Below are positions 1-64,000 of a stretch of 64,000 bases of DNA, piece after piece. The DNA lies in NCBI GenBank assembly GCA_001796335.1, contig MGMF01000010.1:1-64000 (forward strand). Reading direction: 5' to 3'. Under the pieces are notes generated by a model. The model was not told where the DNA came from. It worked only from the letters and a program-made list of their open reading frames with translations, and ran no database searches. Each line of letters begins with the position of its first letter. Positions within the stretch are counted from its first letter, which is position 1. This DNA comes from Chloroflexi bacterium GWB2_49_20 (lineage in GTDB: Bacteria > Chloroflexota > Anaerolineae > Anaerolineales > Villigracilaceae). The position numbers were made by a program, and so were the translations under genes.

Positions 1-140
1 TGTTTTTGGAAGATAAAATACTAAATAATCGAAAATTTATTCAGAAATTCTGCCTTTTGGTCCAAGTCTGCTCGTTTTATGGATTTCTTAAACACCTTCC
101 AATAAAATAATTCGCAGATACGGTATTCGCGCACCTCAGG

Positions 141-146
141 TATAAT
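141..146 (+). promoter_or_regulatory. -10 box (TATAAT) before the spermidine-synthase-like gene
   Basis: A perfect TATAAT lies 30 bases before the ATG at 176. I see no convincing -35 at 16-18 bp spacing, so this is a partial promoter call. The rest of positions 1-175 holds no gene that I can recognise. Confidence 0.4.
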
Positions 147-175
147 CACTCGAACTCAATATATATGGATGGATC

Positions 176-1726
176 ATGCGACGATACCTTTATTTTACAG
201 TTTTTGCATCTGGAATGACTACCCTGGCAGCAGAGCTTTCAGCCTCGCGTTTGCTGGGAAATGTATTTGGCACCAGCAATTTGGTGTGGGCAGCCATCAT
301 CGGATTGATCTTGATCTATCTGACGCTGGGGTATAGCTTGGGTGGGCGCTGGGCGGACAGGTCTCCGACACCGAAGACAATGTATGCGATCCTGGCCTGG
401 GGAGCCTTCACTATCGGTGTGGTTCCCTATATCGCCACACCGGTATTACGGGCAGCTGCAAATGCATTCGACGGGCTGCAGGTGGGTGTTCTGGCAGGAG
501 CATTTTTAGGTGTGCTTGTTCTCTTCAGTGTGCCAGTCACCTTGCTGGGTATGATATCTCCATTTGCAATCCGTTTGAGTATGCAGGATGCCAGACAGGC
601 GGGGAATGTATCCGGTACCATCTATGCAATCTCCACCTTGGGATCTTTTGTAGGAACTTATCTGCCTGTCCTGGTTTTGATCCCAACCATCGGTACCAGC
701 AAGACTTTCCTTGTTTTTAGCCTGTTCCTATTATTTGTAGCGCTGGCTGGTCTGGGGTTAAGCAGTGGACGAAAAGTAATGATGCCTTATTTTTTGATGG
801 TAATTGCATTAGTTACCCTGGCTATTTTGGCTGGAAATTCATCCATCAAGAATTCGTCAGGACAAGTTTTTGAAACCGAATCGGCATATAACTATATACA
901 GGTTTTACAAAGGGATGGGTTTACTTATTTGCGGCTAAACGAAGGACAGGGTGTGCATTCTATTTATAAACCCGGAGAACTTAATTATGGAGGTCCATGG
1001 CAACAATTTTTATCGGGGCCTTTTTTCTATAAAGATGCCCAGCCCGAAGATGTAAAACGCATAGCAATCATCGGGTTGGCAGCCGGGACAACTGCAAGAC
1101 AGGCAGCTTCTGTTTTCCAAGGTGTGGTGATTGACGGGTTTGAATTGGACCCAGAGATTGTAAAAGTCGGTATCGAATATTTTGGGATGGACATACCCAA
1201 TCTAAATGTACATGTGGAAGATGGTCGGTGGGGATTAACAAAAAGCCCCTACCTGTATGAGATCATCGCTGTGGATGCTTACCGACCACCTTACATTCCC
1301 TGGCATATGACTACCAGGGAGTTTTTCCAGGCAGCCTATGATCATCTTAGCGAAAGAGGCGCACTGGTAATCAATGTAGGCAGGGCGCCAAATGACAGAA
1401 GTTTGATCGATGGATTGGCGACAACCATTGCTGCGGTATTCCCATCGGTGTATGTGATGGATATTCCGGGGACTTTCAACTCAATGGTATATGCAACCCG
1501 TAAACCCACGCACCGGGAGGATTTGAATGCAAACATGGTAATGCTGTCGGTCAGGCAAGGAGTGGATCCATTGCTGGTGACTTCTGTTCATCAAACCTGG
1601 ATTAACCTGCAACCGGCTCCCCCAAAGACGATTGTTTTTACTGATGATCTGGCTCCAATAGAATGGATCACTAATAACATGGTATTAAATTATGTCCTAT
1701 TCGGAGATGCGGAGAAAATTCAATGA
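176..1726 (+). CDS. Membrane-anchored spermidine-synthase-like protein
   Basis: This is a two-part protein. Roughly residues 1-215 are hydrophobic, with six or seven predicted membrane segments. The C-terminal part (about 240-516) resembles the Rossmann fold of polyamine aminopropyltransferases. The nucleotide-binding glycine loop (GLAAGTTARQ, near residue 300) is followed by an acidic strand end (GFELDPEIV) and a VDAYRPPYIP segment at the usual gate-keeping position. Such fusions are often annotated 'spermidine synthase', but true aminopropyltransferase activity is not established for most of them. The stop overlaps the next ATG by four bases (ATGA), so the two genes are translationally coupled. 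The fold is fairly sure; the substrate is not. Confidence 0.8.
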   Translation: MRRYLYFTVFASGMTTLAAELSASRLLGNVFGTSNLVWAAIIGLILIYLTLGYSLGGRWADRSPTPKTMYAILAWGAFTIGVVPYIATPVLRAAANAFDGLQVGVLAGAFLGVLVLFSVPVTLLGMISPFAIRLSMQDARQAGNVSGTIYAISTLGSFVGTYLPVLVLIPTIGTSKTFLVFSLFLLFVALAGLGLSSGRKVMMPYFLMVIALVTLAILAGNSSIKNSSGQVFETESAYNYIQVLQRDGFTYLRLNEGQGVHSIYKPGELNYGGPWQQFLSGPFFYKDAQPEDVKRIAIIGLAAGTTARQAASVFQGVVIDGFELDPEIVKVGIEYFGMDIPNLNVHVEDGRWGLTKSPYLYEIIAVDAYRPPYIPWHMTTREFFQAAYDHLSERGALVINVGRAPNDRSLIDGLATTIAAVFPSVYVMDIPGTFNSMVYATRKPTHREDLNANMVMLSVRQGVDPLLVTSVHQTWINLQPAPPKTIVFTDDLAPIEWITNNMVLNYVLFGDAEKIQ

Positions 1727-2391
1727 AATTTCCACACGCAGCATTTACCTGGTCTACAGCCATCTTTGTTCCAATTGCCTTGATATTTTTGGGTGTACGT
1801 CTCCTTCTCACGAGTGCATTTTTGAATTTGGAATACCGTATGCCAGGTTTTCCGGTGGATAGTTACGGATTTACGCTTGAAGATCGATTAAAGTGGTCAC
1901 AAATTGCGATGCAGTACCTGGTTAACGATTTTGGAGTGGAATTTCTTGGAAACCAGACATTTTCTGATGGGACGGCTTTGTACAACGAGCGCGAATTGAG
2001 TCATATGCAGGATGTAAAAAAAGTTGTTAAGCCGGTTATGATCATCGGCTATGTAACCTGGATATTATTGGCTGGATTTGGTTTTATGGCAGGCTGGTTA
2101 AGTTGGCAACAAGATTATCGAAAAGGATTGCGATACGGGGGTTGGATCATGATTGGATTCTTGAGTGCGATTGGCATATTTGCCATGATCAGTTTTTGGG
2201 ATTTCTTTACCGTATTTCATAGTCTCTTTTTTGAAGGAGATAGCTGGTTGTTTTTATATTCAGATACACTGATACGGTTGTTCCCGTTGCGGTTCTGGCA
2301 GGATGCTTTTTTGATGGTGGGTATAATAACCTTGAGTGGAGGTTTGGCGATGGTGACAGGGTTGAAACCAAAGCGCACTACAAGGGTTTAA
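1723..2391 (+). CDS. DUF1461/TIGR01906 integral membrane protein, Lit-like
   Basis: This 222-residue membrane protein has an N-terminal membrane segment, an extracellular loop and three further membrane segments. It carries the pattern of the DUF1461 family, whose characterised member in Firmicutes, Lit, is a lipoprotein intramolecular transacylase. Two histidines fall where the family has its conserved ones: H94 in ERELSHMQDVK and H166 in FHSLFFEGDSWLF, followed by DTLIRLFPLRFWQD. By family analogy it would move an acyl chain on lipoproteins to the N-terminal cysteine. That role is inference, but the window encodes at least six lipoproteins. Start is the ATG overlapping the previous stop. 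Confidence 0.72.
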   Translation: MKFPHAAFTWSTAIFVPIALIFLGVRLLLTSAFLNLEYRMPGFPVDSYGFTLEDRLKWSQIAMQYLVNDFGVEFLGNQTFSDGTALYNERELSHMQDVKKVVKPVMIIGYVTWILLAGFGFMAGWLSWQQDYRKGLRYGGWIMIGFLSAIGIFAMISFWDFFTVFHSLFFEGDSWLFLYSDTLIRLFPLRFWQDAFLMVGIITLSGGLAMVTGLKPKRTTRV

Positions 2392-2427
2392 GGGAATATA
2401 CAGGCTGGGAAGCTTGACCCACTGGTG

Positions 2428-2447
2428 TATAATTCCAATTCAAGGAG
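2428..2447 (+). promoter_or_regulatory. TATAAT -10 and AAGGAG ribosome-binding site of fabG
   Basis: TATAAT at 2428-2433 places a start site near 2440. AAGGAG at 2442-2447 lies seven bases before the ATG at 2455. The -35 region is weak. This suggests fabG and the genes behind it can be transcribed apart from the upstream pair. Confidence 0.45.
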
Positions 2448-2454
2448 AGTTTGA

Positions 2455-3213
2455 ATGCCAAAATTTTTATCGCTTGATGGGAAAGTGGCAATTGTCAGCG
2501 GCGCGTCACGCGGGATTGGACGGGCTGTGGCAATAGAGCTTGCTGAAAGAGGCGCCTCGGTTGTTGTGAATTATTTAAACTCAGTTGGAGCTGCCGAAGA
2601 AGTGGTTGATAGCATTAACAAATCCAGCGGTAAAGCGATTGCCATGAGAGCTGATGTCTCCATTTATGACCAGGCCCAGGATTTGGTTAAATTTTCAGTT
2701 GAAGCTTATGGAAAATTGGATATACTCGTAAATAACGCTGGAATCACCCGGGATAAATTGATTATGCTTATGACAGAAGAAGATTGGGATAATGTTCAAT
2801 CAACCAATTTAAAAAGCACTTTTAATTGTTCCAAGGCGGCTGTCAAGCATATGATGCGAAGCCGTTATGGAAGAATAATCAATATCACATCAGTCGCCGG
2901 ACAAATGGGAAACGCAGGGCAAACGAATTATTCTGCTTCCAAAGCTGGACAAATTGGATTTACAAAAGCTCTGGCGCGCGAGGTGGCTGTTCGCAATATC
3001 ACCGTCAATGGTATCGCAGCCGGGTATATTGAGACAGATATATGGAAGAACGTTCCAGAAGGGATGAGAGAAGCAGTTTTGACGCTCATCCCAATGGGAC
3101 GCAAAGGTTTACCAGAAGAAATTGCACACGCGGTTGCTTTCCTTGCATCTGATCAGGCAGCCTATATCACCGGTCAGATCTTGGGAATCGATGGCGGTAT
3201 GGCAATGATGTGA
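2455..3213 (+). CDS. fabG: 3-oxoacyl-[acyl-carrier-protein] reductase (SDR family)
   Basis: This is a classical short-chain dehydrogenase of 252 residues. It has the nucleotide-binding loop SGASRGIG (15-22), NNAG (93-96), and the catalytic Ser146, Tyr159 and Lys163 (YSASK). The C-terminal GQILGIDGGMAM is typical of FabG. It would reduce 3-oxoacyl-ACP with NADPH in type II fatty acid synthesis. No other fab gene is near, so a reductase of another 3-oxoacyl substrate remains possible. A strong AAGGAG site supports the start. The next gene follows after 16 bases. Confidence 0.88.
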   Translation: MPKFLSLDGKVAIVSGASRGIGRAVAIELAERGASVVVNYLNSVGAAEEVVDSINKSSGKAIAMRADVSIYDQAQDLVKFSVEAYGKLDILVNNAGITRDKLIMLMTEEDWDNVQSTNLKSTFNCSKAAVKHMMRSRYGRIINITSVAGQMGNAGQTNYSASKAGQIGFTKALAREVAVRNITVNGIAAGYIETDIWKNVPEGMREAVLTLIPMGRKGLPEEIAHAVAFLASDQAAYITGQILGIDGGMAMM

Positions 3214-3229
3214 AGAATATGGAGGAACG

Positions 3230-3577
3230 ATGACTGGCAAACACACACCGGGGAAGACGACATTAACCCCAAACGTAATCCTGACAATCGCTAGAATGGC
3301 AGCTTTGGAAGTGGAAGGAGTTAAATCCATGGCATCCATTCGTTCTGGCGTTCCCAACCTTAAATCGCGAGGCAAGGACGGCGTAAACCTGTTGATTGAA
3401 GATGATAACGTTTTCGTTAATTTATATCTAGTGTTGGATGGAAATTATAATATTAGGGACGTAAGCCGGAAAGTTCAACACCAGGTGGCCAGGGCAGTAG
3501 CCGAGATGACCGGGCTTGAAGTCGGACAAGTAAATATTCATATTGAGGATGTAGAATTCAAGAATGATGAGGCATGA
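3230..3577 (+). CDS. Asp23/Gls24 family protein
   Basis: This 115-residue cytosolic protein has the Asp23/Gls24 (DUF322) pattern: an N-terminal P-N-V-I segment, then ARMAALEVEGV, a middle strand pair (VNLLIEDDNVFVNLYLVLDG) and the C-terminal VARAVAEMTGLEVGQVNIHIEDV. Members associate with the envelope or are linked to stress, and the YqhY subgroup sits directly before nusB in Firmicutes. The same order here, six bases before nusB, supports the call. A GGAGG site precedes the ATG. Confidence 0.85.
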   Translation: MTGKHTPGKTTLTPNVILTIARMAALEVEGVKSMASIRSGVPNLKSRGKDGVNLLIEDDNVFVNLYLVLDGNYNIRDVSRKVQHQVARAVAEMTGLEVGQVNIHIEDVEFKNDEA

Positions 3578-3583
3578 TACCTT

Positions 3584-4027
3584 ATGAAAGCAAGAACCAG
3601 AGCACGAGGTGTTGCTCTGCAAGCACTTTACGAAATTGATATTGCCAACCATCCTGTTGGTCAAGTTTTGGAAAATCGCCTGGAAGATGAAATTTTGAGT
3701 GAAGAACTTCAAGAATTTACCCGGCAGATCGTTATTGGTGTTTTTCCAATGCGAAAGGAATTAGACGGAGTCATTTCCAAATATGCTCCGGAATGGCCTC
3801 TTGACCAGATTGCAACAATTGATCGCAACATTATGCGGGTAGCGGCATGGGAGATGGCAGTACAAGGGGATACGCCCGTAAAAGTAATAATAAACGAAGC
3901 AGTTGAATTGGCAAAACTTTATGGTTCAGATAGTGCCCCCAGATTTATTAATGGTGTTTTAGGCAGTTTGGCAGATCATCAAAATGAAGTATCCCAAATG
4001 ATTGCATCGCAGAAAAAGGACGTTTAA
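3584..4027 (+). CDS. nusB: Transcription antitermination factor NusB
   Basis: This 147-residue all-helical protein begins with the family signature (ARGVALQALYEIDIANH) and continues with the central PEWPLDQIATIDRNIMRVAAWEM and the C-terminal VIINEAVELAKLYGSDSAPRFINGVLG segment. NusB binds boxA RNA with NusE/S10 and supports rRNA antitermination. Length and motif order are normal. It lies between asp23 and the tatB-like gene with very short gaps, so these are probably one operon. Confidence 0.93.
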   Translation: MKARTRARGVALQALYEIDIANHPVGQVLENRLEDEILSEELQEFTRQIVIGVFPMRKELDGVISKYAPEWPLDQIATIDRNIMRVAAWEMAVQGDTPVKVIINEAVELAKLYGSDSAPRFINGVLGSLADHQNEVSQMIASQKKDV

Positions 4028-4033
4028 TAGATT

Positions 4034-4441
4034 ATGGATTTTCTTGGCGTTGGCCCGATGGAGCTGTTCTTCGTCATAATTCTTGCTTTAATCATTCTTG
4101 GGCCGAAAGATATGCAAAAAGCAGGTCGGACGATGGGTCGCTGGATGAACAATCTTGTGAAATCTGACACCTGGAAGTTAGTCAGACAAGCTTCAAATAA
4201 AATTAAATATTTACCAAATGAATTGATGCGTGAAGCCGGTTTGGATGAGATAAAAAAAACCAGCCAGGCAATTGATAAGGAGGTTGGTAAAGAGATTTCC
4301 CAGGAATTCGAAGATCCTTTTAGGGGCTGGAGGGGGCAACTCCCATCTTCGATTAAAGAGAAAGTTAATTCGCCAAGTTCTGAGAATAAAATTGATCAGC
4401 CTCACACGAGGTATGTTGACGGGGAAGTAAAAGATGCGTAA
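4034..4441 (+). CDS. tatB: Sec-independent protein translocase, TatB-like
   Basis: This 135-residue protein has the TatA/B layout: one N-terminal membrane helix (MELFFVIILALIILGP, 9-24), the GP hinge, an amphipathic helix (DMQKAGRTMGRWMNNL) and a long polar tail. The tail is longer than in TatA, and the gene overlaps tatC by eight bases, so TatB is the better reading. TatB with TatC forms the receptor for twin-arginine signal peptides. A separate TatA-type gene lies at 7938. Confidence 0.82.
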   Translation: MDFLGVGPMELFFVIILALIILGPKDMQKAGRTMGRWMNNLVKSDTWKLVRQASNKIKYLPNELMREAGLDEIKKTSQAIDKEVGKEISQEFEDPFRGWRGQLPSSIKEKVNSPSSENKIDQPHTRYVDGEVKDA

Positions 4442-5318
4442 AACCCTAAACCGTTTATGGCGGATAATTACTTTTCCTTTCCGGGGATTATTCTGGTTGT
4501 TAGGATTACCTTTCAGGTTTTTGAAACAAGCGAACACTTTTCTAAACGCAGACTTGGATGATCGCCCTTTAGCGGATGCATTTGCAGCCTCCCTGCAAAT
4601 TCCTTCGGCGTTGCTTGAGCATGTCGAAGCATTAAGAAAACATCTTCTGCGTATGTTGCTCGGACTTGTGGTGGGGGTGGCTGTGAGTTTTTTTTTAAGC
4701 GCACAGCTTGTGGATTTTCTTTCCCAACCGGTGGGTGGCATTACGGCGCTAAAGGCTATTGATGTTACTGAATCTGTGGGAGTTTTTATGCGAATTGCTT
4801 TGTTTGCGGGAATCGCACTAGCATCTCCATATCTTGCATTTGAGTTGTGGTTGTTCGCAGCTCCAGGTTTAAAGCCAGGAGCTCGAAAATTGGGTCTGAT
4901 TGGAATACCTCTAACAACCCTGCTTCTGGTCGCTGGCATGCTATTCGCATATTATTTCATGTTACCATCTGCCATGCCCTTTCTGTTGAATTTCATGGGT
5001 ATCCAAACCATACCACGTCCATCATCTTATATCAATTTTGTTTCGGGATTAATGTTGTGGATAGGTGTTGCATTTGAGTTCCCGCTTGTGATCTTCGTTC
5101 TATCTTTAATGGGTATTGCCAAACCAAAATTCATGGCTCAACAATGGCGAATCGCAGTTATCGTCATTGCAGTAATTTCCGCTGTGATCACACCAACTGT
5201 GGACCCGGTAAACATGGCACTTGTAATGGGACCGATGATTGTTTTATATTTTTTGAGCATTGGCCTTAGCTATATGGCCTCGTTCAGCCGGAAAAAATCT
5301 TTGGCCGATAAGATATGA
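4434..5318 (+). CDS. tatC: Sec-independent protein translocase TatC
   Basis: This 294-residue multi-spanning protein has the TatC core. The cytosolic HVEALRKHLLRMLLG segment is the family's 'LRxRL' start region. The FMRIALFAGIALASPYLAFELWLFAAPGL, FEFPLVIFVLSLMGI and VIAVISAVITPTVDPVNMALVMGPM segments follow. The N-terminal 60 residues before the core are longer than in E. coli TatC and begin with a basic, hydrophobic stretch. It forms the membrane receptor core for folded Tat substrates. Overlap with the tatB-like gene means coupled translation. Confidence 0.92.
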   Translation: MRKTLNRLWRIITFPFRGLFWLLGLPFRFLKQANTFLNADLDDRPLADAFAASLQIPSALLEHVEALRKHLLRMLLGLVVGVAVSFFLSAQLVDFLSQPVGGITALKAIDVTESVGVFMRIALFAGIALASPYLAFELWLFAAPGLKPGARKLGLIGIPLTTLLLVAGMLFAYYFMLPSAMPFLLNFMGIQTIPRPSSYINFVSGLMLWIGVAFEFPLVIFVLSLMGIAKPKFMAQQWRIAVIVIAVISAVITPTVDPVNMALVMGPMIVLYFLSIGLSYMASFSRKKSLADKI

Positions 5319-5378
5319 TCAAGAATACTTCAAAATGTTTCCCTCAGATAAACCGACAATATGAAGGGATGGATGGAA

Positions 5379-7868
5379 ATGAGAAAAATTACCCATTCTT
5401 GCAATAAACTTGCCCTTGCGTGTAGCCTGATTGTAATATTGTTATCAAGTTGTCAATTTACCCTATCGGGTAATTATTCTTCAACTTCCACACCTTCTTA
5501 CCCAATCCCGCCTACTCCAATCCCCCAACCTATGGCGGAAATCTTTTTTGCCACGACTATTCCAACCCCACTTCTACCCGGGGAAACTTTAGTTCTCAGT
5601 ATAGTTGATGAAGTTACAGGTCTGGCATTAAACCCGGTCAACTACGCCATGCAAGCAGGCGATAGTTTGCATTATTATGTTGCAATACCGTTGACTTTAA
5701 ACAGTGTTGTGAAGTATCGGTACTTAAGGCAGGCGGGAACATCGATTGCAGAAGATAAATATGACAATCGCGCGGTGCGATACCGGTTATATTTTGTCGG
5801 TGGACCAGGTGAAGTGATGGATACGGTTTCGAGTTGGAGTGATACAACCTTTACTGAAGATACCGGACGGATCACAGGACGCGTGGTTAACGGTGAAGAT
5901 GGTAGCGGTTTGCCGGATATCCTAATCAGTGCAGGGGGGAGCCAAACCCTGAGTGATTCCAATGGAGAATTTGTGCTGGAAGGATTGGTGGCGGGCACCC
6001 AAAACCTGGTGGCTTATTCTCTTGATGGTCGCTATCAACCGTTTCAACAGGGAGCAAAGATCGTACCCGGAAAGCGAACTCCTGTTAACATAAACATGAT
6101 ACCAGCTCCGTTAGTAAACGTTGTATTTACTGTAATAGTACCCGCAAATACAGTTCCAACTGCCCCCATTCGACTGGCGGGGAATCTATACCAGCTGGGA
6201 AATTCATTTGGAGATTTACAAGGGGGAATTAACAGTGTAGCTGTAGATATGCCCGTTCTTACTCCCATGCTGGATGGGCGGTTTACTCTTTCCTTAATGT
6301 TGCCGGCAGGTGCGGATATTCGTTATAAATATACTTTAGGAGACGGGTTTTGGAACGCTGAACATCAATTGGGAGGGAATTTCCTCGTCCGGCAATTGAT
6401 CGTTCCCGATTCTGGTGGGGTTGTCCAAGATGTTGTTGAAACCTGGCAGGCTGGTCCATCAGCCCCTATCCTTTTTCAAGTAACTGCTCCTGCCAACACA
6501 CCCTCTACAGATATAGTATCGATTCAGTTTAACCCTTACGGTTGGACAGAACCTCTCCAGATGTGGCCTCTTGGAAATAATCGTTGGGTTTACCAACTCT
6601 TTAGCCCTTTGAATTTGCTTGACTCGTTTGAATATCGCTATTGCCGTAATGACCAGTGTGGTAGTGCCGATGATTTAGATACAGCCGGTAATGCCAGGGG
6701 ACGGATTGTATCGACAAGTGAGACACCGCAAGATATTCAGGACACCATCAATTCGTGGAAATGGCTTTCAAATGGTACTCCTGTGAACTTCCAGGAAATG
6801 AATGTGCAATCCAGAGAAGGTGGATTCTGGGCTGGAGTTGAACTTCAGGCAGATAATGCTCCGTCCTGGCAACCCTGGATGATCCAATCCCTGCAAAATA
6901 TTCAAAGCATGGGTTCAAATTGGGTTGTTATTTCCCCAACATGGACTTTTCAAGGAGAAACAACTTTGGAATTTGCACCTTTACCAGGTAAGGATCCTTT
7001 GGGGTTCGAGGTGAGTGAAACCATCAATAGTGCGCGTGCATTAAACCTGAATGCAGCCATCTTTCCTGATGCGCATTTTCTTTTGAATGTGGATGATTGG
7101 TGGTTGAAGGCAATACGCGACCCTGTGTGGTGGGATGGTTGGTTCGCGCGGTACCGTGCGTTTTCAATCTATTATGCTGACTTGGCGATGAAAAATGGAG
7201 TTCAAGCCCTGGTACTGGGAGGAGATTGGCTGGAGCCGGCTTTGCCGGGAGGTATATTATCGGATGGGAGCAATTCCAATCTTCCAGCCGATGCGGAAAC
7301 ACGATGGAGCAGCCTGGTTTCAGAGATTCGTCAACACTATAATGGTCAAATTTATTGGGCAGTTAATTTCCCGGAAGGTCTGGCTAATGCGCCCGGATTA
7401 ATTTATGAATTGGATGGCATCTACCTGCTGTGGTATGCACCCCTGACAAATGAAAATCAAACCTCGGTAGATGATTTACAAATTAAAGCAGCAGAATTGT
7501 TGGATAGTGAAATCTTGTCATTTCAAACGACTTTTCAAAAGCCATTGGTCATATCCATAGCTTATCCATCCATAACCGGAGCAGCCAAGGCATGCATACC
7601 GGATGAGATGGGTGGTTGCTTGGACTGGTCTGTACTCAATCAACCAAACCCCGAAATAAATTCCGTCGAATTGAACCTGCAGGCTCAAGAGGATGCATAC
7701 CTGGCTATGTTGAATGCGGTCAATGATCGTAGTTGGATTAGTGGTTTTATCAGTCGGGGATACTATCCCCCAGCTGCTTTGCAGGATCAATCTGTTTCCA
7801 TCAATGGAAAACCAACAGCGGATTTGTTGGGATATTGGTTCCCGCGCTTATTAGGTGTTATTAGATAA
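5379..7868 (+). CDS. Multi-domain lipoprotein with three repeated beta-modules and a glycosidase-like barrel
   Basis: The protein is an exported lipoprotein (about 829 residues) with lipobox LLSSC near residue 24. Three related modules follow, each ending in a similar Trp motif: VMDTVSSW, VQDVVETW and IQDTINSW. A carboxypeptidase-regulatory-like domain (RITGRVVNGEDGSGLPDILI) sits between the first two. The last 350 residues (NVQSREGGFWAGVELQAD onward) look like a TIM-barrel glycoside hydrolase, with LVLGGDW and IYWAVNFPEG strand ends. The modules resemble starch-binding-type beta-sandwiches, but I cannot assign a CAZy family. An in-frame ATG at 5361 exists; the ATG at 5379 gives a normal signal peptide and has GGATGG upstream. 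Confidence 0.7.
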   Translation: MRKITHSCNKLALACSLIVILLSSCQFTLSGNYSSTSTPSYPIPPTPIPQPMAEIFFATTIPTPLLPGETLVLSIVDEVTGLALNPVNYAMQAGDSLHYYVAIPLTLNSVVKYRYLRQAGTSIAEDKYDNRAVRYRLYFVGGPGEVMDTVSSWSDTTFTEDTGRITGRVVNGEDGSGLPDILISAGGSQTLSDSNGEFVLEGLVAGTQNLVAYSLDGRYQPFQQGAKIVPGKRTPVNINMIPAPLVNVVFTVIVPANTVPTAPIRLAGNLYQLGNSFGDLQGGINSVAVDMPVLTPMLDGRFTLSLMLPAGADIRYKYTLGDGFWNAEHQLGGNFLVRQLIVPDSGGVVQDVVETWQAGPSAPILFQVTAPANTPSTDIVSIQFNPYGWTEPLQMWPLGNNRWVYQLFSPLNLLDSFEYRYCRNDQCGSADDLDTAGNARGRIVSTSETPQDIQDTINSWKWLSNGTPVNFQEMNVQSREGGFWAGVELQADNAPSWQPWMIQSLQNIQSMGSNWVVISPTWTFQGETTLEFAPLPGKDPLGFEVSETINSARALNLNAAIFPDAHFLLNVDDWWLKAIRDPVWWDGWFARYRAFSIYYADLAMKNGVQALVLGGDWLEPALPGGILSDGSNSNLPADAETRWSSLVSEIRQHYNGQIYWAVNFPEGLANAPGLIYELDGIYLLWYAPLTNENQTSVDDLQIKAAELLDSEILSFQTTFQKPLVISIAYPSITGAAKACIPDEMGGCLDWSVLNQPNPEINSVELNLQAQEDAYLAMLNAVNDRSWISGFISRGYYPPAALQDQSVSINGKPTADLLGYWFPRLLGVIR

Positions 7869-7897
7869 TTATTGGTTTACTCAAAGTAAACCAATAA
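7869..7897 (+). repeat. 12-bp perfect inverted repeat between the lipoprotein gene and tatA
   Basis: TTATTGGTTTAC and GTAAACCAATAA flank the five-base loop TCAAA. The left arm starts directly after the lipoprotein stop codon. No T-tract follows, so it is a poor intrinsic terminator. It ends seven bases before the tatA TATAAT and could be an operator or an mRNA 3'-end stem. Confidence 0.6.
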
Positions 7898-7903
7898 AGG
7901 GCT

Positions 7904-7909
7904 TATAAT
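7904..7909 (+). promoter_or_regulatory. -10 box (TATAAT) of tatA
   Basis: A perfect TATAAT lies 28 bases before the tatA ATG at 7938. It is followed by an AAGGAG ribosome site (7927-7932). There is no good -35 at standard spacing; the upstream dyad covers that position. Confidence 0.45.
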
Positions 7910-7937
7910 ACTGAACAGATTCTTCAAGGAGATAAAA

Positions 7938-8126
7938 ATGAAACCTGGACTTCCCGAAATTCTTATCGTCCTCCTAATCGTTGTTCTACTTTTTGGCCCT
8001 GGCCGGATCGGAAAAATTGCCGGTGAGTTGGGTAGTGGTATCCGTTCTTTCCGTGACGGATTACAGGGGAAGGACGATAAAAAAGATGAACCCAAAGATA
8101 TTAATAGTGAAGAGCAACCCAAATAA
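7938..8126 (+). CDS. tatA: Sec-independent protein translocase TatA
   Basis: This 62-residue protein has the minimal TatA form: a short N-terminus, one membrane helix (EILIVLLIVVLLFGP, 7-21), the FGP hinge and an amphipathic helix (GRIGKIAGELGSGIRSFRDG). An acidic/basic tail closes it. TatA polymerises to form the passage for folded proteins. The AAGGAG site supports the start. It lies between the tatBC block and a twin-arginine substrate gene at 8402. Confidence 0.9.
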   Translation: MKPGLPEILIVLLIVVLLFGPGRIGKIAGELGSGIRSFRDGLQGKDDKKDEPKDINSEEQPK

Positions 8127-8181
8127 TTCACTTGATTAATGGACGGTACTGTTTATTTGAATTGATTAAATAAACAACATC

Positions 8182-8226
8182 AAAACTGTAGAGACAATTA
8201 AATATAATGGTCTCTACAGTTTTATA
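8182..8226 (+). terminator. Rho-independent terminator after tatA
   Basis: Perfect 14-bp stem: AAAACTGTAGAGAC (8182-8195) pairs with GTCTCTACAGTTTT (8210-8223) across a 14-base AT-rich loop. The downstream arm ends in a T-run. It closes the tat transcript before the L,D-transpeptidase gene. The remaining 8227-8401 holds no gene, only the -10 box listed next. Confidence 0.8.
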
Positions 8227-8319
8227 TTATTTGCTTAACAATGGGTTAAGTAATGCCTGATGGATAGGATTTCGCAGTGGTGCAAGGATGTGCACACTCC
8301 TTACAGGTCCAATGCAGTG

Positions 8320-8325
8320 TATAAT
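8320..8325 (+). promoter_or_regulatory. -10 box (TATAAT) before the L,D-transpeptidase gene
   Basis: TATAAT here predicts a leader of about 70 bases before the ATG at 8402. No clear -35 and no clear ribosome-binding site are visible, so this is tentative. Confidence 0.35.
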
Positions 8326-8401
8326 TTCAACCCAAAAACAGAAAAATTTATTTCTTTGTAAATATTTCCCTTGCCCCTTACTGCCTATGGAAACACAATA
8401 A

Positions 8402-9514
8402 ATGGATAAGAAAAAAAATAGCAATGAAATACTATCCCGTCGGAATTTTCTCAAGCTTTCCAGTTTGGGTATGGGTGTCCTGACTCTACAACCCTTAAAG
8501 CGGCATTTGCCTTTGGCTGAGTTTCCTGATGGCGAATTGTTAGGGAGAAATTGTACAGGTGGGATTGTTACAGTACGAACAAAACCAGATATAAACAGTC
8601 CGGTTGTAAAGGAAGTTTATGAAGATACTGTATTCCCGTGGCTGAGAGAAGTAAGTGCAACCAGCCCGGATTTGAATCACTTTATTCAAAGATGGGTGGA
8701 AACGCCGGAAGGATATGTATATTCACCGACGTTGCAACCTGTTCAAAATCACCCCAACCAGGTGGTGCAATATATTCCAGATGGGAAAGCGGGTTTTTGG
8801 GTAGAAGTGACCGTACCTTATGTAGATATCTATATTGAAAACCCTCCTGCCAGGTCGCCAGGGTTAAAAGCATTGATTGAAAATGGATTGCCTACGCGAT
8901 TGTACTTCAGCCAGATAATGTGGATTGACCAGGTCAAAACCGGAAATTCCGGTAAAATCGTTTATCATGTAAACGAAAATGAGAAACATGGATATGGATA
9001 TGGGGACGTATTTTGGGCAGAAGGAGAAGCCTTCCGACCACTCACCGAAGAAGAAGTTGCGCCCATCAGCCCGAATCTGGACCCTGCCGAAAAGACTATC
9101 AAGATCAACCTGACAGATCAAACCTTATCCTGTTACGAAGGCGAACGTGAAGTTTATTTTTGCAGGGTATCAACTGGTGGAGGTTCTTTTGCAACCCCAA
9201 TCGGTGATTTTGCGACTTGGCGCAAGTCATTTACGATACATATGGCTGCAGGAACAGTAGATGCCGGTTACGATACGCCGGGCGTGTCGTGGTCAAATTT
9301 TTTTGTGGGTACCGGGGTAGCGATTCATTCGACATTCTGGCATAATCAATTCGGAGAAAAACGTTCCCATGGTTGTGTAAATTGCCGGCCTGCAGATGCA
9401 AAATGGATATTCTGTTGGACAACCCCTTATGTTTCATTGGACGAAAGCGATATACAATGGACAGATTGGCAAAAAGGGAGTACACGGGTAATCGTAGAAG
9501 AAAGGTTATACTAA
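8402..9514 (+). CDS. Tat-exported L,D-transpeptidase (YkuD domain)
   Basis: The N-terminus carries a twin-arginine signal (SRRNFLKLSSLGMG, 13-26). An SH3-like region follows (GGIVTVRTKPDINSPVVKEV). The C-terminal YkuD domain has IKINLTDQTLSCYEGE at its start and the catalytic pattern H-x(n)-SHGCVN, with the nucleophile Cys near residue 325. The family makes 3-3 peptidoglycan cross-links or anchors proteins. A Tat rather than Sec signal is unusual for this family and fits the tat genes next door. A terminator upstream suggests its own promoter. Confidence 0.9.
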   Translation: MDKKKNSNEILSRRNFLKLSSLGMGVLTLQPLKRHLPLAEFPDGELLGRNCTGGIVTVRTKPDINSPVVKEVYEDTVFPWLREVSATSPDLNHFIQRWVETPEGYVYSPTLQPVQNHPNQVVQYIPDGKAGFWVEVTVPYVDIYIENPPARSPGLKALIENGLPTRLYFSQIMWIDQVKTGNSGKIVYHVNENEKHGYGYGDVFWAEGEAFRPLTEEEVAPISPNLDPAEKTIKINLTDQTLSCYEGEREVYFCRVSTGGGSFATPIGDFATWRKSFTIHMAAGTVDAGYDTPGVSWSNFFVGTGVAIHSTFWHNQFGEKRSHGCVNCRPADAKWIFCWTTPYVSLDESDIQWTDWQKGSTRVIVEERLY

Positions 9515-9557
9515 AACTTGCCATACTTATTATTAATGATCTGAATGAGGAAGATTA

Positions 9558-10277
9558 ATGGATATTTTTAATGTTAGTGCTGGGATTGCATTTTTGGCAG
9601 GTTTGGCATCCTTCTTGTCTCCGTGTGTTTTATCCCTTGTGCCAGCCTACATAGGTTATTTGGGTGGAAGAGCTGTGGGTGGTGAAATTAATGCCAAGAA
9701 TAGATGGATCACTTTTTCTCATGGAGTCGCGTTTGTTTTGGGATTTACTCTGGTTTTCCTGCTCTTCAATATTATTGCCTCTGCATTGGGGGGGATGCTT
9801 TTTGACATTCGAAATTGGGTAGCTAAAATTGGTGGTTTGATTGTCGTGGCCTTTGGCTTGCATATGATCGGTGTTTTTCGGATCCCTTTCCTGGAATATG
9901 ACGTACGGGTGCATTCGTCTGTTAATCAGAATATGGGTTATTTATCATCCATGTTGATGGGTGTATTTTTTTCAGCTGGTTGGTCCCCTTGTGTTGGACC
10001 TGTATTGGGTACGATTTTGACATTATCTGCAAATGGTGGCAATGTTTGGGTTGGAACAAAGCTCGGGTTGGCATATTCTGCTGGTTTAGCCATTCCGTTC
10101 CTGGTGGCTGCCTTGGGCATTGGATGGGTGACGACAATTCTTCGTAAATACAGCAAGACAATGCGCTTTGTAGAAATCATTATGGGTGTTTTGCTAGTTG
10201 TGATAGGAATCTTATTGATTACAGGAAAATTTGCTTTGCTTGCACCGAATGGTATCGGTATTGATTTTGGTCTTTAG
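9558..10277 (+). CDS. ccdA: Cytochrome c biogenesis/thiol-transfer protein CcdA
   Basis: This 239-residue protein has about six membrane helices and the two CcdA signature cysteines: Cys23 in ASFLSPCVLSLVPAYIGYLGG and Cys145 in FSAGWSPCVGPVLG. CcdA carries electrons from cytosolic thioredoxin across the membrane to extracytoplasmic thiol proteins. The next gene has a thioredoxin-fold domain with a CxxC and starts nine bases after the stop. No cytochrome c gene is visible, so the partner may be a cell-wall or lipoprotein thiol enzyme. Confidence 0.9.
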   Translation: MDIFNVSAGIAFLAGLASFLSPCVLSLVPAYIGYLGGRAVGGEINAKNRWITFSHGVAFVLGFTLVFLLFNIIASALGGMLFDIRNWVAKIGGLIVVAFGLHMIGVFRIPFLEYDVRVHSSVNQNMGYLSSMLMGVFFSAGWSPCVGPVLGTILTLSANGGNVWVGTKLGLAYSAGLAIPFLVAALGIGWVTTILRKYSKTMRFVEIIMGVLLVVIGILLITGKFALLAPNGIGIDFGL

Positions 10278-10286
10278 GATAAATTA

Positions 10287-11294
10287 ATGATCAATGTTAC
10301 CTTATATCAGCGAGCAGATTGCCACTTGTGTGAGCAGGTAAAGTCGGATCTGGAAGAAATTCAGAGCAAGATTCCCCACCAATTGGTTTTAATAGATATT
10401 GATTCTGATCCGGCAATGAAAGACCTGTTTGCCATGGATATTCCTGTTATTGAGGTTGGGCCATATAGACTTAAATATCCTTTTTCAAAACAAGAACTGG
10501 AAATGACCCTGAGTGCTGCCGTGGATCGGAAATCTCAACTGGAGCGAGTAGATGATCAGGGTTATCACCAGGCTGTGGAAAGAGGTAAAACAATCACCAA
10601 GGCAGACAAAATATCCCTCTGGCTAAGCAGGAATTATTTACTAATATTGAATTTATTAGTGTTGTTGTATGTTGGTTTACCATTTACTGCTCCTGTCTTT
10701 AAGGAAGTTGGAGCAAATGGTGCTGCAGAAGTAATTTACCGCATTTACAGGCCTTTGTGTCACCAATGGAGTTTCCGTTCCTGGTTCTTGTTTGGTGAAC
10801 AAGCATACTATCCACATGAAACTGCAAAAATTGCTGGCGTTTTAACGTTTGAAGGGGTCAGCGGTATTACAGACGCCAATGACCCAAACCGTGTACAAGC
10901 CCGTTTATTTGAGGGAAATGAGTTATTGGGTTTCAAGGTGGGTTTATGCGAACGGGATGTAGCCATTTGGGGTTCAATCCTCCTATTCGGTGTGATTTTC
11001 GCTATTTCGCACCGCAGGATCAAAGGATTACACTGGCTGGTATGGCTCCTGGTCGGGATTGGGCCGATTGCACTGGATGGAGTATCACAGCTAATAAGCC
11101 AGTTAAACCTTCCTTTTTTGCAAGGGTTGTTGCCTTATCGCGAGAGCACCCCTTTTATAAGAACCCTGACTGGTTTCCTTTTTGGATTTATGACAGCCTG
11201 GTATGGTTTCCCAACCATTGAAGAGGCCATGGCGGATACGCGCCGGATTCTGACCAAAAAAATTGCAGTTGTCAGCCATATGGGGCAAAATTAG
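10287..11294 (+). CDS. Glutaredoxin-like (DUF836) domain fused to DUF2085 membrane domain
   Basis: Residues 1-80 form a small thioredoxin-like fold (VTLYQRADCHLCEQVKSDLE) with a CHLC dithiol at Cys12/Cys15 and the cis-Pro region DIPVIEVG. Residues about 115-320 are a DUF2085-type membrane domain with the family's Cys signatures (YRPLCHQWSFRS and GLCERDVAIWGS). DUF2085 is of unknown function. Joined to a redox domain and placed directly after ccdA, it probably belongs to the same electron-transfer route. This is inference from context. Confidence 0.8.
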   Translation: MINVTLYQRADCHLCEQVKSDLEEIQSKIPHQLVLIDIDSDPAMKDLFAMDIPVIEVGPYRLKYPFSKQELEMTLSAAVDRKSQLERVDDQGYHQAVERGKTITKADKISLWLSRNYLLILNLLVLLYVGLPFTAPVFKEVGANGAAEVIYRIYRPLCHQWSFRSWFLFGEQAYYPHETAKIAGVLTFEGVSGITDANDPNRVQARLFEGNELLGFKVGLCERDVAIWGSILLFGVIFAISHRRIKGLHWLVWLLVGIGPIALDGVSQLISQLNLPFLQGLLPYRESTPFIRTLTGFLFGFMTAWYGFPTIEEAMADTRRILTKKIAVVSHMGQN

Positions 11295-11315
11295 TCAATT
11301 TCCGACGAGTCTGCC

Positions 11316-12110
11316 ATGCCATTTCATTATATTGAAGGGTTAAAATTCTATTCGTTCTCCACTTTTGGGAAAGACGTACGCCATGGAATTTTCACCCGTT
11401 TGGGAGGTGTCAGTCCAAAACCATGGAATTACCTCAATTTAGGTGGAACGGTGGGGGATGATACCAAGAGAGTAAACCGGAATCGGCAGCTTATGTTTGA
11501 CTCCCTTAAATTGGATGTCCAAAGTCTGTTCGATGTTTGGCAAGTACATGGTACTTCTTTAGTTCTGGTTGATGAACCGCGCCGATTACATGAGCCAATT
11601 CAAAAAGCGGATATTATCCTGACGAATCAACCGTCGGTGACCCTGATGATGCGTTTTGCAGATTGCACACCAATTCTATTACACGATCCGGTCCAGAGGG
11701 TCATTGGGATGGTGCATGCTGGATGGATGGGTACTGTGAATGGGGCTGCGAAGATAGCCATCGAAGCGATGGTAGATAGATATGGTAGCAAACCGGAAGA
11801 TATTCGAGCAGGTATTGGACCATCCATTGGCCCAGACCATTACGAAGTGGGAGAGAATGTTGCGTTGGAAGTTCTAAAGACATTTGGAGAAAATAGCCCG
11901 GTGCTAAAAGAACAATTAAATGGAAAAATTTATTTTGATCTTTGGGAAGGAAACCGAATCCTGCTGCAAAAATCCGGTGTACAAAACATTGAGGTTGCTG
12001 GTTTATGTACAGCTTGTAAACTTGAAGATTGGTATTCTCATCGTGCCGAAAAAGGGAAGACGGGCAGGTTCGGTGCTTTGATCACCCTGGAGGTACTGGA
12101 TGGACGATAG
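11316..12110 (+). CDS. pgeF: Peptidoglycan editing factor PgeF (YfiH/DUF152, multicopper-like)
   Basis: This 264-residue protein has the DUF152 signature series: QVHGTSLVLVD, the metal-binding ADCTPILLHDP, VHAGWMGTV and the C-terminal DWYSHRAEKGKTGRFG. PgeF/YfiH removes wrongly incorporated L-Ser from peptidoglycan precursors in E. coli. Other homologues have purine-nucleoside phosphorylase or adenosine deaminase activity. The stop overlaps the start of yggS by 11 bases. In Firmicutes and Actinobacteria the same gene (ylmD) starts the ylmDEFG cell-division cluster. Confidence 0.9.
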   Translation: MPFHYIEGLKFYSFSTFGKDVRHGIFTRLGGVSPKPWNYLNLGGTVGDDTKRVNRNRQLMFDSLKLDVQSLFDVWQVHGTSLVLVDEPRRLHEPIQKADIILTNQPSVTLMMRFADCTPILLHDPVQRVIGMVHAGWMGTVNGAAKIAIEAMVDRYGSKPEDIRAGIGPSIGPDHYEVGENVALEVLKTFGENSPVLKEQLNGKIYFDLWEGNRILLQKSGVQNIEVAGLCTACKLEDWYSHRAEKGKTGRFGALITLEVLDGR

Positions 12111-12837
12111 TTTGGTGAGAGAAATTAAAACCAATCTTGAGATTGTTCAGAACAAAATTGAAAAAGCAGCACTAAAGGTGGGAAGAGATCCCAAGAGTGT
12201 TCGATTGATTGTTGTAACCAAATCCCAACCGATGGATATGGTAAAAGCAGCGATTGAAGCTGGAGCAAAGCTGTTGGGGGAAAGTTATGCCGAGGAAGGT
12301 GTAAATAAAATTATCGCCTTGGAAAATGAATCTGGGTTAGAATGGCATATGATAGGTCATGTGCAAAGCCGAAAGGCAAACCTGATCGCCATGAATTTCA
12401 ATAAGCTTCATTCATTAGATGGAATAAAACTGGCAATCCGGTTGGATCGTTTCCTTGGTGAATCTGGTAAAGAACTTCCGGTTTTGTTGGAATTTAATGT
12501 AGGAGGCGAAGATAGCAAATATGGTTGGCAGGCATCTGATCCTAATTCTTGGACAAAATTCTTGCCTGAAATAAAGCAAATTTTAGAATTACCTCATCTT
12601 CAAATTACTGGTTTGATGACAATGCCTCCATTTTATGATGATCCAGAAAAAGCCCGACCTCATTTTTCCAATCTAAGGATGCTGCGTGATTTTTTATCAA
12701 GAAAATTTTCAGATGCTAACTGGGAGGAACTTTCAATGGGTACCAGTTCCGATTATGAAATTGCTGTGGAAGAAGGTGCCACCTTTATTCGAATTGGACA
12801 GGCTATTTTAGGGAAACGTTCTCCAAGACGAGGTTGA
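12100..12837 (+). CDS. YggS/PLPBP family pyridoxal-phosphate-binding protein
   Basis: This 245-residue single-domain PLP barrel has the family lysine in RLIVVTKSQP (near K42), LLGESYAEEG, the WHMIGHVQSRKA motif and LSMGTSSDYEIAVEEGATFIRIG at the phosphate-binding end. The family keeps PLP and amino-acid pools balanced and has no clear catalytic role. It overlaps pgeF and lies six bases before yggT, matching the ylmD-ylmE order. Confidence 0.92.
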   Translation: MDDSLVREIKTNLEIVQNKIEKAALKVGRDPKSVRLIVVTKSQPMDMVKAAIEAGAKLLGESYAEEGVNKIIALENESGLEWHMIGHVQSRKANLIAMNFNKLHSLDGIKLAIRLDRFLGESGKELPVLLEFNVGGEDSKYGWQASDPNSWTKFLPEIKQILELPHLQITGLMTMPPFYDDPEKARPHFSNLRMLRDFLSRKFSDANWEELSMGTSSDYEIAVEEGATFIRIGQAILGKRSPRRG

Positions 12838-12842
12838 CATAA

Positions 12843-13106
12843 ATGATAGACGTTCTTATTAAATTAGTTGATGTGTTATCACAGGCTTTGATACTGCTTG
12901 TCATTCTTTCGGTTATACTATCTTTCTTTATGCCTCCTTATCATACGGTTAGACGTACTATTGACCGAATCATAGAACCCCTGCTTTCTCCCATTCGGCG
13001 AGTGGTTCCATTAGTTGGCATGTTTGATTTGAGCCCTCTTGTATTGATAATCCTGATTCAAATTGTTTCATTTGCATTAATCAGGCTGCTCTCCAATTTG
13101 AGGTGA
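12843..13106 (+). CDS. YggT family integral membrane protein
   Basis: This 87-residue protein has two hydrophobic helices separated by the conserved SFFMPPYHTVRRTIDRIIEPLLSPIRRVVP loop, which is typical of YggT/YlmG. Homologues act in division, osmotic response or thylakoid assembly, with no agreed mechanism. It overlaps the next gene at its stop codon. Confidence 0.88.
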   Translation: MIDVLIKLVDVLSQALILLVILSVILSFFMPPYHTVRRTIDRIIEPLLSPIRRVVPLVGMFDLSPLVLIILIQIVSFALIRLLSNLR

Positions 13107-13453
13107 TGGATTTGGATGATCGTAAATTTTATCTGCATGATGGGAAAAAAGGCGCTGCATTGGCTTTAAGGATAACCCCACGAGCTGGCCAAAATAAAGT
13201 TGTCGACATTCTGAACGATGGAACGGTTAAAGTACATCTTACAACAGGGTCATCGGACACTAAAACAAATGAAATTTTGTTGGAGTTTTTAGCGGAAAAA
13301 CTTAAAGTTGCAAAGACCCGCCTGGAGATTGTTGCAGGTGCTGATGGAAGAGATAAACTAGTCTCTGTTCTGGGTTTGGAAGCAGAAGAATTACACAAAA
13401 AAATCCTGGGGCTTATCAGTCGGGGAATTGATAAATCTGAAATAAATATATAA
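13106..13453 (+). CDS. DUF167 (YggU) family protein
   Basis: This small protein of about 115 residues has the DUF167 pattern: ALRITPRAGQNKVV, DGTVKVHLTT, KTNEILLEFLAEKLKVAKTRLEIVAGADGRDKLV. Function is unknown; the gene is often linked to yggT. A GTG at 13103 and an ATG at 13106 are both in frame. The ATG overlaps the yggT TGA (TGATG) and is the likelier start. Confidence 0.85.
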   Translation: MDLDDRKFYLHDGKKGAALALRITPRAGQNKVVDILNDGTVKVHLTTGSSDTKTNEILLEFLAEKLKVAKTRLEIVAGADGRDKLVSVLGLEAEELHKKILGLISRGIDKSEINI

Positions 13454-13601
13454 ATTAGTCTATAGCCATGTGCTGAAGAACTCAAATGTGTGGAGACCAA
13501 TAGAACAGGTATTGCCCTATCTAAAAAGAAAGACTTGGGGGGAATCTATCATACATAGCCAATAAAATTCCCGAATTATTAGAAACATATTCAATACAAT
13601 A

Positions 13602-16019
13602 CTAGGGGTTGGATCCGTAGGTCGAACGGTACACGAGGTAGATCTCGTAAATATGACGTATGTAATCGCGGGTTTCGGAGTAACGTATCACTTCCAGAAA
13701 TAAGTCGGGATCATTGCCTGAAAGATCCTTCCAAATAATGGCATTTCCAGGGCCGGCATTGTAAGCTGCAAGGGTGGCATACAAATCCCCATCTAAATAA
13801 GCGCGATTAGAGGAAAGGTAAGCTGCACCAAGTCGAATGTTGATAAATGGGCGATAAAGATCATTCGATGTGAAATTGAGTGGCCAACCGAGATTGTCTG
13901 CAATTGATTGCCCAGTATCCGGCATGATCTGCATCAAACCACGTGCACCAGCTGATGAATGCACAAAGCCTTCAAATGCACTCTCCTGTGTAATCACGCT
14001 GAATAGAAAAAGGGGATTAAATTTGAACTCTTGAGCATAGGGTACCACCAAATCCTGGAAATAAGCGCCATAATTGATGTGGCTAAAAAAGCGGGGCGCT
14101 ACCAACATCTGGGTATAAGTTTCCAAGCCCGCTAGTTTAAGGAGCTGACGGGAGGAGGCAATGGCGCTGCGATACAGGCCTAGATCGAGAAGATAGTTTG
14201 CCAGGCGATAGCTGTCAATTGGATTTTCAGCGACAGCCAAACGTAGATCTTCGAATTCCAGGCGTGCCTCGTCATACAGCCCCAATTCCCAAAGTTCGGT
14301 TCCACGAATGAATCGGGTGTCTGCAGAAAGACTGCTTACTCCAGACAGATCGGTAGCTGGAGGCAGGTTGAAAGTAATACGGATCCAAGCCTCAGCTTCT
14401 GCTCGTTCGGCAACAGCATCATATTTGAAATTATAAGTAACGGGTGCTTCGAAAATGGATCGACCCAGAATCAGGCTGCGGGCGCGCTCACTGTAATAAC
14501 CAGTTAGGTCCAGGCCAGCCGCTAATTGAAAAGATTGTTGCGCAGCCGTGTTGTCAGCCAGTGCCTGCTGGGATTTGCCAACCCATAAATAGGCGCGCGC
14601 CTGGTCAGCAGGCAGGTTAGAAAAGATAAGATCCTTTTGGAAGATCACCAGAGCTCGGTCATAGGCTGCTAATCTATAGAGTTCAATACCTGCATTGAAA
14701 AGGGCGTCCGGAACGAGTTCGCTGGTCGAGTATTCCACTGCCAGCCGCTGCCACGTGGCCGAAGCGGCTTCGTACTGTCCACCCCGCTCTTGAATGCGGG
14801 CTGCTGAATTGAGATAATATGCAGCATTCGGGTGTGTAGGATAGTTGGTTACAAAGGTTAACAATGATTGAGCTGCACCCTGAAAATCATCCATATAGCT
14901 CCACAGAGTATAAGCACGTTCATCCCAGGCTGAATCCCAGTAGCGATTATCGGGGTAACTGTTGATCAATTGTGTCCAATTGTCAACGGCCTGTTGATAT
15001 TCGCCGTTTTCGCGCATAGTTAAAGCAAGGTAATAAAGTACAGTGCCATCATGGTCGAGATGGCTTAACTGGTATCTGTTGAAAGCAGCTAATGCAGGCC
15101 CATATTGGCCTGCAAAATAATCCACCAGACCGCGGTCAAGATCATCAACAGGAACGCCGGCATCGACAAGGGCTACCAGAGCAGAGTAGGAATCATAAGA
15201 GAGCGGATATTTTGCGACTGTATCCAAAAAATATGGATAAGCCTGGTCTGCTTGCCCCTGGTTCAGGTAAGTTTGACCAATCAGAAAGTCCATTTGAGCT
15301 TTGAGATAATCATCGTTTGTGTGTGCGGCAATGTCATTGTATATCGAAAGACTGGAAGGAATATCTCCAATGTAAGAGTACATCCTGGCGATTTTTATCT
15401 CAAGTTGATAGGTGTTCCCAATGTGGGAAGCCTGTAAAGCATCCTGATAAGCAGCCAGGGCGTTGGAATAATCGCCACTATTGGCAAGGGAATTACCTAG
15501 ATATTCCTGGATGTAGACGTCAATCAACCCAGGGTTGGCAGATAAATAGTTTGAATAAGCTGCAGCAGCCTCGCCATATTTTTGAAGAGCATCGTTGCTC
15601 TGCCCCTGAAGAAAATATGCATGCCGGGTATGTTGAGAATCGGGAAACCTGGAAATTAAATCTTTCAGATAAACCAGGGATTTATCAAAATAACCGTCCA
15701 GAAATTCCACTCGACTTAAACCCCACAAGGCACCTGCCCGCACCTGTTCATCACTGGATGCTGAGAACGCGGTCAGATATTCCTGCCGGGCGAGTAGATA
15801 ATCCCCATTAAATAAAGCCCTATCAGCATTGGACACACGCACTTCGGGAGTCGGCGTTGGAGTGGGTGTGGGAGATGGGGGTGGTGTGAGAGTGGGGAGT
15901 GGACTTGGAGTTAGAGTGCTGGATGGCGTTTCGGTTGGACCAAGCGTAAAACCAGGTCCACTGCATCCAACCAGGCTGATGGCTATCCACAGAATCATGG
16001 CAATTTGGAATTTTCGCAT
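13602..16019 (-). CDS. Lipoprotein lytic transglycosylase with TPR-like repeats
   Basis: This 805-residue lipoprotein has the lipobox LVGC at Cys19. A Pro/Thr linker (TPTPTPTPE) follows, then about 600 residues of helical TPR-like repeats (several A-x-Y-x-L-A-x-F and Y-x-A-A patterns). The C-terminal SLT domain (about 655-780) has the catalytic Glu in ITQESAFEG, then SSAGARGLMQIMPDTG and LAAYNAGPGNAI. It would cut the glycan chain of peptidoglycan with anhydro-muropeptide formation. The architecture resembles soluble Slt70-type enzymes with a longer TPR superhelix. Promoter placement suggests a leaderless mRNA starting at the ATG. Confidence 0.9.
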   Translation of the reverse strand: MRKFQIAMILWIAISLVGCSGPGFTLGPTETPSSTLTPSPLPTLTPPPSPTPTPTPTPEVRVSNADRALFNGDYLLARQEYLTAFSASSDEQVRAGALWGLSRVEFLDGYFDKSLVYLKDLISRFPDSQHTRHAYFLQGQSNDALQKYGEAAAAYSNYLSANPGLIDVYIQEYLGNSLANSGDYSNALAAYQDALQASHIGNTYQLEIKIARMYSYIGDIPSSLSIYNDIAAHTNDDYLKAQMDFLIGQTYLNQGQADQAYPYFLDTVAKYPLSYDSYSALVALVDAGVPVDDLDRGLVDYFAGQYGPALAAFNRYQLSHLDHDGTVLYYLALTMRENGEYQQAVDNWTQLINSYPDNRYWDSAWDERAYTLWSYMDDFQGAAQSLLTFVTNYPTHPNAAYYLNSAARIQERGGQYEAASATWQRLAVEYSTSELVPDALFNAGIELYRLAAYDRALVIFQKDLIFSNLPADQARAYLWVGKSQQALADNTAAQQSFQLAAGLDLTGYYSERARSLILGRSIFEAPVTYNFKYDAVAERAEAEAWIRITFNLPPATDLSGVSSLSADTRFIRGTELWELGLYDEARLEFEDLRLAVAENPIDSYRLANYLLDLGLYRSAIASSRQLLKLAGLETYTQMLVAPRFFSHINYGAYFQDLVVPYAQEFKFNPLFLFSVITQESAFEGFVHSSAGARGLMQIMPDTGQSIADNLGWPLNFTSNDLYRPFINIRLGAAYLSSNRAYLDGDLYATLAAYNAGPGNAIIWKDLSGNDPDLFLEVIRYSETRDYIRHIYEIYLVYRSTYGSNP

Positions 16020-16025
16020 ATGAAA

Positions 16026-16054
16026 CTTATAATGCTGAAATTAACTCGTGTCAA
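16026..16054 (-). promoter_or_regulatory. Promoter of the lytic transglycosylase gene
   Basis: On the minus strand, TTGACA (16054-16049), a 17-bp spacer and TATAAG (16031-16026). The expected start site is at about 16019, which is the A of the ATG. No ribosome-binding site is available, so translation is probably leaderless. Confidence 0.72.
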
Positions 16055-16058
16055 TGTT

Positions 16059-16087
16059 TTGACAAACCTCAACTCCCGTGTTAAACT
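16059..16087 (+). promoter_or_regulatory. Promoter of mtnA
   Basis: TTGACA (16059-16064), a 17-bp spacer and TAAACT (16082-16087). The expected start site is near 16094. Its -35 lies only four bases from the -35 of the divergent lytic transglycosylase promoter, so the two polymerases would compete. Confidence 0.7.
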
Positions 16088-16103
16088 CGTTATCTGAGCA
16101 ACG

Positions 16104-16128
16104 GCGCTCTCATTTGAGAGCGCTTTTT
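16104..16128 (+). terminator. Terminator-like hairpin in the mtnA leader
   Basis: Perfect 8-bp GC-rich stem: GCGCTCTC (16104-16111), loop ATTT, GAGAGCGC (16116-16123), then TTTTT. It lies about 10 bases after the predicted mtnA start site and 26 bases before the ATG. Its orientation suits plus-strand termination, yet no plus-strand gene lies upstream. Attenuation of mtnA or a very short RNA is possible. Confidence 0.65.
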
Positions 16129-16154
16129 CCTGTCGGTCCATGGGTATTTGATAG

Positions 16155-17195
16155 ATGAGAACTGTTTTCTGGGATTACGAGAATCATCAACTTAAAATGA
16201 TCGACCAACGTCGATTGCCAGGGGCACTGGAAGTTTATTCCTGCCAAACCTGCGAAGAAACTGCAAATGCAATTCGAAATATGTTGGTCAGGGGTGCACC
16301 AGCAATCGGCGCATGTGCTGCTTTTGGACTGGCGTTGGCAGCTCATCAATCAACGGCGACAAACCTGGAAGGAATTTTGGCCGATCTGGAAAATGCAAAA
16401 TCAGTGCTACTAATATCCCGACCTACTGCGGTAAATTTGGCATGGAGTCTGAATCGAGTGATGGGAGTTACGAAAGGTTACAAGGGTTCTGTCGCTGAAT
16501 TACGAGCCCTAATTTTGTTAAAGGCGCAAGAAATAGCTGATGAAGATGTGATCATAAACCAGCGTATGGCTGAAATTGGTGCGGAATTGATTGATGATGG
16601 GGACACTATTATTCACCATTGCAACACAGGCGCACTCGCGACAGTAGATTGGGGAACAGCGTTGGGAGTGATCCGTTTTGCTCACGAACAGGGAAAGCGG
16701 ATCCATTTGCTGGTTGATGAAACCCGTCCGCGGTTACAAGGATCTCGTTTGACTGCCTGGGAGCTTGAACAATATGGCATTCCATATGAGATTATTAGCG
16801 ATAATATGGCTGGATACTTTCTAAAATCCGGATCTGTGAATAAGGTTATGTTCGGTGCTGACCGTGTGGCAGCAAATGGGGATGTGGCCAACAAAATTGG
16901 AACATACATGCTGGCTTTGGCGGCGAATGATAATAGTGTGCCGGTATACGCCGTAGTGCCAATATCCACTGTGGATAGTTCTTTGGAAAACGGTGACATG
17001 ATCCCGATTGAAGAGCGCCCACAGGAAGAAGTGCTGGATATCTATGTTAATGGTGAAAGAGTGACTCCAGTAGGCGCACGCGCACGAAATCCGGCATTCG
17101 ATGTGACTCCCAATCGCTTGATCACAGCAATTGTCACCGAAAAAGGAGTGGTTTATCCACCATTTGAGCGCAATTTGCTTGAGGTTTTAAAATGA
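16155..17195 (+). CDS. mtnA: S-methyl-5-thioribose-1-phosphate isomerase
   Basis: This 346-residue aldose-ketose isomerase is of the eIF2B-like family. It has RGAPAIGACAAFGLALAA, the catalytic Cys156 in HHCNTGALATVDWGTALG and Asp236 in MFGADRVAANGDVANKIGT, all as in MtnA. It converts methylthioribose 1-phosphate to methylthioribulose 1-phosphate in methionine salvage. Later salvage genes are absent here; the next genes are a PfkB kinase and ahcY, so the theme is recycling of SAM by-products. The leader carries a terminator-like hairpin. Confidence 0.93.
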   Translation: MRTVFWDYENHQLKMIDQRRLPGALEVYSCQTCEETANAIRNMLVRGAPAIGACAAFGLALAAHQSTATNLEGILADLENAKSVLLISRPTAVNLAWSLNRVMGVTKGYKGSVAELRALILLKAQEIADEDVIINQRMAEIGAELIDDGDTIIHHCNTGALATVDWGTALGVIRFAHEQGKRIHLLVDETRPRLQGSRLTAWELEQYGIPYEIISDNMAGYFLKSGSVNKVMFGADRVAANGDVANKIGTYMLALAANDNSVPVYAVVPISTVDSSLENGDMIPIEERPQEEVLDIYVNGERVTPVGARARNPAFDVTPNRLITAIVTEKGVVYPPFERNLLEVLK

Positions 17196-17250
17196 GTTGT
17201 TTTATTATAAGTGATATTATGGATGAAAATTTTCTAACAGGAAACGTTAA

Positions 17251-18207
17251 ATGAATATTCTTCTCACTGGATCTGTGGCCTACGACTACTTGATGACCTT
17301 CCCGGGCTTATTTAAAGAACAGATATTACCCGAACGACTAGGATCAATCAGTCTTTCCTTTTTGGTGAATTCGATGTCGCGTCAGCGCGGAGGAGTTGCG
17401 CCCAATATTGCATATACTCTGGCAATGCTGGGTGAAGCACCTTATTTAATGGCAACCGTGGGTGAGGATTTTAATGACTATCGCGATTGGCTGGAAAGCA
17501 AAGGAGTGGATACCTCACTGGTTGTAGTTGTTCCGGGGGTGTTCACGGCATCTTTTTTTGCAACGACTGATGAGGCCAATGCTCAAATCGCCAGTTTTTA
17601 TCCAGGAGCCATGGCTTATGCGGCTGAACAATCGCTGAAAACCCTTGAAGAAAAACCAGACCTTGTAGTAGTGTCGCCCAATGATCCCGAGGCGATGAAG
17701 AATTTTGCCGCGGAGTGCCGGGAATTAGGCATTCCATATTTGTATGACCCAAGTCAGCAAATTCTACGCTTATCCGGAGAAGAAATCCTGAGAGATATGA
17801 AAGGTGCACATTTTCTATTTGTAAACGACTATGAGAGTGGCTTGATCATGAAAAAGACGGGATTGAGTCTGGATGAAATCCTGAAGATTGTGAATGTAGT
17901 GGTAGTTACCCGGGGTGAAAAGGGGACGAGTATTTATACCGAAGGAAAAGAGATCAACTTGTCTGTTGTGCCACCCCAGCAAATTGTCGACCCAACAGGC
18001 GTGGGGGATGCGTTCAGGGGTGGCTTTCTGGCTGGTTACTCGAATGGGTGGAGCTGGGAAACGTGTGGAAAGATGGGAGCTCTGGCAGCGACTTATTGTC
18101 TTGAGAAAAAAGGTACCCAGAACCATACCTTTACCAGGGATGAATTTGTGGCACGTTTTCGCAAGCATTTTAATGATGATGGTTTATTGGACGAATTGGT
18201 TCGTTAA
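17251..18207 (+). CDS. PfkB-family carbohydrate/nucleoside kinase, possibly adenosine kinase
   Basis: This 318-residue ribokinase-fold protein has the N-terminal GG switch in RQRGGVAPNIAYTLAMLGE and the C-terminal catalytic motif DPTGVGDAFRGGFLAG, with Asp as base. The family phosphorylates sugars or nucleosides. The variant DPTGVGDAFR and its position between mtnA and ahcY suggest adenosine kinase, which would remove the adenosine released by AhcY. Substrate is inference. A modest AGGA site precedes the ATG. Confidence 0.82.
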   Translation: MNILLTGSVAYDYLMTFPGLFKEQILPERLGSISLSFLVNSMSRQRGGVAPNIAYTLAMLGEAPYLMATVGEDFNDYRDWLESKGVDTSLVVVVPGVFTASFFATTDEANAQIASFYPGAMAYAAEQSLKTLEEKPDLVVVSPNDPEAMKNFAAECRELGIPYLYDPSQQILRLSGEEILRDMKGAHFLFVNDYESGLIMKKTGLSLDEILKIVNVVVVTRGEKGTSIYTEGKEINLSVVPPQQIVDPTGVGDAFRGGFLAGYSNGWSWETCGKMGALAATYCLEKKGTQNHTFTRDEFVARFRKHFNDDGLLDELVR

Positions 18208-18236
18208 ACTAAAGATTTGCATACCCTTTATGTAGT

Positions 18237-19563
<1,327 letters not shown>

Positions 19564-19592
19564 AATCAGTTAGGGTATTTTGTTAATTAGCA

Positions 19593-19630
19593 CCCCTCTC
19601 CTATTAATTTTTCCTGGAGAGGGGTTTTTT
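19593..19630 (+). terminator. Rho-independent terminator of ahcY
   Basis: Stem CCCCTCTCC (19593-19601) with GGAGAGGGG (19616-19624), a 14-base loop, then six T. It separates the plus-strand ahcY group from the convergent minus-strand ybaK. Confidence 0.9.
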
Positions 19631-19647
19631 ATATAACAATCAATCAG

Positions 19648-20133
19648 TCATTCTTCTTTTACCCGAATGATCCTGGCGGAGGTCATTGCATGCAACTCCC
19701 GGGGTGACAATTCAAATACAGCATTAGGTGTACCCGCTGCAGCCCAAAGGGTTTCGTACTTAAGCAGGTCTTCATCCAAATATGTATCAATTAGGGTTGA
19801 GTGACCAATGGGAGGAATTCCACCGATGGCAAAACCTGTTATGCTGCGGACAAATTCAGGATCAGCCCGATCAATTGGTTCACCAGTGAGATCGGCGATC
19901 TTCTTAACATCCACACGGTTGGCACCACTGGTGAGAATTAGAACCGGTTTACCACTCTTCCGACATTTGAAAATCAATGATTTAACAATTTGCCCTATTG
20001 TGCATCCAATTCGGGCTGCGGCATCTGTTGATGTGCGGGTGGTTTCCTGAAACTCTATTACTTTAAGGTTGTAACCAAGGTGAACCAGTTGATCTTGAAC
20101 CTTTTGGGCTGACAAACTCAATACATGATTCAT
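19648..20133 (-). CDS. YbaK/EbsC-type aminoacyl-tRNA deacylase
   Basis: This 161-residue protein has the YbaK/ProX fold: VKSLIFKCRKSGKPVLILTSGANRVD, the GFAIGGIPPIGH loop and the DEDLLKYETLWAAAGTPNAVFELSPRELH tail. Members hydrolyse mischarged tRNA, for example Cys-tRNA(Pro). Substrate cannot be fixed from sequence. The start overlaps the stop of the upstream methyltransferase gene by four bases, so they are coupled. Confidence 0.88.
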   Translation of the reverse strand: MNHVLSLSAQKVQDQLVHLGYNLKVIEFQETTRTSTDAAARIGCTIGQIVKSLIFKCRKSGKPVLILTSGANRVDVKKIADLTGEPIDRADPEFVRSITGFAIGGIPPIGHSTLIDTYLDEDLLKYETLWAAAGTPNAVFELSPRELHAMTSARIIRVKEE

Positions 20134-20819
20134 TCTTTGCCTCCGATGGGTTCTTTTGTGATTTTTGCTGTGACAATATCAACGGGTAAGCCCCACATAT
20201 TTTTGGATTTGGTTGCGATTATTTTAAATGCAGCTTGAATTAGGATTGGCTGAACCAAAATTGGTCGGCAATCGACAAGAGCTGGCATTATCTCGTGAAA
20301 TCTCTCATAAATTCGGACGGGTAAAGTACCTTGTTTGGAAAGACATACAATTCCTATCCTTCCGTCTGCCTTCAAAATGCGTTCGCATTCAGCCAAAACC
20401 AATGGTATATCCGGCGTGTCAAATAACTCCAGCGTAAAACTGAAGAAGACTGCCGAAAAAACATTGGACGAATAGGGCAGATGACAGGCATCTCCAAGTT
20501 GCAGGTAGACAGGATAAGAAAGGCCTTTTTTCGAAAGATGTGCACGTGTTTGTGTCAGCATGCCATCCGAAATATCCAAACCAAAAATGTACCCGGAAGA
20601 TGAGACTGCCATAGCCAGCGATATCAAACCATGGCCAGTGCCACAACCAATCTCCAGAATATGCTCTCCAGGCTGGGGGTGGAGTTGCTTGATTCCTAAA
20701 TCCATAAATTTCCGTTCGCTGCCACCGGCGATAAAATCATACCAGCGACTCATCTGATTGTACGCCAGACGAGCATCCTGTTTTGAGCGGGTTACACGGC
20801 TTATTCCATGAGAGTACAT
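20130..20819 (-). CDS. Class I SAM-dependent methyltransferase
   Basis: This 229-residue protein has a Rossmann methyltransferase core: motif I HILEIGCGTGHGLISLA (near 54-70), the acidic strand end IFGLDISDGML, GDACHLPYSSNVFSAVFFSFTLEL (motif IV region) and ILKADGRIGIV (motif for the sixth strand). The pattern is UbiE/Methyltransf_11-like. The methylated substrate is unknown. It sits between ybaK and a nitroreductase gene on the minus strand, with four bases between it and the upstream stop. Confidence 0.85.
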   Translation of the reverse strand: MYSHGISRVTRSKQDARLAYNQMSRWYDFIAGGSERKFMDLGIKQLHPQPGEHILEIGCGTGHGLISLAMAVSSSGYIFGLDISDGMLTQTRAHLSKKGLSYPVYLQLGDACHLPYSSNVFSAVFFSFTLELFDTPDIPLVLAECERILKADGRIGIVCLSKQGTLPVRIYERFHEIMPALVDCRPILVQPILIQAAFKIIATKSKNMWGLPVDIVTAKITKEPIGGKE

Positions 20820-20823
20820 AATT

Positions 20824-21615
20824 TCACTTCAGCGCAAACCCCTGATTTTCAATCTCCTTTCGCAAACCCGGACGCACGACCTGGGATACGCGACGAGCAG
20901 TATGTTCCAACCAGCCATAGTTTTCCATATCCCCATCCCGATTGGGTGTGGGAACCTGCCGATTTTTATAGATACCGGTTTGCTGCATTGTTTGATCATA
21001 TTCCACCAACGCCTTCTCGTATGGGCTGGGATCGTATTTTTCCCAATGCAGGATGGCTTGCAAAGGCAGACGGGGACGGATCTTCGATTCTCCTTTTGGC
21101 CAACCAATTGTCATACCGGTGATTGGGAAGACCAGGGGCGGTAACCCCAGCAAATTGATCACTTCCCGGGGGTTATTGCGAATACTTCCTATAAAACAGA
21201 TTCCCAACCCAAGAGATTCGGCTGCCAGGGCTGCAGTTTGAGCTGCTATGGAAGCATCCACAGCTGCGATCAGGAAATTTTCAAGATACTCTGCATTCTG
21301 GATATAGTTCCCCATCTGGCAGACATGTTGCAGGCGTGCAAGATCGGCACACCAAGTTAGGAATAAGGGGGCTGTGCGGATATGTTTTTGATTTGAACAT
21401 AAGTCTGCCAATTTTCCCCGACTTTCATCGTCAGTTGTGGCTATAACGCTATAGGTCTGTAAATTTGATGAACTCGAAGCTTGTTGGGCAGCTGAGATAA
21501 TGGTTTCGACCAAGGTGACTGGCAAAGGATCGGATTTGAATTGTCGGATGGAAGAATGGGACATTATAAGATCAAGAGTGGGATTATTCAAGTATCTCTC
21601 TCCATTTTCATTCAA
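20824..21615 (-). CDS. Nitroreductase-family NAD(P)H flavin oxidoreductase (NfsA-like)
   Basis: This 263-residue protein has the NfsA/FRP layout: LDLIMSHSSIRQF with the FMN-binding Arg, AAQQASSSSNLQTYSVI, SLGLGICFIGSIRNNP and FPITGMTIGWP. It uses FMN and NAD(P)H to reduce flavins, nitro compounds or quinones. Start is uncertain: the longest frame begins at a TTG (21615), and the only early in-frame ATG is inside the conserved N-terminal helix (MSHSS). The TTG or another upstream codon is therefore likelier. Confidence 0.87.
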   Translation of the reverse strand: MNENGERYLNNPTLDLIMSHSSIRQFKSDPLPVTLVETIISAAQQASSSSNLQTYSVIATTDDESRGKLADLCSNQKHIRTAPLFLTWCADLARLQHVCQMGNYIQNAEYLENFLIAAVDASIAAQTAALAAESLGLGICFIGSIRNNPREVINLLGLPPLVFPITGMTIGWPKGESKIRPRLPLQAILHWEKYDPSPYEKALVEYDQTMQQTGIYKNRQVPTPNRDGDMENYGWLEHTARRVSQVVRPGLRKEIENQGFALK

Positions 21616-21656
21616 GATTTTTTGGATGCCAGTTTTTAACCTGGGGTTGCCATCAT

Positions 21657-21887
21657 CTAAGATTCCTGTTCAGCAAGGAATTCAAGCTTATGGAGGACGT
21701 GAATGGCATCATTATGGCGTTTAAGGACAGAACCGGACCAATCGTTGAGAATATATTCGTTAGCTTGAATTTTTGGATGTTTCCGAATTGAAAGATGAAC
21801 TTTTCTCACAACCGAATCATTGAAAGATTCTCCCAGCAAATCTCTGCAAGTCAGGTATTCGACGTGTTTGTGGCCGGTAAATAGCAA
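21657..21887 (-). CDS. Small protein of unknown function
   Basis: I do not recognise this frame. From the TTG at 21887 it gives 76 residues, rich in charged and aromatic residues, ending in HVLHKLEFLAEQES. No ribosome site is visible. It is in the same frame as the NBR1-type lipoprotein gene upstream, and only its TGA stop (21917-21915) separates them, with no other stop in between. It may be a separate small gene starting at TTG or at a later GTG, the remnant of a longer protein, or an extension reached by readthrough. It fills the whole gap to the nitroreductase gene. Confidence 0.4.
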   Translation of the reverse strand: MLFTGHKHVEYLTCRDLLGESFNDSVVRKVHLSIRKHPKIQANEYILNDWSGSVLKRHNDAIHVLHKLEFLAEQES

Positions 21888-21914
21888 ATAAAAGGGAATA
21901 TTCTTTTCGGATAG

Positions 21915-22469
21915 TCAAGGTTCCACAACCACCAGTATACTGATCGGATCTCCAAAAGGTTGACCCATGGGATTGTATGCCTGCCAAACATTGTGGTAAG
22001 TTCCGGCTTGAGGGGGGGTGGTGAAATTGATATGGATGATTGCCTTGGAGCCTGCACGCGCTGGGTAGAGGTCCTGTTCCGTTGCAATTCCAAGTCCATC
22101 ACCAGTTGTCAGGCGCAGAGTATATCTATAATCCCAATCACAGGTACCGTTATTTTCAACTTGCCACTGTTTATCAACTTCTAGACCGGGCTTGAGGTTT
22201 GTCCAATCAGGAATGGTGGTATCTTCGATGTACAGAAGATTATCCGTACAAATTTCAATTTGAGTCGAAGGAGGCGGTGGAAGGGTATAAATGGGTAGGG
22301 GAGGAGTGATGATCGTCGCAGATTGTGAAGCGGGCATGTTTTCAGATAAGGGAGGAAGATATGGAGCATCGGGTGTATTGATCGCATTACAGCTAGAGAG
22401 GATCAGTAAACATACGTTAAAATAAAAGATGGACACACCTTTGATTTTTTGAAAATGTGGTGCATCCAT
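21915..22469 (-). CDS. Lipoprotein with NBR1-type Ig-like domain
   Basis: This 184-residue protein has a lipobox (LLILSSC, about residue 26), a Pro-rich linker (PPLPIYTLPPPPSTQ) and an NBR1-like Ig domain. The domain signature is clear: DWTNLKPGLEVDKQWQVENNGTCDWD followed by YTLRLTTGDGLG and INFTTPPQAGTYHNVWQAYNPMGQPFG. In bacteria these domains occur on surface proteins with unknown ligands. An AAGGA site nine bases before the ATG supports the start. It lies 33 bases after recA on the same strand. Confidence 0.85.
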   Translation of the reverse strand: MDAPHFQKIKGVSIFYFNVCLLILSSCNAINTPDAPYLPPLSENMPASQSATIITPPLPIYTLPPPPSTQIEICTDNLLYIEDTTIPDWTNLKPGLEVDKQWQVENNGTCDWDYRYTLRLTTGDGLGIATEQDLYPARAGSKAIIHINFTTPPQAGTYHNVWQAYNPMGQPFGDPISILVVVEP

Positions 22470-22502
22470 CAGATAAAGTCCTTTTTGGTATGAAAATGTG
22501 GT

Positions 22503-23588
22503 CTATTCTTCGCCCATAACCGTCGAGTCTTCATCGCCTGCGGAGCCTGATAATACCAAGCTGCCACCAGATGCCTGGTCACGAACGGCACGCTCAATTT
22601 CGTTGGCGAGATCCGGATTCTGGCGCAGGAATTCTTTGGAATTCTCGCGTCCTTGGCCGATACGGACATCGCCGAAGGAGTAGAACGCACCGCGTTTTGT
22701 AAGAATCTCGAATTGAGTAGCCAGGTCTACCAGATCGCCCATTTTGGAAATGCCTTCGTTGTACATTATGTCAAATTCAGCAGTTCTAAAAGGCGCGGCG
22801 ACCTTATTTTTGACTACGCGGACACGTGTACGGTTTCCGATGATCTCGGCACCGACCTTGATAGATTGAATGCGGCGAACATCCAGCCGGACAGATGCAT
22901 AGAACTTGAGGGCATTGCCACCTGTGGTGGTTTCGGGATTACCAAACATGACCCCTATTTTCATACGCAGCTGATTCGTGAAGATAACGGCGGTTTTAGT
23001 CTGGTTAATGGCACCCGAGAGTTTGCGCAATGCCTGGGACATGAGTCGAGCCATGGCACCCATCTGAGCATCGCCCATATCTCCCTCTATTTCAGCCCTA
23101 GGTACCAGCGCTGCAACAGAATCGATGACGACCAGTTCAACTGCGCCGGAACGGACAAGCGTTTCAGTGATCTCCAATGCCTGTTCACCTGTATCGGGTT
23201 GTGAAACAAGTAAATTGTCCACGTCCACACCACAACGGGCGGCATAAATAGGATCAAGGGCGTGTTCCATGTCAACATACGCACAAGTTCCACCCAGTTT
23301 TTGAGCTTCTGCCACGATGTGCTGGCTGATGGTTGTCTTACCAGAAGATTCTGGTCCAAATATTTCGGTGATACGGCCACGTGGGATGCCGCCAATCCCG
23401 AGGGCAAGGTCGAGAGATAATGAGCCGGTTGGTATGGCATCAATTGCCATACTGTGGGCTTCGCCGAGGCGCATAATTGAGCCATCTCCATAGCGCTTGA
23501 CAATGTCTCCGAGAGCCTTGTCTAGCATTGCCTGGCGCGCTTCGTCCATCTGGCCAACCGGTTTGGATTCTTGAGATTTTCGTGCCAT
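22503..23588 (-). CDS. recA: Recombinase A
   Basis: This 361-residue protein is a complete RecA. It has Walker [10 protein letters not shown] (78-86), the catalytic Glu in YVDMEHALD, Walker [13 protein letters not shown], the mobile loop 1 [10 protein letters not shown] and loop 2 [28 protein letters not shown] region. It drives strand exchange and LexA co-protease activity. The acidic tail ([14 protein letters not shown]) is normal. GGTGAGG precedes the ATG. The promoter overlaps an SOS-box-like sequence. Confidence 0.97.
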
Positions 23589-23651
23589 GGGTACCTCACC
23601 ACTTTTAATTTGAGATATCAGTCTATTTGATTGACTTTTAATATTTGTTTG

Positions 23652-23679
23652 ATTATAGCACAGATGTTCGATACGTCAA
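23652..23679 (-). promoter_or_regulatory. recA promoter with SOS-box-like spacer
   Basis: On the minus strand: TTGACG (23679-23674), a 16-bp spacer and TATAAT (23657-23652). The spacer contains CGAACATCTGTGC (23670-23658), which with the next T matches eight of ten defined positions of the Gram-positive LexA box CGAAC-N4-GTTCG. LexA binding here would block polymerase directly. The leader is about 55 bases. Confidence 0.65.
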
Positions 23680-23743
23680 GGAGGATTTTTAGAGGAGTTG
23701 GGAGCTCTTGCTAAAATATGGTTTGAGCAGGATACAAACATTC

Positions 23744-24850
23744 CTATGGAGTTGGTGTGAAGAAAAAAAAGATTTTTTCTGTTGGTGGAGGGGTGCTTCC
23801 AAAACCATTCAAACCGCGAAATGCGAAGTAAGTTACCTGCCCATCTAGGATCTGTACTTTTATTTCATGAGTTTTCTGGAGATATTGAAAAGAGATGGTG
23901 TAATACCCTGACGGAAGATCGCTCATCACCAGGTTTTCTTGATAGTATTCGTCACCCGAAACACCCAGAGCCGGGTATGTTCGACTGGTCCATTCCATTT
24001 TCGTTTCTTCGGAAAGCAGAGTAACATCAAGATCCGTGAGTACATAACCGTAAGAATCCGTAATACGCGCTGCCAGCACTCCCCATCCTTGAGGTTGCAC
24101 CAACCAGAGTTCCGGATTACGGGTGTTGAAGTAAGTATCAGCTCCCAACCTTACTTCAAAATGCAAGTGTGGACCAGTCGTGAAACCGGTTTGACCAAGT
24201 TCACCAAGTTGGTCACCGGTTTGCAGCCATTGTCCGGGTACCACATTAACCTGGTCCAGGTGAGCGTACACAGTGAAAAGAGTCTGATCGTTATAGCCGA
24301 AATCATGTTGGATGACAACAGCCAATCCATAAGGGTCATTTTTGTTTGTGGGATCACTGGAATACAAACCCCAGCTTGCCCAAACCACTTCTCCTGGACC
24401 TGCAGCCAGAACGGGTGTGCCCAATTCAGCAGGGATATCTATCCCGGTGTGAACTGCCCCAGGTTTGAAGAAAATTCCACCATAGCGATAATCCGGACTG
24501 GACCAATTTTTTTGGTCAACAGCAATTGGACGGGTGAAATAAAAATGATCAAAGGGTGAGGCAGCCCTGGGTACAGGATAAAGGGGAGGTCTCCAGGCTG
24601 TAACTGGTTGGGCACCTGGAGTGGGTAGAGAAAATCGCATGGTGTCAGGTGTAGATTGAGTAGTGGGATCTGGAGTAGACCCATTTGATAACAGGGGGGT
24701 AGGTGTCAAAGTAACGCTTGACGAGACTGGAGTGAAAGGTGTTGAGGTAGATTTCAGGCTAATGTCTATAGTTGCCGAGGCGGTTTGACAGGCCGGCAAA
24801 GTCAATAAACACAAAAAAAATAGGAAATTGAAAGGTACCGTGGATCTCAT
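23744..24850 (-). CDS. Lipoprotein M23 (LytM-type) metallopeptidase
   Basis: This 368-residue lipoprotein (lipobox LTLPAC) has a long Ser/Thr/Pro linker. The M23 domain has HTGIDIPAELGTPVLAAGPGEVVWASWG, YAHLDQV and GPHLHFEVRLG, which supply the zinc ligands H-x3-D and H-x-H. M23 enzymes cut peptide cross-links in peptidoglycan or regulate amidases. A C-terminal domain of about 100 residues follows. The tail is odd (EKIFFFFTPTP), encoded by A6 and T8 runs. The ATG at 24850 overlaps the upstream stop and begins a normal signal peptide. A longer frame to 25009 lies inside the upstream gene. Confidence 0.9.
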   Translation of the reverse strand: MRSTVPFNFLFFLCLLTLPACQTASATIDISLKSTSTPFTPVSSSVTLTPTPLLSNGSTPDPTTQSTPDTMRFSLPTPGAQPVTAWRPPLYPVPRAASPFDHFYFTRPIAVDQKNWSSPDYRYGGIFFKPGAVHTGIDIPAELGTPVLAAGPGEVVWASWGLYSSDPTNKNDPYGLAVVIQHDFGYNDQTLFTVYAHLDQVNVVPGQWLQTGDQLGELGQTGFTTGPHLHFEVRLGADTYFNTRNPELWLVQPQGWGVLAARITDSYGYVLTDLDVTLLSEETKMEWTSRTYPALGVSGDEYYQENLVMSDLPSGYYTISFQYLQKTHEIKVQILDGQVTYFAFRGLNGFGSTPPPTEKIFFFFTPTP

Positions 24851-26688
24851 GGTTGTTGAGTATAGGTCGGGCGGGGTGTGAGTGTCAGGGTAGATGTAGG
24901 CGTTCTGTAATTCCAGGGAGTGCGGGTGGGCGTTTTGGATGGGGGGATAACATTTGTGGGAGTGATGAAGATCTCGGGTGGGTACACCTGGAGCATGGCT
25001 GTTTGCCAATCCAATCCGGAGGTAATAACAAATTCGCCAAAGCGAGTCCCATTAAAATAGCTACGCCAATTTGAAAGAGAAGGAAGACGATTCCATCCAT
25101 AATCCCTGGCCAAAGTGGTAATATCCACCCAGAAGCCTGACGGAATATTGGAAACCGGTTGCCCTCCCTGGTCATAAGCGATAGGGGTGCCGCTGAATCG
25201 TGCGTTAATATCCCAGGGGGACTGGTGCAAAGGTTCGCCCTGAGACCCATCCTGGGCTCGGGTGCGCAAGTAAACTCGCCAATAAGTTTGTTGCCCGATT
25301 TCTTCTTTTACAATAGCTATCCATCCAGCATCGAGAAGAATGGGATTCAGTGAAAATGCACGCCCTGTGTAAAGCCAATCATCACCAAGCCCCGGATTGA
25401 GCGGTATAGAGATTGGAACAAAAGCGTTATCAAGGCTGGCAAGTGCATCCCAACCAACATCTATGGCTATTCGCTGCCGTAGTGCATTAAAAGATTCGTC
25501 CAGTATGTCCAACATGCGGGCATAAGGTGCCTGAACATCGGGTAAGGCTACAAGGTTAAGACGATTATCGGGTACTTCCTGCACTGGCGTGGTGATGGTG
25601 ACAAACAAAGGGGTTGGAGTCAAATTAGATGCCAGGAGAAGAGAATCGGCCAGCGGGGAGGTTAAATTGACAAAACCGAAGTCAAAACCTCTCAGACTAC
25701 CTGTCAATAAAATAGGTGGCAAAGAGTAGTTACCTGTAAGGGCAAACGCCTCCAGGAAAGTATCGTTAGGGGCTGCAAGCAGTGAAAAGATTTGTGTTCC
25801 ATCGGGATTCCAAATAGGCCAATCCCCGCTCCCCAACCAAACTGGAGAGGCTGGCTTTAGTCTGTTTAAAATATAAATACCGTTCAATGAAGATTCTGAA
25901 GGAGTTGCACTCCAGGCGAGGAAATTACCATCAGGCGACCAGGCAGGATGAGTTTCGCTAGCTTGCTTGTTTTGACTGACGTTGAATAAACGCTCATCTC
26001 CGATTTTATCCAGGTCAGCGACCCAAATCTCGTTTTCACCGGTATGATTGGACACAAAAGCAATTTGACGTCCCAAAGGAGACCAGACAGGAGAATGTTC
26101 TGCCGATGGTTGATCGGTTAATCGTTGACGTTCTCCGGGGTTGTTAACCGAAAGTATTTCCAGGTCAAAATTCCCGTTTCGAAAGGTTTCGAAAACCAAC
26201 CATAATCCATCAGGCGACCAGGATGGAGAGGCTTCATACTCCATAGTATCAGTCAGACGCGTAATAATTCCAGACTGGAGGTTGAGTAGGTACAGATCCC
26301 AGTATCCATTTCGGCGCGAGGCAAACGCAACCTGATTACCATCCGGGCTAAGATTGGGTGTAATGTCGTCCCAAGGGTCAGCAGTCAACCTGGTTAGAGG
26401 CATACCTTGTGGAGAAAAGGCGCATAAATGCGCGTAGCCACTATCCATCATGGATAAGATATAAACTTCCTGGGGTCCAGCTGGCGGAACAGGTGTGGCA
26501 GTGACTACGTAAGGTGTTTGGGTGGCTGACAATGTAGAAGTATTTGATGGCAAGGGAGTTATTGTATCCACTTCAATGGTAGGTGGAGCTGTCGGCTCTT
26601 TTTGACCAGAGCAACCTAAAAGTAAAGTCGACAGTAATGTGAGCATCAAACAGGGTACGAAGCTGCGGAAGGAAGAGATTATATTCAT
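24847..26688 (-). CDS. TolB-like beta-propeller lipoprotein
   Basis: This 613-residue lipoprotein (lipobox LLLGC) has a Thr/Pro linker and then several PD40 (WD40-like TolB) blades: LSPDGNQVAFASRRNGYWDLYLLNL, WSPDGLWLVFETFRNGNFDLE, WSPLGRQIAFVSNHTGENEIWVA and WSPDGNFLAWSA. The second half (from about residue 370) is not recognised. It contains a SLDNAF-type region and another Pro/Thr-rich C-terminus. A monoderm-type organism would not use it in a Tol-Pal complex, so a cell-surface or envelope sensor role is possible. It is coupled to the M23 gene downstream by an ATGA overlap and to the small protein gene upstream. Confidence 0.83.
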   Translation of the reverse strand: MNIISSFRSFVPCLMLTLLSTLLLGCSGQKEPTAPPTIEVDTITPLPSNTSTLSATQTPYVVTATPVPPAGPQEVYILSMMDSGYAHLCAFSPQGMPLTRLTADPWDDITPNLSPDGNQVAFASRRNGYWDLYLLNLQSGIITRLTDTMEYEASPSWSPDGLWLVFETFRNGNFDLEILSVNNPGERQRLTDQPSAEHSPVWSPLGRQIAFVSNHTGENEIWVADLDKIGDERLFNVSQNKQASETHPAWSPDGNFLAWSATPSESSLNGIYILNRLKPASPVWLGSGDWPIWNPDGTQIFSLLAAPNDTFLEAFALTGNYSLPPILLTGSLRGFDFGFVNLTSPLADSLLLASNLTPTPLFVTITTPVQEVPDNRLNLVALPDVQAPYARMLDILDESFNALRQRIAIDVGWDALASLDNAFVPISIPLNPGLGDDWLYTGRAFSLNPILLDAGWIAIVKEEIGQQTYWRVYLRTRAQDGSQGEPLHQSPWDINARFSGTPIAYDQGGQPVSNIPSGFWVDITTLARDYGWNRLPSLSNWRSYFNGTRFGEFVITSGLDWQTAMLQVYPPEIFITPTNVIPPSKTPTRTPWNYRTPTSTLTLTPRPTYTQQP

Positions 26689-27047
26689 TCTTCTGGGTTA
26701 TTAATAGGGATGTTAAAGGTGACGACTCGTTTATCCACTTCTTCTTTTTCCGGGTAAAACAGACGGGCGGTAAGCTGGAATTCAACGGTGTTCTGTTTTG
26801 AGGATTTTATATGCATGGTGAGTTCATGTTTCCAACGAGGAGGTTCGATAATGCTGGCAGAACCGGCATCATTTCCCAAGGAGTCAGTCAGGTTAAGCTC
26901 TATATATGGAGATTGTTGAAATGGGGTGAGTTCCAGGTAGATATGAACACGGCGACCGTCTTCGTAAGGCTTTGCATCCAGGGAAATAATCCTGGTTTCT
27001 TTTGGAGGAAGTCGCTTCAAATCAGGGTCAATGTTGAAAAAGTCCAT
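26685..27047 (-). CDS. Conserved-looking protein of unknown function
   Basis: I do not recognise this 120-residue protein. It has no signal peptide and is rich in alternating beta-type segments (RVHIYLELTPFQQSPYIELNLTD, HELTMHIKSS, TVEFQLTARLFYPEKEE), suggesting one beta-sandwich domain. Its stop overlaps the TolB-like gene start (ATGA), so it is the first gene of a three-gene operon. The -10 box lies exactly six bases before the ATG, so the mRNA is probably leaderless. Confidence 0.75.
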   Translation of the reverse strand: MDFFNIDPDLKRLPPKETRIISLDAKPYEDGRRVHIYLELTPFQQSPYIELNLTDSLGNDAGSASIIEPPRWKHELTMHIKSSKQNTVEFQLTARLFYPEKEEVDKRVVTFNIPINNPEE

Positions 27048-27053
27048 TGGCTT

Positions 27054-27059
27054 ATTATA
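27054..27059 (-). promoter_or_regulatory. -10 box placed for a leaderless start
   Basis: TATAAT on the minus strand, followed by AAGCCA and then the ATG at 27047. The expected start site is the A of the ATG. The -35 is weak. Confidence 0.6.
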
Positions 27060-27215
27060 CTTCCAGGTATGATAAATAAAATATTAAAAAAATCAATGAT
27101 CAAGCATCAAACAAAACTGTTGATTCGGAATAATGGTTGATATTTCGGTTTTGGATTCCCTAATTGGCCCAATGTTTCAGATTTGTCAGTTTGGTGGAAA
27201 GGGGTTGAGTGCTGG

Positions 27216-27476
27216 ATGATCGATACGACGAGTGCGTTGGGGGTCTGTAAAGAATGTGATCCTATACGGAAGGCAAAAACCATTTACGGCGAGATTGAGT
27301 ACGGGCTACAAGTAGAATACAGGAAAGACGAAAAGAGCCCTCTAAATTCCTGGGCACGAACAGTGGCGGATTACGCAAAAATCATTGCTGGAACATCTTT
27401 TCGATTAATTGTTAAGAGAGTACCTTGTCCGGCTCTTCATGCAGAATTAGATTTTATATTGGGAAGAATTAAGTAA
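27216..27476 (+). CDS. Unrecognised short open frame in a decaying region
   Basis: This 86-residue frame (MIDTTSALGVCKECD to FILGRIK) starts at an ATG with GGGG about 12 bases upstream. A TTG at 27183 would extend it by 11 residues. The composition looks protein-like (charged, two Cys in CKEC) but I recognise no family. It lies alone on the plus strand next to an rluA pseudogene. It could be a small gene or a fragment. Confidence 0.35.
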   Translation: MIDTTSALGVCKECDPIRKAKTIYGEIEYGLQVEYRKDEKSPLNSWARTVADYAKIIAGTSFRLIVKRVPCPALHAELDFILGRIK

Positions 27477-27531
27477 AGGCAATCCAGAGGCATGGTAATC
27501 ACGTATTGAATTTGATTATGATATTTCCGAA

Positions 27532-28175
27532 TCATAAATCATTAATTGCTTTCTGAAAATCAGCGGGATAGGATGCGGAAAATCCCATGGTTTGCTGATC
27601 TGCCGGACGGGTGGACTGCAAGGTGTAGGTATGGAGAGCTGGACGGGAGATAATGTCTGTTGGTGGGGCACCATACAGGCTGTCAGCCAAGATTGGGTGA
27701 CCCAGGGCGGCAGCATGTGCACGGATCTGATGGATCCGTCCGGTTTCTGGAGAGGCTTCGGTGAGTATATAGTCCTTAGAAGATTGGAGAACCAGATAAT
27801 GAATGGATGCTTGTTTGCCATTTTTCCAGTCCACCACAGTACGATGTGAATGACAGGAATTTGATTTGAGAGGTTGAAAGGCACGTTTCTGTATCCAGGC
27901 TGGTACTCCAATAAGTACGGGGTGGTTCTTTTTATGACCTGGGGATGCTCGAATTGGATGTTGAGGTCCCGATGAGCGGCAGAATTGCGCACCAAAAGAA
28001 AAACTCCGCTGGTAACTTTATCCAGGCGGTGGACAACCTACAGCCCGTCCAAAATTGGCATCAAGAAGGTTGACCGGAAAAGGGCTTCTTTATCCCATCC
28101 CTCCGGAAGGACCGATAAACCAGATGGTTTGTTGACCACCAGCAGATCGGAATCTTCAAATAGGATGTCAATCAT
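27532..28175 (-). pseudogene. RluA-family pseudouridine synthase, broken
   Basis: Pieces of one RluA-type enzyme lie in order on the minus strand but in changing frames. From the ATG at 28175 comes IDILFEDSDLLVVNKPSGLS and LPEGWDKEALF. A frame change near 28080 gives NLLDANFGRAV, and the frame then returns to read VVHRLDKVTSGVFLLVRN, which holds the catalytic Asp motif. An in-frame TAG lies at 28040-28038. A further shift near 27935 gives NHPVLIGVPAWIQKRAFQPL and the C-terminal TGRIHQIRAHAAALGHPILADSLYG. At least three lesions make a functional product unlikely. Assembly errors cannot be fully excluded. Confidence 0.85.
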
Positions 28176-28301
28176 CACAAGAAAGTTTAAACATTAATTC
28201 ATTTAATGGGGTCATTTGTACAATTTTACCGTTTTGCTCAATGAATATTGTATTTATAGCTTGTCCAATGGGTCAATAGAGAAAGGAAATTGTTCAGGCT
28301 C

Positions 28302-28332
28302 TTGACATTAACGTAACGTCATGGTTTATTAT
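28302..28332 (+). promoter_or_regulatory. MerR-type promoter and operator (19-bp spacer)
   Basis: TTGACA (28302-28307), a 19-bp spacer and TATTAT (28327-28332). The dyad TGACATTA-N3-TAACGTCA (28303-28321) sits in the spacer. MerR proteins untwist such over-long spacers to activate transcription. The start site would fall at about 28339, the A of the downstream ATG, so the regulator gene is probably autoregulated and leaderless. Confidence 0.78.
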
Positions 28333-28338
28333 CCAGAC

Positions 28339-29088
28339 ATGGGATACACTGTCAAGCAACTCTCCAGGCTGGCTGGCGTCAGTGTGCGCACACTGCATTA
28401 TTATGATGAGATTTCCATACTTAAGCCGACTTCGTTGGGGAGTAATGGCTACAGGTATTATGGCGAAGAAGCCTTGATCAAACTTCAGCAAATCCTGTTT
28501 TACCGGGAACTTGAGCTGAGCCTGGATGGCATTCGTCGGATAATGGATAACCCTAGTTTTGACTTGACATCAGCTCTGGAAAGTCACAAGGAAGCTTTGA
28601 AGGAGCGCATTGTACGCATGGAGCGATTGATCCGAACAGTGGACAATACACTTTCACATTTGAAAGGACAAAAAGACATGACAGATAAACAACTCTTTAG
28701 CGCATTTACAGACGACGAGCAAGAAAAATATGCCCTGGAAGCTGAAAAAATGTATGACCCGGAAATTGTGAGGGCTTCCAACCGTATATGGAAAAGCTAC
28801 TCAGCTGAAAAGAAGACCCAAATTCTGGAAGAAGGTAACAAGGTCTACACCGATATTTTGGCCAAAATGCATTTGGGGGCGGAATCTGATGAAGTACAGG
28901 CTTGCGTGGAACGATGGCGCAGGCATATGGATTATTTTTGGACGCCTTCATTGAAGCAGTTGGTCGGATTGGCGGAAGGATATAACAATCATCCCGGTTT
29001 TAAGGCAAATTTCGACAAAATCGATCCACGCCTGGCTGGGTTTATGCTGCAAGCGGTCAATGTGTATGTGGAAAAGAATGATAAATAG
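28339..29088 (+). CDS. MerR-family transcriptional regulator with TipAS domain
   Basis: This 249-residue protein has a MerR winged-helix DNA-binding domain (YTVKQLSRLAGVSVRTLHYYDE, 3-24), a dimerisation coiled coil (about 75-115) and a C-terminal TipAS-type antibiotic-recognition domain with the usual KYALEAEKMYDPEIVRASNRIWKSYS and WRRHMDYFWTPS segments. TipA proteins bind thiopeptide-like drugs and activate their own promoter. An ATG at 28321 lies upstream of the predicted transcription start, so the ATG at 28339 is preferred. No efflux target gene follows. 29089-29193 holds no clear feature. Confidence 0.9.
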   Translation: MGYTVKQLSRLAGVSVRTLHYYDEISILKPTSLGSNGYRYYGEEALIKLQQILFYRELELSLDGIRRIMDNPSFDLTSALESHKEALKERIVRMERLIRTVDNTLSHLKGQKDMTDKQLFSAFTDDEQEKYALEAEKMYDPEIVRASNRIWKSYSAEKKTQILEEGNKVYTDILAKMHLGAESDEVQACVERWRRHMDYFWTPSLKQLVGLAEGYNNHPGFKANFDKIDPRLAGFMLQAVNVYVEKNDK

Positions 29089-29193
29089 AAAATTATTGGG
29101 TATACGTTTGGTCAATTTTGACTAAAAGAGGTTATGCGGACACACCGCCAGTGCAAGCCGGCAGAGTGTTTTTGACAGGGAAAAATGTATATA

Positions 29194-30471
29194 TCAGGTC
29201 ACAGTCAAACGGGTGAGGGGTATTTTTTCGTAAAGTTTATCGGCCACTGCCTGGCGGGATCGATCCGCTGCGTCCCAAATATCGGCAAAAGTTGTATAGA
29301 TGGGAGCCAGGCCATAACGAATGTTGTCTGGTTCACGAAAATCAGGAATAACATTTAGCTCGTCTATAAGGACTCGGTTGATACGGTATCCCTCCGGGTG
29401 GCGCAGGCTGATATGGCTGCCGCGCTGTTCTGGAATGCGGGGAGAGCCAAGCTTGAATCCAAGAGGAGAGAGAATACTGTCTGACAACTGGATGAAGTAT
29501 TCGCTCATCTGGATTGATTTTTTTCGCAAGGGTTGCATACCAGCCTGCAGATGTGGCTCCAGGGCAGCTTCCAAGCTGAGCATGGAAATGATCGGTTGTG
29601 AGCCGGTTAGAAATTTCTTCATGCCGGGAGCAGGGATGTAATCCAGATCAAATGAAAATGGAGAGCTTTGGCTCCACCAGCCCCAGATTGGGGATGTGGC
29701 GTTCTGACCCATGTCTTGACTGGCATACACGAAGGCTGGGGATCCTGGGCCTCCATTGAGATACTTATAGGTGCAGCCCAAGGCAAAATCGACATGGCAG
29801 GCATCCAGCTCAATCGGCAGTGCACCGACAGAATGGCACAAATCCCATATTACCAGCGCACCGACTTGATGGGCTTTTTCTGTTATGGCAGCCATATCAT
29901 AAAGATAGCCGCTTTTAAAGACGACATGGGACAGGGTTACCAGGGCAGTATCCCGATCGATGGCGTTATAGAGCGCCTGCAAATCGGGGGTTATCTCGCC
30001 ATCCTGGGAGCCGATGCGAATGATTTTATGTTTATTTCCCAACAAACTAATACATCCCTGAAGGACATACAGATCTGATGGAAAATTAAGGGTGTCGGTT
30101 ATGATCTTTGTACGTCCGGACTGCAGGGAGAGAACCGCCGTGGTGAGTTTGAAAAGGTCTACTGACACAGAGTCGCCAACTATAACCTGTCCCGGGGCAG
30201 CTCCAATGAGTGTGGCGATCTTTTCACCAATACGAGTTGGGGATTCCCACCAGCCCTGGTTCCATGAGCGGATCAGGTCATTTCCCCATTCCCCAGTAAC
30301 CACCGAATTTACTCGTTCGGCTACAACTTTGGGCAAGCGACCGAGTGAATTGCCATCCATATAGATCATATCTGGATTGTCAATAACAAACTGCTCCCGG
30401 AATGCTGACAATGGATCCTGCCGGTCAAGTTCAAGGGCGTAGGTTCTGTCTGTTCGAAAGGATGAATTCAC
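29194..30471 (-). CDS. kynU: Kynureninase
   Basis: This 425-residue fold type I PLP enzyme has the kynureninase signatures: DGNSLGRLPK near 39-48, RSWNQGWWESPTRIGEKIATLIGA, SHVVFKSGYLYDMAAIT, WDLCHSVGALPIEL and the PLP lysine K236 in GCTYKYLNGGPG. It cleaves kynurenine to anthranilate and alanine, or 3-hydroxykynurenine to 3-hydroxyanthranilate. No other kynurenine-pathway gene is in the window. Start is a GTG with GGTGG seven bases upstream. It is the last gene of a minus-strand run. Confidence 0.9.
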   Translation of the reverse strand: MNSSFRTDRTYALELDRQDPLSAFREQFVIDNPDMIYMDGNSLGRLPKVVAERVNSVVTGEWGNDLIRSWNQGWWESPTRIGEKIATLIGAAPGQVIVGDSVSVDLFKLTTAVLSLQSGRTKIITDTLNFPSDLYVLQGCISLLGNKHKIIRIGSQDGEITPDLQALYNAIDRDTALVTLSHVVFKSGYLYDMAAITEKAHQVGALVIWDLCHSVGALPIELDACHVDFALGCTYKYLNGGPGSPAFVYASQDMGQNATSPIWGWWSQSSPFSFDLDYIPAPGMKKFLTGSQPIISMLSLEAALEPHLQAGMQPLRKKSIQMSEYFIQLSDSILSPLGFKLGSPRIPEQRGSHISLRHPEGYRINRVLIDELNVIPDFREPDNIRYGLAPIYTTFADIWDAADRSRQAVADKLYEKIPLTRLTVT

Positions 30472-30491
30472 TAATTATCCACCAAACTTGA

Positions 30492-32135
30492 TTACGATAT
30501 CTGGTTGGTTGGAATCTTGCTCATTGCATATTCCGCCAGGGCGGTAATAGTCAGGCTGGGGTTGATCCCTGGATTGGCAGGCATTACGGAACCATCCACT
30601 ACATATAACCCCGGATAATTATGAACCTGGAAATCCAACCCGATGACTCCATCCTGGTCACTTAGACCAATAGGTACGCCTCCCATGATGTGAGCGGTGG
30701 TCGGGAAGTTGAACAGACTATCCGTAAAAGCGCTGGCGGGAATGCCATTCATCTTATCAGCCAACATGCGGGTAACCTGGTTGGCAATTGTGATCTTGCT
30801 GGCAGTATGAGCCCGTTCGTGTTCAGGTTTGATCACCAGTCCCTTGCGACCAAATGTGAAAATGCTCTTTCCTAGCCGGATTCGGGTAAGATTTTCTTCA
30901 GTTTGCATTACAAGTAATATGGTTGTAAAGCGTGCCCAGCGTGAAAAGAATTTGGAATACAGAAAATCCCACGGGTGGCGAATGATCTCCCAAAGAGTTT
31001 TTAAGATACGCATGGGTATATTTGCACCGGCGGTTATCATGGGAGCTACCATGACGCGAATGAAGGAAGACCCGTCGGAATAGCGCACAGGTTCCACGCG
31101 GGTTACCTCATCAGCGCTGAATACCGAGCCGATGGCTATTCCTTTGGAGAGATCAGTGTCGCGGTTACGCGTGGTTACTCCAAGGATGTTTTCATTATTG
31201 GTGCGGACGTGGTCACCAAGTCGCTCAGAGAGTTGTGGCAGTGAGTGTGTAACTTCACGGCAACGGAAAAGTAATTCCAGAGTGCCTAAAGCTCCAGCAG
31301 AGACTATCACATTCCGGGTTTTTACATTTTGATCAGGATTAATTAGAAATGATGTCGATGATGAATAAGTAATTTCGTAGCGAACCCCATCTTCGTTAAT
31401 GTTTGATGCGCCTGTTGTATCGGCAGCCGATATTGGACGGATATCCTTGACTTTAGCTTCCGCTTGAATGATCGCTCCCATTTTTTCTGCAAAATACAGG
31501 TAATTCTTGACCAGTGTATTTTTGGCATTATACCGGCAACCGACCATGCAGCCACCGCAAAAATTGCAAGCTACCCGTTCAGGTCCCTTGCCGCCGAAGT
31601 ACGGATCCGGGAAGCTCTGCCCTTCCTGGTCAGGCTTTCCAAAGAATACCCCAACATCAGTTGGCTGGAAAGAATCAAGATGACCCAGATCATCTGCCAC
31701 TTCCTTGAGCCGGTCATCCGAGAAAAACATACGCGGGTTTCGGGTGACCCCCAGCATTTGCCGGGCTTTTGTATAATGGGGCTGTAATTCTTTTTTCCAG
31801 TCCGCCAACTGTTGCCAGGCCGGTGCATTAAACAGGCGATCATCTGGTTCCATCAACACATTGGCATACATCAAGCTGCCTCCACCGACTCCGCTGCCAT
31901 GCAAGGCCAACAGACCATTCATGAAGGTCATTTCGAAATCTCCAAAGCAGCGTAACACGGGCAGCCAGAGATATTTCCAAATATTCCAGTTGGATTTTGG
32001 GAAATCCTGATCCTCAAAGCGTTTGCCGCGCTCAAGAATTAAGACGCTGTAACCTTTTTCAGCCAGGCGCATGGCTGAAACTGAACCTCCGAAACCGGAG
32101 CCAATAATTACATAGTCATAAGTCTTGTTCTGCAT
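30492..32135 (-). CDS. GMC-family oxidoreductase (cholesterol-oxidase-like)
   Basis: This 547-residue flavoprotein has the FAD loop GSGFGGSVSAMRLAEKGYSV (13-32) and HGSGVGGGSLMYANVLMEP. A cysteine-rich motif follows (CNFCGGCMVGCRYNAKNT). The GMC end has HIMGGVPIG and YVVDGSVMPANPGINPSLTITALAEYA. The family oxidises alcohols with FAD. The C-x2-C-x2-C-x3-C motif is characteristic of the cholesterol-oxidase-like branch; a metal role there is not established to my knowledge. AGGAGA precedes the ATG. Neighbours are beta-oxidation genes, so a hydroxy-lipid or sterol-like substrate is possible. Confidence 0.88.
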   Translation of the reverse strand: MQNKTYDYVIIGSGFGGSVSAMRLAEKGYSVLILERGKRFEDQDFPKSNWNIWKYLWLPVLRCFGDFEMTFMNGLLALHGSGVGGGSLMYANVLMEPDDRLFNAPAWQQLADWKKELQPHYTKARQMLGVTRNPRMFFSDDRLKEVADDLGHLDSFQPTDVGVFFGKPDQEGQSFPDPYFGGKGPERVACNFCGGCMVGCRYNAKNTLVKNYLYFAEKMGAIIQAEAKVKDIRPISAADTTGASNINEDGVRYEITYSSSTSFLINPDQNVKTRNVIVSAGALGTLELLFRCREVTHSLPQLSERLGDHVRTNNENILGVTTRNRDTDLSKGIAIGSVFSADEVTRVEPVRYSDGSSFIRVMVAPMITAGANIPMRILKTLWEIIRHPWDFLYSKFFSRWARFTTILLVMQTEENLTRIRLGKSIFTFGRKGLVIKPEHERAHTASKITIANQVTRMLADKMNGIPASAFTDSLFNFPTTAHIMGGVPIGLSDQDGVIGLDFQVHNYPGLYVVDGSVMPANPGINPSLTITALAEYAMSKIPTNQIS

Positions 32136-32159
32136 TATTTCTCCTTTGGCGGTGAGAGA

Positions 32160-32585
32160 TTATGAACGCAGTGGTTGTGACATGCTGATCATTTCAACGC
32201 GTTGTTCCCAGCCCAACTTTTTCCAAAAACTAATGCCGTCCTGATTGCCACTCTCTACATAAAGGTGACAACGATGGATGCCTAATTTGATCAGTTCGAA
32301 CATGCAGCGCCCGACCAGGGATTTGCCAATTCCCTGTTTACGATGGTTTTTCTTCACTGCCAGATTATGAATGTAACCATGGCGACCATCATGCCCACAC
32401 AAGGCAGCCCCAACCAGTTTGCCCTGGTCCAGGGCAACAAAACTCAGTGCCGGATTCCGTTCGAGGAAGTGAATGACGCACTCGCGCGAATCATCTGCAT
32501 TCAGCATCAAGCCTTCACTTTCCTTCCAAAGGGCATAAACCAAGTCGTAATCATCTATTTCCATTGTGCGAAGTTCAATATTCAT
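32160..32585 (-). CDS. GNAT-family N-acetyltransferase
   Basis: This 141-residue protein has the GNAT core: FVALDQGKLVGAALCGHDGRHGYIHNLAVKKNHRKQGIGKSL with the acetyl-CoA loop (HRKQGIGKSL) and YVESGNQDGISFWKKLGWE. Substrate is unknown; the layout resembles RimI-like or small-molecule acetyltransferases. AGGAG before the ATG supports the start. It sits between the hydroxyacyl-CoA dehydrogenase and GMC genes. Confidence 0.88.
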   Translation of the reverse strand: MNIELRTMEIDDYDLVYALWKESEGLMLNADDSRECVIHFLERNPALSFVALDQGKLVGAALCGHDGRHGYIHNLAVKKNHRKQGIGKSLVGRCMFELIKLGIHRCHLYVESGNQDGISFWKKLGWEQRVEMISMSQPLRS

Positions 32586-32655
32586 GCTTGGCTCCTATGA
32601 AACTAGAATGTGCGGATAAAACATTTTTTTGCACTTCATCAATTTTATGCAAATA

Positions 32656-33501
32656 TTAATACTGGTAGAAACCGCGACCTGATTTCCGCCCGAGATAGCC
32701 AGCAGCAACCATTTTGCGAAGCAGGTATGCGGGCCGGTACTTATCGTCACCAATATCGCGCTGTAAAACCTCCATGACTGATAATACAACATCCAGACCG
32801 ATCAGATCACACAATGTCAACGGACCCATGGGATGGTTCATACCCAATCTCATGACATTGTCAATTGCTTCAGGAGTACCGATGCCTTCTTGCAGGGCAA
32901 AAATGGCTTCGTTGATCATTGGGCATAGGATCCGATTGGAAATGAAACCAGGGGCATCATTGGCTTCAACGGGTTCTTTACCCATTACTTTGCATACATC
33001 CACAACCTCTGAAGTGGTTTTATCGGAGGTTCCCAGCCCGCGGATGATCTCAACCAGTTTCATCAGGGGGACTGGATTCATAAAATGCATTCCAATAACT
33101 TTTTCCGGCCTTTTGGTAACGCCAGCGATTTTGGTAATGCTGATCGAAGATGTGTTACTTGCCAAGATTACTTCTGGACGGACATTTGCGTCCATATCCT
33201 GAAATATTTTTAATTTGAGTTCAGGATTCTCAGAGGCGGCCTCGATAACTAGATCGGCCTGAGCAATGGTATTCATATTGCTGACATAGTTGATTTTCAA
33301 AGCGACATCACGCTGGGATTCGGAAATGACACCCTTGGAGAGCAATTTCTCAACAGACTTGTTGATGGTTGCTTTTGCCTTATCGAGAGCAGAAGGGATG
33401 ACATCCATGCAGGTGACATCGAAACCTGAGACAGCAGCGGTCTGGGCGATCCCATTGCCCATCGTCCCGGCTCCGATTACAAATATATTTTTGATAGCCA
33501 T
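32656..33501 (-). CDS. hbd: 3-hydroxybutyryl-CoA dehydrogenase
   Basis: This 281-residue protein has the NAD loop GAGTMGNGIAQTAA (10-23), DLVIEAASENPELK with the conserved Glu, SNTSSISITKIA, the catalytic His region GMHFMNPVPLMKLVEI and DAPGFISNRILCPMINEA. It would reversibly oxidise (S)-3-hydroxybutyryl-CoA. A GGAGG site precedes the ATG. Thiolase upstream and a CoA-transferase elsewhere fit short-chain acyl-CoA metabolism. Confidence 0.93.
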   Translation of the reverse strand: MAIKNIFVIGAGTMGNGIAQTAAVSGFDVTCMDVIPSALDKAKATINKSVEKLLSKGVISESQRDVALKINYVSNMNTIAQADLVIEAASENPELKLKIFQDMDANVRPEVILASNTSSISITKIAGVTKRPEKVIGMHFMNPVPLMKLVEIIRGLGTSDKTTSEVVDVCKVMGKEPVEANDAPGFISNRILCPMINEAIFALQEGIGTPEAIDNVMRLGMNHPMGPLTLCDLIGLDVVLSVMEVLQRDIGDDKYRPAYLLRKMVAAGYLGRKSGRGFYQY

Positions 33502-33585
33502 GTTTGCCTCCAGGTGATGATTAGGGTTAATTTACTCAATAGTTCCCAGGTTTTTGATTCCTGAAACCTTTGTAGAAAATAATGA

Positions 33586-33723
33586 TCAAGAGTGAATTTG
33601 CTTGTCGCTGTCATTATTTTCAGGAGAGTTTTGAGGCTGGGAAATGATTGTTGCCAGTTTTTCATCGCACTCGCGAATGGCTCCCAATAAACGTGCCTGT
33701 TGGGCGTGCAGCTCGCAATTCTT
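33586..33723 (-). CDS. Possible small coiled-coil gene or remnant between thiolase and hbd
   Basis: An open minus-strand frame of 45 codons reads ELHAQQARLLGAIRECDEKL and ends SDKQIHS before a TGA at 33588-33586. It looks like genuine helical coding sequence, but it has no ATG, GTG or good TTG at its start and opens just after a TAG (33726-33724). A neighbouring frame reads IEELRA directly before it, so a one-base lesion may have split a small gene. The rest of 33502-33746 holds nothing else I can name. Confidence 0.3.
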   Translation of the reverse strand, partial: KNCELHAQQARLLGAIRECDEKLATIISQPQNSPENNDSDKQIHS

Positions 33724-33746
33724 CTATTCAACCCACGACAAACAGA

Positions 33747-34943
33747 TCACTCGATTTCGATTGCCATTGAAACAGCCTCTGAACCGCCCAAGCACAAGGA
33801 TGCCAACCCGCGTTTCAATCCACGATCCTTCAGAGCATAGATCAAAGTGGTCAAGATGCGGGCTCCACTGGCACCAATTGGGTGACCTAGGGCAACTGCA
33901 CCGCCGTTAACGTTGACTTTGCCCCAATCCCAACCCTGATCTGCCAGGGCATAACCATCGGCGAGAACCTGGGCGGCAAAAGCCTCATTAAGTTCTATTA
34001 AGTCGACAGCCTGTAGAGTCCAACCAATTTTTTGGAGGAGGATAGGAATAGCTTTGGCAGGTGCCGCGAATAGATACTTGGGTTCCATGGCCGCCTGGGC
34101 ATATCCGATGATTTTTGCCAATGGTTTTACACCTAGCTTATCTGCATAAGCCTGGCTGGATACCACAACTGCGGCTGCTCCGTCATTGAGACCAGGTGCG
34201 TTTCCAGCGGTTACTTTGCCATCTTTTTGGAAAGCAGGTTTTAGACCAGATAACGTTTCAAGAGTTGTTTCGCGTCGGGGAGACTCGTCGGTATCAAATA
34301 CGATGACCCCTTTTTTGCTTTTGATCTCAATAGGGACTATCTCATCCTTAAACTTTCCGTTATCGATGGCTGCCAAAGCTTTTTGATGGCTTTGATAAGA
34401 AAAGTCATCCATGGCCTGGCGGGAAACATTGTATTCATTTGCTATAAACTCGGCAGCATCACCCATGCCCCAGTTTTCCAGGGAGCACCATAAGCCATCG
34501 AAGAGCAAGGCATCTGTTAATTGAGAATGCCCATAACGCAGGTTGCCAGTGCGTCCATCCACGAGGAAAGGCGCACGGCTCATCGACTCGAAGCCTCCAG
34601 CTACGTACAGCTGACCATCTCCGGCTTTGATGGAGGCGGCAGCCAGCATAGCGGCCTTTAAACCTGAGCCACAAACTTTATTGAGCGCAACTGCGCCAAC
34701 TGTAGCGGGAAGCCCGGCTTTAATGGCAGCCTGACGGGCAGGCGCCTGGCCCAGACCAGCAGAGACCACGTTTCCCATAAAGACTTCATCAATATCCGCT
34801 TTATTGGAAATACCGGCTCGCTCCACTGCTGCTTTGATGACCAGAGCTCCCAATTGGGGGGCGGTGAAACCTGACAAGCTGCCTTGAAACTTGCCACTGG
34901 GTGTGCGTATGGCACTTAAGATTACAGGTTGTTCATTAATCAA
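33747..34943 (-). CDS. Acetyl-CoA C-acetyltransferase (thiolase)
   Basis: This 398-residue thiolase has the nucleophile Cys91 in NKVCGSGLKA, NGGAVALGHPIGASGAR with the catalytic His, and a C-terminal CLGGSEA with the second Cys. It joins two acetyl-CoA to acetoacetyl-CoA or cleaves 3-ketoacyl-CoA. The start is a TTG with GGAGG nine bases upstream; no ATG is usable before the conserved PVILSAIRTPSG. It probably heads the run to hbd, GNAT, GMC and kynU. Confidence 0.93.
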   Translation of the reverse strand: MINEQPVILSAIRTPSGKFQGSLSGFTAPQLGALVIKAAVERAGISNKADIDEVFMGNVVSAGLGQAPARQAAIKAGLPATVGAVALNKVCGSGLKAAMLAAASIKAGDGQLYVAGGFESMSRAPFLVDGRTGNLRYGHSQLTDALLFDGLWCSLENWGMGDAAEFIANEYNVSRQAMDDFSYQSHQKALAAIDNGKFKDEIVPIEIKSKKGVIVFDTDESPRRETTLETLSGLKPAFQKDGKVTAGNAPGLNDGAAAVVVSSQAYADKLGVKPLAKIIGYAQAAMEPKYLFAAPAKAIPILLQKIGWTLQAVDLIELNEAFAAQVLADGYALADQGWDWGKVNVNGGAVALGHPIGASGARILTTLIYALKDRGLKRGLASLCLGGSEAVSMAIEIE

Positions 34944-35037
34944 TTTGGTATTCCTCCGAAGTTTAAAGATTAAATATTTATCTATTCAAGCTGTACCTAC
35001 TAGGAGAATTTATAACATTAAATGACTATTGTCCTGG

Positions 35038-35517
35038 CTACCATTCTGCACATATCCTGCGATAAGTATCAATTAATTCTTCTGGCAAAACACGAGTGTG
35101 GCTCAAGGTGGACATGAAATTGGTATCACCGTTCCAGCGGGGCACAATGTGCATGTGAACATGGTCAGCGATTCCAGCGCCAGCCGCCATACCGACGTTT
35201 GCACCAAGGTTGAAGGCCTGCGGTTGATAGATCTTGCGTAAAACACGCATGCAGGTGGTTGTTTGTATCATGAGCTCTGTTAAAGTCTGTGCATCCAGAT
35301 TCTCAAATGAAGCCGTGTGTTCAAATGGTACGACCATGATGTGTCCGCTAGTGTACGGATAGCGATTTAAGATTATGAAAACATGCTTACTTCGATGAAC
35401 GATAAGATTTTCGGGACCATCATTTTGAGCGAGCAATTGGCAAAATACACAATTTTCATCTTGTTCGCTGTGATTTTGGATATATTTCATTCGCCAGGGG
35501 GACCAAAGATGATTCAT
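35038..35517 (-). CDS. HIT-family hydrolase
   Basis: This 159-residue protein starts with WSPWRMKYI and has a zinc-type CVFCQL pair near the N-terminus. It also has LNRYPYTSGHIMVVPFEHTAS and the HIT triad HVHMHIVPRW (H-x-H-x-H). The family hydrolyses or phosphorolyses dinucleoside polyphosphates such as Ap4A. The ATG at 35517 is preferred to a TTG at 35532 because WSPWRMKYI is the usual start of this subfamily. Confidence 0.9.
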   Translation of the reverse strand: MNHLWSPWRMKYIQNHSEQDENCVFCQLLAQNDGPENLIVHRSKHVFIILNRYPYTSGHIMVVPFEHTASFENLDAQTLTELMIQTTTCMRVLRKIYQPQAFNLGANVGMAAGAGIADHVHMHIVPRWNGDTNFMSTLSHTRVLPEELIDTYRRICAEW

Positions 35518-35603
35518 GAGATAGTCAACCAACCTTCGGGATCTTGTATGAGATATACAAGTTTATTTAATATTGTAGCAAAGAATTGAGATATAAGGAA
35601 TGG

Positions 35604-35632
35604 TTGACAGTCAATATGAACAAAGGTATGCT
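35604..35632 (+). promoter_or_regulatory. Promoter of xseA placed for a leaderless start
   Basis: TTGACA (35604-35609), a 17-bp spacer and TATGCT (35627-35632). Seven bases separate the -10 from the ATG at 35640. Earlier in-frame starts at 35586, 35616 and 35628 lie inside or upstream of the promoter. Confidence 0.65.
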
Positions 35633-35639
35633 AGCAAAT

Positions 35640-36878
35640 ATGTATCCAACGTCTTATTTGAAGGGCACACTCAGTCTGAGTGTGACGGATCTGACACGAT
35701 ATCTGCGTCAATTGATGGAATCGGATGAGATCCTTCAAGATGTATGGGTTCAGGGAGAGATCTCCAACCTGACAAGACCTGCATCAGGTCATATTTATTT
35801 CACGCTCAAAGATTCAGGCGCTTCCTTGCGTTGCGTGATGTGGCGAAGTAATATTACCCGATTGAAAACAGCTTTACAGGATGGCATGGCTGTAGAAGCC
35901 CATGGCAATATCAACGTGTATGAAGCCGGTGGGCAATATCAATTGAATACAGATAGTATTCGCTCAAAGGGAGAAGGAGTTCTTTACCAGGAATTTATAA
36001 GATTAAAAAACCTATTGGAAGCTGAAGGTTTTTTCGAAGTGGAGCGCAAGCGGTCAATCCCGGAATTTGTAAAACGGATTGGGATTGTTACTTCCCCAAC
36101 CGGGGCTGCCTTGCGGGATATGATAAATACCCTGAGAAGGCGAAATCCAATGTTGATGGTAACCCTGGCAGGATCAGCAGTTCAAGGCGAAGGGGCACCT
36201 GATGGGTTGGTATCTGCTATACAAAGTTTGAATCGATTAGTTCACCCAGATTTGATCCTGTTAGCGCGTGGCGGTGGATCCATTGAGGATCTATGGGCAT
36301 TCAATGATGAGCGCGTTGTACGCGCAATTGTCGCTAGTGAAGCGCCAATCATTACTGGTGTCGGCCATGAAACAGACTTTACTTTATCGGATTTTGCAGC
36401 AGACTTGCGAGCCCCCACCCCTACTGCAGCAGCTGAAATGGCAACGCAAGTATCCATAAATGACATTAAAGTTCAGATTGGCGAAATTTATTTCCAGTTG
36501 GTTGTTGCTATTAGAGAAATTCAAAATCAGAAACGAAGCGAAATGAGGGAATGCCGGAACAGGTTACAAAATTGCTCACCAGCCCGACGCATCCAAAGTT
36601 CATGGCAAGGTCTGGATACGATGACAAGAAGGATGATAACAGCACAGCGGCACCGGCTGTCGCTCGAAACAATACGTTTGCATGGAGTAGTTGAGAATTT
36701 GTCATCCCTAAATCCCCTGGATGTATTAAAACGAGGATATGCAGTTGTAACCAGAAGCCCGGACAACCGATTGATCACTCAAACCGAACAGGTGGAAGTT
36801 GGAGATCAATTAACAGTGCGTGTTAAGAATGGAAGCTTTCCTGTGCAAGTATCAGGCCAGGATCAGGAGAGAAAATGA
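35640..36878 (+). CDS. xseA: Exodeoxyribonuclease VII large subunit
   Basis: This 412-residue protein starts, after about a dozen residues, with SVTDLTRYLRQLMESDE, VWVQGEISNLTRPASGHIYFTLKD of the OB-fold domain, and continues with the catalytic-domain segments RIGIVTSPTGAALRDM, LARGGGSIEDLWAFNDE and ITGVGHETDFTLSDFAADLRAPTPTAAAE. With XseB it degrades single-stranded DNA from both ends. The ATG at 35640 gives the usual family N-terminus and fits the promoter. It overlaps xseB by four bases. Confidence 0.93.
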   Translation: MYPTSYLKGTLSLSVTDLTRYLRQLMESDEILQDVWVQGEISNLTRPASGHIYFTLKDSGASLRCVMWRSNITRLKTALQDGMAVEAHGNINVYEAGGQYQLNTDSIRSKGEGVLYQEFIRLKNLLEAEGFFEVERKRSIPEFVKRIGIVTSPTGAALRDMINTLRRRNPMLMVTLAGSAVQGEGAPDGLVSAIQSLNRLVHPDLILLARGGGSIEDLWAFNDERVVRAIVASEAPIITGVGHETDFTLSDFAADLRAPTPTAAAEMATQVSINDIKVQIGEIYFQLVVAIREIQNQKRSEMRECRNRLQNCSPARRIQSSWQGLDTMTRRMITAQRHRLSLETIRLHGVVENLSSLNPLDVLKRGYAVVTRSPDNRLITQTEQVEVGDQLTVRVKNGSFPVQVSGQDQERK

Positions 36879-37111
36879 TTAAGAACTCAGAACCCAAAGA
36901 TGTTGAAAAATTAACCTATGAGGAGGCGTTTGCCGAGTTGATGTCGCTTGTGGAAGCACTTGAATCGGACGAGCATCCACTCGATGAAACAATGCGGCTG
37001 TTTGAGAGAGGGCAGACATTATCGCGCCGATGCACAGTTCTCCTCGATAACGCTGAACTCAAAGTACAGCAGTTGAATGGCGAAAACCTGGTTGATGTGG
37101 AAATCGAATAA
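36875..37111 (+). CDS. xseB: Exodeoxyribonuclease VII small subunit
   Basis: This 78-residue helical protein has the XseB pattern LTYEEAFAELMSLVEALES, HPLDETMRLFERGQ and LSRRCTVLLDNAELKVQQL. Several copies bind one XseA. GGAGAG precedes the ATG, which overlaps the xseA stop. Confidence 0.92.
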   Translation: MIKNSEPKDVEKLTYEEAFAELMSLVEALESDEHPLDETMRLFERGQTLSRRCTVLLDNAELKVQQLNGENLVDVEIE

Positions 37112-37112
37112 T

Positions 37113-37565
37113 ATGAATATTCAGGCAGTTTTCCATAATTATGTTTTATTGAGTGCGTTGGCGGCCTGGGGAATTGCTCAAATCATAAAGCTTCCCCTGG
37201 ATTATTTTTTTACAAAACGGTGGAATTGGGCATTGCTGATCAGTGTGGGTGGAATGCCCAGTTCACACTCGGCACTGGTGACTGCAACTGCCTTTGCAGT
37301 GGGGTTGTATGCCGGTTTTGATTCACCGGTATTTGCTCTGGCAGTGGCTGTGTCCATGGTGGTTATATATGATGCCACAGGTATCCGGCGGCAGGCAGGC
37401 ATTCATGCACAGACCATAAACCTATTGGTGGAGGAGTTATTGCAGGGGCGCCTTGCGCCGGAAAAACAGTTGCGGGAAGTTCTGGGTCACACCCCCCTGG
37501 AGGCGTTGGGAGGTGTTATTTTAGGATTAATAGTTCCAATTCTGCTGTGGTTTATGTGGCGATAG
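37113..37565 (+). CDS. Divergent PAP2-family (DUF212) membrane protein
   Basis: This 150-residue membrane protein has the DUF212 signature: AWGIAQIIKLPLDYF, GGMPSSHSALVTATAFAVGL, VVIYDATGIRRQAGIHAQTIN and the C-terminal LGHTPLEALGGVILG. The family is related to acid phosphatase/vanadium haloperoxidase-type PAP2 enzymes; a lipid phosphatase role is inferred. The ATG at 37113 lies one base after the xseB stop. An alternative in-frame start inside xseB (37077) is less likely. Confidence 0.88.
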   Translation: MNIQAVFHNYVLLSALAAWGIAQIIKLPLDYFFTKRWNWALLISVGGMPSSHSALVTATAFAVGLYAGFDSPVFALAVAVSMVVIYDATGIRRQAGIHAQTINLLVEELLQGRLAPEKQLREVLGHTPLEALGGVILGLIVPILLWFMWR

Positions 37566-37572
37566 AAACCAA

Positions 37573-39147
37573 TTACTTGGCAATTCGATTTTTGATAATT
37601 CTTGAGAGCGATTGCACTTCAGGAACTCGCATTACCCAGACAGAAATCATGTAAACCCCACCACCGATAAGCATTCCTCCAAAGGCTTTTAGCCAGGCTG
37701 GAAAAGCAGTAAATTGCTGAAGCCAGGCGAAGAGAGCCAATCCCATCAAAATTGATGCTGCCAGGGATTGCCCAAATCCATGGATTATGGTGCGAGAGTA
37801 TAACCCCTTTAAGCGTTTTCGCATGAGTATAAGCAAGGTGACTGCTTCGAGTGCAGTGGCCAATGAATTTGCCAAGGCCAGACCCCCATGAGGCATCCAT
37901 CCCATGTGGAGAAAAATTGCGGAAAAAGAAAAACTAAAAACCACATTAAGACCCATCGCTACCACCCCAACCATGACAGGGGTTTTGGTGTCGTGTAGAG
38001 CGTAGAAAGCCCGGGCTAGGATCTCCAGCAGGGAGTGGCCCACCAGTCCAACCGCATACCAGAGCAGAGCCCAGGCTACAAGATCCGTGGAATGTGCATT
38101 GAAATTTCCGCGCTGATAAAGTAAGGTGATGATTGGTTGACGCAACAGAATTAACCCTATAGAGGCTGGAACCGACAGGAATAACACGCCTCGCAGGGTC
38201 GCTACCAGGGAATGACGGACATCATCCATTCTTCCGAGAGCATATAGAGAGGCCAGAGTTGGCATCATGGCAGTTGCCACTGATTGGGCGATCACGACCT
38301 GCGCCATCAGCATCAGGGAGAACCCGTAATCAATACCCACCAGGCTACCGGCGCTCATCTGTGTAGCGAGTGCTGCATTCACCCAAAGATTTAGCGAGAC
38401 GACAGATACGCCTATCAAACGGGGAATCATCAATCGGATCACCTCGCCGACTGCCGGATTTCCAATTCCAAGATTGAATGAATAATTTCCTCTTTGTTTT
38501 AGCAGGCTGGGAACTTGCAGAAATAAATGCAAAAATGCTCCCAAAACAACCCCCCAGGCTAATCCATAAATTCCGATGTGCGGGGATAGAACCACTACAC
38601 CAAAGATCATTCCCAACTGGTACATGGCAGGAGTCAAGGCGGGAATTAGAAAAACCTGATGTGAGTTCAGGATACCCATAATCAGGCCACTGAGACCAAA
38701 TAGGATGGCGGATACCAATTGGATACGCAACAAACTCACTGTTAGCTGCAAGAGCTGAGGATCACTGGCAAGGCCGGGAGCCAGGGCGTAACGTACAATT
38801 TGTGGGGCGAAAATAAAGGCAATAAATCCCAACAGGCTTAATGATATTAAAACCAGGTTGGCAACAGCAGAAGCCAGTCTCCAGGCAGATTTTTTCTCCC
38901 CTTTTGCCAGGAATGCGGTAAAAGTTGGAATGAAAGCAGACCCAAGTGCACCACCTGCAATGAGATTAAAGAGGGTTTCAGAGACCCGGTTTGCAGCGAT
39001 GAAAGCGTCCAGTTCCACATAAGCCCCAAATGCCTGTGCAACCAAAATTCGGCGAATAAGACCGGCCAACTGGCTGAAAATAAATGCCAGCATAACGGTT
39101 CCGGCTGCACGGGCGATCTGGCGATTGGAATTGGACGCTTTATCCAC
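37573..39147 (-). CDS. murJ: Lipid II flippase MurJ
   Basis: This 524-residue protein of the MOP superfamily has about 14 membrane helices. Signatures include SQLAGLIRRILVAQAFGA, ARVSETLFNLIAGGALGSAFIP-type sequence and SLATALEAVTLL near the C-terminal half. MurJ moves lipid II across the membrane for peptidoglycan synthesis. The start is a GTG, with TATAAT eight bases upstream, so the mRNA may be leaderless. It converges with the DUF212 gene, leaving seven bases. Confidence 0.9.
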   Translation of the reverse strand: MDKASNSNRQIARAAGTVMLAFIFSQLAGLIRRILVAQAFGAYVELDAFIAANRVSETLFNLIAGGALGSAFIPTFTAFLAKGEKKSAWRLASAVANLVLISLSLLGFIAFIFAPQIVRYALAPGLASDPQLLQLTVSLLRIQLVSAILFGLSGLIMGILNSHQVFLIPALTPAMYQLGMIFGVVVLSPHIGIYGLAWGVVLGAFLHLFLQVPSLLKQRGNYSFNLGIGNPAVGEVIRLMIPRLIGVSVVSLNLWVNAALATQMSAGSLVGIDYGFSLMLMAQVVIAQSVATAMMPTLASLYALGRMDDVRHSLVATLRGVLFLSVPASIGLILLRQPIITLLYQRGNFNAHSTDLVAWALLWYAVGLVGHSLLEILARAFYALHDTKTPVMVGVVAMGLNVVFSFSFSAIFLHMGWMPHGGLALANSLATALEAVTLLILMRKRLKGLYSRTIIHGFGQSLAASILMGLALFAWLQQFTAFPAWLKAFGGMLIGGGVYMISVWVMRVPEVQSLSRIIKNRIAK

Positions 39148-39155
39148 GATGATGG

Positions 39156-39161
39156 ATTATA
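39156..39161 (-). promoter_or_regulatory. -10 box (TATAAT) directly upstream of murJ
   Basis: TATAAT on the minus strand ends eight bases before the murJ GTG. A start site two bases or fewer upstream of the codon is predicted. The -35 is weak. Confidence 0.5.
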
Positions 39162-39193
39162 CTGCCTTGTATCCTAAATAAGTGAGGTTGGAA

Positions 39194-40312
39194 ATGAGAA
39201 GGATCGTTCCTATCTTGGTTTTGTCAATCATCCTGATTGGATGTGAGCCGAGTTCTATTTCGAATTTTGGATCAACGCCAACATGGAAAACCCCGGCACA
39301 TGGTGTGATCGATGGATCGATCCTGCCTTCAGTAACGCCAGTCTTTTCCCAGGCTGATACTGCGAAGGATATTGAAGTGTATTTCAGCGATCCACTCCAT
39401 CGAATTGAGGGAGAATATCGCGGTGGTCCGGATGAGTATTTGGTTCAAGCGATCAATGCAGCAAAAGTCTCTGTGGATATCGCTATTTATAATATTGACC
39501 TGTGGAGTATTCGGGACGCCCTGCTGGATGCATTTCACCGGGGATTGCAAGTGAGAATTGTGATGGAAAGTGATAACCTTACCGATGATGTTCCACAGGA
39601 ATTGAAAACGGCAGGAATTTATATCCTTGGAGATCGGCGTGAAGGTTTAATGCACAATAAATTTGTTATCCTGGACAGGCAGGATGTTTGGACAGGATCC
39701 ATGAATTTAACTATCGGTAGTGCCTATTATGATAATAATAACCTGATCCACTTGCATTCTGTTGAGTTGGCTGAAGATTACCTGACAGAATTTGACGAGA
39801 TGTTTGTACGGGATATGTTTGGTACAGATGTAGTTCCTGAAACACCTCATCCGCAGGTGATGGTTGGGGACATTTTGGTTGAAGTGTATTTTTCTCCAGA
39901 CGATGGTGTGGCTGAGCATATTGTGGATTTGGTAAGTCATGCCCAGGAAAGTATCTATTTTATGGTTTATTCATTTACTTCAAACGACATTGGAGCCGCC
40001 ATAATTGAAAGAGATCAGGCAGGAATCTATGTTGAAGGTGTAATGGAAGCAGAACAGATCAAATCCAATACAGGGACGGAATACGATCCATTCATCCAGG
40101 TTGGGATAAATGTCTATAAGGATGTTAATTCCGGGTTAATGCATCACAAAGTGATCATAATAGATCATAATATTGTCATCACAGGATCGTATAACTTGAG
40201 CAAAAACGCTGAAACAAATAATGATGAAAATATTGTAGTGATCCACAGTCTGGAAATTGCAGAAAAATACTTGCAAGAATTCGATAGGGTTTCAGCTCAG
40301 GCTGGGCAATAA
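39194..40312 (+). CDS. Phospholipase-D-like lipoprotein
   Basis: This 372-residue lipoprotein (lipobox SIILIGC) has two HKD motifs of the PLD superfamily: HNKFVILDRQDVWTGSMN and HHKVIIIDHNIVITGSYNLS. Each repeat also has a strand-helix core (VSVDIAIYNIDLWSI and ESIYFMVYSFTS). Members cleave phosphodiesters in lipids or nucleic acids; an extracellular nuclease is possible. The ATG at 39194 has GAGG six bases upstream. A GTG at 39182 is the alternative. Confidence 0.88.
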   Translation: MRRIVPILVLSIILIGCEPSSISNFGSTPTWKTPAHGVIDGSILPSVTPVFSQADTAKDIEVYFSDPLHRIEGEYRGGPDEYLVQAINAAKVSVDIAIYNIDLWSIRDALLDAFHRGLQVRIVMESDNLTDDVPQELKTAGIYILGDRREGLMHNKFVILDRQDVWTGSMNLTIGSAYYDNNNLIHLHSVELAEDYLTEFDEMFVRDMFGTDVVPETPHPQVMVGDILVEVYFSPDDGVAEHIVDLVSHAQESIYFMVYSFTSNDIGAAIIERDQAGIYVEGVMEAEQIKSNTGTEYDPFIQVGINVYKDVNSGLMHHKVIIIDHNIVITGSYNLSKNAETNNDENIVVIHSLEIAEKYLQEFDRVSAQAGQ

Positions 40313-40332
40313 CCAGTGAATATAATATTGAC

Positions 40333-40369
40333 AAACCTTATCTGTACCTGAAAGACAAGTTTAAGGTTT
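40333..40369 (+). terminator. Weak AT-rich hairpin after the PLD-like gene
   Basis: AAACCTTA pairs with TAAGGTTT across 21 bases and is followed by AATTAATT, not a clean T-tract. It may end the PLD transcript, but support is limited. Confidence 0.3.
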
Positions 40370-40445
40370 AATTAATTAAGTTGGATTATTCTTGGTCAAG
40401 TGGATCTCTATTTGCTGTGCCTCTTTCTCATTTGATGAGGGAAAA

Positions 40446-41045
40446 ATGGTAAATGATTATTTGTTGGTCTTCGCTTTGTTCTTGTGGAGTTTGGTGCATT
40501 CTTTATTGGCATCCCTTAAAGTTAAATCACTTTTTGCGCGGTTACTGGGGAACAGCACCTTCCGTTATTACCGATTGATGTACAACATATTCGCAGGTGT
40601 AAGTTTCTTACCAATCCTCGGGCTGATGTTTATTATGCCGGATAAACAGGTTTATACGATTCCCAAGCCCTGGATTACAGTCTCGCTACTTGCGCAGATA
40701 TTGTCAATATTGGTTCTGGTGATTGGATTGAAACAGACAGGGGCTGTGGACTTTTTGGGTTTGAATGTATTTATTGAAGATGTAAAACCTGAACGGCAAA
40801 ACTTGAATACAAGTGGACTATACAGAATTGTGCGGCATCCTTTATATAGCGCTGGTCTTGTATTTTTGTGGTGTTCACCAGTGATGACAATGAATTATCT
40901 TTTGGTTTATACCTGTTTGACCGTTTATATCCTGATAGGTGCATATTTTGAAGAACGCAAACTATTGGTTGAATACGGAGATGTTTATCGTGAATACCGG
41001 CAGAATGTCCCTATGCTGATTCCGGGACTAAAATGGAACAAATAA
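40446..41045 (+). CDS. Isoprenylcysteine-methyltransferase-like membrane protein
   Basis: This 199-residue protein has five or so membrane segments and the ICMT/PEMT C-terminal signature GLYRIVRHPLYSAGLVFLW, then YFEERKLLVEYGDVYREYRQNVPMLIPG. Bacterial members methylate unknown lipids or small thiol or carboxyl groups. The ATG at 40446 has GAGGGA upstream. A longer in-frame start at 40392 would add 18 residues with no membrane character. Confidence 0.8.
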   Translation: MVNDYLLVFALFLWSLVHSLLASLKVKSLFARLLGNSTFRYYRLMYNIFAGVSFLPILGLMFIMPDKQVYTIPKPWITVSLLAQILSILVLVIGLKQTGAVDFLGLNVFIEDVKPERQNLNTSGLYRIVRHPLYSAGLVFLWCSPVMTMNYLLVYTCLTVYILIGAYFEERKLLVEYGDVYREYRQNVPMLIPGLKWNK

Positions 41046-41166
41046 GTGGTTAAAACGTCTATCTGCATAATCTTAACGAATTGATAATTGTTTTGATTAA
41101 AATGGGGATCTTGGTAAAACCCTCCCGGTATATACCAGGATCTGATAATTCAACGGAATATCGGAG

Positions 41167-41172
41167 TATAAT
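41167..41172 (+). promoter_or_regulatory. -10 box (TATAAT) directly upstream of the VanW gene
   Basis: TATAAT ends eight bases before the ATG at 41181. No ribosome-binding site fits between, so transcription probably starts at or within two bases of the ATG. Confidence 0.55.
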
Positions 41173-41180
41173 TTTGTTCC

Positions 41181-43061
41181 ATGACAAGCATAACTGAATC
41201 CTTTCCCCGGAGAACGTCCTTTTTCAATCAAGTATTAACAATTTTACTTGGCGGGGCGATTCTATTTATACTTTCTGTTCTGTTGATTTCAGGTTCCTAC
41301 CAGTTATGGTTTGCAGGTCGAATAATGCCAGGGGTTTCAGTGGCAGGTGTGGATCTTTCAGGGATGGCTCAAGATGGAGCAGCGCTAAAATTAAGCCAGA
41401 ATATGGTGTATCCATATTCTGGCTTAATTCTGTTCCGGGATGGTGAAAAATATTGGGTGGCTTCTCCGGCTGAACTGGGATTGGTGTTTAACTCCGGCGG
41501 GAGTGTGCAGGCAGCATATCAAATTGGACGCTCGGGGGGGCTGTTAAAAGGTCTTTCAATACAAGTAAAATCATGGCGAGATGGATCGGATCTGCCTCCA
41601 GTCATTCTGTTTGATCAACGAGTGGCATATGCTTACCTGCAGAAGATTGCGTCAGAGATCGACCAGCCTGTAATTGAAGCTACCTTGACTTTGAACGGTA
41701 TTTTGGTTATTGCAACCAATGGGCAAAACGGCCGGCTGTTGAATGTTGATTCAACGATGGCTTTATTGAATGCTCAACTGCAATCTTTCAGTGATGGCGA
41801 AGTGCCATTGGTTATAGATGAGATTGCACCCGTTATTATGGATGTCAATTCCCAGGCGGATATACTACGCAGTTTATTAAGTTCCCCGTTGGTATTATCT
41901 TTACCAAATCCCCAGACAAATGATCCGGGGCCTTGGACGGTTGAACCTGCTGCATTGGCAAACATGTTGAGAATCGAACGAGTAAATAATGGTGATAGCG
42001 CAGTTTATTCCATCGGTTTCTATGATTCTCAATTATCGCCAATTTTGGATGAAATTGAGACAAGTATCCAAATTAAATCACAAAATGCGAAGTTCATATT
42101 TAATGATGAGACACGCCAATTGGAGTTGATCCAACCAGCGATAATCGGTAAGACTTTCAATCGGGAGGCAACCCTGACAGCAATTCAACAACAAGCCTTC
42201 CAGGGTGTGCATGAAATTTTTGTCGAAGTTAACCTGGACCCGCCTCTGGTTGGAGATGATGCCCAAGCGTCAGCATTCGGAATTACAGAATTGGTATCTA
42301 CGGGTACCACATATTTTTGGGGCTCCGGTGAGGAGCGAATCCAAAATATTCAGACAGCATCCAGCCGGTTCCATGGGTTATTAGTAGCACCAGGCGAAAC
42401 ATTTTCGATGGGGGATGCCCTGGGGGATGTCAGCCTGGAAAATGGTTATGCTGAAGCTTTGATAATCTATGATAACCGCACAATCAAAGGCGTTGGCGGT
42501 GGAGTATGCCAGGTAAGTACCACGTTGTTCAGAGCGGTATTCCTGGGGGGATATCCAGTTGCGGAACGCCATCCCCATGCCTATCGCGTTGGCTATTATG
42601 AGCAAACTTCTTCTGGAGCTCATGACGCTAGTTTAGCCGGACTGGATGCAACCGTATATGTACCATTAGTGGATTTTAAATTTACCAACGATACACCCTA
42701 CTGGTTGTTAATGGAGACTTATGTAAATGTCGCTGCAAGGCGACTTACCTGGAAATTTTACTCTACAAATGACGGACGCATTGTCGAGTGGAATACCAGT
42801 GGACCCCAGGATGTAATCCCCGCACCCGAACCCCTTTTCCAGGAAAATCCTGAATTGGGTGCATTCGAGATGAAGCAAGTGGATTGGTCTGCAGATGGTG
42901 CTGTAATTAATATCAACCGAACGGTTATTAAGAACGGTCAGGTTTATTTTGCAGACAAGTTTTATACTGCCTACTCCCCCTGGCAGGCAATATGCGAATA
43001 CGGAAGTGGAGTGGAAGATCCGAAAGCACGCGCTGCAGAAAAAGGATTATGCCAACCTTAG
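41181..43061 (+). CDS. VanW-family protein with peptidoglycan-binding-like repeats
   Basis: This 626-residue protein has one N-terminal membrane helix (about 18-40), a G-V-D-L-S-type repeat region (PGVSVAGVDLSGM...AALKL), and two weakly similar extracytoplasmic domains. The C-terminal VanW domain has NIQTASSRFHGLLVAPGETF, IKGVGGGVCQVSTTLF and ERHPHAYRVGYY. VanW is linked to vancomycin-resistance clusters and spore-coat-like proteins, with no agreed activity. The gene contains an 18-bp perfect inverted repeat near codon 70. Confidence 0.9.
   Translation: MTSITESFPRRTSFFNQVLTILLGGAILFILSVLLISGSYQLWFAGRIMPGVSVAGVDLSGMAQDGAALKLSQNMVYPYSGLILFRDGEKYWVASPAELGLVFNSGGSVQAAYQIGRSGGLLKGLSIQVKSWRDGSDLPPVILFDQRVAYAYLQKIASEIDQPVIEATLTLNGILVIATNGQNGRLLNVDSTMALLNAQLQSFSDGEVPLVIDEIAPVIMDVNSQADILRSLLSSPLVLSLPNPQTNDPGPWTVEPAALANMLRIERVNNGDSAVYSIGFYDSQLSPILDEIETSIQIKSQNAKFIFNDETRQLELIQPAIIGKTFNREATLTAIQQQAFQGVHEIFVEVNLDPPLVGDDAQASAFGITELVSTGTTYFWGSGEERIQNIQTASSRFHGLLVAPGETFSMGDALGDVSLENGYAEALIIYDNRTIKGVGGGVCQVSTTLFRAVFLGGYPVAERHPHAYRVGYYEQTSSGAHDASLAGLDATVYVPLVDFKFTNDTPYWLLMETYVNVAARRLTWKFYSTNDGRIVEWNTSGPQDVIPAPEPLFQENPELGAFEMKQVDWSADGAVININRTVIKNGQVYFADKFYTAYSPWQAICEYGSGVEDPKARAAEKGLCQP
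41389..41429 (+). repeat. 18-bp perfect inverted repeat inside the VanW coding region
   Basis: Left arm 41389-41406 (AATTAAGCCAGAATATGG), loop TGTAT, right arm 41412-41429 (CCATATTCTGGCTTAATT). All 18 positions pair. It encodes KLSQNMVYPYSGLIL-type sequence that fits the surrounding fold, so it is not an obvious insertion. Confidence 0.9.
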
Positions 43062-43104
43062 GCGTGGTAGAATTGCCATCAAATGAAAAAAACCGGAGAT
43101 AAAG

Positions 43105-43326
43105 ATGATCAGTAAAGAATTATTAGATATATTACGTTGCCCGGCCTGTGTTCGTGAAAAAGATGGCTTTCTGAAAATACATCAAGGGGAGTGGCTGATA
43201 TGCCAGGATTGCGATCGTAAATACCCGATCGTGGATGAAATTCCCGTAATGCTGATTGATGAGGGAGACAAATGGGTGGCGGTGCTGGAGAAAGATTTGC
43301 CGCTACCTCCTCCCCCCATGAAATAG
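43105..43326 (+). CDS. Trm112-family zinc-ribbon protein
   Basis: This 73-residue protein has two cysteine pairs, C12/C15 and C33/C36, in LLDILRCPAC and WLICQDCDRKYPIVDEIPVML. This matches the Trm112/UPF0434 (YcaR) family. Eukaryotic Trm112 activates methyltransferases; the bacterial role is not settled. GGAG precedes the ATG. The tail (PLPPPPMK) is short and Pro-rich. It runs straight into the HEAT-repeat gene. Confidence 0.88.
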   Translation: MISKELLDILRCPACVREKDGFLKIHQGEWLICQDCDRKYPIVDEIPVMLIDEGDKWVAVLEKDLPLPPPPMK

Positions 43327-43328
43327 TA

Positions 43329-43907
43329 ATGAATGCGGAAATTACATCCCTGTTGATCGAATTGACCAGCGGTGATGACCATCGGGCGGAACTAGCAGTC
43401 GCCGGATTGTCAGTTCATGGTTTTGAAGCTCTGCCAGGTCTTAAAGAGATGTTGATTTCTTCTGATGACGATACACGCTGGTGGGCTGTGCGAACCCTGG
43501 CGCAAATGGTAAATCCACCAATAGAATTTTTAATACTATCACTTGAAGATGAATCGCAGGAAGTGCGGCAATGTGCAGCGCTGGCAATATGCCATCACCC
43601 TGATGCCAGCGCTATAAGAAATTTGCTGAAAATGATGGCTGAGACTGAAACAGTTACGACAAATCTGGCAGCAACTGCATTAATAGCAATTGGCAAAGAC
43701 GCGATTCCGGGTTTGTTGGATCTTTTGCCAAACCTGAAGGATGTGAGCAGGATAGAAGCATATCGGGCAATTGCTTGCATCGAAGATCAGCGTTCGATCC
43801 CTGTATTGATGGCTGCTATGGACGAAGATTCTTTGGCGATAAACTATTGGGTTGAAGAAGGTCTAAACCGACTCGGGCTTGGAATGGTTTATCTGAAACC
43901 GGATTGA
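43329..43907 (+). CDS. HEAT-repeat protein
   Basis: This 192-residue all-helical protein has several HEAT-like pairs (WWAVRTLAQMVNPP, EVRQCAALAICHHPDASAI, ATALIAIGKDAIPGLLDLL, VSRIEAYRAIACIEDQRSIPVLMAAM). HEAT repeats bind proteins or phycobilin-type substrates; the partner is unknown. The ATG at 43329 lies two bases after the Trm112-like stop. A longer frame from 43272 lies inside that gene. Confidence 0.82.
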   Translation: MNAEITSLLIELTSGDDHRAELAVAGLSVHGFEALPGLKEMLISSDDDTRWWAVRTLAQMVNPPIEFLILSLEDESQEVRQCAALAICHHPDASAIRNLLKMMAETETVTTNLAATALIAIGKDAIPGLLDLLPNLKDVSRIEAYRAIACIEDQRSIPVLMAAMDEDSLAINYWVEEGLNRLGLGMVYLKPD

Positions 43908-43913
43908 AAATAT

Positions 43914-45401
43914 ATGGGCAACAAAATAGTGGAAATCTCAAAATTTAACAATAAAATTAAAAAACCGACTGCAACACAATTAATCACATGGGGGGTTGGA
44001 CTTGCAGCTGCTATTGCACTTTTTCTTTTTGCACGGAATTTTACAGCCTGTTGGAGGTTGACTTCATTGCCAGGAGTCCCTCCTCAAAACTGTGCCTTGG
44101 GTGATGGAAGTATAAATCCACAGACAAACCTAACTGGAACGAACGCACCCGGAGTCGGCACACCTTCTGTGGGAACCACCCCGACGGTCAGCGCTCCCAT
44201 GGTTGAGCTGCCACCGCCTTGGGACGGTGCCACCAGAGTCACTGTATTGATCATTGGTTTGGATTATCGGGACTGGGAAACTGGTACTGGCGCACCTCGC
44301 TCGGATACCATGATGCTTCTAACGATTGACCCGTTGACAAAAACTGCCGGCATGTTGTCGATCCCAAGAGATATGTGGGTGAACATACCAGATTTTGGAT
44401 ATAACCGGATCAATACGGCTTACTCACTGGGCGAGAGTTGGAAACTTCCTGGTGGAGGTCCTGGATTGGCAATGAAAACGGTTGAAGAATTCCTGGGAGT
44501 ACCCATTCAATATTATGCACAGGTGGATTTTCATACTTTTGAGCGCATCATCGACGAAATAGGCGGAGTCAGCGTTACGCCTTTGAAAACCGTAGCGGTT
44601 GACAGGCTGGGAGAAAATGATATACCGGTTACTTTGGAAGCTGGGATCATGTATGCTTTACCAGGGGATCTGGCCCTGGCTTATGCGCGAACTAGGCACA
44701 CGAAAGATGCGAGTGAAGATCTTGGAGATATCGATCGTGCCATGCGACAGCAAGATGTGATCCTGGGGATAAGACAACGTGTTTTGAACTACTGGCCCGA
44801 ACTGGTTCCCAAAATATACCCCCTTTACCAGGAGCTTTCTTCGGGCATTCATATGAATATGACTCTCGAAGATGCGCTTCGCCTGGCTTTGTTGGCGCGT
44901 GAGATAGATTTGAAGGACATCAACACTGGTGTCATTGATTTTCACATGGCGATTCCGATCACATTAACACTTCCAAACGGTGGAGGCCCTGCAGATGTAC
45001 TTAAACCCATTCCAGATCAAATCCGCCTCTTGCGTGACCAGATCTTCACATCTAGTGGAGCGCTAAGCCCAATGGCTAGTGGGGATCCCACGCAATTGAT
45101 GCAGGCAGAGGGATCTCGTGTTGCTGTTCTAAATGGTACCTACACAGAAGGTATAGCAGTTAGAACCGCTGACTATTTCAAATCTCAGGGGATGAATATC
45201 ACATCAACGGACAACTCGGGTGATAAAGTTGCGGTTACTGTACTTGTGGATCATTCCGGGAAACCATACCTATTGAAATACCTCATGGCAGTCATGAATA
45301 TTGGGTCATCGCAAGTGAGAACTCGCTTTGATCCGGATTCTGTTACAGATGTGGATATCATCATTGGCGATGATTGGGCTTATAAAAACCCCATGCCTTA
45401 A
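43914..45401 (+). CDS. LytR-CpsA-Psr (LCP) family protein with LytR C-terminal domain
   Basis: This 495-residue protein has one N-terminal membrane helix, a Thr/Pro linker and the LCP catalytic domain: RSDTMMLLTIDP, GMLSIPRDMWVNIPDFGYNRINTAYS, HTFERIIDEIGGV and LAYARTRHTKDASEDLGDIDRAMRQQ. The C-terminal LytR_C domain has VAVLNGTYTEGIAVRTADYF. LCP proteins attach wall polymers to peptidoglycan. It follows the HEAT gene by six bases and lacks a clear ribosome site. Confidence 0.93.
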   Translation: MGNKIVEISKFNNKIKKPTATQLITWGVGLAAAIALFLFARNFTACWRLTSLPGVPPQNCALGDGSINPQTNLTGTNAPGVGTPSVGTTPTVSAPMVELPPPWDGATRVTVLIIGLDYRDWETGTGAPRSDTMMLLTIDPLTKTAGMLSIPRDMWVNIPDFGYNRINTAYSLGESWKLPGGGPGLAMKTVEEFLGVPIQYYAQVDFHTFERIIDEIGGVSVTPLKTVAVDRLGENDIPVTLEAGIMYALPGDLALAYARTRHTKDASEDLGDIDRAMRQQDVILGIRQRVLNYWPELVPKIYPLYQELSSGIHMNMTLEDALRLALLAREIDLKDINTGVIDFHMAIPITLTLPNGGGPADVLKPIPDQIRLLRDQIFTSSGALSPMASGDPTQLMQAEGSRVAVLNGTYTEGIAVRTADYFKSQGMNITSTDNSGDKVAVTVLVDHSGKPYLLKYLMAVMNIGSSQVRTRFDPDSVTDVDIIIGDDWAYKNPMP

Positions 45402-45425
45402 AGGTTAGAATCGGGTAATTCACTT

Positions 45426-45454
45426 AAAGGTCTCTTTTATGGTGACCCTTTTTT
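45426..45454 (+). terminator. Terminator between convergent genes
   Basis: AAAGGTC pairs with GACCCTTT with one bulged C, followed by a T-run (45449-45454). It follows the LCP gene by about 25 bases and could also serve the convergent gene at 45495. Confidence 0.55.
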
Positions 45455-45494
45455 GTTTATAACAAATTTGAACAATCGTTACCTGGAATCTGTA

Positions 45495-46367
45495 TCAGGG
45501 TTGTTGAAAAATAAGAATCAGGCTACCCCAGGTCGTGTTGCCAGCTTCCACGGAGCAGGGAGGAGCGGTTAGATTGGATACTAATGCGCCACCCTTTGCA
45601 AGTTGAATGTTGTAGAAGACATCCGGTATCATTAGGAAATCAGCATAGCCATCCCCTAGCTCTGGTTTCAAGCCCGTAAAAAAATGTTCCTCACCAGTTG
45701 ACCATGTAATAATGATTTCGGTGCCAGGTATAGGCTGACCGGCAGAATTGGTTACTATCACCTGGAGCAGAAGAGATTTTTGGGGTGAATCGCAAATTGC
45801 CTGATTGGATTTCAATATAAAGGGCTCACCAAGTGTGGGTGAAGGTGTATGAGTTGGGCGAGGTGTGGGTGTATTTACGGAGGTGGGTAATTTGGATGGA
45901 GTTCCTGTGGATGACAGAGAAATACCATCCGGTGTTGATGTGGAAGTATTTCCCGTGGGCGTATTGCGGGTGGCTGTTTCCAATATTATACCGGTGGACT
46001 GCTTCAATGCATCTACCAGGTACGCTAGAAGATAAGCTGTACCCGTAGGATCACCAGCCGTCAGCAGGTTTTGAGCCTGGGTTGTGAGAGACTGGATTGG
46101 GTCAGGATCCCCAAGTAGCGCCAATCGTGCCTGGGCGCGCGCAAGATTATTACTTGAATAGTAAGCGGATGCAATTTGTGAGCGGAATTCATCTTTGAAA
46201 TCTGCGCGCATCGAGGCAGGAACAGTATTAACATATTTCACAGGAGCAACCACCCAAGAAATTATCAGACCAAGCAGAACCCCAATCACAACACCAGAAA
46301 GAAGGTACCAGTTCCCTTTTGTAGGAACGCCTTCTTCGTTTGTTCTTCGTCTGCGAGCCCTGCTCAT
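45495..46367 (-). CDS. Membrane-anchored protein with C-terminal beta-domain (paralogue 1)
   Basis: This 290-residue protein has a basic N-terminus (SRARRRR), one membrane helix (YLLSGVVIGVLLGLIISWVV), and an extracytoplasmic helical domain (PVKYVNTVPASMRADFKDEF, ARAQARLALLGDPDPIQSLT). A Thr/Pro linker and a C-terminal beta-sandwich follow, resembling an Ig/Big-like domain (LLLQVIVTNSAGQPIPGTEIIITW). I do not recognise a named family. The first 100 residues are clearly related to the upstream gene product. The start overlaps that gene's stop by four bases. Confidence 0.78.
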   Translation of the reverse strand: MSRARRRRTNEEGVPTKGNWYLLSGVVIGVLLGLIISWVVAPVKYVNTVPASMRADFKDEFRSQIASAYYSSNNLARAQARLALLGDPDPIQSLTTQAQNLLTAGDPTGTAYLLAYLVDALKQSTGIILETATRNTPTGNTSTSTPDGISLSSTGTPSKLPTSVNTPTPRPTHTPSPTLGEPFILKSNQAICDSPQKSLLLQVIVTNSAGQPIPGTEIIITWSTGEEHFFTGLKPELGDGYADFLMIPDVFYNIQLAKGGALVSNLTAPPCSVEAGNTTWGSLILIFQQP

Positions 46368-46720
46368 GGTGCGAGACCTCCAGAGATGGGTTGCCAGGTT
46401 TGTAGGGCTGTTGCCAGATTTTGGATTAGAACCAGGTCTTCGGGAGCGTACCCTATTTGGGTGGCATAGGCGAGAGACTGAATGGCAATTTCAACCGGTG
46501 GATCACTACCGAGTTGAGCAAGCTGACGGATGGCTTGCTCAACATCCTGAGTTGAATCAAATATCTCCGCGACCATCAGTACATAATCGGTGCGGTAATC
46601 ATAGCGTAAAGTATTGGGGGTAGTATCCAGGTATTCCACAGGACTGATTACCCAGCCGTAAACCAAACCAACAGACAATCCCAACAGGATTGCAAGCAGG
46701 AATTTTAACAAACGACTCAT
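46364..46720 (-). CDS. Membrane-anchored protein (paralogue 2, short form)
   Basis: This 118-residue protein has an N-terminal membrane helix (LLKFLLAILLGLSVGLVYGWVI) and a helical domain (SPVEYLDTTPNTLRYDYRTDYV, EQAIRQLAQLGSDPPVEIAIQSL) that matches the first half of the next gene product segment by segment. It lacks the linker and the beta-domain. The ATG at 46720 is preferred. A longer frame to 46891 runs through the SRP RNA gene and is not protein coding. Confidence 0.75.
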   Translation of the reverse strand: MSRLLKFLLAILLGLSVGLVYGWVISPVEYLDTTPNTLRYDYRTDYVLMVAEIFDSTQDVEQAIRQLAQLGSDPPVEIAIQSLAYATQIGYAPEDLVLIQNLATALQTWQPISGGLAP

Positions 46721-46781
46721 AAGATTATTTTGCCACAAAACTCTGAAAAAGAGTAGAGCGACCCCGCTGGTATAAAAATAT

Positions 46782-46882
46782 CCGGGCAGGCGAACCGGCG
46801 GCACCCAGAGATACCTCCTTACCGCTGCTTCCTCTCGGACCTGACGGGGTTCGCAGGGCCCTGCCGCGCCGGACCCGCCCGG
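46782..46882 (-). ncRNA. ffs: Signal recognition particle RNA (small bacterial type)
   Basis: The minus strand carries the conserved SRP54-binding apex GGTCCGAGAGGAAGCAGC (part of 46824-46845), with a GAGA tetraloop in place of the E. coli GGAA, both GNRA. The ends CCGGGC (46882) and GCCCGG (46782) pair to close a long rod of about 100 bases. No Alu domain is present. The RNA with Ffh guides nascent membrane proteins to the membrane. Exact ends are estimated from pairing. Confidence 0.93.
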
Positions 46883-46890
46883 ACGTGGCA

Positions 46891-46919
46891 AGGATAACCC
46901 AAGAAATGAGGTGTGTCAA
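46891..46919 (-). promoter_or_regulatory. Promoter of the SRP RNA gene
   Basis: On the minus strand TTGACA (46919-46914), a 17-bp spacer and TATCCT (46896-46891). The expected start site is at about 46884, which agrees with the 5' end from base pairing. Confidence 0.7.
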
Positions 46920-47112
46920 CAGATAAAATGGATTAGTCAGCAAGAAATAATGAGGTTGTCGGTAAGGGGCTGGGAAAGTATAATTTGAGAGCGAATAATT
47001 ATAGCCATTTCGGGAAGAAATTAGGTTTCTCCGGCCTGTATGGTGATCATACGCTGGATAACTTGGGGAAACCCAATATTTATTTCGATTTTGAAAGGGG
47101 GGGGAGTATCGT

Positions 47113-48282
47113 TTGATTATGAATAAACTAAAAGAATTATTTTTAATTGACCCAGACGTAACATTTTTGAATCATGGTTCATTCGGGGCGACACCCAAAC
47201 CTGTATTTTCCGTCTACCGGGACTGGCAATCACGTTTGGAAAGCCAACCAGTGCTATTCCTTGGACGGGAGTTGGATGGTTTGTTATTCGAAGCCAGGGA
47301 AAAATTAGGCCGATATCTGAATGCTGCGGCAGACGACTTGGTTTTTATACCGAATGCAACATTTGGAGTAAATGTCGTAGCGAGTTCGCTAAAGCTGGAC
47401 CAGGGCGATCAAATATTGACCAGTGATCATGAATATGGTGCTTGTGATTATTCCTGGGAGTCTGTTTGTAAAAAAACTGGCGTAAACTATATTCACCAGG
47501 CAATATCACTTCCAGTGCAAACGGATGAAGTAATTATTGAGGAATTTTGGCGGGGTGTTGTGCCGCAGACGAAGGTCATCTATTTGAGCATGATCACTTC
47601 ACCAACTGCCGTTCGTTTGCCTGTGGAGAAAATATGTGAGCGCGCCCGAAAAAATGGCATATTGACAGTAATAGATGCGGCACATGCCCCGGGGCAAATA
47701 CCTGTAGATTTACAAAGAGTTGGGGCGGATATTGTTTTTGGGAATTGTCACAAGTGGATGCTCAGCCCTAAGGGAGCAGCATTCCTGTATGTCCGAAAAG
47801 AGGTTCAGGAAATCATCGAACCTTTGGTAATGAGTTGGGGCATTCATGCGACACCAGAAACAAGCACCGGTTCTCGATTCATAGATATCTTGCAATGGAC
47901 TGGAACGAAGGATCCGTCTGCGTTTTTAAGTGTGCCAGCAGCCATTCAATTTATGCAGGATAACCACTGGGACAAAGTAAGATTTGAATGCCATCGACTA
48001 TTGCGCATAGCCATTGAACAGATATGCAATGTATCCAATAAGAAACCATTATATCCGCTTGAATCTGATTTTTATGCCCAGATGGGAATAGCTCCTCTGC
48101 CAGTTACAAACCTTACAGTGTTAAAATCCCGGTTATATGATGAATACAAGATTGAAGTTCCACTTATTCAATGGCGCGAGTCACAATTTGTACGAATATC
48201 AGTGCAAGGATACAATACCATGGAAGATGTTGATGTTTTGATCAAAGCGCTAAGAGAATTATTACCCCAATTAAAAAACTAA
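47113..48282 (+). CDS. Class V aminotransferase, isopenicillin-N-epimerase-like
   Basis: This roughly 389-residue PLP enzyme has FLNHGSFGATPKPV near the N-terminus, YLSMITSPTAVRLPVEKIC, VIDAAHAPGQIPVDL and the PLP lysine in FGNCHKWMLSPKGAAFLYV (K214). The branch includes isopenicillin N epimerase (CefD), ergothioneine lyases (EgtE) and desulfurases. No beta-lactam or ergothioneine genes are near, so the substrate is unknown. The start is a TTG with GGGGAG six bases upstream, or an ATG at 47119 with poorer spacing. A run of eight G precedes it. Confidence 0.85.
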   Translation: MIMNKLKELFLIDPDVTFLNHGSFGATPKPVFSVYRDWQSRLESQPVLFLGRELDGLLFEAREKLGRYLNAAADDLVFIPNATFGVNVVASSLKLDQGDQILTSDHEYGACDYSWESVCKKTGVNYIHQAISLPVQTDEVIIEEFWRGVVPQTKVIYLSMITSPTAVRLPVEKICERARKNGILTVIDAAHAPGQIPVDLQRVGADIVFGNCHKWMLSPKGAAFLYVRKEVQEIIEPLVMSWGIHATPETSTGSRFIDILQWTGTKDPSAFLSVPAAIQFMQDNHWDKVRFECHRLLRIAIEQICNVSNKKPLYPLESDFYAQMGIAPLPVTNLTVLKSRLYDEYKIEVPLIQWRESQFVRISVQGYNTMEDVDVLIKALRELLPQLKN

Positions 48283-48408
48283 AACTTTGAACCAATACAG
48301 GATGCCTGTACCATGTGAAAGATGATAGATGTCGCTGTTCAATTCCTGGCAAAAGATGTAATCTTATACGGGTGAATTGCTTTTTAAATTCAAATAAGGA
48401 GTCCTTCT

Positions 48409-48816
48409 ATGCAATTATATGTGGATAGTACCAAATGTTCAGGTTGTAATGCTTGCCGGGTGGCTTGCTCGCTGAATTTGTTTGGCGAAAGCAATCCAAA
48501 GAAATCAGCACTAGTCATTAAACCTCATTTTCCCGTACCCGGTGTATATGAGGTGAAGGTGTGTACTCAATGCGGAGATTGCGCAGCAGTATGTCCAGAG
48601 GAAGCCATAAAGCTAAATTCCAAAGGCGCCTGGTATGTTGACTTTGATCAATGTAATCTGTGCGAAGCCTGCGTTCCGGAATGTCCGGAAGATGTAATGT
48701 TCGTACGGGTAGAACTGGCTAATGCAGCCTGGAAGTGTGACCTTTGCGGAGATTGTGTGGACATGTGCGGTACCAGCGCGTTGTGGATCGAAGAAAAAGA
48801 AACAGCAGGAGTTTAG
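48409..48816 (+). CDS. 4Fe-4S ferredoxin-like electron-transfer subunit of AOR
   Basis: This 135-residue protein has four cysteine groups: CSGCNACRVAC, CTQCGDCAAVCP, CNLCEACVPECP and CDLCGDCVDMC. This is the polyferredoxin type that accompanies aldehyde ferredoxin oxidoreductases in anaerobes. It would take electrons from the AOR catalytic subunit that follows after nine bases. AAGGAG precedes the ATG. Confidence 0.92.
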   Translation: MQLYVDSTKCSGCNACRVACSLNLFGESNPKKSALVIKPHFPVPGVYEVKVCTQCGDCAAVCPEEAIKLNSKGAWYVDFDQCNLCEACVPECPEDVMFVRVELANAAWKCDLCGDCVDMCGTSALWIEEKETAGV

Positions 48817-48825
48817 GAGACAACG

Positions 48826-50649
48826 ATGAACGGATATGGTGGAAAAATTCTACGTGTTAATTTGACAACCGGTAAAATCACAAAAGAACAGACTCCGGCA
48901 GATGTGGCGCGCGATTTCATCGGTGGACGTGGTTTCGGTGCGTATTTTCTTTATAAGGAAGTACCGCAGGGAGCTGACCCATTGGGTCCTGACAATAAAT
49001 TGATCATCTCCAGTGGCCCCATGTCTGGCTTGATGATCCCCGGCGCGGGGAAATGTGATTTCACTACCAAATCTCCACTTACCGGTGGTTATGCATCTGC
49101 TTCGATGGGGGGGCATTTTACGGCTGAGATTAAATATGCCGGGTTGGACAGTATTATCTTGGAAGGTATCAGCCCCAAACCAGTTTATCTGTTCATAAAT
49201 GATGACAAAATTGAATTGCGGGATGCAAAAGAGTTTTGGGGCATGGGAACCATCTCAGTTGAAAAGCAATTTAAAGATAAGTTGGGTGAAGAATACCAGG
49301 TGGCTGTCATCGGCCCAGGTGGTGAAAACGTTGTGCCATACGCGTGTATTAATCACGATTTTGGCCGGCAGGCTGGACGCGGTGGCGTAGGGGCGGTGAT
49401 GGGTGTAAAGAAAGTGAAGGCGATTGTTATCCACGGTACAAAATCTATCCCGGTTTCAGATACAACAGCTTATCGGCAGGCAGGCAAGGCGTTGTATAAA
49501 GCTTGCAAGGATGCCAGTTTTCTGGCAGAGTGGACTCGATATGGGACAACTGTGGTAACCAGTTGGTGCGACGAAGTAGGAGCACTTCCCACGCGAAATT
49601 TCAGTGCCGGATCTTTTGAAGATGGAAAAAATCTTTATGGTTCTGTCATGCGTGATAAAATTGTGATTACCGACAAAGGCTGCTTTGGCTGCCCGTCTCC
49701 GTGTGGAAAATATAGCCGCTCGAAAAAATACAGCAGTTATGTTGAAGGGCCGGAATATGAGACTATCGGATTGATGGGGTCAAACTTGGGTATTTCCGAT
49801 ATTGAGGCCGTGGCACAGGCGAATCTGCTGGCAGATGATGCAGGTCTTGACACGATTAGTGCCGGGAATGCCATCGGCTGGGCAATGGAATGTTATGAAA
49901 ATGGTATTTTCACTAAAACAGACACTGATGGGGTAGACCTGAGATTTGGCAATGTTGAAGCTACTTTTGAACTGATCGGCAAAATCTCCCGAAAAGAGGG
50001 GCTGGGTGCGTTGCTGTCAGAAGGTGTCAAAAAAGCTTCTCAGAAAATTGGCAAGGGTTCTGAGAAGTTTGCCATCCACGTAAAAGGTATGGAACAATCT
50101 GCCTATGCAACTCACAATGCCACTGCCATGCTGCTGGCGTATATGACCTGCGATGTAGGTGCGCACCACAACCGCGCTTGGGCTATTACCTATGATTTGC
50201 AAGTTGGCCGTGACCTGGTTGTCCCTGAAAAAGTTGCACGCGTAATCTGGCTGCAGAATTTCCGCCCCATGTTTGATGTGTTGGGTGGCTGCCGTTTGCA
50301 ATGGGTGGAACTGGGTATCGATCGTGATCTATACATCCCTGCACTTGAAGCCATCACAGGTATTCACCGAACATGGGTAGATTATGAAAAAGTCGGAGAG
50401 CGTATCTGGAATCTGACTCGTATGTTCTGGGCGCGGGAAAACAATGGTTTTGGCCGCAGTTGGGATTTACCGGCACCACGATTTTATGAGGAAGCCCCAA
50501 AATCGGGAGCGACCAAAGGACAGATCACTAAAATAGAAGATGTCCACCGGTTGTTGGACATGTATTATGAGCAGCGAGGCTGGAACAAAGATGGAATGCC
50601 AACACCGGAAAGACTCTCAGCGTTAAATCTTGCTGAACTGGTTGCATGA
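48826..50649 (+). CDS. Aldehyde ferredoxin oxidoreductase, catalytic subunit
   Basis: This 607-residue AOR-family protein begins with GYGGKILRVNLTTG and has RDFIGGRGFGAYFLYKEVP, SASMGGHFTAEIKYAG and VIGPGGENVVPYA in the pterin-binding N-terminal domain. The cluster motif is Cys286, Cys289 and Cys293 (CFGCPSPC), with the fourth Cys near 489 (GGCRLQW). Such enzymes hold a tungsten or molybdenum bis-pterin cofactor and oxidise aldehydes to acids, or reduce acids, with ferredoxin. AGGAG precedes the ATG. A MoaD-like gene follows directly, as in many AOR operons. Confidence 0.94.
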   Translation: MNGYGGKILRVNLTTGKITKEQTPADVARDFIGGRGFGAYFLYKEVPQGADPLGPDNKLIISSGPMSGLMIPGAGKCDFTTKSPLTGGYASASMGGHFTAEIKYAGLDSIILEGISPKPVYLFINDDKIELRDAKEFWGMGTISVEKQFKDKLGEEYQVAVIGPGGENVVPYACINHDFGRQAGRGGVGAVMGVKKVKAIVIHGTKSIPVSDTTAYRQAGKALYKACKDASFLAEWTRYGTTVVTSWCDEVGALPTRNFSAGSFEDGKNLYGSVMRDKIVITDKGCFGCPSPCGKYSRSKKYSSYVEGPEYETIGLMGSNLGISDIEAVAQANLLADDAGLDTISAGNAIGWAMECYENGIFTKTDTDGVDLRFGNVEATFELIGKISRKEGLGALLSEGVKKASQKIGKGSEKFAIHVKGMEQSAYATHNATAMLLAYMTCDVGAHHNRAWAITYDLQVGRDLVVPEKVARVIWLQNFRPMFDVLGGCRLQWVELGIDRDLYIPALEAITGIHRTWVDYEKVGERIWNLTRMFWARENNGFGRSWDLPAPRFYEEAPKSGATKGQITKIEDVHRLLDMYYEQRGWNKDGMPTPERLSALNLAELVA

Positions 50650-50650
50650 A

Positions 50651-50875
50651 ATGACTGCTATTATTCGGGCTACCAGTGCGTTAAAAGTGTATCTCGACGG
50701 GAAGGATGAGTTTGAAGTGGAATCCGGACATACTGTACGAGAAACCCTGGTCAGACTGAATATAAAACCTGAACTAATTGCCTTGGTTGTGTTGGATGGG
50801 GAGCAGAAAACGAAAGATTACATCATCCAGGATGGAGATGTAATCAAAGTTTTGGCTGTTATAGGCGGTGGATGA
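50651..50875 (+). CDS. MoaD/ThiS-family sulfur carrier
   Basis: This 74-residue ubiquitin-fold protein ends in VIGGG, so it has the C-terminal Gly-Gly needed for thiocarboxylate formation. The core includes TVRETLVRLNIKPELIALVVLDG and YIIQDGDVIKVL. Beside AOR it probably supplies sulfur for the pterin cofactor (MoaD role), though ThiS-like function cannot be excluded. The ATG at 50651 lies one base after the AOR stop. Confidence 0.88.
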   Translation: MTAIIRATSALKVYLDGKDEFEVESGHTVRETLVRLNIKPELIALVVLDGEQKTKDYIIQDGDVIKVLAVIGGG

Positions 50876-50885
50876 GAGCGTTACT

Positions 50886-50923
50886 ATCCCCGGCAGGTGA
50901 TTACCTGCCGGGGATTTTGTTTT
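50886..50923 (+). terminator. Rho-independent terminator of the AOR operon
   Basis: A 13-bp perfect stem (ATCCCCGGCAGGT and ACCTGCCGGGGAT) with a four-base loop, then TTTGTTTT. It isolates the AOR operon from the dehydrogenase operon. Confidence 0.92.
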
Positions 50924-51020
50924 GAATATAAATATTTTCTATCAATAAACAAATAAATAAGAGTTTAATTATCGAATATAATCAATTCAATATTGAAGCG
51001 GAGTTATTGGAAAACATTTG

Positions 51021-51026
51021 TATAAT
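51021..51026 (+). promoter_or_regulatory. -10 box (TATAAT) of the 2-oxo acid dehydrogenase operon
   Basis: TATAAT lies 32 bases before the ATG at 51058, with AGGCAGGG as a possible ribosome site. The -35 is not clear. Confidence 0.45.
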
Positions 51027-51057
51027 AAGGACAATAAATCTATTCAGGCAGGGTAGT

Positions 51058-52020
51058 ATGAACATAAATCCGGAAAAGCACCTCGACATGTATTATCAAA
51101 TGGTACTCATCAGGCGCATGGAAGAACGGGCTGCAGAACTATATCAGCAAGGCAAGATAGGTGGTTTTCTGCACCTGTATATTGGGCAGGAGGCAGTCAG
51201 TACCGGGTTAATTGGAGCCCGACTTCCTCAGGATCGCGTTATTACTGCTTACCGGGATCATGGTGTAGCGGTTAATTGTGGTCTCCCAGTCAATGCGATC
51301 CTGGCAGAGCTGCTTGGAAAGGCAACTGGAGTATCTAAAGGAAGAGGGGGCTCAATGCACATGGCAGATACCAGTCGAAACTTTTGGGGTGGTCATGCAA
51401 TTGTAGGTTCCCACCTTCCGCTGGCAGCGGGGCTGGCGTTGGGTGATCAGTATGCCAATAAGGATGCAGTGACCATCTGCATGTTTGGCGATGGTGCCAC
51501 CAATATTGGTTATTTTCATGAGGCATTAAACTTGTCAAAAGTATGGAAGTTGCCTTTGCTGTGGGTGTGCGAGAATAATCAATATGGAATGGGTACCACG
51601 GTTGAACATGCATCTGCAGTTTCAGAGATCCGCCAGAAAGCCGAAGGATATGGCATCCCGAATGAAAGAGTGGATGGGATGGATATTATCGCTGTTTATG
51701 ATGCCTCATCGAAAGCCATAGAACGCGTCCGGTCAGGAGAAGGACCTTACTTGCTGGAGATCATGACATACCGTTTCAGGGGACATTCTATGGGTGACCC
51801 GGAACGTTACCGTGAACAGGCTGAAATCAAAAAATGGCAGGAGCAAGACCCTATTGGCATCTACCATTCATATCTACTAGGGAAAAAAATTGCGAGCTCG
51901 GATGAGTTGACAGGGATTGAGAAACGAGCTGAAGAGGATGTAAAAGCTGCTGAGGCATTTGCCCAGACAAGCCCGGAACCGACACCCGAAGAACTTTTTA
52001 TGGATATATATGTTGATTGA
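51058..52020 (+). CDS. 2-Oxo acid (pyruvate/acetoin) dehydrogenase E1 alpha subunit
   Basis: This 320-residue thiamine-diphosphate subunit has MVLIRRMEERAAELYQQGKIGGFLHLYIGQEA, RDHGVAVNCGLP, GRGGSMHM, and the ThDP motif GDGATNIGYFHEALNLSKVWKLP...CENNQYGMGT. The phosphorylation-loop-like YRFRGHSMGDPERYR follows. Short length fits PdhA of Gram-positive type or AcoA. The ATG at 51058 is preferred to an upstream in-frame codon, since homologues begin shortly before MYYQMVLIRRMEE. Confidence 0.92.
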   Translation: MNINPEKHLDMYYQMVLIRRMEERAAELYQQGKIGGFLHLYIGQEAVSTGLIGARLPQDRVITAYRDHGVAVNCGLPVNAILAELLGKATGVSKGRGGSMHMADTSRNFWGGHAIVGSHLPLAAGLALGDQYANKDAVTICMFGDGATNIGYFHEALNLSKVWKLPLLWVCENNQYGMGTTVEHASAVSEIRQKAEGYGIPNERVDGMDIIAVYDASSKAIERVRSGEGPYLLEIMTYRFRGHSMGDPERYREQAEIKKWQEQDPIGIYHSYLLGKKIASSDELTGIEKRAEEDVKAAEAFAQTSPEPTPEELFMDIYVD

Positions 52021-52067
52021 TATTATTTATTTACATAAAAAATGGTAATAGGATAAGAGAGGACAGG

Positions 52068-53045
52068 ATGGCGCGATTAACCATGCGTGAAGCAATATCA
52101 CAGGCGCTCTGGGAGGAGATGGAGCGAGATTCATCAGTTTTCATCCTGGGTGAGGAGGTGGGTGTTTGGGGCGGTACTTACGCTGTTACCAAGGGATTCT
52201 ACGACCACTTTGGTGCTGGAAGGGTTAAAGACACCCCTATCTCAGAATCCGCAATTGTGGGGGCAGCCATAGGGGCAGCCATGACCGGGCTAAGGCCTGT
52301 AGCGGAATTAATGACCATAAATTTTGCTTTTTCCGCCATGGACCACATCGTTAACCAAGCTGCCAAGTTGCATTACATGTTTGGTGGGCAATTTGTGTTG
52401 CCATTGGTTATTCGAACCGTAAGTGGAGGTGGACGGCAGCTGGGCGCCACACATTCTCAAACACCGGATGTGGTTTTTGCGCACTTCCCAGGTCTTAAAG
52501 TCGTAGCCCCCGGAACTCCGGAAGACGCTAAAGGTTTGCTGAAAGCAGCCATTCGATCGAATGACCCTATCATGTTCATTGAGCATGCCACCATGTACCA
52601 GGTGCGCGGAGAAGTGCCGGAAGAAGATTATAGTATTCCAATTGGAGTCTCAAAAATTCAACGTCAGGGTAAGGATGTGACTATTGTCAGTTATTCCAAA
52701 GGGCTGGAACTCTCTATGAAAGCAGCTGAAGAATTAGCCAGGGATGGCGTGGAGGCTGAAGTGATCGATTTACGGACGTTACGTCCATTAGACATGGGTC
52801 CAGTAATCGAATCATTCAAGAAAACCAACCGGGCTGTCATAGTCGAAGAAGGCTGGAAAAGCTTTGGAGTTGGCGCTGAAGTAAGTACCCGTATTTACGA
52901 AGATGCCTTTGATTATGTGGATGCTCCAATTAAACGCGTGGCTCAAAAGGAAGTACCTTTGCCTTATAACCGGAATTTGGAGCAAATGGCTTTACCCCAG
53001 GTGCCGGATATCCTGGCTGCTGTAAAGGAGGTACTGAATGGCTGA
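52068..53045 (+). CDS. 2-Oxo acid dehydrogenase E1 beta subunit
   Basis: This 325-residue transketolase-like subunit starts with LTMREAISQALWEEMERD and has FILGEEVGVWGGTY, TPISESAIVGAAIGAAMTGLRPVAE, MDHIVNQAAKLHYMFGG and VEAEVIDLRTLRPLD. The ATG at 52068 has GAGAGGA upstream. It forms an alpha2beta2 E1 with the preceding gene product. It overlaps the E2 gene by eight bases. Confidence 0.93.
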   Translation: MARLTMREAISQALWEEMERDSSVFILGEEVGVWGGTYAVTKGFYDHFGAGRVKDTPISESAIVGAAIGAAMTGLRPVAELMTINFAFSAMDHIVNQAAKLHYMFGGQFVLPLVIRTVSGGGRQLGATHSQTPDVVFAHFPGLKVVAPGTPEDAKGLLKAAIRSNDPIMFIEHATMYQVRGEVPEEDYSIPIGVSKIQRQGKDVTIVSYSKGLELSMKAAEELARDGVEAEVIDLRTLRPLDMGPVIESFKKTNRAVIVEEGWKSFGVGAEVSTRIYEDAFDYVDAPIKRVAQKEVPLPYNRNLEQMALPQVPDILAAVKEVLNG

Positions 53046-54261
53046 TGTGGTGATCATGCCTAAATTGGGTTTTGACATGGCTGAAGGCACACTGGTGCGT
53101 TGGGTAAAAAGTGAGGGCGATCCCATTACCAAAGGCGAGGTAATTGCTGAAATTGAGACTGATAAAGCCACGGTAGAGGTTGAATCTGGCTTCAGCGGAG
53201 TTATTCGCCGGTTACTGGTCGAACAGGGCTCTGTATTACCAATAAATGCTCCCATTGCAGTGATTGGAGCACTGGAAGAAGATATCAGCAAATTTGTTGC
53301 AGCAGATACTTCCGTAGTAGCGGAAAACAGACCTGGAGTGGTAGATGGGCGAGTCGATCAAACGAAATCGCCAACCGATGAACCCAAAAATACTATGAAA
53401 AGTTCAGGGCAAAATACCCGGCAAAGGATATCGCCGTTGGCAAGGAGACTGGCTGCTGAAAAGGGTATTTCGCTTGATACATTGCGAGGCAGTGGCCCGG
53501 GAGGGCGAATCGTTCGGCAGGATGTGGATGCTTTGGAAGCTGGGACCACCCCACTGCAAACTGCCGATTCAATGACCGATAAACGAGTTGGTCTGAGCAA
53601 GTTAAGGCAGATAATTGGCCGCAGAATGGCGGAATCCAAGCAAAAGGTGCCACATTTTTATGTCACCCGTGCCTATAAGGTTGAAAGGCTGCTTGATCTG
53701 CGAACTCAACTCAATGCAGCTTTGCCAGAAGGAGAAAAATTATCAGTCAATGATTTTGTAGTAAAGGCAGCTGCACTTGCATTGCGGGAATTTCCAAACC
53801 TGAATGCATCCCAAGCCGGAGATGAGGTTCTTCAGCACAATAGTGTGAATATTGGGATTGCAGTGGCAGTGGAAGGCGGTTTGCTGACAGTGGTGTGCCG
53901 GGAAGCAGACAGGAAGCCACTTCGTCTAATATCACAGGAAGCCAGGCAAATGGCAGGAAGGGCGCGATCGGGCAAAGTAAAACCAGATGATATCGAAGGC
54001 TCCACTTTTTCAATATCCAACCTGGGTATGTATGATGTAGATGAGTTCATAGCAATTATTAATCCGCCTGAAGTGGCTATCCTGGCTTTAGGGTCTGCCC
54101 AGGAAACCGCAGTTGTGGAAAATGGTGTTCTAAAGACTGGGTGGAGGATGAAGGCAACCATCTCTGTCGATCACCGTGTAAGTGATGGCGCTGAAGCGGC
54201 CAGGTTTATGCAGACCTTGGGAAAATATATGGAAGAGCCAATCAGGTTGGTGGTTGGGTAG
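53038..54261 (+). CDS. Dihydrolipoamide acyltransferase (E2)
   Basis: This 407-residue protein has an N-terminal lipoyl domain with the lipoylated lysine in EIETDKATVEVES (near K43), a Pro/Thr-type linker, a peripheral-subunit-binding domain (ISPLARRLAAEKGISLDTLRGSGPGGRI) and the catalytic domain with SVDHRVSDGAEAARFM (His and Asp active site). It moves the acyl group to CoA. One lipoyl domain is normal for Gram-positive-type or acetoin complexes. No E3 (lipoamide dehydrogenase) gene follows; 54262-54414 holds no gene. Confidence 0.94.
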   Translation: MADVVIMPKLGFDMAEGTLVRWVKSEGDPITKGEVIAEIETDKATVEVESGFSGVIRRLLVEQGSVLPINAPIAVIGALEEDISKFVAADTSVVAENRPGVVDGRVDQTKSPTDEPKNTMKSSGQNTRQRISPLARRLAAEKGISLDTLRGSGPGGRIVRQDVDALEAGTTPLQTADSMTDKRVGLSKLRQIIGRRMAESKQKVPHFYVTRAYKVERLLDLRTQLNAALPEGEKLSVNDFVVKAAALALREFPNLNASQAGDEVLQHNSVNIGIAVAVEGGLLTVVCREADRKPLRLISQEARQMAGRARSGKVKPDDIEGSTFSISNLGMYDVDEFIAIINPPEVAILALGSAQETAVVENGVLKTGWRMKATISVDHRVSDGAEAARFMQTLGKYMEEPIRLVVG

Positions 54262-54414
54262 ATGGGAAGTGGATACGGGTTTCCTTTATAAGGCTGTAAC
54301 GAGTATTGCTTAACAAAGAAAAGGAATAATATCAGAGTTTTCAACACGGTTGGGAAGGCAAAATATGTTCCTTACTTGAGTTTCATTCAGGCACCAGATT
54401 TAATTTTTATCCTA

Positions 54415-55323
54415 TTAATCTTTCGTTGGTGCCAAGCTCTTATTATAGGAATTATGCACAAGATAGATACCAGCCAGGGTGATCATTCCACCGATAAGTT
54501 GTATGGATTGGGGCAATTCACCCAGCAGTGGAATGGCAAGCAAAGTTGTGAGAATTGGTTGACCAATCATTGTGGGGGCTACAACTGAGGCTGGCAAGTG
54601 CCCGAGAGCATATGAAACTGACATATAACCAAGGATCTGGGAGACCAATGCAAGCGCAAGGAAAACCAACCAGGATTGTTGGGAATAGCCACTGAAAGGA
54701 AATCCCAAAATGAGATTAATAAATAAGCTAAAAAGACTGGCGCTGATGACCATGATTGTCATGTATGAGAGTGGATCCAGGCTTTCACGGCCGCGTTGGG
54801 TGGAAAGCAGATAACCGGCATAAAAGAAACCCGCGGCAAGAGCCATCAGATCCCCCATGCCTAAACGGGGATGGATGATGAAATCATTACCCAGCACCAG
54901 GGCAGCTCCGCCAAGTGTAAGAGTCAGGCCAAACCAAAAACCTTTCGGCAACCGGTGGCGAAAGATAAAGATGGTGACCAGAGCAACCCAGATTGGAGCT
55001 GTGTTTCCCAATAAGGTGGCGTTAGAGGCAGTTGTGTAGAGGACGGATGAGTTCCAAAATGCGAAATCAAAAGCGGTGAAGAGACCTCCCAGGATTGGGA
55101 AGATCAAGTTTCGTCGTGTGATCCGATTGTTTTTTGAGTTTTTCCATGTGAAAAGGGGCAGCAGTATAAGCGAAGTGATAAGTAGCCGATAAAAGCCGGT
55201 TATTGTAGCAGGAGCGTCTGCCCAGCGTACGAACATGGCAGTTAAGCTAAGTGCCAGGATTCCAGTGGCAAGGGCGATGTAGGGAAGGAATTTTGACGAC
55301 TTGGGAATAGTGAATATATTCAT
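54415..55323 (-). CDS. EamA-family (DMT) transporter
   Basis: This 302-residue protein has ten predicted membrane helices in two EamA repeats, with AMFVRWADAPATITGFYRLLI and YTTASNATLLGNTAPIWVALV in the first and VSYALGHLPASVVAPTMIGQPILTTLLAIPLLGE in the second. The family exports metabolites or amino acids. TACAAT lies eight bases before the ATG at 55323; a TTG at 55332 is inside that box, so the ATG is preferred. The gene follows the HAD gene on the same strand. Confidence 0.87.
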   Translation of the reverse strand: MNIFTIPKSSKFLPYIALATGILALSLTAMFVRWADAPATITGFYRLLITSLILLPLFTWKNSKNNRITRRNLIFPILGGLFTAFDFAFWNSSVLYTTASNATLLGNTAPIWVALVTIFIFRHRLPKGFWFGLTLTLGGAALVLGNDFIIHPRLGMGDLMALAAGFFYAGYLLSTQRGRESLDPLSYMTIMVISASLFSLFINLILGFPFSGYSQQSWLVFLALALVSQILGYMSVSYALGHLPASVVAPTMIGQPILTTLLAIPLLGELPQSIQLIGGMITLAGIYLVHNSYNKSLAPTKD

Positions 55324-55357
55324 AACGCCCAATTGTAACCGTTATTCCGGGAGAGGA

Positions 55358-56107
55358 TTATTGATCTGTGCGAATTTCTTCGAGGAGTGGTAATAATTCT
55401 TTTAAGGTGGAAATGACTGCTTGAGGTTGGACGGGCAGATCCCCATCTGGAGGAAGCTGAACATGACGTGTAAGCCAGATACTATATATACCCAAATTTT
55501 CAGCGCCTGAAATATCAGCCATAAGTGTATCCCCGACCATGGCTGCCTGGCGAGGCTCCACAGAGAAGTATGTGAGGGCATTTTTGAATATGAGTGGATG
55601 AGGCTTGCGCCTGCCGCAGGCAGCTGAAGTGAGAATAAATTCGAAATGAGGGCGTAAATCCAATCGATCTACCAGTTGTTGAACATCGCGGTCGTCAGCA
55701 GCATTTGATATCAACCCCAGTCGGAACCCTCTTTTGATTAATTCTTTGAGGGTAGGAATTGTATCTTCTTCGATAAACCAGTTGGACTGAGTAATGGCGT
55801 ACATCGCGTCCAAGGCTTGCCGAATGACAGGATTGGGAACATTTACATATCCTTTTGAGGTTAAAAAATCCCTGAGAACAAAGCTGGCGCTTAGCTCCAC
55901 TAGGTCAATATTTCTCTGGTCATAATAATTATTGAGACAAACTTGAAATTCATCCGGAGTGAATTGGGGAACCGATGAAAAACCAGACGCCTCAAGGATA
56001 TTAAAGAGGGCTATATCCGCCCGGGAAAATATTTCTGGCCATGGAAAACGTGAAAACATTAACGTCTTACCCAGGTCAAACAGGATTACTTTAATATCAG
56101 GATTCAT
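55358..56107 (-). CDS. HAD-superfamily hydrolase with DxGxT motif
   Basis: This 249-residue HAD protein has ILFDLGKTL at the nucleophile motif, TLKELIKRGFRLGLISNAADD (motif II region, Ser), CGRRKPHPLIFKNAL (motif III, Lys) and VGDTLMADISGAENLGI (motif IV, Asp). The usual second Asp of DxDxT is replaced by Gly, so the general acid/base is missing. Such forms may act as phosphatases with another acid, or may not be phosphatases. It starts nine bases after the stop of the small gene at 56117. Confidence 0.85.
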   Translation of the reverse strand: MNPDIKVILFDLGKTLMFSRFPWPEIFSRADIALFNILEASGFSSVPQFTPDEFQVCLNNYYDQRNIDLVELSASFVLRDFLTSKGYVNVPNPVIRQALDAMYAITQSNWFIEEDTIPTLKELIKRGFRLGLISNAADDRDVQQLVDRLDLRPHFEFILTSAACGRRKPHPLIFKNALTYFSVEPRQAAMVGDTLMADISGAENLGIYSIWLTRHVQLPPDGDLPVQPQAVISTLKELLPLLEEIRTDQ

Positions 56108-56116
56108 TCCAGGTTA

Positions 56117-56278
56117 TCAGATAATTACCAGATTGATAAGATTTGCTGCAATGATAACAGACAATAAAGTCCAAATGGCCAGAGTTGTACCAAATTGGGA
56201 AATTGGAAACAGCAAGGTTGATGCCAGCACAATCAAGATAAAGGTTGTTGTGTGACGGAAAAGTTTATTTTTTAACAT
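56117..56278 (-). CDS. Unannotated 53-residue two-helix membrane protein
   Basis: An ATG at 56278 opens a 53-codon frame ending in TGA (56119-56117). The product starts with a basic MLKNKLFRHT stretch, then a first hydrophobic helix (FILIVLASTLLFPI), a short QFGTT turn and a second (LAIWTLLSVIIAANLINLVII). It fits exactly between the lactate permease stop (three bases before its ATG) and the HAD start. It is probably a small membrane accessory subunit co-expressed with the permease. I know of no named family. Confidence 0.72.
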   Translation of the reverse strand: MLKNKLFRHTTTFILIVLASTLLFPISQFGTTLAIWTLLSVIIAANLINLVII

Positions 56279-56281
56279 AAT

Positions 56282-57814
56282 TTACTTCCATACCCAGATT
56301 GCAATGGCAGAAAGACAACTGATGGATGATAATAGAAATGTCGTGTATCCGATCATGGAGCGCATTATTTCACCTTCGCGCCCAACCATGCCGGCTGTAC
56401 TGGCTCCGACTACTACCTTGGTGGGGGCAATGACAGATGCCAACCCTGCTCCTGCTGTTTGTGCAGCAAGAATGATAGGAACGCTGTATGAGAGCAATTC
56501 GGCAGTGCGCATTTGAAGTGAAGCAAATATGACGTTGGAGTTGGTGTTGGACCCTGTCATAATTGCACCAATAGCCCCAATCCAGGGAGCGACCACAGGA
56601 TAAGCTACACCAACCGATGCTGCCAGTCCCTGGGCGATGGCTTCTGTCATGCCAGACTGTTGCATGATCATTGCCATGGCGACCATTTCAGCAATGCTTA
56701 GGCTTGAAGACATGACACTTTTTAATGTACTGTTGAGAATTCGTTTTGCAGCTCCATTTTGATAAAGCCCGGAACGGTTGTAGATAAAGTATGAGATGAG
56801 AGATGCATAAACAAGGATTGCGCCAGCATGAGTGAAAATGTGGATGGGGCGGTTTGTGCCAGCAGGTGTAATATAGCCCAGGGAAGTGATCGTTTGCGGG
56901 AATTGAACCTGGATAACTGTTTTTCCTAATATATCTTTGAATACGGGAACCAGTAAGATTATAATTGTAAGCAGTACTAATATGCCATAGGCTGAAAGGG
57001 CTATTAAAAGAGGGCGCAAAGCCAGTTTGTGGGATGAGCCTTCTTCCTTTTTATTTCCCCATTGTGCCAATGGAAAGCTGACTATAAGACCTGCCAGTCC
57101 GCCTCCGAAAGCGGCGATGTTCCATAAACCAGCAGCTGCGATTAAATATTGAGTTGTACCCATCACGAAGCCAATTATCATCGCTTTTAGGGACAAGCGC
57201 CGAACCCCCGACCAGCCGTCAGCGGCATGGGAAACCATTATGCCAGTCAAAAGAGCTGCCACACCCAGGAAAACAGCGGCTGCGGGGGCAAGATCTGCTG
57301 CATTCAGATTGGTTGCAGACATTAAAGCATTAAAAGCCGAGCCCAGTGAGCCAAAATTGACCGCCCAACCATGCCCGATGGATGGAATAACCACAGCCGC
57401 AATCGGATTGAATCCCAGCCCAACCAGAATGGGAGCGGTGACCGCTACAGGAACCCCAAATCCCCCCGCTCCTTGAAGAAAAGAGGCGAAGACCCAGCCA
57501 ATCAGAATTGCTTGCATGCCACGGTCGTTAGTGAGGTATGGTAGCGCTTCGCCGATTATTTTGATGGCTCCTGCTTCATCTGCAACCTGGTAAAGCAAAA
57601 ATGCAGACCAGACAATCAATAGAACATCGACCGATAATAATAATGCCCGGGTATGCGCAAATGCCAGTACTTGTGAATTTGCGCCAAAAAACGCCAAAGC
57701 AATCAGAAAAGCTGTAAGATATCCAGCAGAACCAGCCCGGGCAGCTCCCCAGCGGTAGCCGACCATAAGAATGAGAATGATGATGATTGGGATTGCGGCA
57801 AGGATAGCTTGCAT
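56282..57814 (-). CDS. L-lactate permease family transporter
   Basis: This 510-residue membrane protein has the LctP/LldP pattern: about 13 helices, with FLQGAGGFGVPVAVTAPILVGLGF, IPSIGHGWAVNFGSLGSAF, AEMVAMAMIMQQSGMTEAI and GAIGAIMTGSNTNSNVIFASLQ. The family imports lactate (or glycolate) with protons. AGGAAAAG precedes the ATG. It is flanked by a CPBP protease gene upstream and a small membrane gene downstream, all coupled. Confidence 0.92.
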   Translation of the reverse strand: MQAILAAIPIIIILILMVGYRWGAARAGSAGYLTAFLIALAFFGANSQVLAFAHTRALLLSVDVLLIVWSAFLLYQVADEAGAIKIIGEALPYLTNDRGMQAILIGWVFASFLQGAGGFGVPVAVTAPILVGLGFNPIAAVVIPSIGHGWAVNFGSLGSAFNALMSATNLNAADLAPAAAVFLGVAALLTGIMVSHAADGWSGVRRLSLKAMIIGFVMGTTQYLIAAAGLWNIAAFGGGLAGLIVSFPLAQWGNKKEEGSSHKLALRPLLIALSAYGILVLLTIIILLVPVFKDILGKTVIQVQFPQTITSLGYITPAGTNRPIHIFTHAGAILVYASLISYFIYNRSGLYQNGAAKRILNSTLKSVMSSSLSIAEMVAMAMIMQQSGMTEAIAQGLAASVGVAYPVVAPWIGAIGAIMTGSNTNSNVIFASLQMRTAELLSYSVPIILAAQTAGAGLASVIAPTKVVVGASTAGMVGREGEIMRSMIGYTTFLLSSISCLSAIAIWVWK

Positions 57815-57834
57815 GGTTGTTCTTTTCCTATTCT

Positions 57835-58746
57835 TTATCGAATTTTTGGATTAGTATAAATATAAATCAGAATTGCACCAACCAGAAGCGCAGGCAGAAC
57901 TATTAAACCTGCCTCAGGACCGAATGAGCCTCCTGTCCACAATGCAGGACCGGTGAATGTGGCTTTAGTGATTTGAAATCCATTCCAGCCACTAACTGGG
58001 AATCCAAACACAACACCTTCCGAAAAATTCCACCCGATGTGTATTCCAATTGAAAGCCATAGTTGGTGCGTGCGCACATACCCAAAAGCCAGAAACATCC
58101 CAGCCAGAAAAATTCCAACGGTGGAAATCCAGGTGGCATTGGGATTGTTGATATGTAAAATGCCAAAGATTGCTGACGATAAGATCAAGCCAAGCGGAAG
58201 ATTTGTTCCTGATGTGAGCGTCTGGAGATGATAGCCGCGACTTAGTAATTCCTCATTCCATCCTACGAGAAGAAATATTAGTAACGCCAGGAGAATACCG
58301 GATACTACTGAAACCGGGGGCTGCGCTTCCCAAGCAAACGCATCAAAATGAGCCCAACCGAGCAGGATTTCCATAAGAAAAATAAGAGCCAAGGAGAAAA
58401 AGGCGATCAAAAAACCGATAGTCAGATCTTTAATAACTCTGGAGGAGAAATCAAGTCCCAGACTTGAAAAAGAGCGCCGGTCCAGGTATCTTCGAGAGAG
58501 GAATACAGACAAGATGATGGTGGTAAATGAAATCACCTCGCTGAGCAGCATGAAAAGTTGATCTGATATTTGAATGGATGGGATGTAAATTATTAAGCCT
58601 ATCGGAATTCCAAAACATCCCATCAGTAGCAGCATGAAGATGGTTTGAATCAGAAGTCGCCAACCAGCTCGCAGGCGTGGTTCGTCAGGGGAGAGAAAAA
58701 TAGCGGGAAAAAAGGATCGATGTGTGCCAGGCAGATTGGCGGTCAT
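57835..58746 (-). CDS. CPBP-family intramembrane glutamic endopeptidase
   Basis: This 303-residue membrane protein has the CPBP (Abi/CAAX-like) motifs: WNEELLSRGYHLQTL, with the EExxxR catalytic pair, and SSAIFGILHINN (F-x3-H), plus a third His in SIGIHIGWNFSEGVVFG. Members cleave membrane proteins or process prenylated or antimicrobial peptides. The ATG at 58746 follows the MscS stop by one base. A longer frame from a TTG at 58779 lies inside the MscS gene. Confidence 0.88.
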   Translation of the reverse strand: MTANLPGTHRSFFPAIFLSPDEPRLRAGWRLLIQTIFMLLLMGCFGIPIGLIIYIPSIQISDQLFMLLSEVISFTTIILSVFLSRRYLDRRSFSSLGLDFSSRVIKDLTIGFLIAFFSLALIFLMEILLGWAHFDAFAWEAQPPVSVVSGILLALLIFLLVGWNEELLSRGYHLQTLTSGTNLPLGLILSSAIFGILHINNPNATWISTVGIFLAGMFLAFGYVRTHQLWLSIGIHIGWNFSEGVVFGFPVSGWNGFQITKATFTGPALWTGGSFGPEAGLIVLPALLVGAILIYIYTNPKIR

Positions 58747-58747
58747 G

Positions 58748-59551
58748 TTAATTGGCAATTTCAATGTTTTCTGCTGCAAGCGCTGTCTGTACTATGGAAA
58801 GAAGTCTTGTGCGCATTTCGGCAGCTTTACCGAAACGGGCTTTGGCAAGCAGGGTCAGCTCAATCACCTGCCCAATTTCACCTGTTGTATTAATTACTTG
58901 CCAGGGTTCGATTAAATTGGGCATTGTATTCAACGAATCCTGACCGAGCTGTTCGAGAATTGAAATTGTTTGTTGAATATCAGCAGCATGAATTTTCAAG
59001 GTGATGTTGGCGGGCGAAAAACGTCCCCTGCTAAAGTTACGCATTGTGCGGATGTCGCCATTGGGTATGGTATATAGTTCGCCGGTAGGTGATCGCAACC
59101 AGGTAGTTCGCAAGGTGATTGCTTCAATAATTCCTTCTATTCCCTGAATTTCCACCTTCTCACCAACAGCAAATGTATCTTCAAAAATAAAACTTGCTCC
59201 TGCCATGACATCGCTAATCATTGGCCGGGCAGAAAGACCAAATCCAGCACCGAATAATCCAACCATCCATACCAGGGTACTTGTTTCAACAAATTGACCT
59301 AAACTCATAAGCCCTGCAACTGAAAAGAAGACGACATTGAAAATCCCCTTAAGCAATCCATGTAAAGTTTCTTGCCTCTCGGGACGCGTTCGCGTGGAAC
59401 TTATTCCCAGGTGTTTGGTTTTCAAAGCCCGTTTTGTCAAGAAACCCAATAAATCCGAAAGGATCCACGCTGATATGAAAAACAAGCACACCAGGATCCA
59501 TTTCTGTGCGAGGGGACGCAAATTAATAAAAATTTGGATCAGTTCATTCAC
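58748..59551 (-). CDS. Small-conductance mechanosensitive channel (MscS family)
   Basis: This 267-residue protein has three membrane helices. The pore-lining third helix region is VWMVGLFGAGFGLSARPMISDVMAGASFIFEDTF, followed by the MscS beta-domain signature VGEKVEIQGIEGIIEAITLRTTWLRSPTGELYTIPNGDI. It opens at high membrane tension. The start is a GTG with AAAGGA upstream. It is part of a long minus-strand run between a CoA-transferase subunit and a CPBP gene. Confidence 0.9.
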   Translation of the reverse strand: MNELIQIFINLRPLAQKWILVCLFFISAWILSDLLGFLTKRALKTKHLGISSTRTRPERQETLHGLLKGIFNVVFFSVAGLMSLGQFVETSTLVWMVGLFGAGFGLSARPMISDVMAGASFIFEDTFAVGEKVEIQGIEGIIEAITLRTTWLRSPTGELYTIPNGDIRTMRNFSRGRFSPANITLKIHAADIQQTISILEQLGQDSLNTMPNLIEPWQVINTTGEIGQVIELTLLAKARFGKAAEMRTRLLSIVQTALAAENIEIAN

Positions 59552-59598
59552 TAATTATGTTCCTTTAAGAAAGATCAGCATTCAATTTCTTTAAAAAA

Positions 59599-60375
59599 CT
59601 ATTCCGTCTTGAGGTAAATGCCGGTCGGATCCAGCTCTTCATGTAAGATCTGAAGTTCCTTTTCTGTTAGCGGTTGGGTGGTGCGTAAGTTTTGAGATAT
59701 TTTGAGTGGCCAACCGGTGTTTTGAATAGCTTGGTCGGCGGTTTTGGTTGGGTGCAAGGCTGTGAGCATCAATTCGCCATCTGCGTCGGGTTCGAGAATT
59801 CCCAGGTCTGTAACGACCGCGACAGGTCCTTTTCCACGTAAGCCGGCTTTTTCACGTCCGCCTTTGCCGTCCAGGTAGCCTGCGGATGTCAGGAAATCAA
59901 CTTTTTCTGGGAATCGGCGTATCTGGTGTGGAGTCATAATATAACAGCGGTTAGCCCATGCGGCAATCTCCTGGGCACCGCCTGAACCAGGCAAGCGGAC
60001 TTTCGGATGCGCATAGTCGCCACCGATAATGGTGGCATTGATGTTGCCATAGCGATCAATCTGAGCACCTCCTAAAAATCCAACATCCACATTTCCACGC
60101 TGAAGGTAAGTGGCAAAGATATCATACATACTAACCACCGAAAGGGCACCGCTGACCAGGGTCGGATCGCCGATGGAAAGTGGCAATCGGGAAGGTTCAG
60201 CTCCGATTACACCAGCTTCATATATCATAACAAGATCCGGTGCATGAGTGCGTTTTGCAAGGTTGCATGCTAGGTTGGGTTGCCCCACCCCTACAAATAC
60301 CACATCACCATCCTGTAACAGACGGGCAGCATTTACGATCATTAGCTCAGCAGGTGTAAAGGTGAGATCGGTCAT
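59599..60375 (-). CDS. CoA-transferase beta subunit (glutaconate-CoA-transferase type)
   Basis: This 258-residue family I CoA-transferase subunit has VFVGVGQPNLACNLAKR, YEAGVIGAEPSRLPLSIGDP (with Glu53 at the catalytic-ester position), FLGGAQIDRYGNINATIIG and RLPGSGGAQEIA. It matches GctB-type subunits. With the alpha subunit at 61284 it would move CoA between acyl groups. An AGGAG site supports the start, and the gene overlaps the stop of the hydrolase gene by four bases. Confidence 0.88.
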   Translation of the reverse strand: MTDLTFTPAELMIVNAARLLQDGDVVFVGVGQPNLACNLAKRTHAPDLVMIYEAGVIGAEPSRLPLSIGDPTLVSGALSVVSMYDIFATYLQRGNVDVGFLGGAQIDRYGNINATIIGGDYAHPKVRLPGSGGAQEIAAWANRCYIMTPHQIRRFPEKVDFLTSAGYLDGKGGREKAGLRGKGPVAVVTDLGILEPDADGELMLTALHPTKTADQAIQNTGWPLKISQNLRTTQPLTEKELQILHEELDPTGIYLKTE

Positions 60376-61232
60376 AATTTCTCCTGAAGGAATTTAACAA
60401 TTGTATTGTACACTTCGTTCGGACGTTCCAAGGGGACGAGGTGGGTGGTTTTCTCCAAGGTAACGATGCTGGCAGAAGGTAGGCGTTTTTTAAACAACCT
60501 GGCAGATGAAGGTAAAAAAGTGTCAGTTTCAGCACCACGGATGACCAGGACGGGGATTTTGAGATTGTGTAATTTGCGCCAAATATCCATATCCTTCCAA
60601 ATCCCTGTGGCGTAAATACGCATTTCCCATTCCGGACTGAAGGATAATCTATAACCGCCTCCTGGCGTGGGCGTGGTAATGCCTTTCACATAAGCCCGCA
60701 GACCGTCATCATCCATATAGCGGAAAACAGGTTTGCGTCGGAAACCTGTGAAGATACTTTCAAGGTCGGTAAAATCCCGTCGCCTGTAGCGGGTGGCTTT
60801 AATAAGGGGATGGTAGCGATAAATCGTGTCCTGTGACCAGATCAATCTTCTGGCAAAAATGAATTTGGGAGGAAAAAGTACCGGATCAATCAAAACCAGG
60901 ACTTTAAAACGATCCGGTTCGAGAATGGCTGCCCGCAGTGAGGTAATCCCACCCAAGGAGTGACCTATGGCTATTGAAGAGTCTAATGATTTCTGATCCA
61001 GGAATGCAAGCAGATCAGCGGTAAAAGGGAGCCAATCCTTGATCTCTTCCGGGTTGGAATTCGGCCATAAGGGGCGTTGCAGCATGGAGAAGACATGATA
61101 ATCATTGGACAGCAAATTTAACAGTGGTTGGTAGCAGGCTGGGGGGTAACCATTCGCGTGAGAAAAATGGATGGGGAAACCAGAACCGCCAAAATCAATA
61201 TAAGGAATTGAAGGTATGCTTGGAAAATTCAT
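60372..61232 (-). CDS. Alpha/beta-hydrolase
   Basis: This 286-residue alpha/beta-hydrolase has a HANGYPP oxyanion-loop region, the nucleophile elbow AIGHSLGGITSLRAA (near 93), the acid in VIRGAETDTFLP and the catalytic His in TTHLVPLERP. Substrate is unknown. It sits between two CoA-transferase subunit genes, so an acyl-ester or thioester linked to that reaction is possible. No ribosome site is clear. Confidence 0.82.
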   Translation of the reverse strand: MNFPSIPSIPYIDFGGSGFPIHFSHANGYPPACYQPLLNLLSNDYHVFSMLQRPLWPNSNPEEIKDWLPFTADLLAFLDQKSLDSSIAIGHSLGGITSLRAAILEPDRFKVLVLIDPVLFPPKFIFARRLIWSQDTIYRYHPLIKATRYRRRDFTDLESIFTGFRRKPVFRYMDDDGLRAYVKGITTPTPGGGYRLSFSPEWEMRIYATGIWKDMDIWRKLHNLKIPVLVIRGAETDTFLPSSARLFKKRLPSASIVTLEKTTHLVPLERPNEVYNTIVKFLQEKL

Positions 61233-61283
61233 TTAAAAATCTTTAAGGAATGATTGTCTGGAATGAATTTGTGTTCATAAAAA

Positions 61284-62186
61284 CTAATAATCCCCATAAT
61301 TTATAGGGTGACTTGGACGTGGTTTTACTTCCAATCGTTGATGAGTCTGCTTACCCAGTTTATCCCAATAGATCTGATGATCTGGGACAGCATACACCCA
61401 TTCATCCAGCCAGGCCCTTACATTATCGATTGAAGAACTAATCTTGTCCCATTCGAGGTAAAAAGAATTGTCGCGGTCATAATAGCCTTGAGCGTAGGAG
61501 GGATGGCAGGCGTAGGGAACATGGCAAACTGCATCGACTATAAAACCAGGAATTATTGTGCGATTGGGATCAGAGCGAATAACAGATTCATCAACAATTT
61601 CCTCAGCGGTGAGAATAACGTGTTTGGCAGCAAATGCCGCCTCTTTCTGCTCGCCAATGATGCCCCACAGATGGGCATTTCCATCCTTGTCAGCCCGCTG
61701 TACATGGACGATGGCAACATCAGGATTGAGCGCTGGTACAACAATCACATCTTGCTTTGTGAAGGGATCCTGGACACGCTGAATGTTCGAATTGACAGCC
61801 TCCAAATGGGTGGCACCTGTCTGATTCATGGGCATGAAGGGCAACCCGGATGCGCCGGCTTGCAGTCGTGAGATCATACCGAAATGAGAGTACTCCTCCC
61901 ATTCCAGCCGGCCAGCTTGAATTTCGGAGCGGACAATGCGCAGGGATCCGACACCCGGGTTTCCCATGTAGGAGAAAATTACTTTGCGTGCGCAACCAGC
62001 GGCTACCATTTGATCATAGATTAAATCGGGAGTGGCACGGGCAAGCACAAGGTCACGTTTACTCTGACGAATCATTTCATGTCCAGCGGCAAATGGGATG
62101 AGATGAGTAAAGCCGGCTGCATAAACCGTGTCGCCATTTGCGACGTAATCAGAGATTGCTTTTTTGAGGGAAGTTAGTTTCTTCAT
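61284..62186 (-). CDS. CoA-transferase alpha subunit (glutaconate-CoA-transferase type)
   Basis: This 300-residue subunit has SLKKAISDYVANGDTVYAAGF, YMGNPGVGSLRIVRSEIQAG, EYSHFGMISRLQAGASGLPFMP and ALNPDVAIVHVQRADKDGNAHLWG, all as in GctA-type subunits. It lacks the catalytic Glu, which is in the beta subunit. It is the second gene of a long minus-strand run. The alpha and beta genes are separated by an alpha/beta-hydrolase gene, which is unusual. Confidence 0.88.
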   Translation of the reverse strand: MKKLTSLKKAISDYVANGDTVYAAGFTHLIPFAAGHEMIRQSKRDLVLARATPDLIYDQMVAAGCARKVIFSYMGNPGVGSLRIVRSEIQAGRLEWEEYSHFGMISRLQAGASGLPFMPMNQTGATHLEAVNSNIQRVQDPFTKQDVIVVPALNPDVAIVHVQRADKDGNAHLWGIIGEQKEAAFAAKHVILTAEEIVDESVIRSDPNRTIIPGFIVDAVCHVPYACHPSYAQGYYDRDNSFYLEWDKISSSIDNVRAWLDEWVYAVPDHQIYWDKLGKQTHQRLEVKPRPSHPINYGDY

Positions 62187-62210
62187 AGATAGTCCGGGTT
62201 AATCCTGATG

Positions 62211-62471
62211 TTAATTTTCCTTATTAGTTTTGTGGTCTTGTTTTTGCTTGTATTTTTCGTGTATGCTGCGTACCGAATTAAAACGGGCTCCTGGAGAGGC
62301 AGACTTTCCACTGAGCCGCAAACGAATGCCAATGAAGATGAAAATCAGACTAATTAAGAAATAGTCAAAATGCGCCGTCCCACCCAACTCGTAGGTCACG
62401 AAAACCATTATTAAACCTATTCCTACCAGGATCAGGAATGTACCTACGCGCGGAACAAGCTCCGATTGCAT
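62211..62471 (-). CDS. Small two-helix membrane protein of unknown function
   Basis: This 86-residue protein has two hydrophobic helices (VGTFLILVGIGLIMVFVTYEL and FDYFLISLIFIFIGIRLRL) and a basic, polar tail (SVRSIHEKYKQKQDHKTNKE). I do not recognise a family. The ATG at 62471 has TATAAT ending six bases upstream, so a leaderless mRNA is likely. A longer frame to 62612 would cross this promoter. It probably starts the run that continues with the CoA-transferase genes. Confidence 0.72.
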   Translation of the reverse strand: MQSELVPRVGTFLILVGIGLIMVFVTYELGGTAHFDYFLISLIFIFIGIRLRLSGKSASPGARFNSVRSIHEKYKQKQDHKTNKEN

Positions 62472-62477
62472 ATCCTT

Positions 62478-62483
62478 ATTATA
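62478..62483 (-). promoter_or_regulatory. -10 box (TATAAT) placed for a leaderless start
   Basis: TATAAT on the minus strand, then AAGGAT and the ATG at 62471. The AAGGA is one base from the ATG, too close to act as a ribosome site. A weak -35 (TTAGAA) lies 17 bp upstream. Confidence 0.62.
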
Positions 62484-62603
62484 TACGACCTTAAAGTGGT
62501 TTCTAATGGTTCTTTGTAATGGTCTGAGTGGAAATATGGCACATTGGTACAATAAAAAAACTTTAAACAAATAATAAGAGTATCCAAAGGAATTTCGAAT
62601 ATT

Positions 62604-62645
62604 TAAAAACATACGCCCGGGTTTAGTTCAAAAACCCAGGCGTAT
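62604..62645 (-). terminator. Rho-independent terminator of the aldehyde dehydrogenase gene
   Basis: On the minus strand ATACGCCTGGGTTT pairs with AAACCCGGGCGTAT with one mismatch, followed by GTTTTTAAA. It begins about 20 bases after the stop at 62662. Confidence 0.85.
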
Positions 62646-62661
62646 GGAGTTTAGAAATCAA

Positions 62662-64000
62662 TTATCTTATAAGCGTATGGATTTGTTCGTGCATATATTG
62701 GAGCAGATAGTAATGACCACCGGAATTTTTACCGGTTGAACCTGAACCTTTCCAACCGCCAAAGGGTTGAAAACCAGGCCAGGCACCTGTCGTCGCTCCC
62801 TGTGGACGATTGGCATAGGAGACACCAGCCTGGATCTGATCGAAGAACCAATCGGTTTCTTCGATTGAACCATAGAAACCAGCGGTTAATCCATATTCCA
62901 CATCATTAGCGTAATTCATGGCTTCGTTGATGCTGGATACTTTGGCGATCGTGGTTATTGGCAGGAACATCTCTTGCTTCCACAATGGATGCTGCATGGG
63001 AAGGTCGGTTACAAAAGTCGGTGAACAAAAATAGCCTTTTCCGTATATTCCGTCGGTAAGTACCTTGCCACCCGTTAAGAATTTTCCAGCTTTTCCCAAA
63101 TCTGATGTGAAGGATTTATATTCCTGGTATGAATTTTGATTAATTACCGGCCCAAGATAAACATCTCTATCGGTGGGATCTCCAATGACAAGTTTTTCAG
63201 CCAAATCCTTCAAACGGTCAATAAGGTCACCAAAAACTGGTTCTTCGATGAATATGCGTGAAGCTGCAGAACACTTTTGTCCTTGCAGCCCAAAAGCAGA
63301 ACGGATGATACCTATCGCAGCGCGATTCAAATCCGCATGGCGTGAAACAATGACTGGATTCTTGCCGCCTAGTTCCAGAATGGTGGGGCGGATATAGCGC
63401 CCATTGGCAAAATCCCGGAAAATCTTCATGCCGACGTTATAGGATCCTGTGAAGGTTATACCGTCCACTTCGGGGCTTTCGATCAAGGCCTGACCGAGGC
63501 TGTTGCCGGGTCCGGTTACATAGTTAACAACACCATCGGGCAACCCGGCATCGCGAAAGCATTCTACAAGGAGACGAACAACCCAGGGTGTATCTGTGGC
63601 AGGTTTAATTACAACGGTATTTCCCGCGACCAGAGCTGCACCAGCTGGACCTCCTGTAAGGGCAAACGGGAAATTAAAGGGACTAATGACCAGCCAGACA
63701 CCATAAGGACGCAATTGAGAGACGTTACGAGCCTCGTAGCCCACCAGGGGATCCTTCCCCATGGGGACCACAAACCCGTTGTTCTTTTCCATCTGATCAC
63801 AAGAATAGCGGATCAAGTCGGCAGTTTCGGCGATGTCGCCCAATGCTTCCATGCGATTCTTGCCGACCTCCAGGCTTAGAGCGGCTCCGATCTCGTACAA
63901 GCGATCATCGATCTTTTCAGCTGCTTTGCGTAATAATGAGATCCGATCCTGCCATTTCGTGCGTGACCAGGCAGGGAATGCTTTTCGAGCTGCAGATAAT
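62662..64000 (-). CDS. Aldehyde dehydrogenase, 1-pyrroline-5-carboxylate-dehydrogenase-like (5' end outside window)
   Basis: The frame stays open to the window edge (about 446 residues visible), so the N-terminus is missing. It has VWLVISPFNFPFALTGGP, the NAD-loop GNTVVIKPATDTPW, FTGSYNVGM, the catalytic Glu in LELGGKNPVIV and the catalytic Cys in GLQGQKCSAASR. The pattern NNGFVVPMGKDPLVGYE and GQKCSAASR is closest to P5C dehydrogenases (PruA/RocA), which oxidise glutamate semialdehyde to glutamate. Other aldehydes remain possible. The first in-frame ATG/TTG at 63900 is internal to the family fold. Confidence 0.85.
   Translation of the reverse strand, partial: LSAARKAFPAWSRTKWQDRISLLRKAAEKIDDRLYEIGAALSLEVGKNRMEALGDIAETADLIRYSCDQMEKNNGFVVPMGKDPLVGYEARNVSQLRPYGVWLVISPFNFPFALTGGPAGAALVAGNTVVIKPATDTPWVVRLLVECFRDAGLPDGVVNYVTGPGNSLGQALIESPEVDGITFTGSYNVGMKIFRDFANGRYIRPTILELGGKNPVIVSRHADLNRAAIGIIRSAFGLQGQKCSAASRIFIEEPVFGDLIDRLKDLAEKLVIGDPTDRDVYLGPVINQNSYQEYKSFTSDLGKAGKFLTGGKVLTDGIYGKGYFCSPTFVTDLPMQHPLWKQEMFLPITTIAKVSSINEAMNYANDVEYGLTAGFYGSIEETDWFFDQIQAGVSYANRPQGATTGAWPGFQPFGGWKGSGSTGKNSGGHYYLLQYMHEQIHTLIR

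Follow-up and report, generated by a model that had tools for sequence, protein, structure and literature searches.

It was found that eight genes in the window, meaning the whole stretch of 64,000 nucleotides analyzed here (part of contig 10 in a draft genome of 3.37 Mb), have a -10 box a few bases before the start codon. These genes are very probably leaderless (with a probability of about 0.9), and their mRNAs would begin at the start codon. What was observed is the sites themselves, their excess over chance, their spacing, the near-absence of Shine-Dalgarno (SD) motifs, and the conservation of the layout. Leaderless expression is already known; what is new here is its faithful inheritance, in that related genera often have the layout at the same genes. 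In this little-studied group of Chloroflexota, it appears as an inherited and gene-specific trait that is mixed with SD-led genes, and therefore relatives allow a comparison of the two modes one gene at a time.

The eight window genes

An earlier note on this DNA had listed -10 boxes lying 6 or 7 bases before the start codon in five genes and 8 bases before it in three. All eight boxes lie at the positions given for them, and the spacings hold at all eight genes. On the reverse strand, a gene for a 120-residue protein (p120, 26685..27047), predicted to be leaderless, has TATAAT at 27054..27059, 6 bases before its ATG at 27047. The TPR-SLT lytic transglycosylase gene (SLT, 13602..16019, reverse strand) has TATAAG at 16026..16031, 6 bases before ATG 16019, and a -35 box TTGACA at 16049..16054, 17 bases from the -10 box. 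On the forward strand, a MerR/TipAS regulator gene (28339..29088) has TATTAT at 28327..28332, 6 bases before ATG 28339, with TTGACA at 28302..28307; the 19 bases between the two boxes hold a ACGTNACGT-type element. The xseA gene, encoding the exonuclease VII large subunit (35640..36878, forward strand), has TATGCT at 35627..35632, 7 bases before ATG 35640, and TTGACA at 35604..35609, 17 bases from the -10 box. The fifth of these genes, encoding a small membrane protein of 86 residues (62211..62471, reverse strand), has TATAAT at 62478..62483, 6 bases before ATG 62471, and an in-frame ATG lies further upstream at 62612. The three genes with a spacing of 8 bases are murJ for the lipid II flippase (37573..39147, reverse strand; TATAAT at 39156..39161 before GTG 39147), the gene of a VanW/PG_binding_4 protein (41181..43061, forward strand; TATAAT at 41167..41172 before ATG 41181), and an EamA transporter gene (54415..55323, reverse strand; TACAAT at 55332..55337 before ATG 55323). 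The EamA gene is the weakest of the eight cases; it lies 34 bases downstream of a gene on the same strand and is an exception to the first-gene rule described below. Six of the eight gene labels in the earlier note were recovered in Pfam (SLT, TipAS/MerR, Exonuc_VII_L, MurJ, VanW, and EamA), while the small membrane protein, a membrane protein by hydropathy, gave only a sub-threshold match to DUF6249 and the 120-residue protein matched no Pfam family.

Bacterial RNA polymerase starts about seven bases downstream of a -10 box. At these genes, the housekeeping RNA polymerase would bind the -10 box and begin transcription at a purine some seven bases further on, predicted to be the start codon's own first base (A or G) or a purine one to three bases before it. 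Since transcription would start at, or one to three bases before, the start codon, the mRNA would carry no leader and no SD site, and the ribosome would initiate on a 5′-terminal start codon. Where transcription starts, which sigma factor acts, and how the ribosome initiates are inferred. In Deinococcus-Thermus, a -10 motif adjacent to ORFs was shown experimentally to be a promoter for leaderless mRNA (Zhong et al. 2025, PMC12340547). According to the available passages of that paper, the motif lies about 6-7 bp before the ORF, as it does here, and it cannot be replaced by a ribosome-binding site in Deinococcus (PMC12340547). In contrast, nearly one third of the genes in D. radiodurans have the motif, in the form TANNNT, whereas roughly 4-6% of the genes have it here, in the near-consensus form TATAAT. 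The experimental evidence for transcription from such a box comes from Deinococcus (PMC12340547); the domain-wide survey in the supplement of the same paper may cover Chloroflexota.

Position of -10 boxes relative to start codons

Is this layout more frequent than expected by chance? To sample the genome, the window was combined with 40 stretches of 20 kb each, which together amount to 864 kb or 26% of its length. Genes were called by a home-made script from coding potential and start codon alone, so that the starts are free of any influence of SD or -10 motifs, although some of them are misplaced, for example those of VanW and xseA. The earlier note expected an excess of -10 motifs over shuffled upstream regions at this position, and the count was positive. 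A -10 box with at least five of six matches lies 6-9 bases before the start in 45 of 691 genes, while 300 dinucleotide shuffles (690 genes) gave a mean of 13.8 (sd 3.8, maximum 25) and control windows further upstream gave 13-26 genes (mean 18.6). The exact TATAAT was found at 6-9 bases in 22 genes, as compared with a shuffle mean of 1.9, and is distributed as 11, 5, 3, and 3 genes at 6, 7, 8, and 9 bases, with a total of one at 0-5 bases. SD-like motifs have their maximum 4-10 bases before the start in the same sample. The same count in G003, a relative of the same family, gave 23 of 338 genes versus a shuffle mean of 4.0 (control windows 1-15, mean 6.5), and a small Escherichia coli sample gave none of 83 genes versus 1.0 in shuffles. 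The excess over chance is about 26-31 of the 691 genes in the genome itself and 17-19 of 338 in G003, or roughly 4-6%.

These counts bear on the idea of chance mimicry, in which AT-rich sequence that keeps the region ahead of a start codon accessible to ribosomes resembles -10 boxes. TANNNT is in fact common upstream of genes in the sample. However, the excess is found only at spacings of 6-9 bases (45 genes); at 0-3 bases 6 genes have a box and at 2-5 bases 4, and the excess is not reproduced by dinucleotide shuffles. Such mimicry is hardly credible, and it was ruled out by the shuffles together with the spacing profile.

The 3′ end of the 16S rRNA has an intact anti-SD sequence GGATCACCTCCTTTCT, and therefore the genome has retained the partner of SD sites. 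The genome is mostly SD-led, with roughly 4-6% of its genes in a second, putatively leaderless mode, mainly the first genes of transcription units. Leaderless (TA-led) genes, including those of Chloroflexi, were already published (PMC3160421), and a similar proportion was found there; Zheng et al. 2011 gave 4.7% of genes (4.0-5.7) for four of twelve Chloroflexi genomes, which is close to the roughly 4-6% found here. The TA-led genes also share with the present genes a -10-like hexamer whose first T lies about 12 bp before the start, with a TAtaaT form at medium GC (PMC3160421). In contrast, neither gene-by-gene conservation within Chloroflexi nor shared divergent promoters are reported in the available passages of that study (PMC3160421). 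A literature search on titles and the beginnings of abstracts, with partial coverage, likewise found no description of this conservation or of a shared leaderless divergent promoter.

For comparisons between gene groups, a mixture (EM) classifier with free choice of start was used. Its null is inflated because shuffling destroys SD sites too, and it degenerated on the small E. coli sample. Since it labels many shuffled sequences (23-45, as compared with 65 of 693 real genes), the position tests are the better and main evidence. In the window, 7 of the 62 called genes fall in the leaderless class at a posterior above 0.5 (those starting at 16019, 27047, 28339, 39147, 41181, 55323, and 62471), while xseA at its ATG was missed. 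The class used for the comparisons of unit position and membrane proteins has a posterior above 0.8 and comprises 81 genes, 49 from the genome itself and 32 from G003, with false positives among them. Of these, 67 are the first in their transcription unit, versus 305 of 533 SD-led genes (p=8e-6). The class has 79 ATG, 2 GTG, and no TTG start codons, while 20 of the 533 SD-led genes start with TTG. A -35 box with at least four of six matches was found in 21 of 81 genes versus 15 of 81 at control offsets, which is no clear excess, although the SLT, xseA, and MerR genes each have TTGACA. Members of the class that lie elsewhere than in the window include mutS, mutL, ligA, maf, fmt, and tsaE, as well as genes for a ubiE-type methyltransferase, an RlmKL-type methyltransferase, alanine racemase, and transporters. 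The DNA-repair and replication genes mutS, mutL, and ligA of the sample share the layout with xseA of the window.

Inheritance of the layout among relatives

Orthologs of seven of the eight window genes (EamA excluded) were searched in 31 genomes of the family and the order, one per genus and including the genome itself. Ortholog starts were picked by their nearness to the expected position, blind to the promoter, and a looser -10 definition was applied (either TATAA or at least four of six matches, position 2 being an A and position 6 a T). In total, 164 loci were entered and 161 used; L048, L065, and L097 fell out, and L075-L079, L107, and L163-L165 were not entered. In 108 of the 161 loci, including all seven of the genome itself, a -10 hexamer is present at a spacing of 5-9 bases; it is absent there in 53, while six control windows of the same width gave 14-19. 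An SD-like motif was found in just 4 of the 161 loci. The hexamer is present in 76 of 107 loci of the family (controls 7-14) and in 32 of 54 loci of other families of the order (controls 4-8). By gene, the counts are 14 of 27 for p120, 20 of 24 for SLT, 17 of 26 for xseA, 20 of 28 for VanW, 21 of 27 for murJ, 8 of 11 for MerR/TipAS, and only 8 of 18 for the small membrane protein. The GTG start of murJ recurs in 11 of 27 loci, and the box is present in 10 of these 11.

The relatives' proteins share 26-68% identity with those of the window, and the DNA around the boxes is unalike by inspection. Each gene tends to keep its own version of the promoter: TATAAG with TTGACA (TTGAC-like) in many SLT loci, a TATCCT-like -10 in many xseA loci, and, in most MerR loci, a long spacer that contains a conserved element. 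Of the relatives without the p120 box, two (L029 and L031) have a stop codon just upstream of the start; this would suit translation from an operon there. A long spacer between the -35 and -10 boxes is a trait of MerR promoters. The ACGTNACGT-type element in the spacer of the MerR/TipAS gene (window 28302-28332; L167-L176) recurs in most relatives inspected, which suggests a possible autoregulation of this predicted leaderless regulator. Gene finders that rely on ribosome sites may misplace starts in this group.

The strongest case for the predicted leaderless layout is a divergent gene pair outside the window, which by its sequences is a natural experiment. In the same genome (L211:11639-14080, C22), mutL and a gene for a HAD hydrolase (Pfam) diverge with 36 bp between their starts, and each has TATAAT 6 bases before its ATG. 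All 19 family genomes have a -10 box 6-8 bases before mutL, and it is the exact TATAAT at 6 bases in 15 of them. In other families of the order, the box was found in only 3 of 10 mutL loci, one of the ten being masked by N. In relatives, mutL and HAD often lie 19-21 bp apart, with both boxes fused into one palindromic ATTATAAT.

These loci also bear on the possibility that the promoters are ordinary and the annotated starts wrong, with transcripts starting slightly further downstream and translation beginning inside the gene, at a start codon that has a ribosome site of its own. The start calls were indeed made from sequence alone, and several genes have further in-frame starts. However, the start of MutL is in little doubt because it begins at the N-terminus common to its orthologs, and this start is the one with the -10 box at 6-8 bases throughout the family. 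Among the counted loci of the window genes, the matches begin within query residues 1-32, many at 1-8. It is very unlikely that internal starts account for the layout.

A scan of named genomes relied only on the HAD alignment and took no account of promoters; the best 80 of 354 confirmed loci (L271-L350) were taken. By their record names, from which the order name for this pair is taken, nearly all of these 80 are Anaerolineales, Anaerolineae, Anaerolinea, Chloroflexi, or similar; one Chloroflexus sp. and one Herpetosiphon sp. are among them, and both sit among the others in the tree. Five loci without a recognized HAD start and five without a recognized mutL start were dropped, which left 70. 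In these 70 loci from the best 80 of 354, a box with at least five of six matches lies 5-9 bases before mutL in all 70 (exactly 6 in 67) and before HAD in 67 (exactly 6 in 60). The distance between the two starts in the same 70 genomes, again from the best 80 of 354 loci, ranges from 19 to 1235 bp; it is 20 bp in 28, 19-23 bp in 31, 24-200 bp in 31, and more than 1 kb in 8. All 31 loci with a distance of 19-23 bp have ATTATAAT, a symmetric -10 box between the divergent starts. The 28 loci of 20 bp represent 26 different sequences, whose invariant part is the ATTATAAT palindrome and the start-codon bases only. The short-distance class requires 15 changes on the HAD protein tree, nine of which are forced by well-supported branches. 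As the boxes are kept through these changes, the distances come and go while the distance from the -10 box to the start stays constant. The pair provides a natural series with a varying intergenic distance and a fixed -10-to-start distance, and it predicts a shared promoter that can be tested.

The Anaerolineales mutL/HAD promoter is probably close to the smallest divergent promoter that DNA allows. In an intergenic region of 20 bp, one palindromic ATTATAAT would serve both strands, and each mRNA would begin at its own start codon, with no room for an own -35 box, an operator, or a ribosome site outside the coding sequence of the other gene. The shared box would have been split and joined many times, each gene keeping its own -10 about 6 bases from its start. 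Bidirectional promoters in which one symmetric -10 serves two divergent starts are known, with common distances of 18, 10, and 23 bp between the transcription starts (PMC12825309, PMC10268837). The mutL/HAD promoter resembles them in its single symmetric -10 box, as far as the available parts of these papers describe them (PMC12825309, PMC10268837), but differs in that the predicted transcription starts are the start codons, which leaves about 20 bp between the two genes and about 21 bp from one start to the other. The word "leaderless" does not occur in the main text of either paper (PMC12825309 and PMC10268837).

In several split mutL/HAD promoters of 59-70 bp, an apparent hairpin between the two boxes was seen by eye (L300, L301, L305, L320, L333, L338, L339, L341, and L346). 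Two of them were folded, which gave -31 kcal/mol (z -6.0) for L339 and -14.4 (z -2.1) for L333. No further exact copy of GCCCGCAAATT was found in the samples of the genome itself and G003 when the hairpin was sought as a repeated element.

Membrane proteins, distribution, and other divergent pairs

The earlier note had read the genes as leaderless and had added that many of them are envelope-protein genes, which may mean that they share a control by translation mode. The first part is upheld by the excess at the given spacing, the scarcity of SD motifs, the conservation, the bias toward first genes, and the mutL/HAD pair. The second, in which the leaderless genes are an envelope regulon switched together when conditions favor leaderless initiation, would suit the window, where five of the eight genes concern the membrane or the cell wall (SLT, MurJ, VanW, EamA, and the small protein by hydropathy). 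It was assessed by Kyte-Doolittle hydropathy with a 19-residue window, comparing the 81 genes of the leaderless class with 305 SD-led first genes, and no significant excess of membrane proteins was found. Any transmembrane segment is present in 38 of 81 versus 125 of 305 (p=0.38) and at least three segments in 15 of 81 versus 48 of 305 (p=0.61), while an N-terminal segment shows a weak trend in favor of the regulon, with 30 of 81 versus 81 of 305 (p=0.07). A real enrichment would be diluted by the false positives among the 81 genes. On the other hand, mutS, mutL, ligA, xseA, and several cytosolic enzymes use the same mode. A common envelope regulon is very unlikely.

The distribution of the layout was assessed in 151 Chloroflexota genomes drawn for this purpose. 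The pattern TATAAT-6-ATG has 37-86 matches per genome in 12 family members, the genome itself included. The reversed pattern is a weak control, and the shifted spacing TATAAT-13-ATG was added for 26 hand-picked genomes of the 151 (12 from the family, one from elsewhere in the order, six from elsewhere in the class, and seven from the rest of the phylum). Summed over the 12 family members, there are 734 matches at spacing 6 versus 177 at 13, and each member is higher at 6. The one genome of the same order outside the family has 32 versus 16. Summed over the remaining 13 Chloroflexota, there are 323 matches at spacing 6 versus 366 at 13, with no excess overall and with exceptions in both directions (21 versus 11 in G034, 74 versus 113 in G018). 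Some genomes of other families outside these 26 lie above the weak reversed-pattern control (for example 24 versus 3 in G009, 32 versus 6 in G068, and 16 versus 0 in G027), and the leaderless mode may exist outside Anaerolineales too.

Divergent pairs with short intergenic regions were also found at other loci. In G096 (L238:394-1288), an M50 peptidase gene and a DUF951 gene diverge from 34 bp, and in G048 (L239:443-1657), the genes of a VWA7_N-domain protein and a cobalamin adenosyltransferase diverge from 42 bp; each of the four genes has a -10 box at leaderless distance. In the genome itself (L213:5818-7490, C23), a region of 35 bp separates two divergent genes, one for an S4/FtsJ-domain methyltransferase, which I take to be TlyA-like, and one for a UbiA prenyltransferase. 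This region is a perfect inverted repeat with 14-bp arms, and each start lies six bases from TAAAAT.
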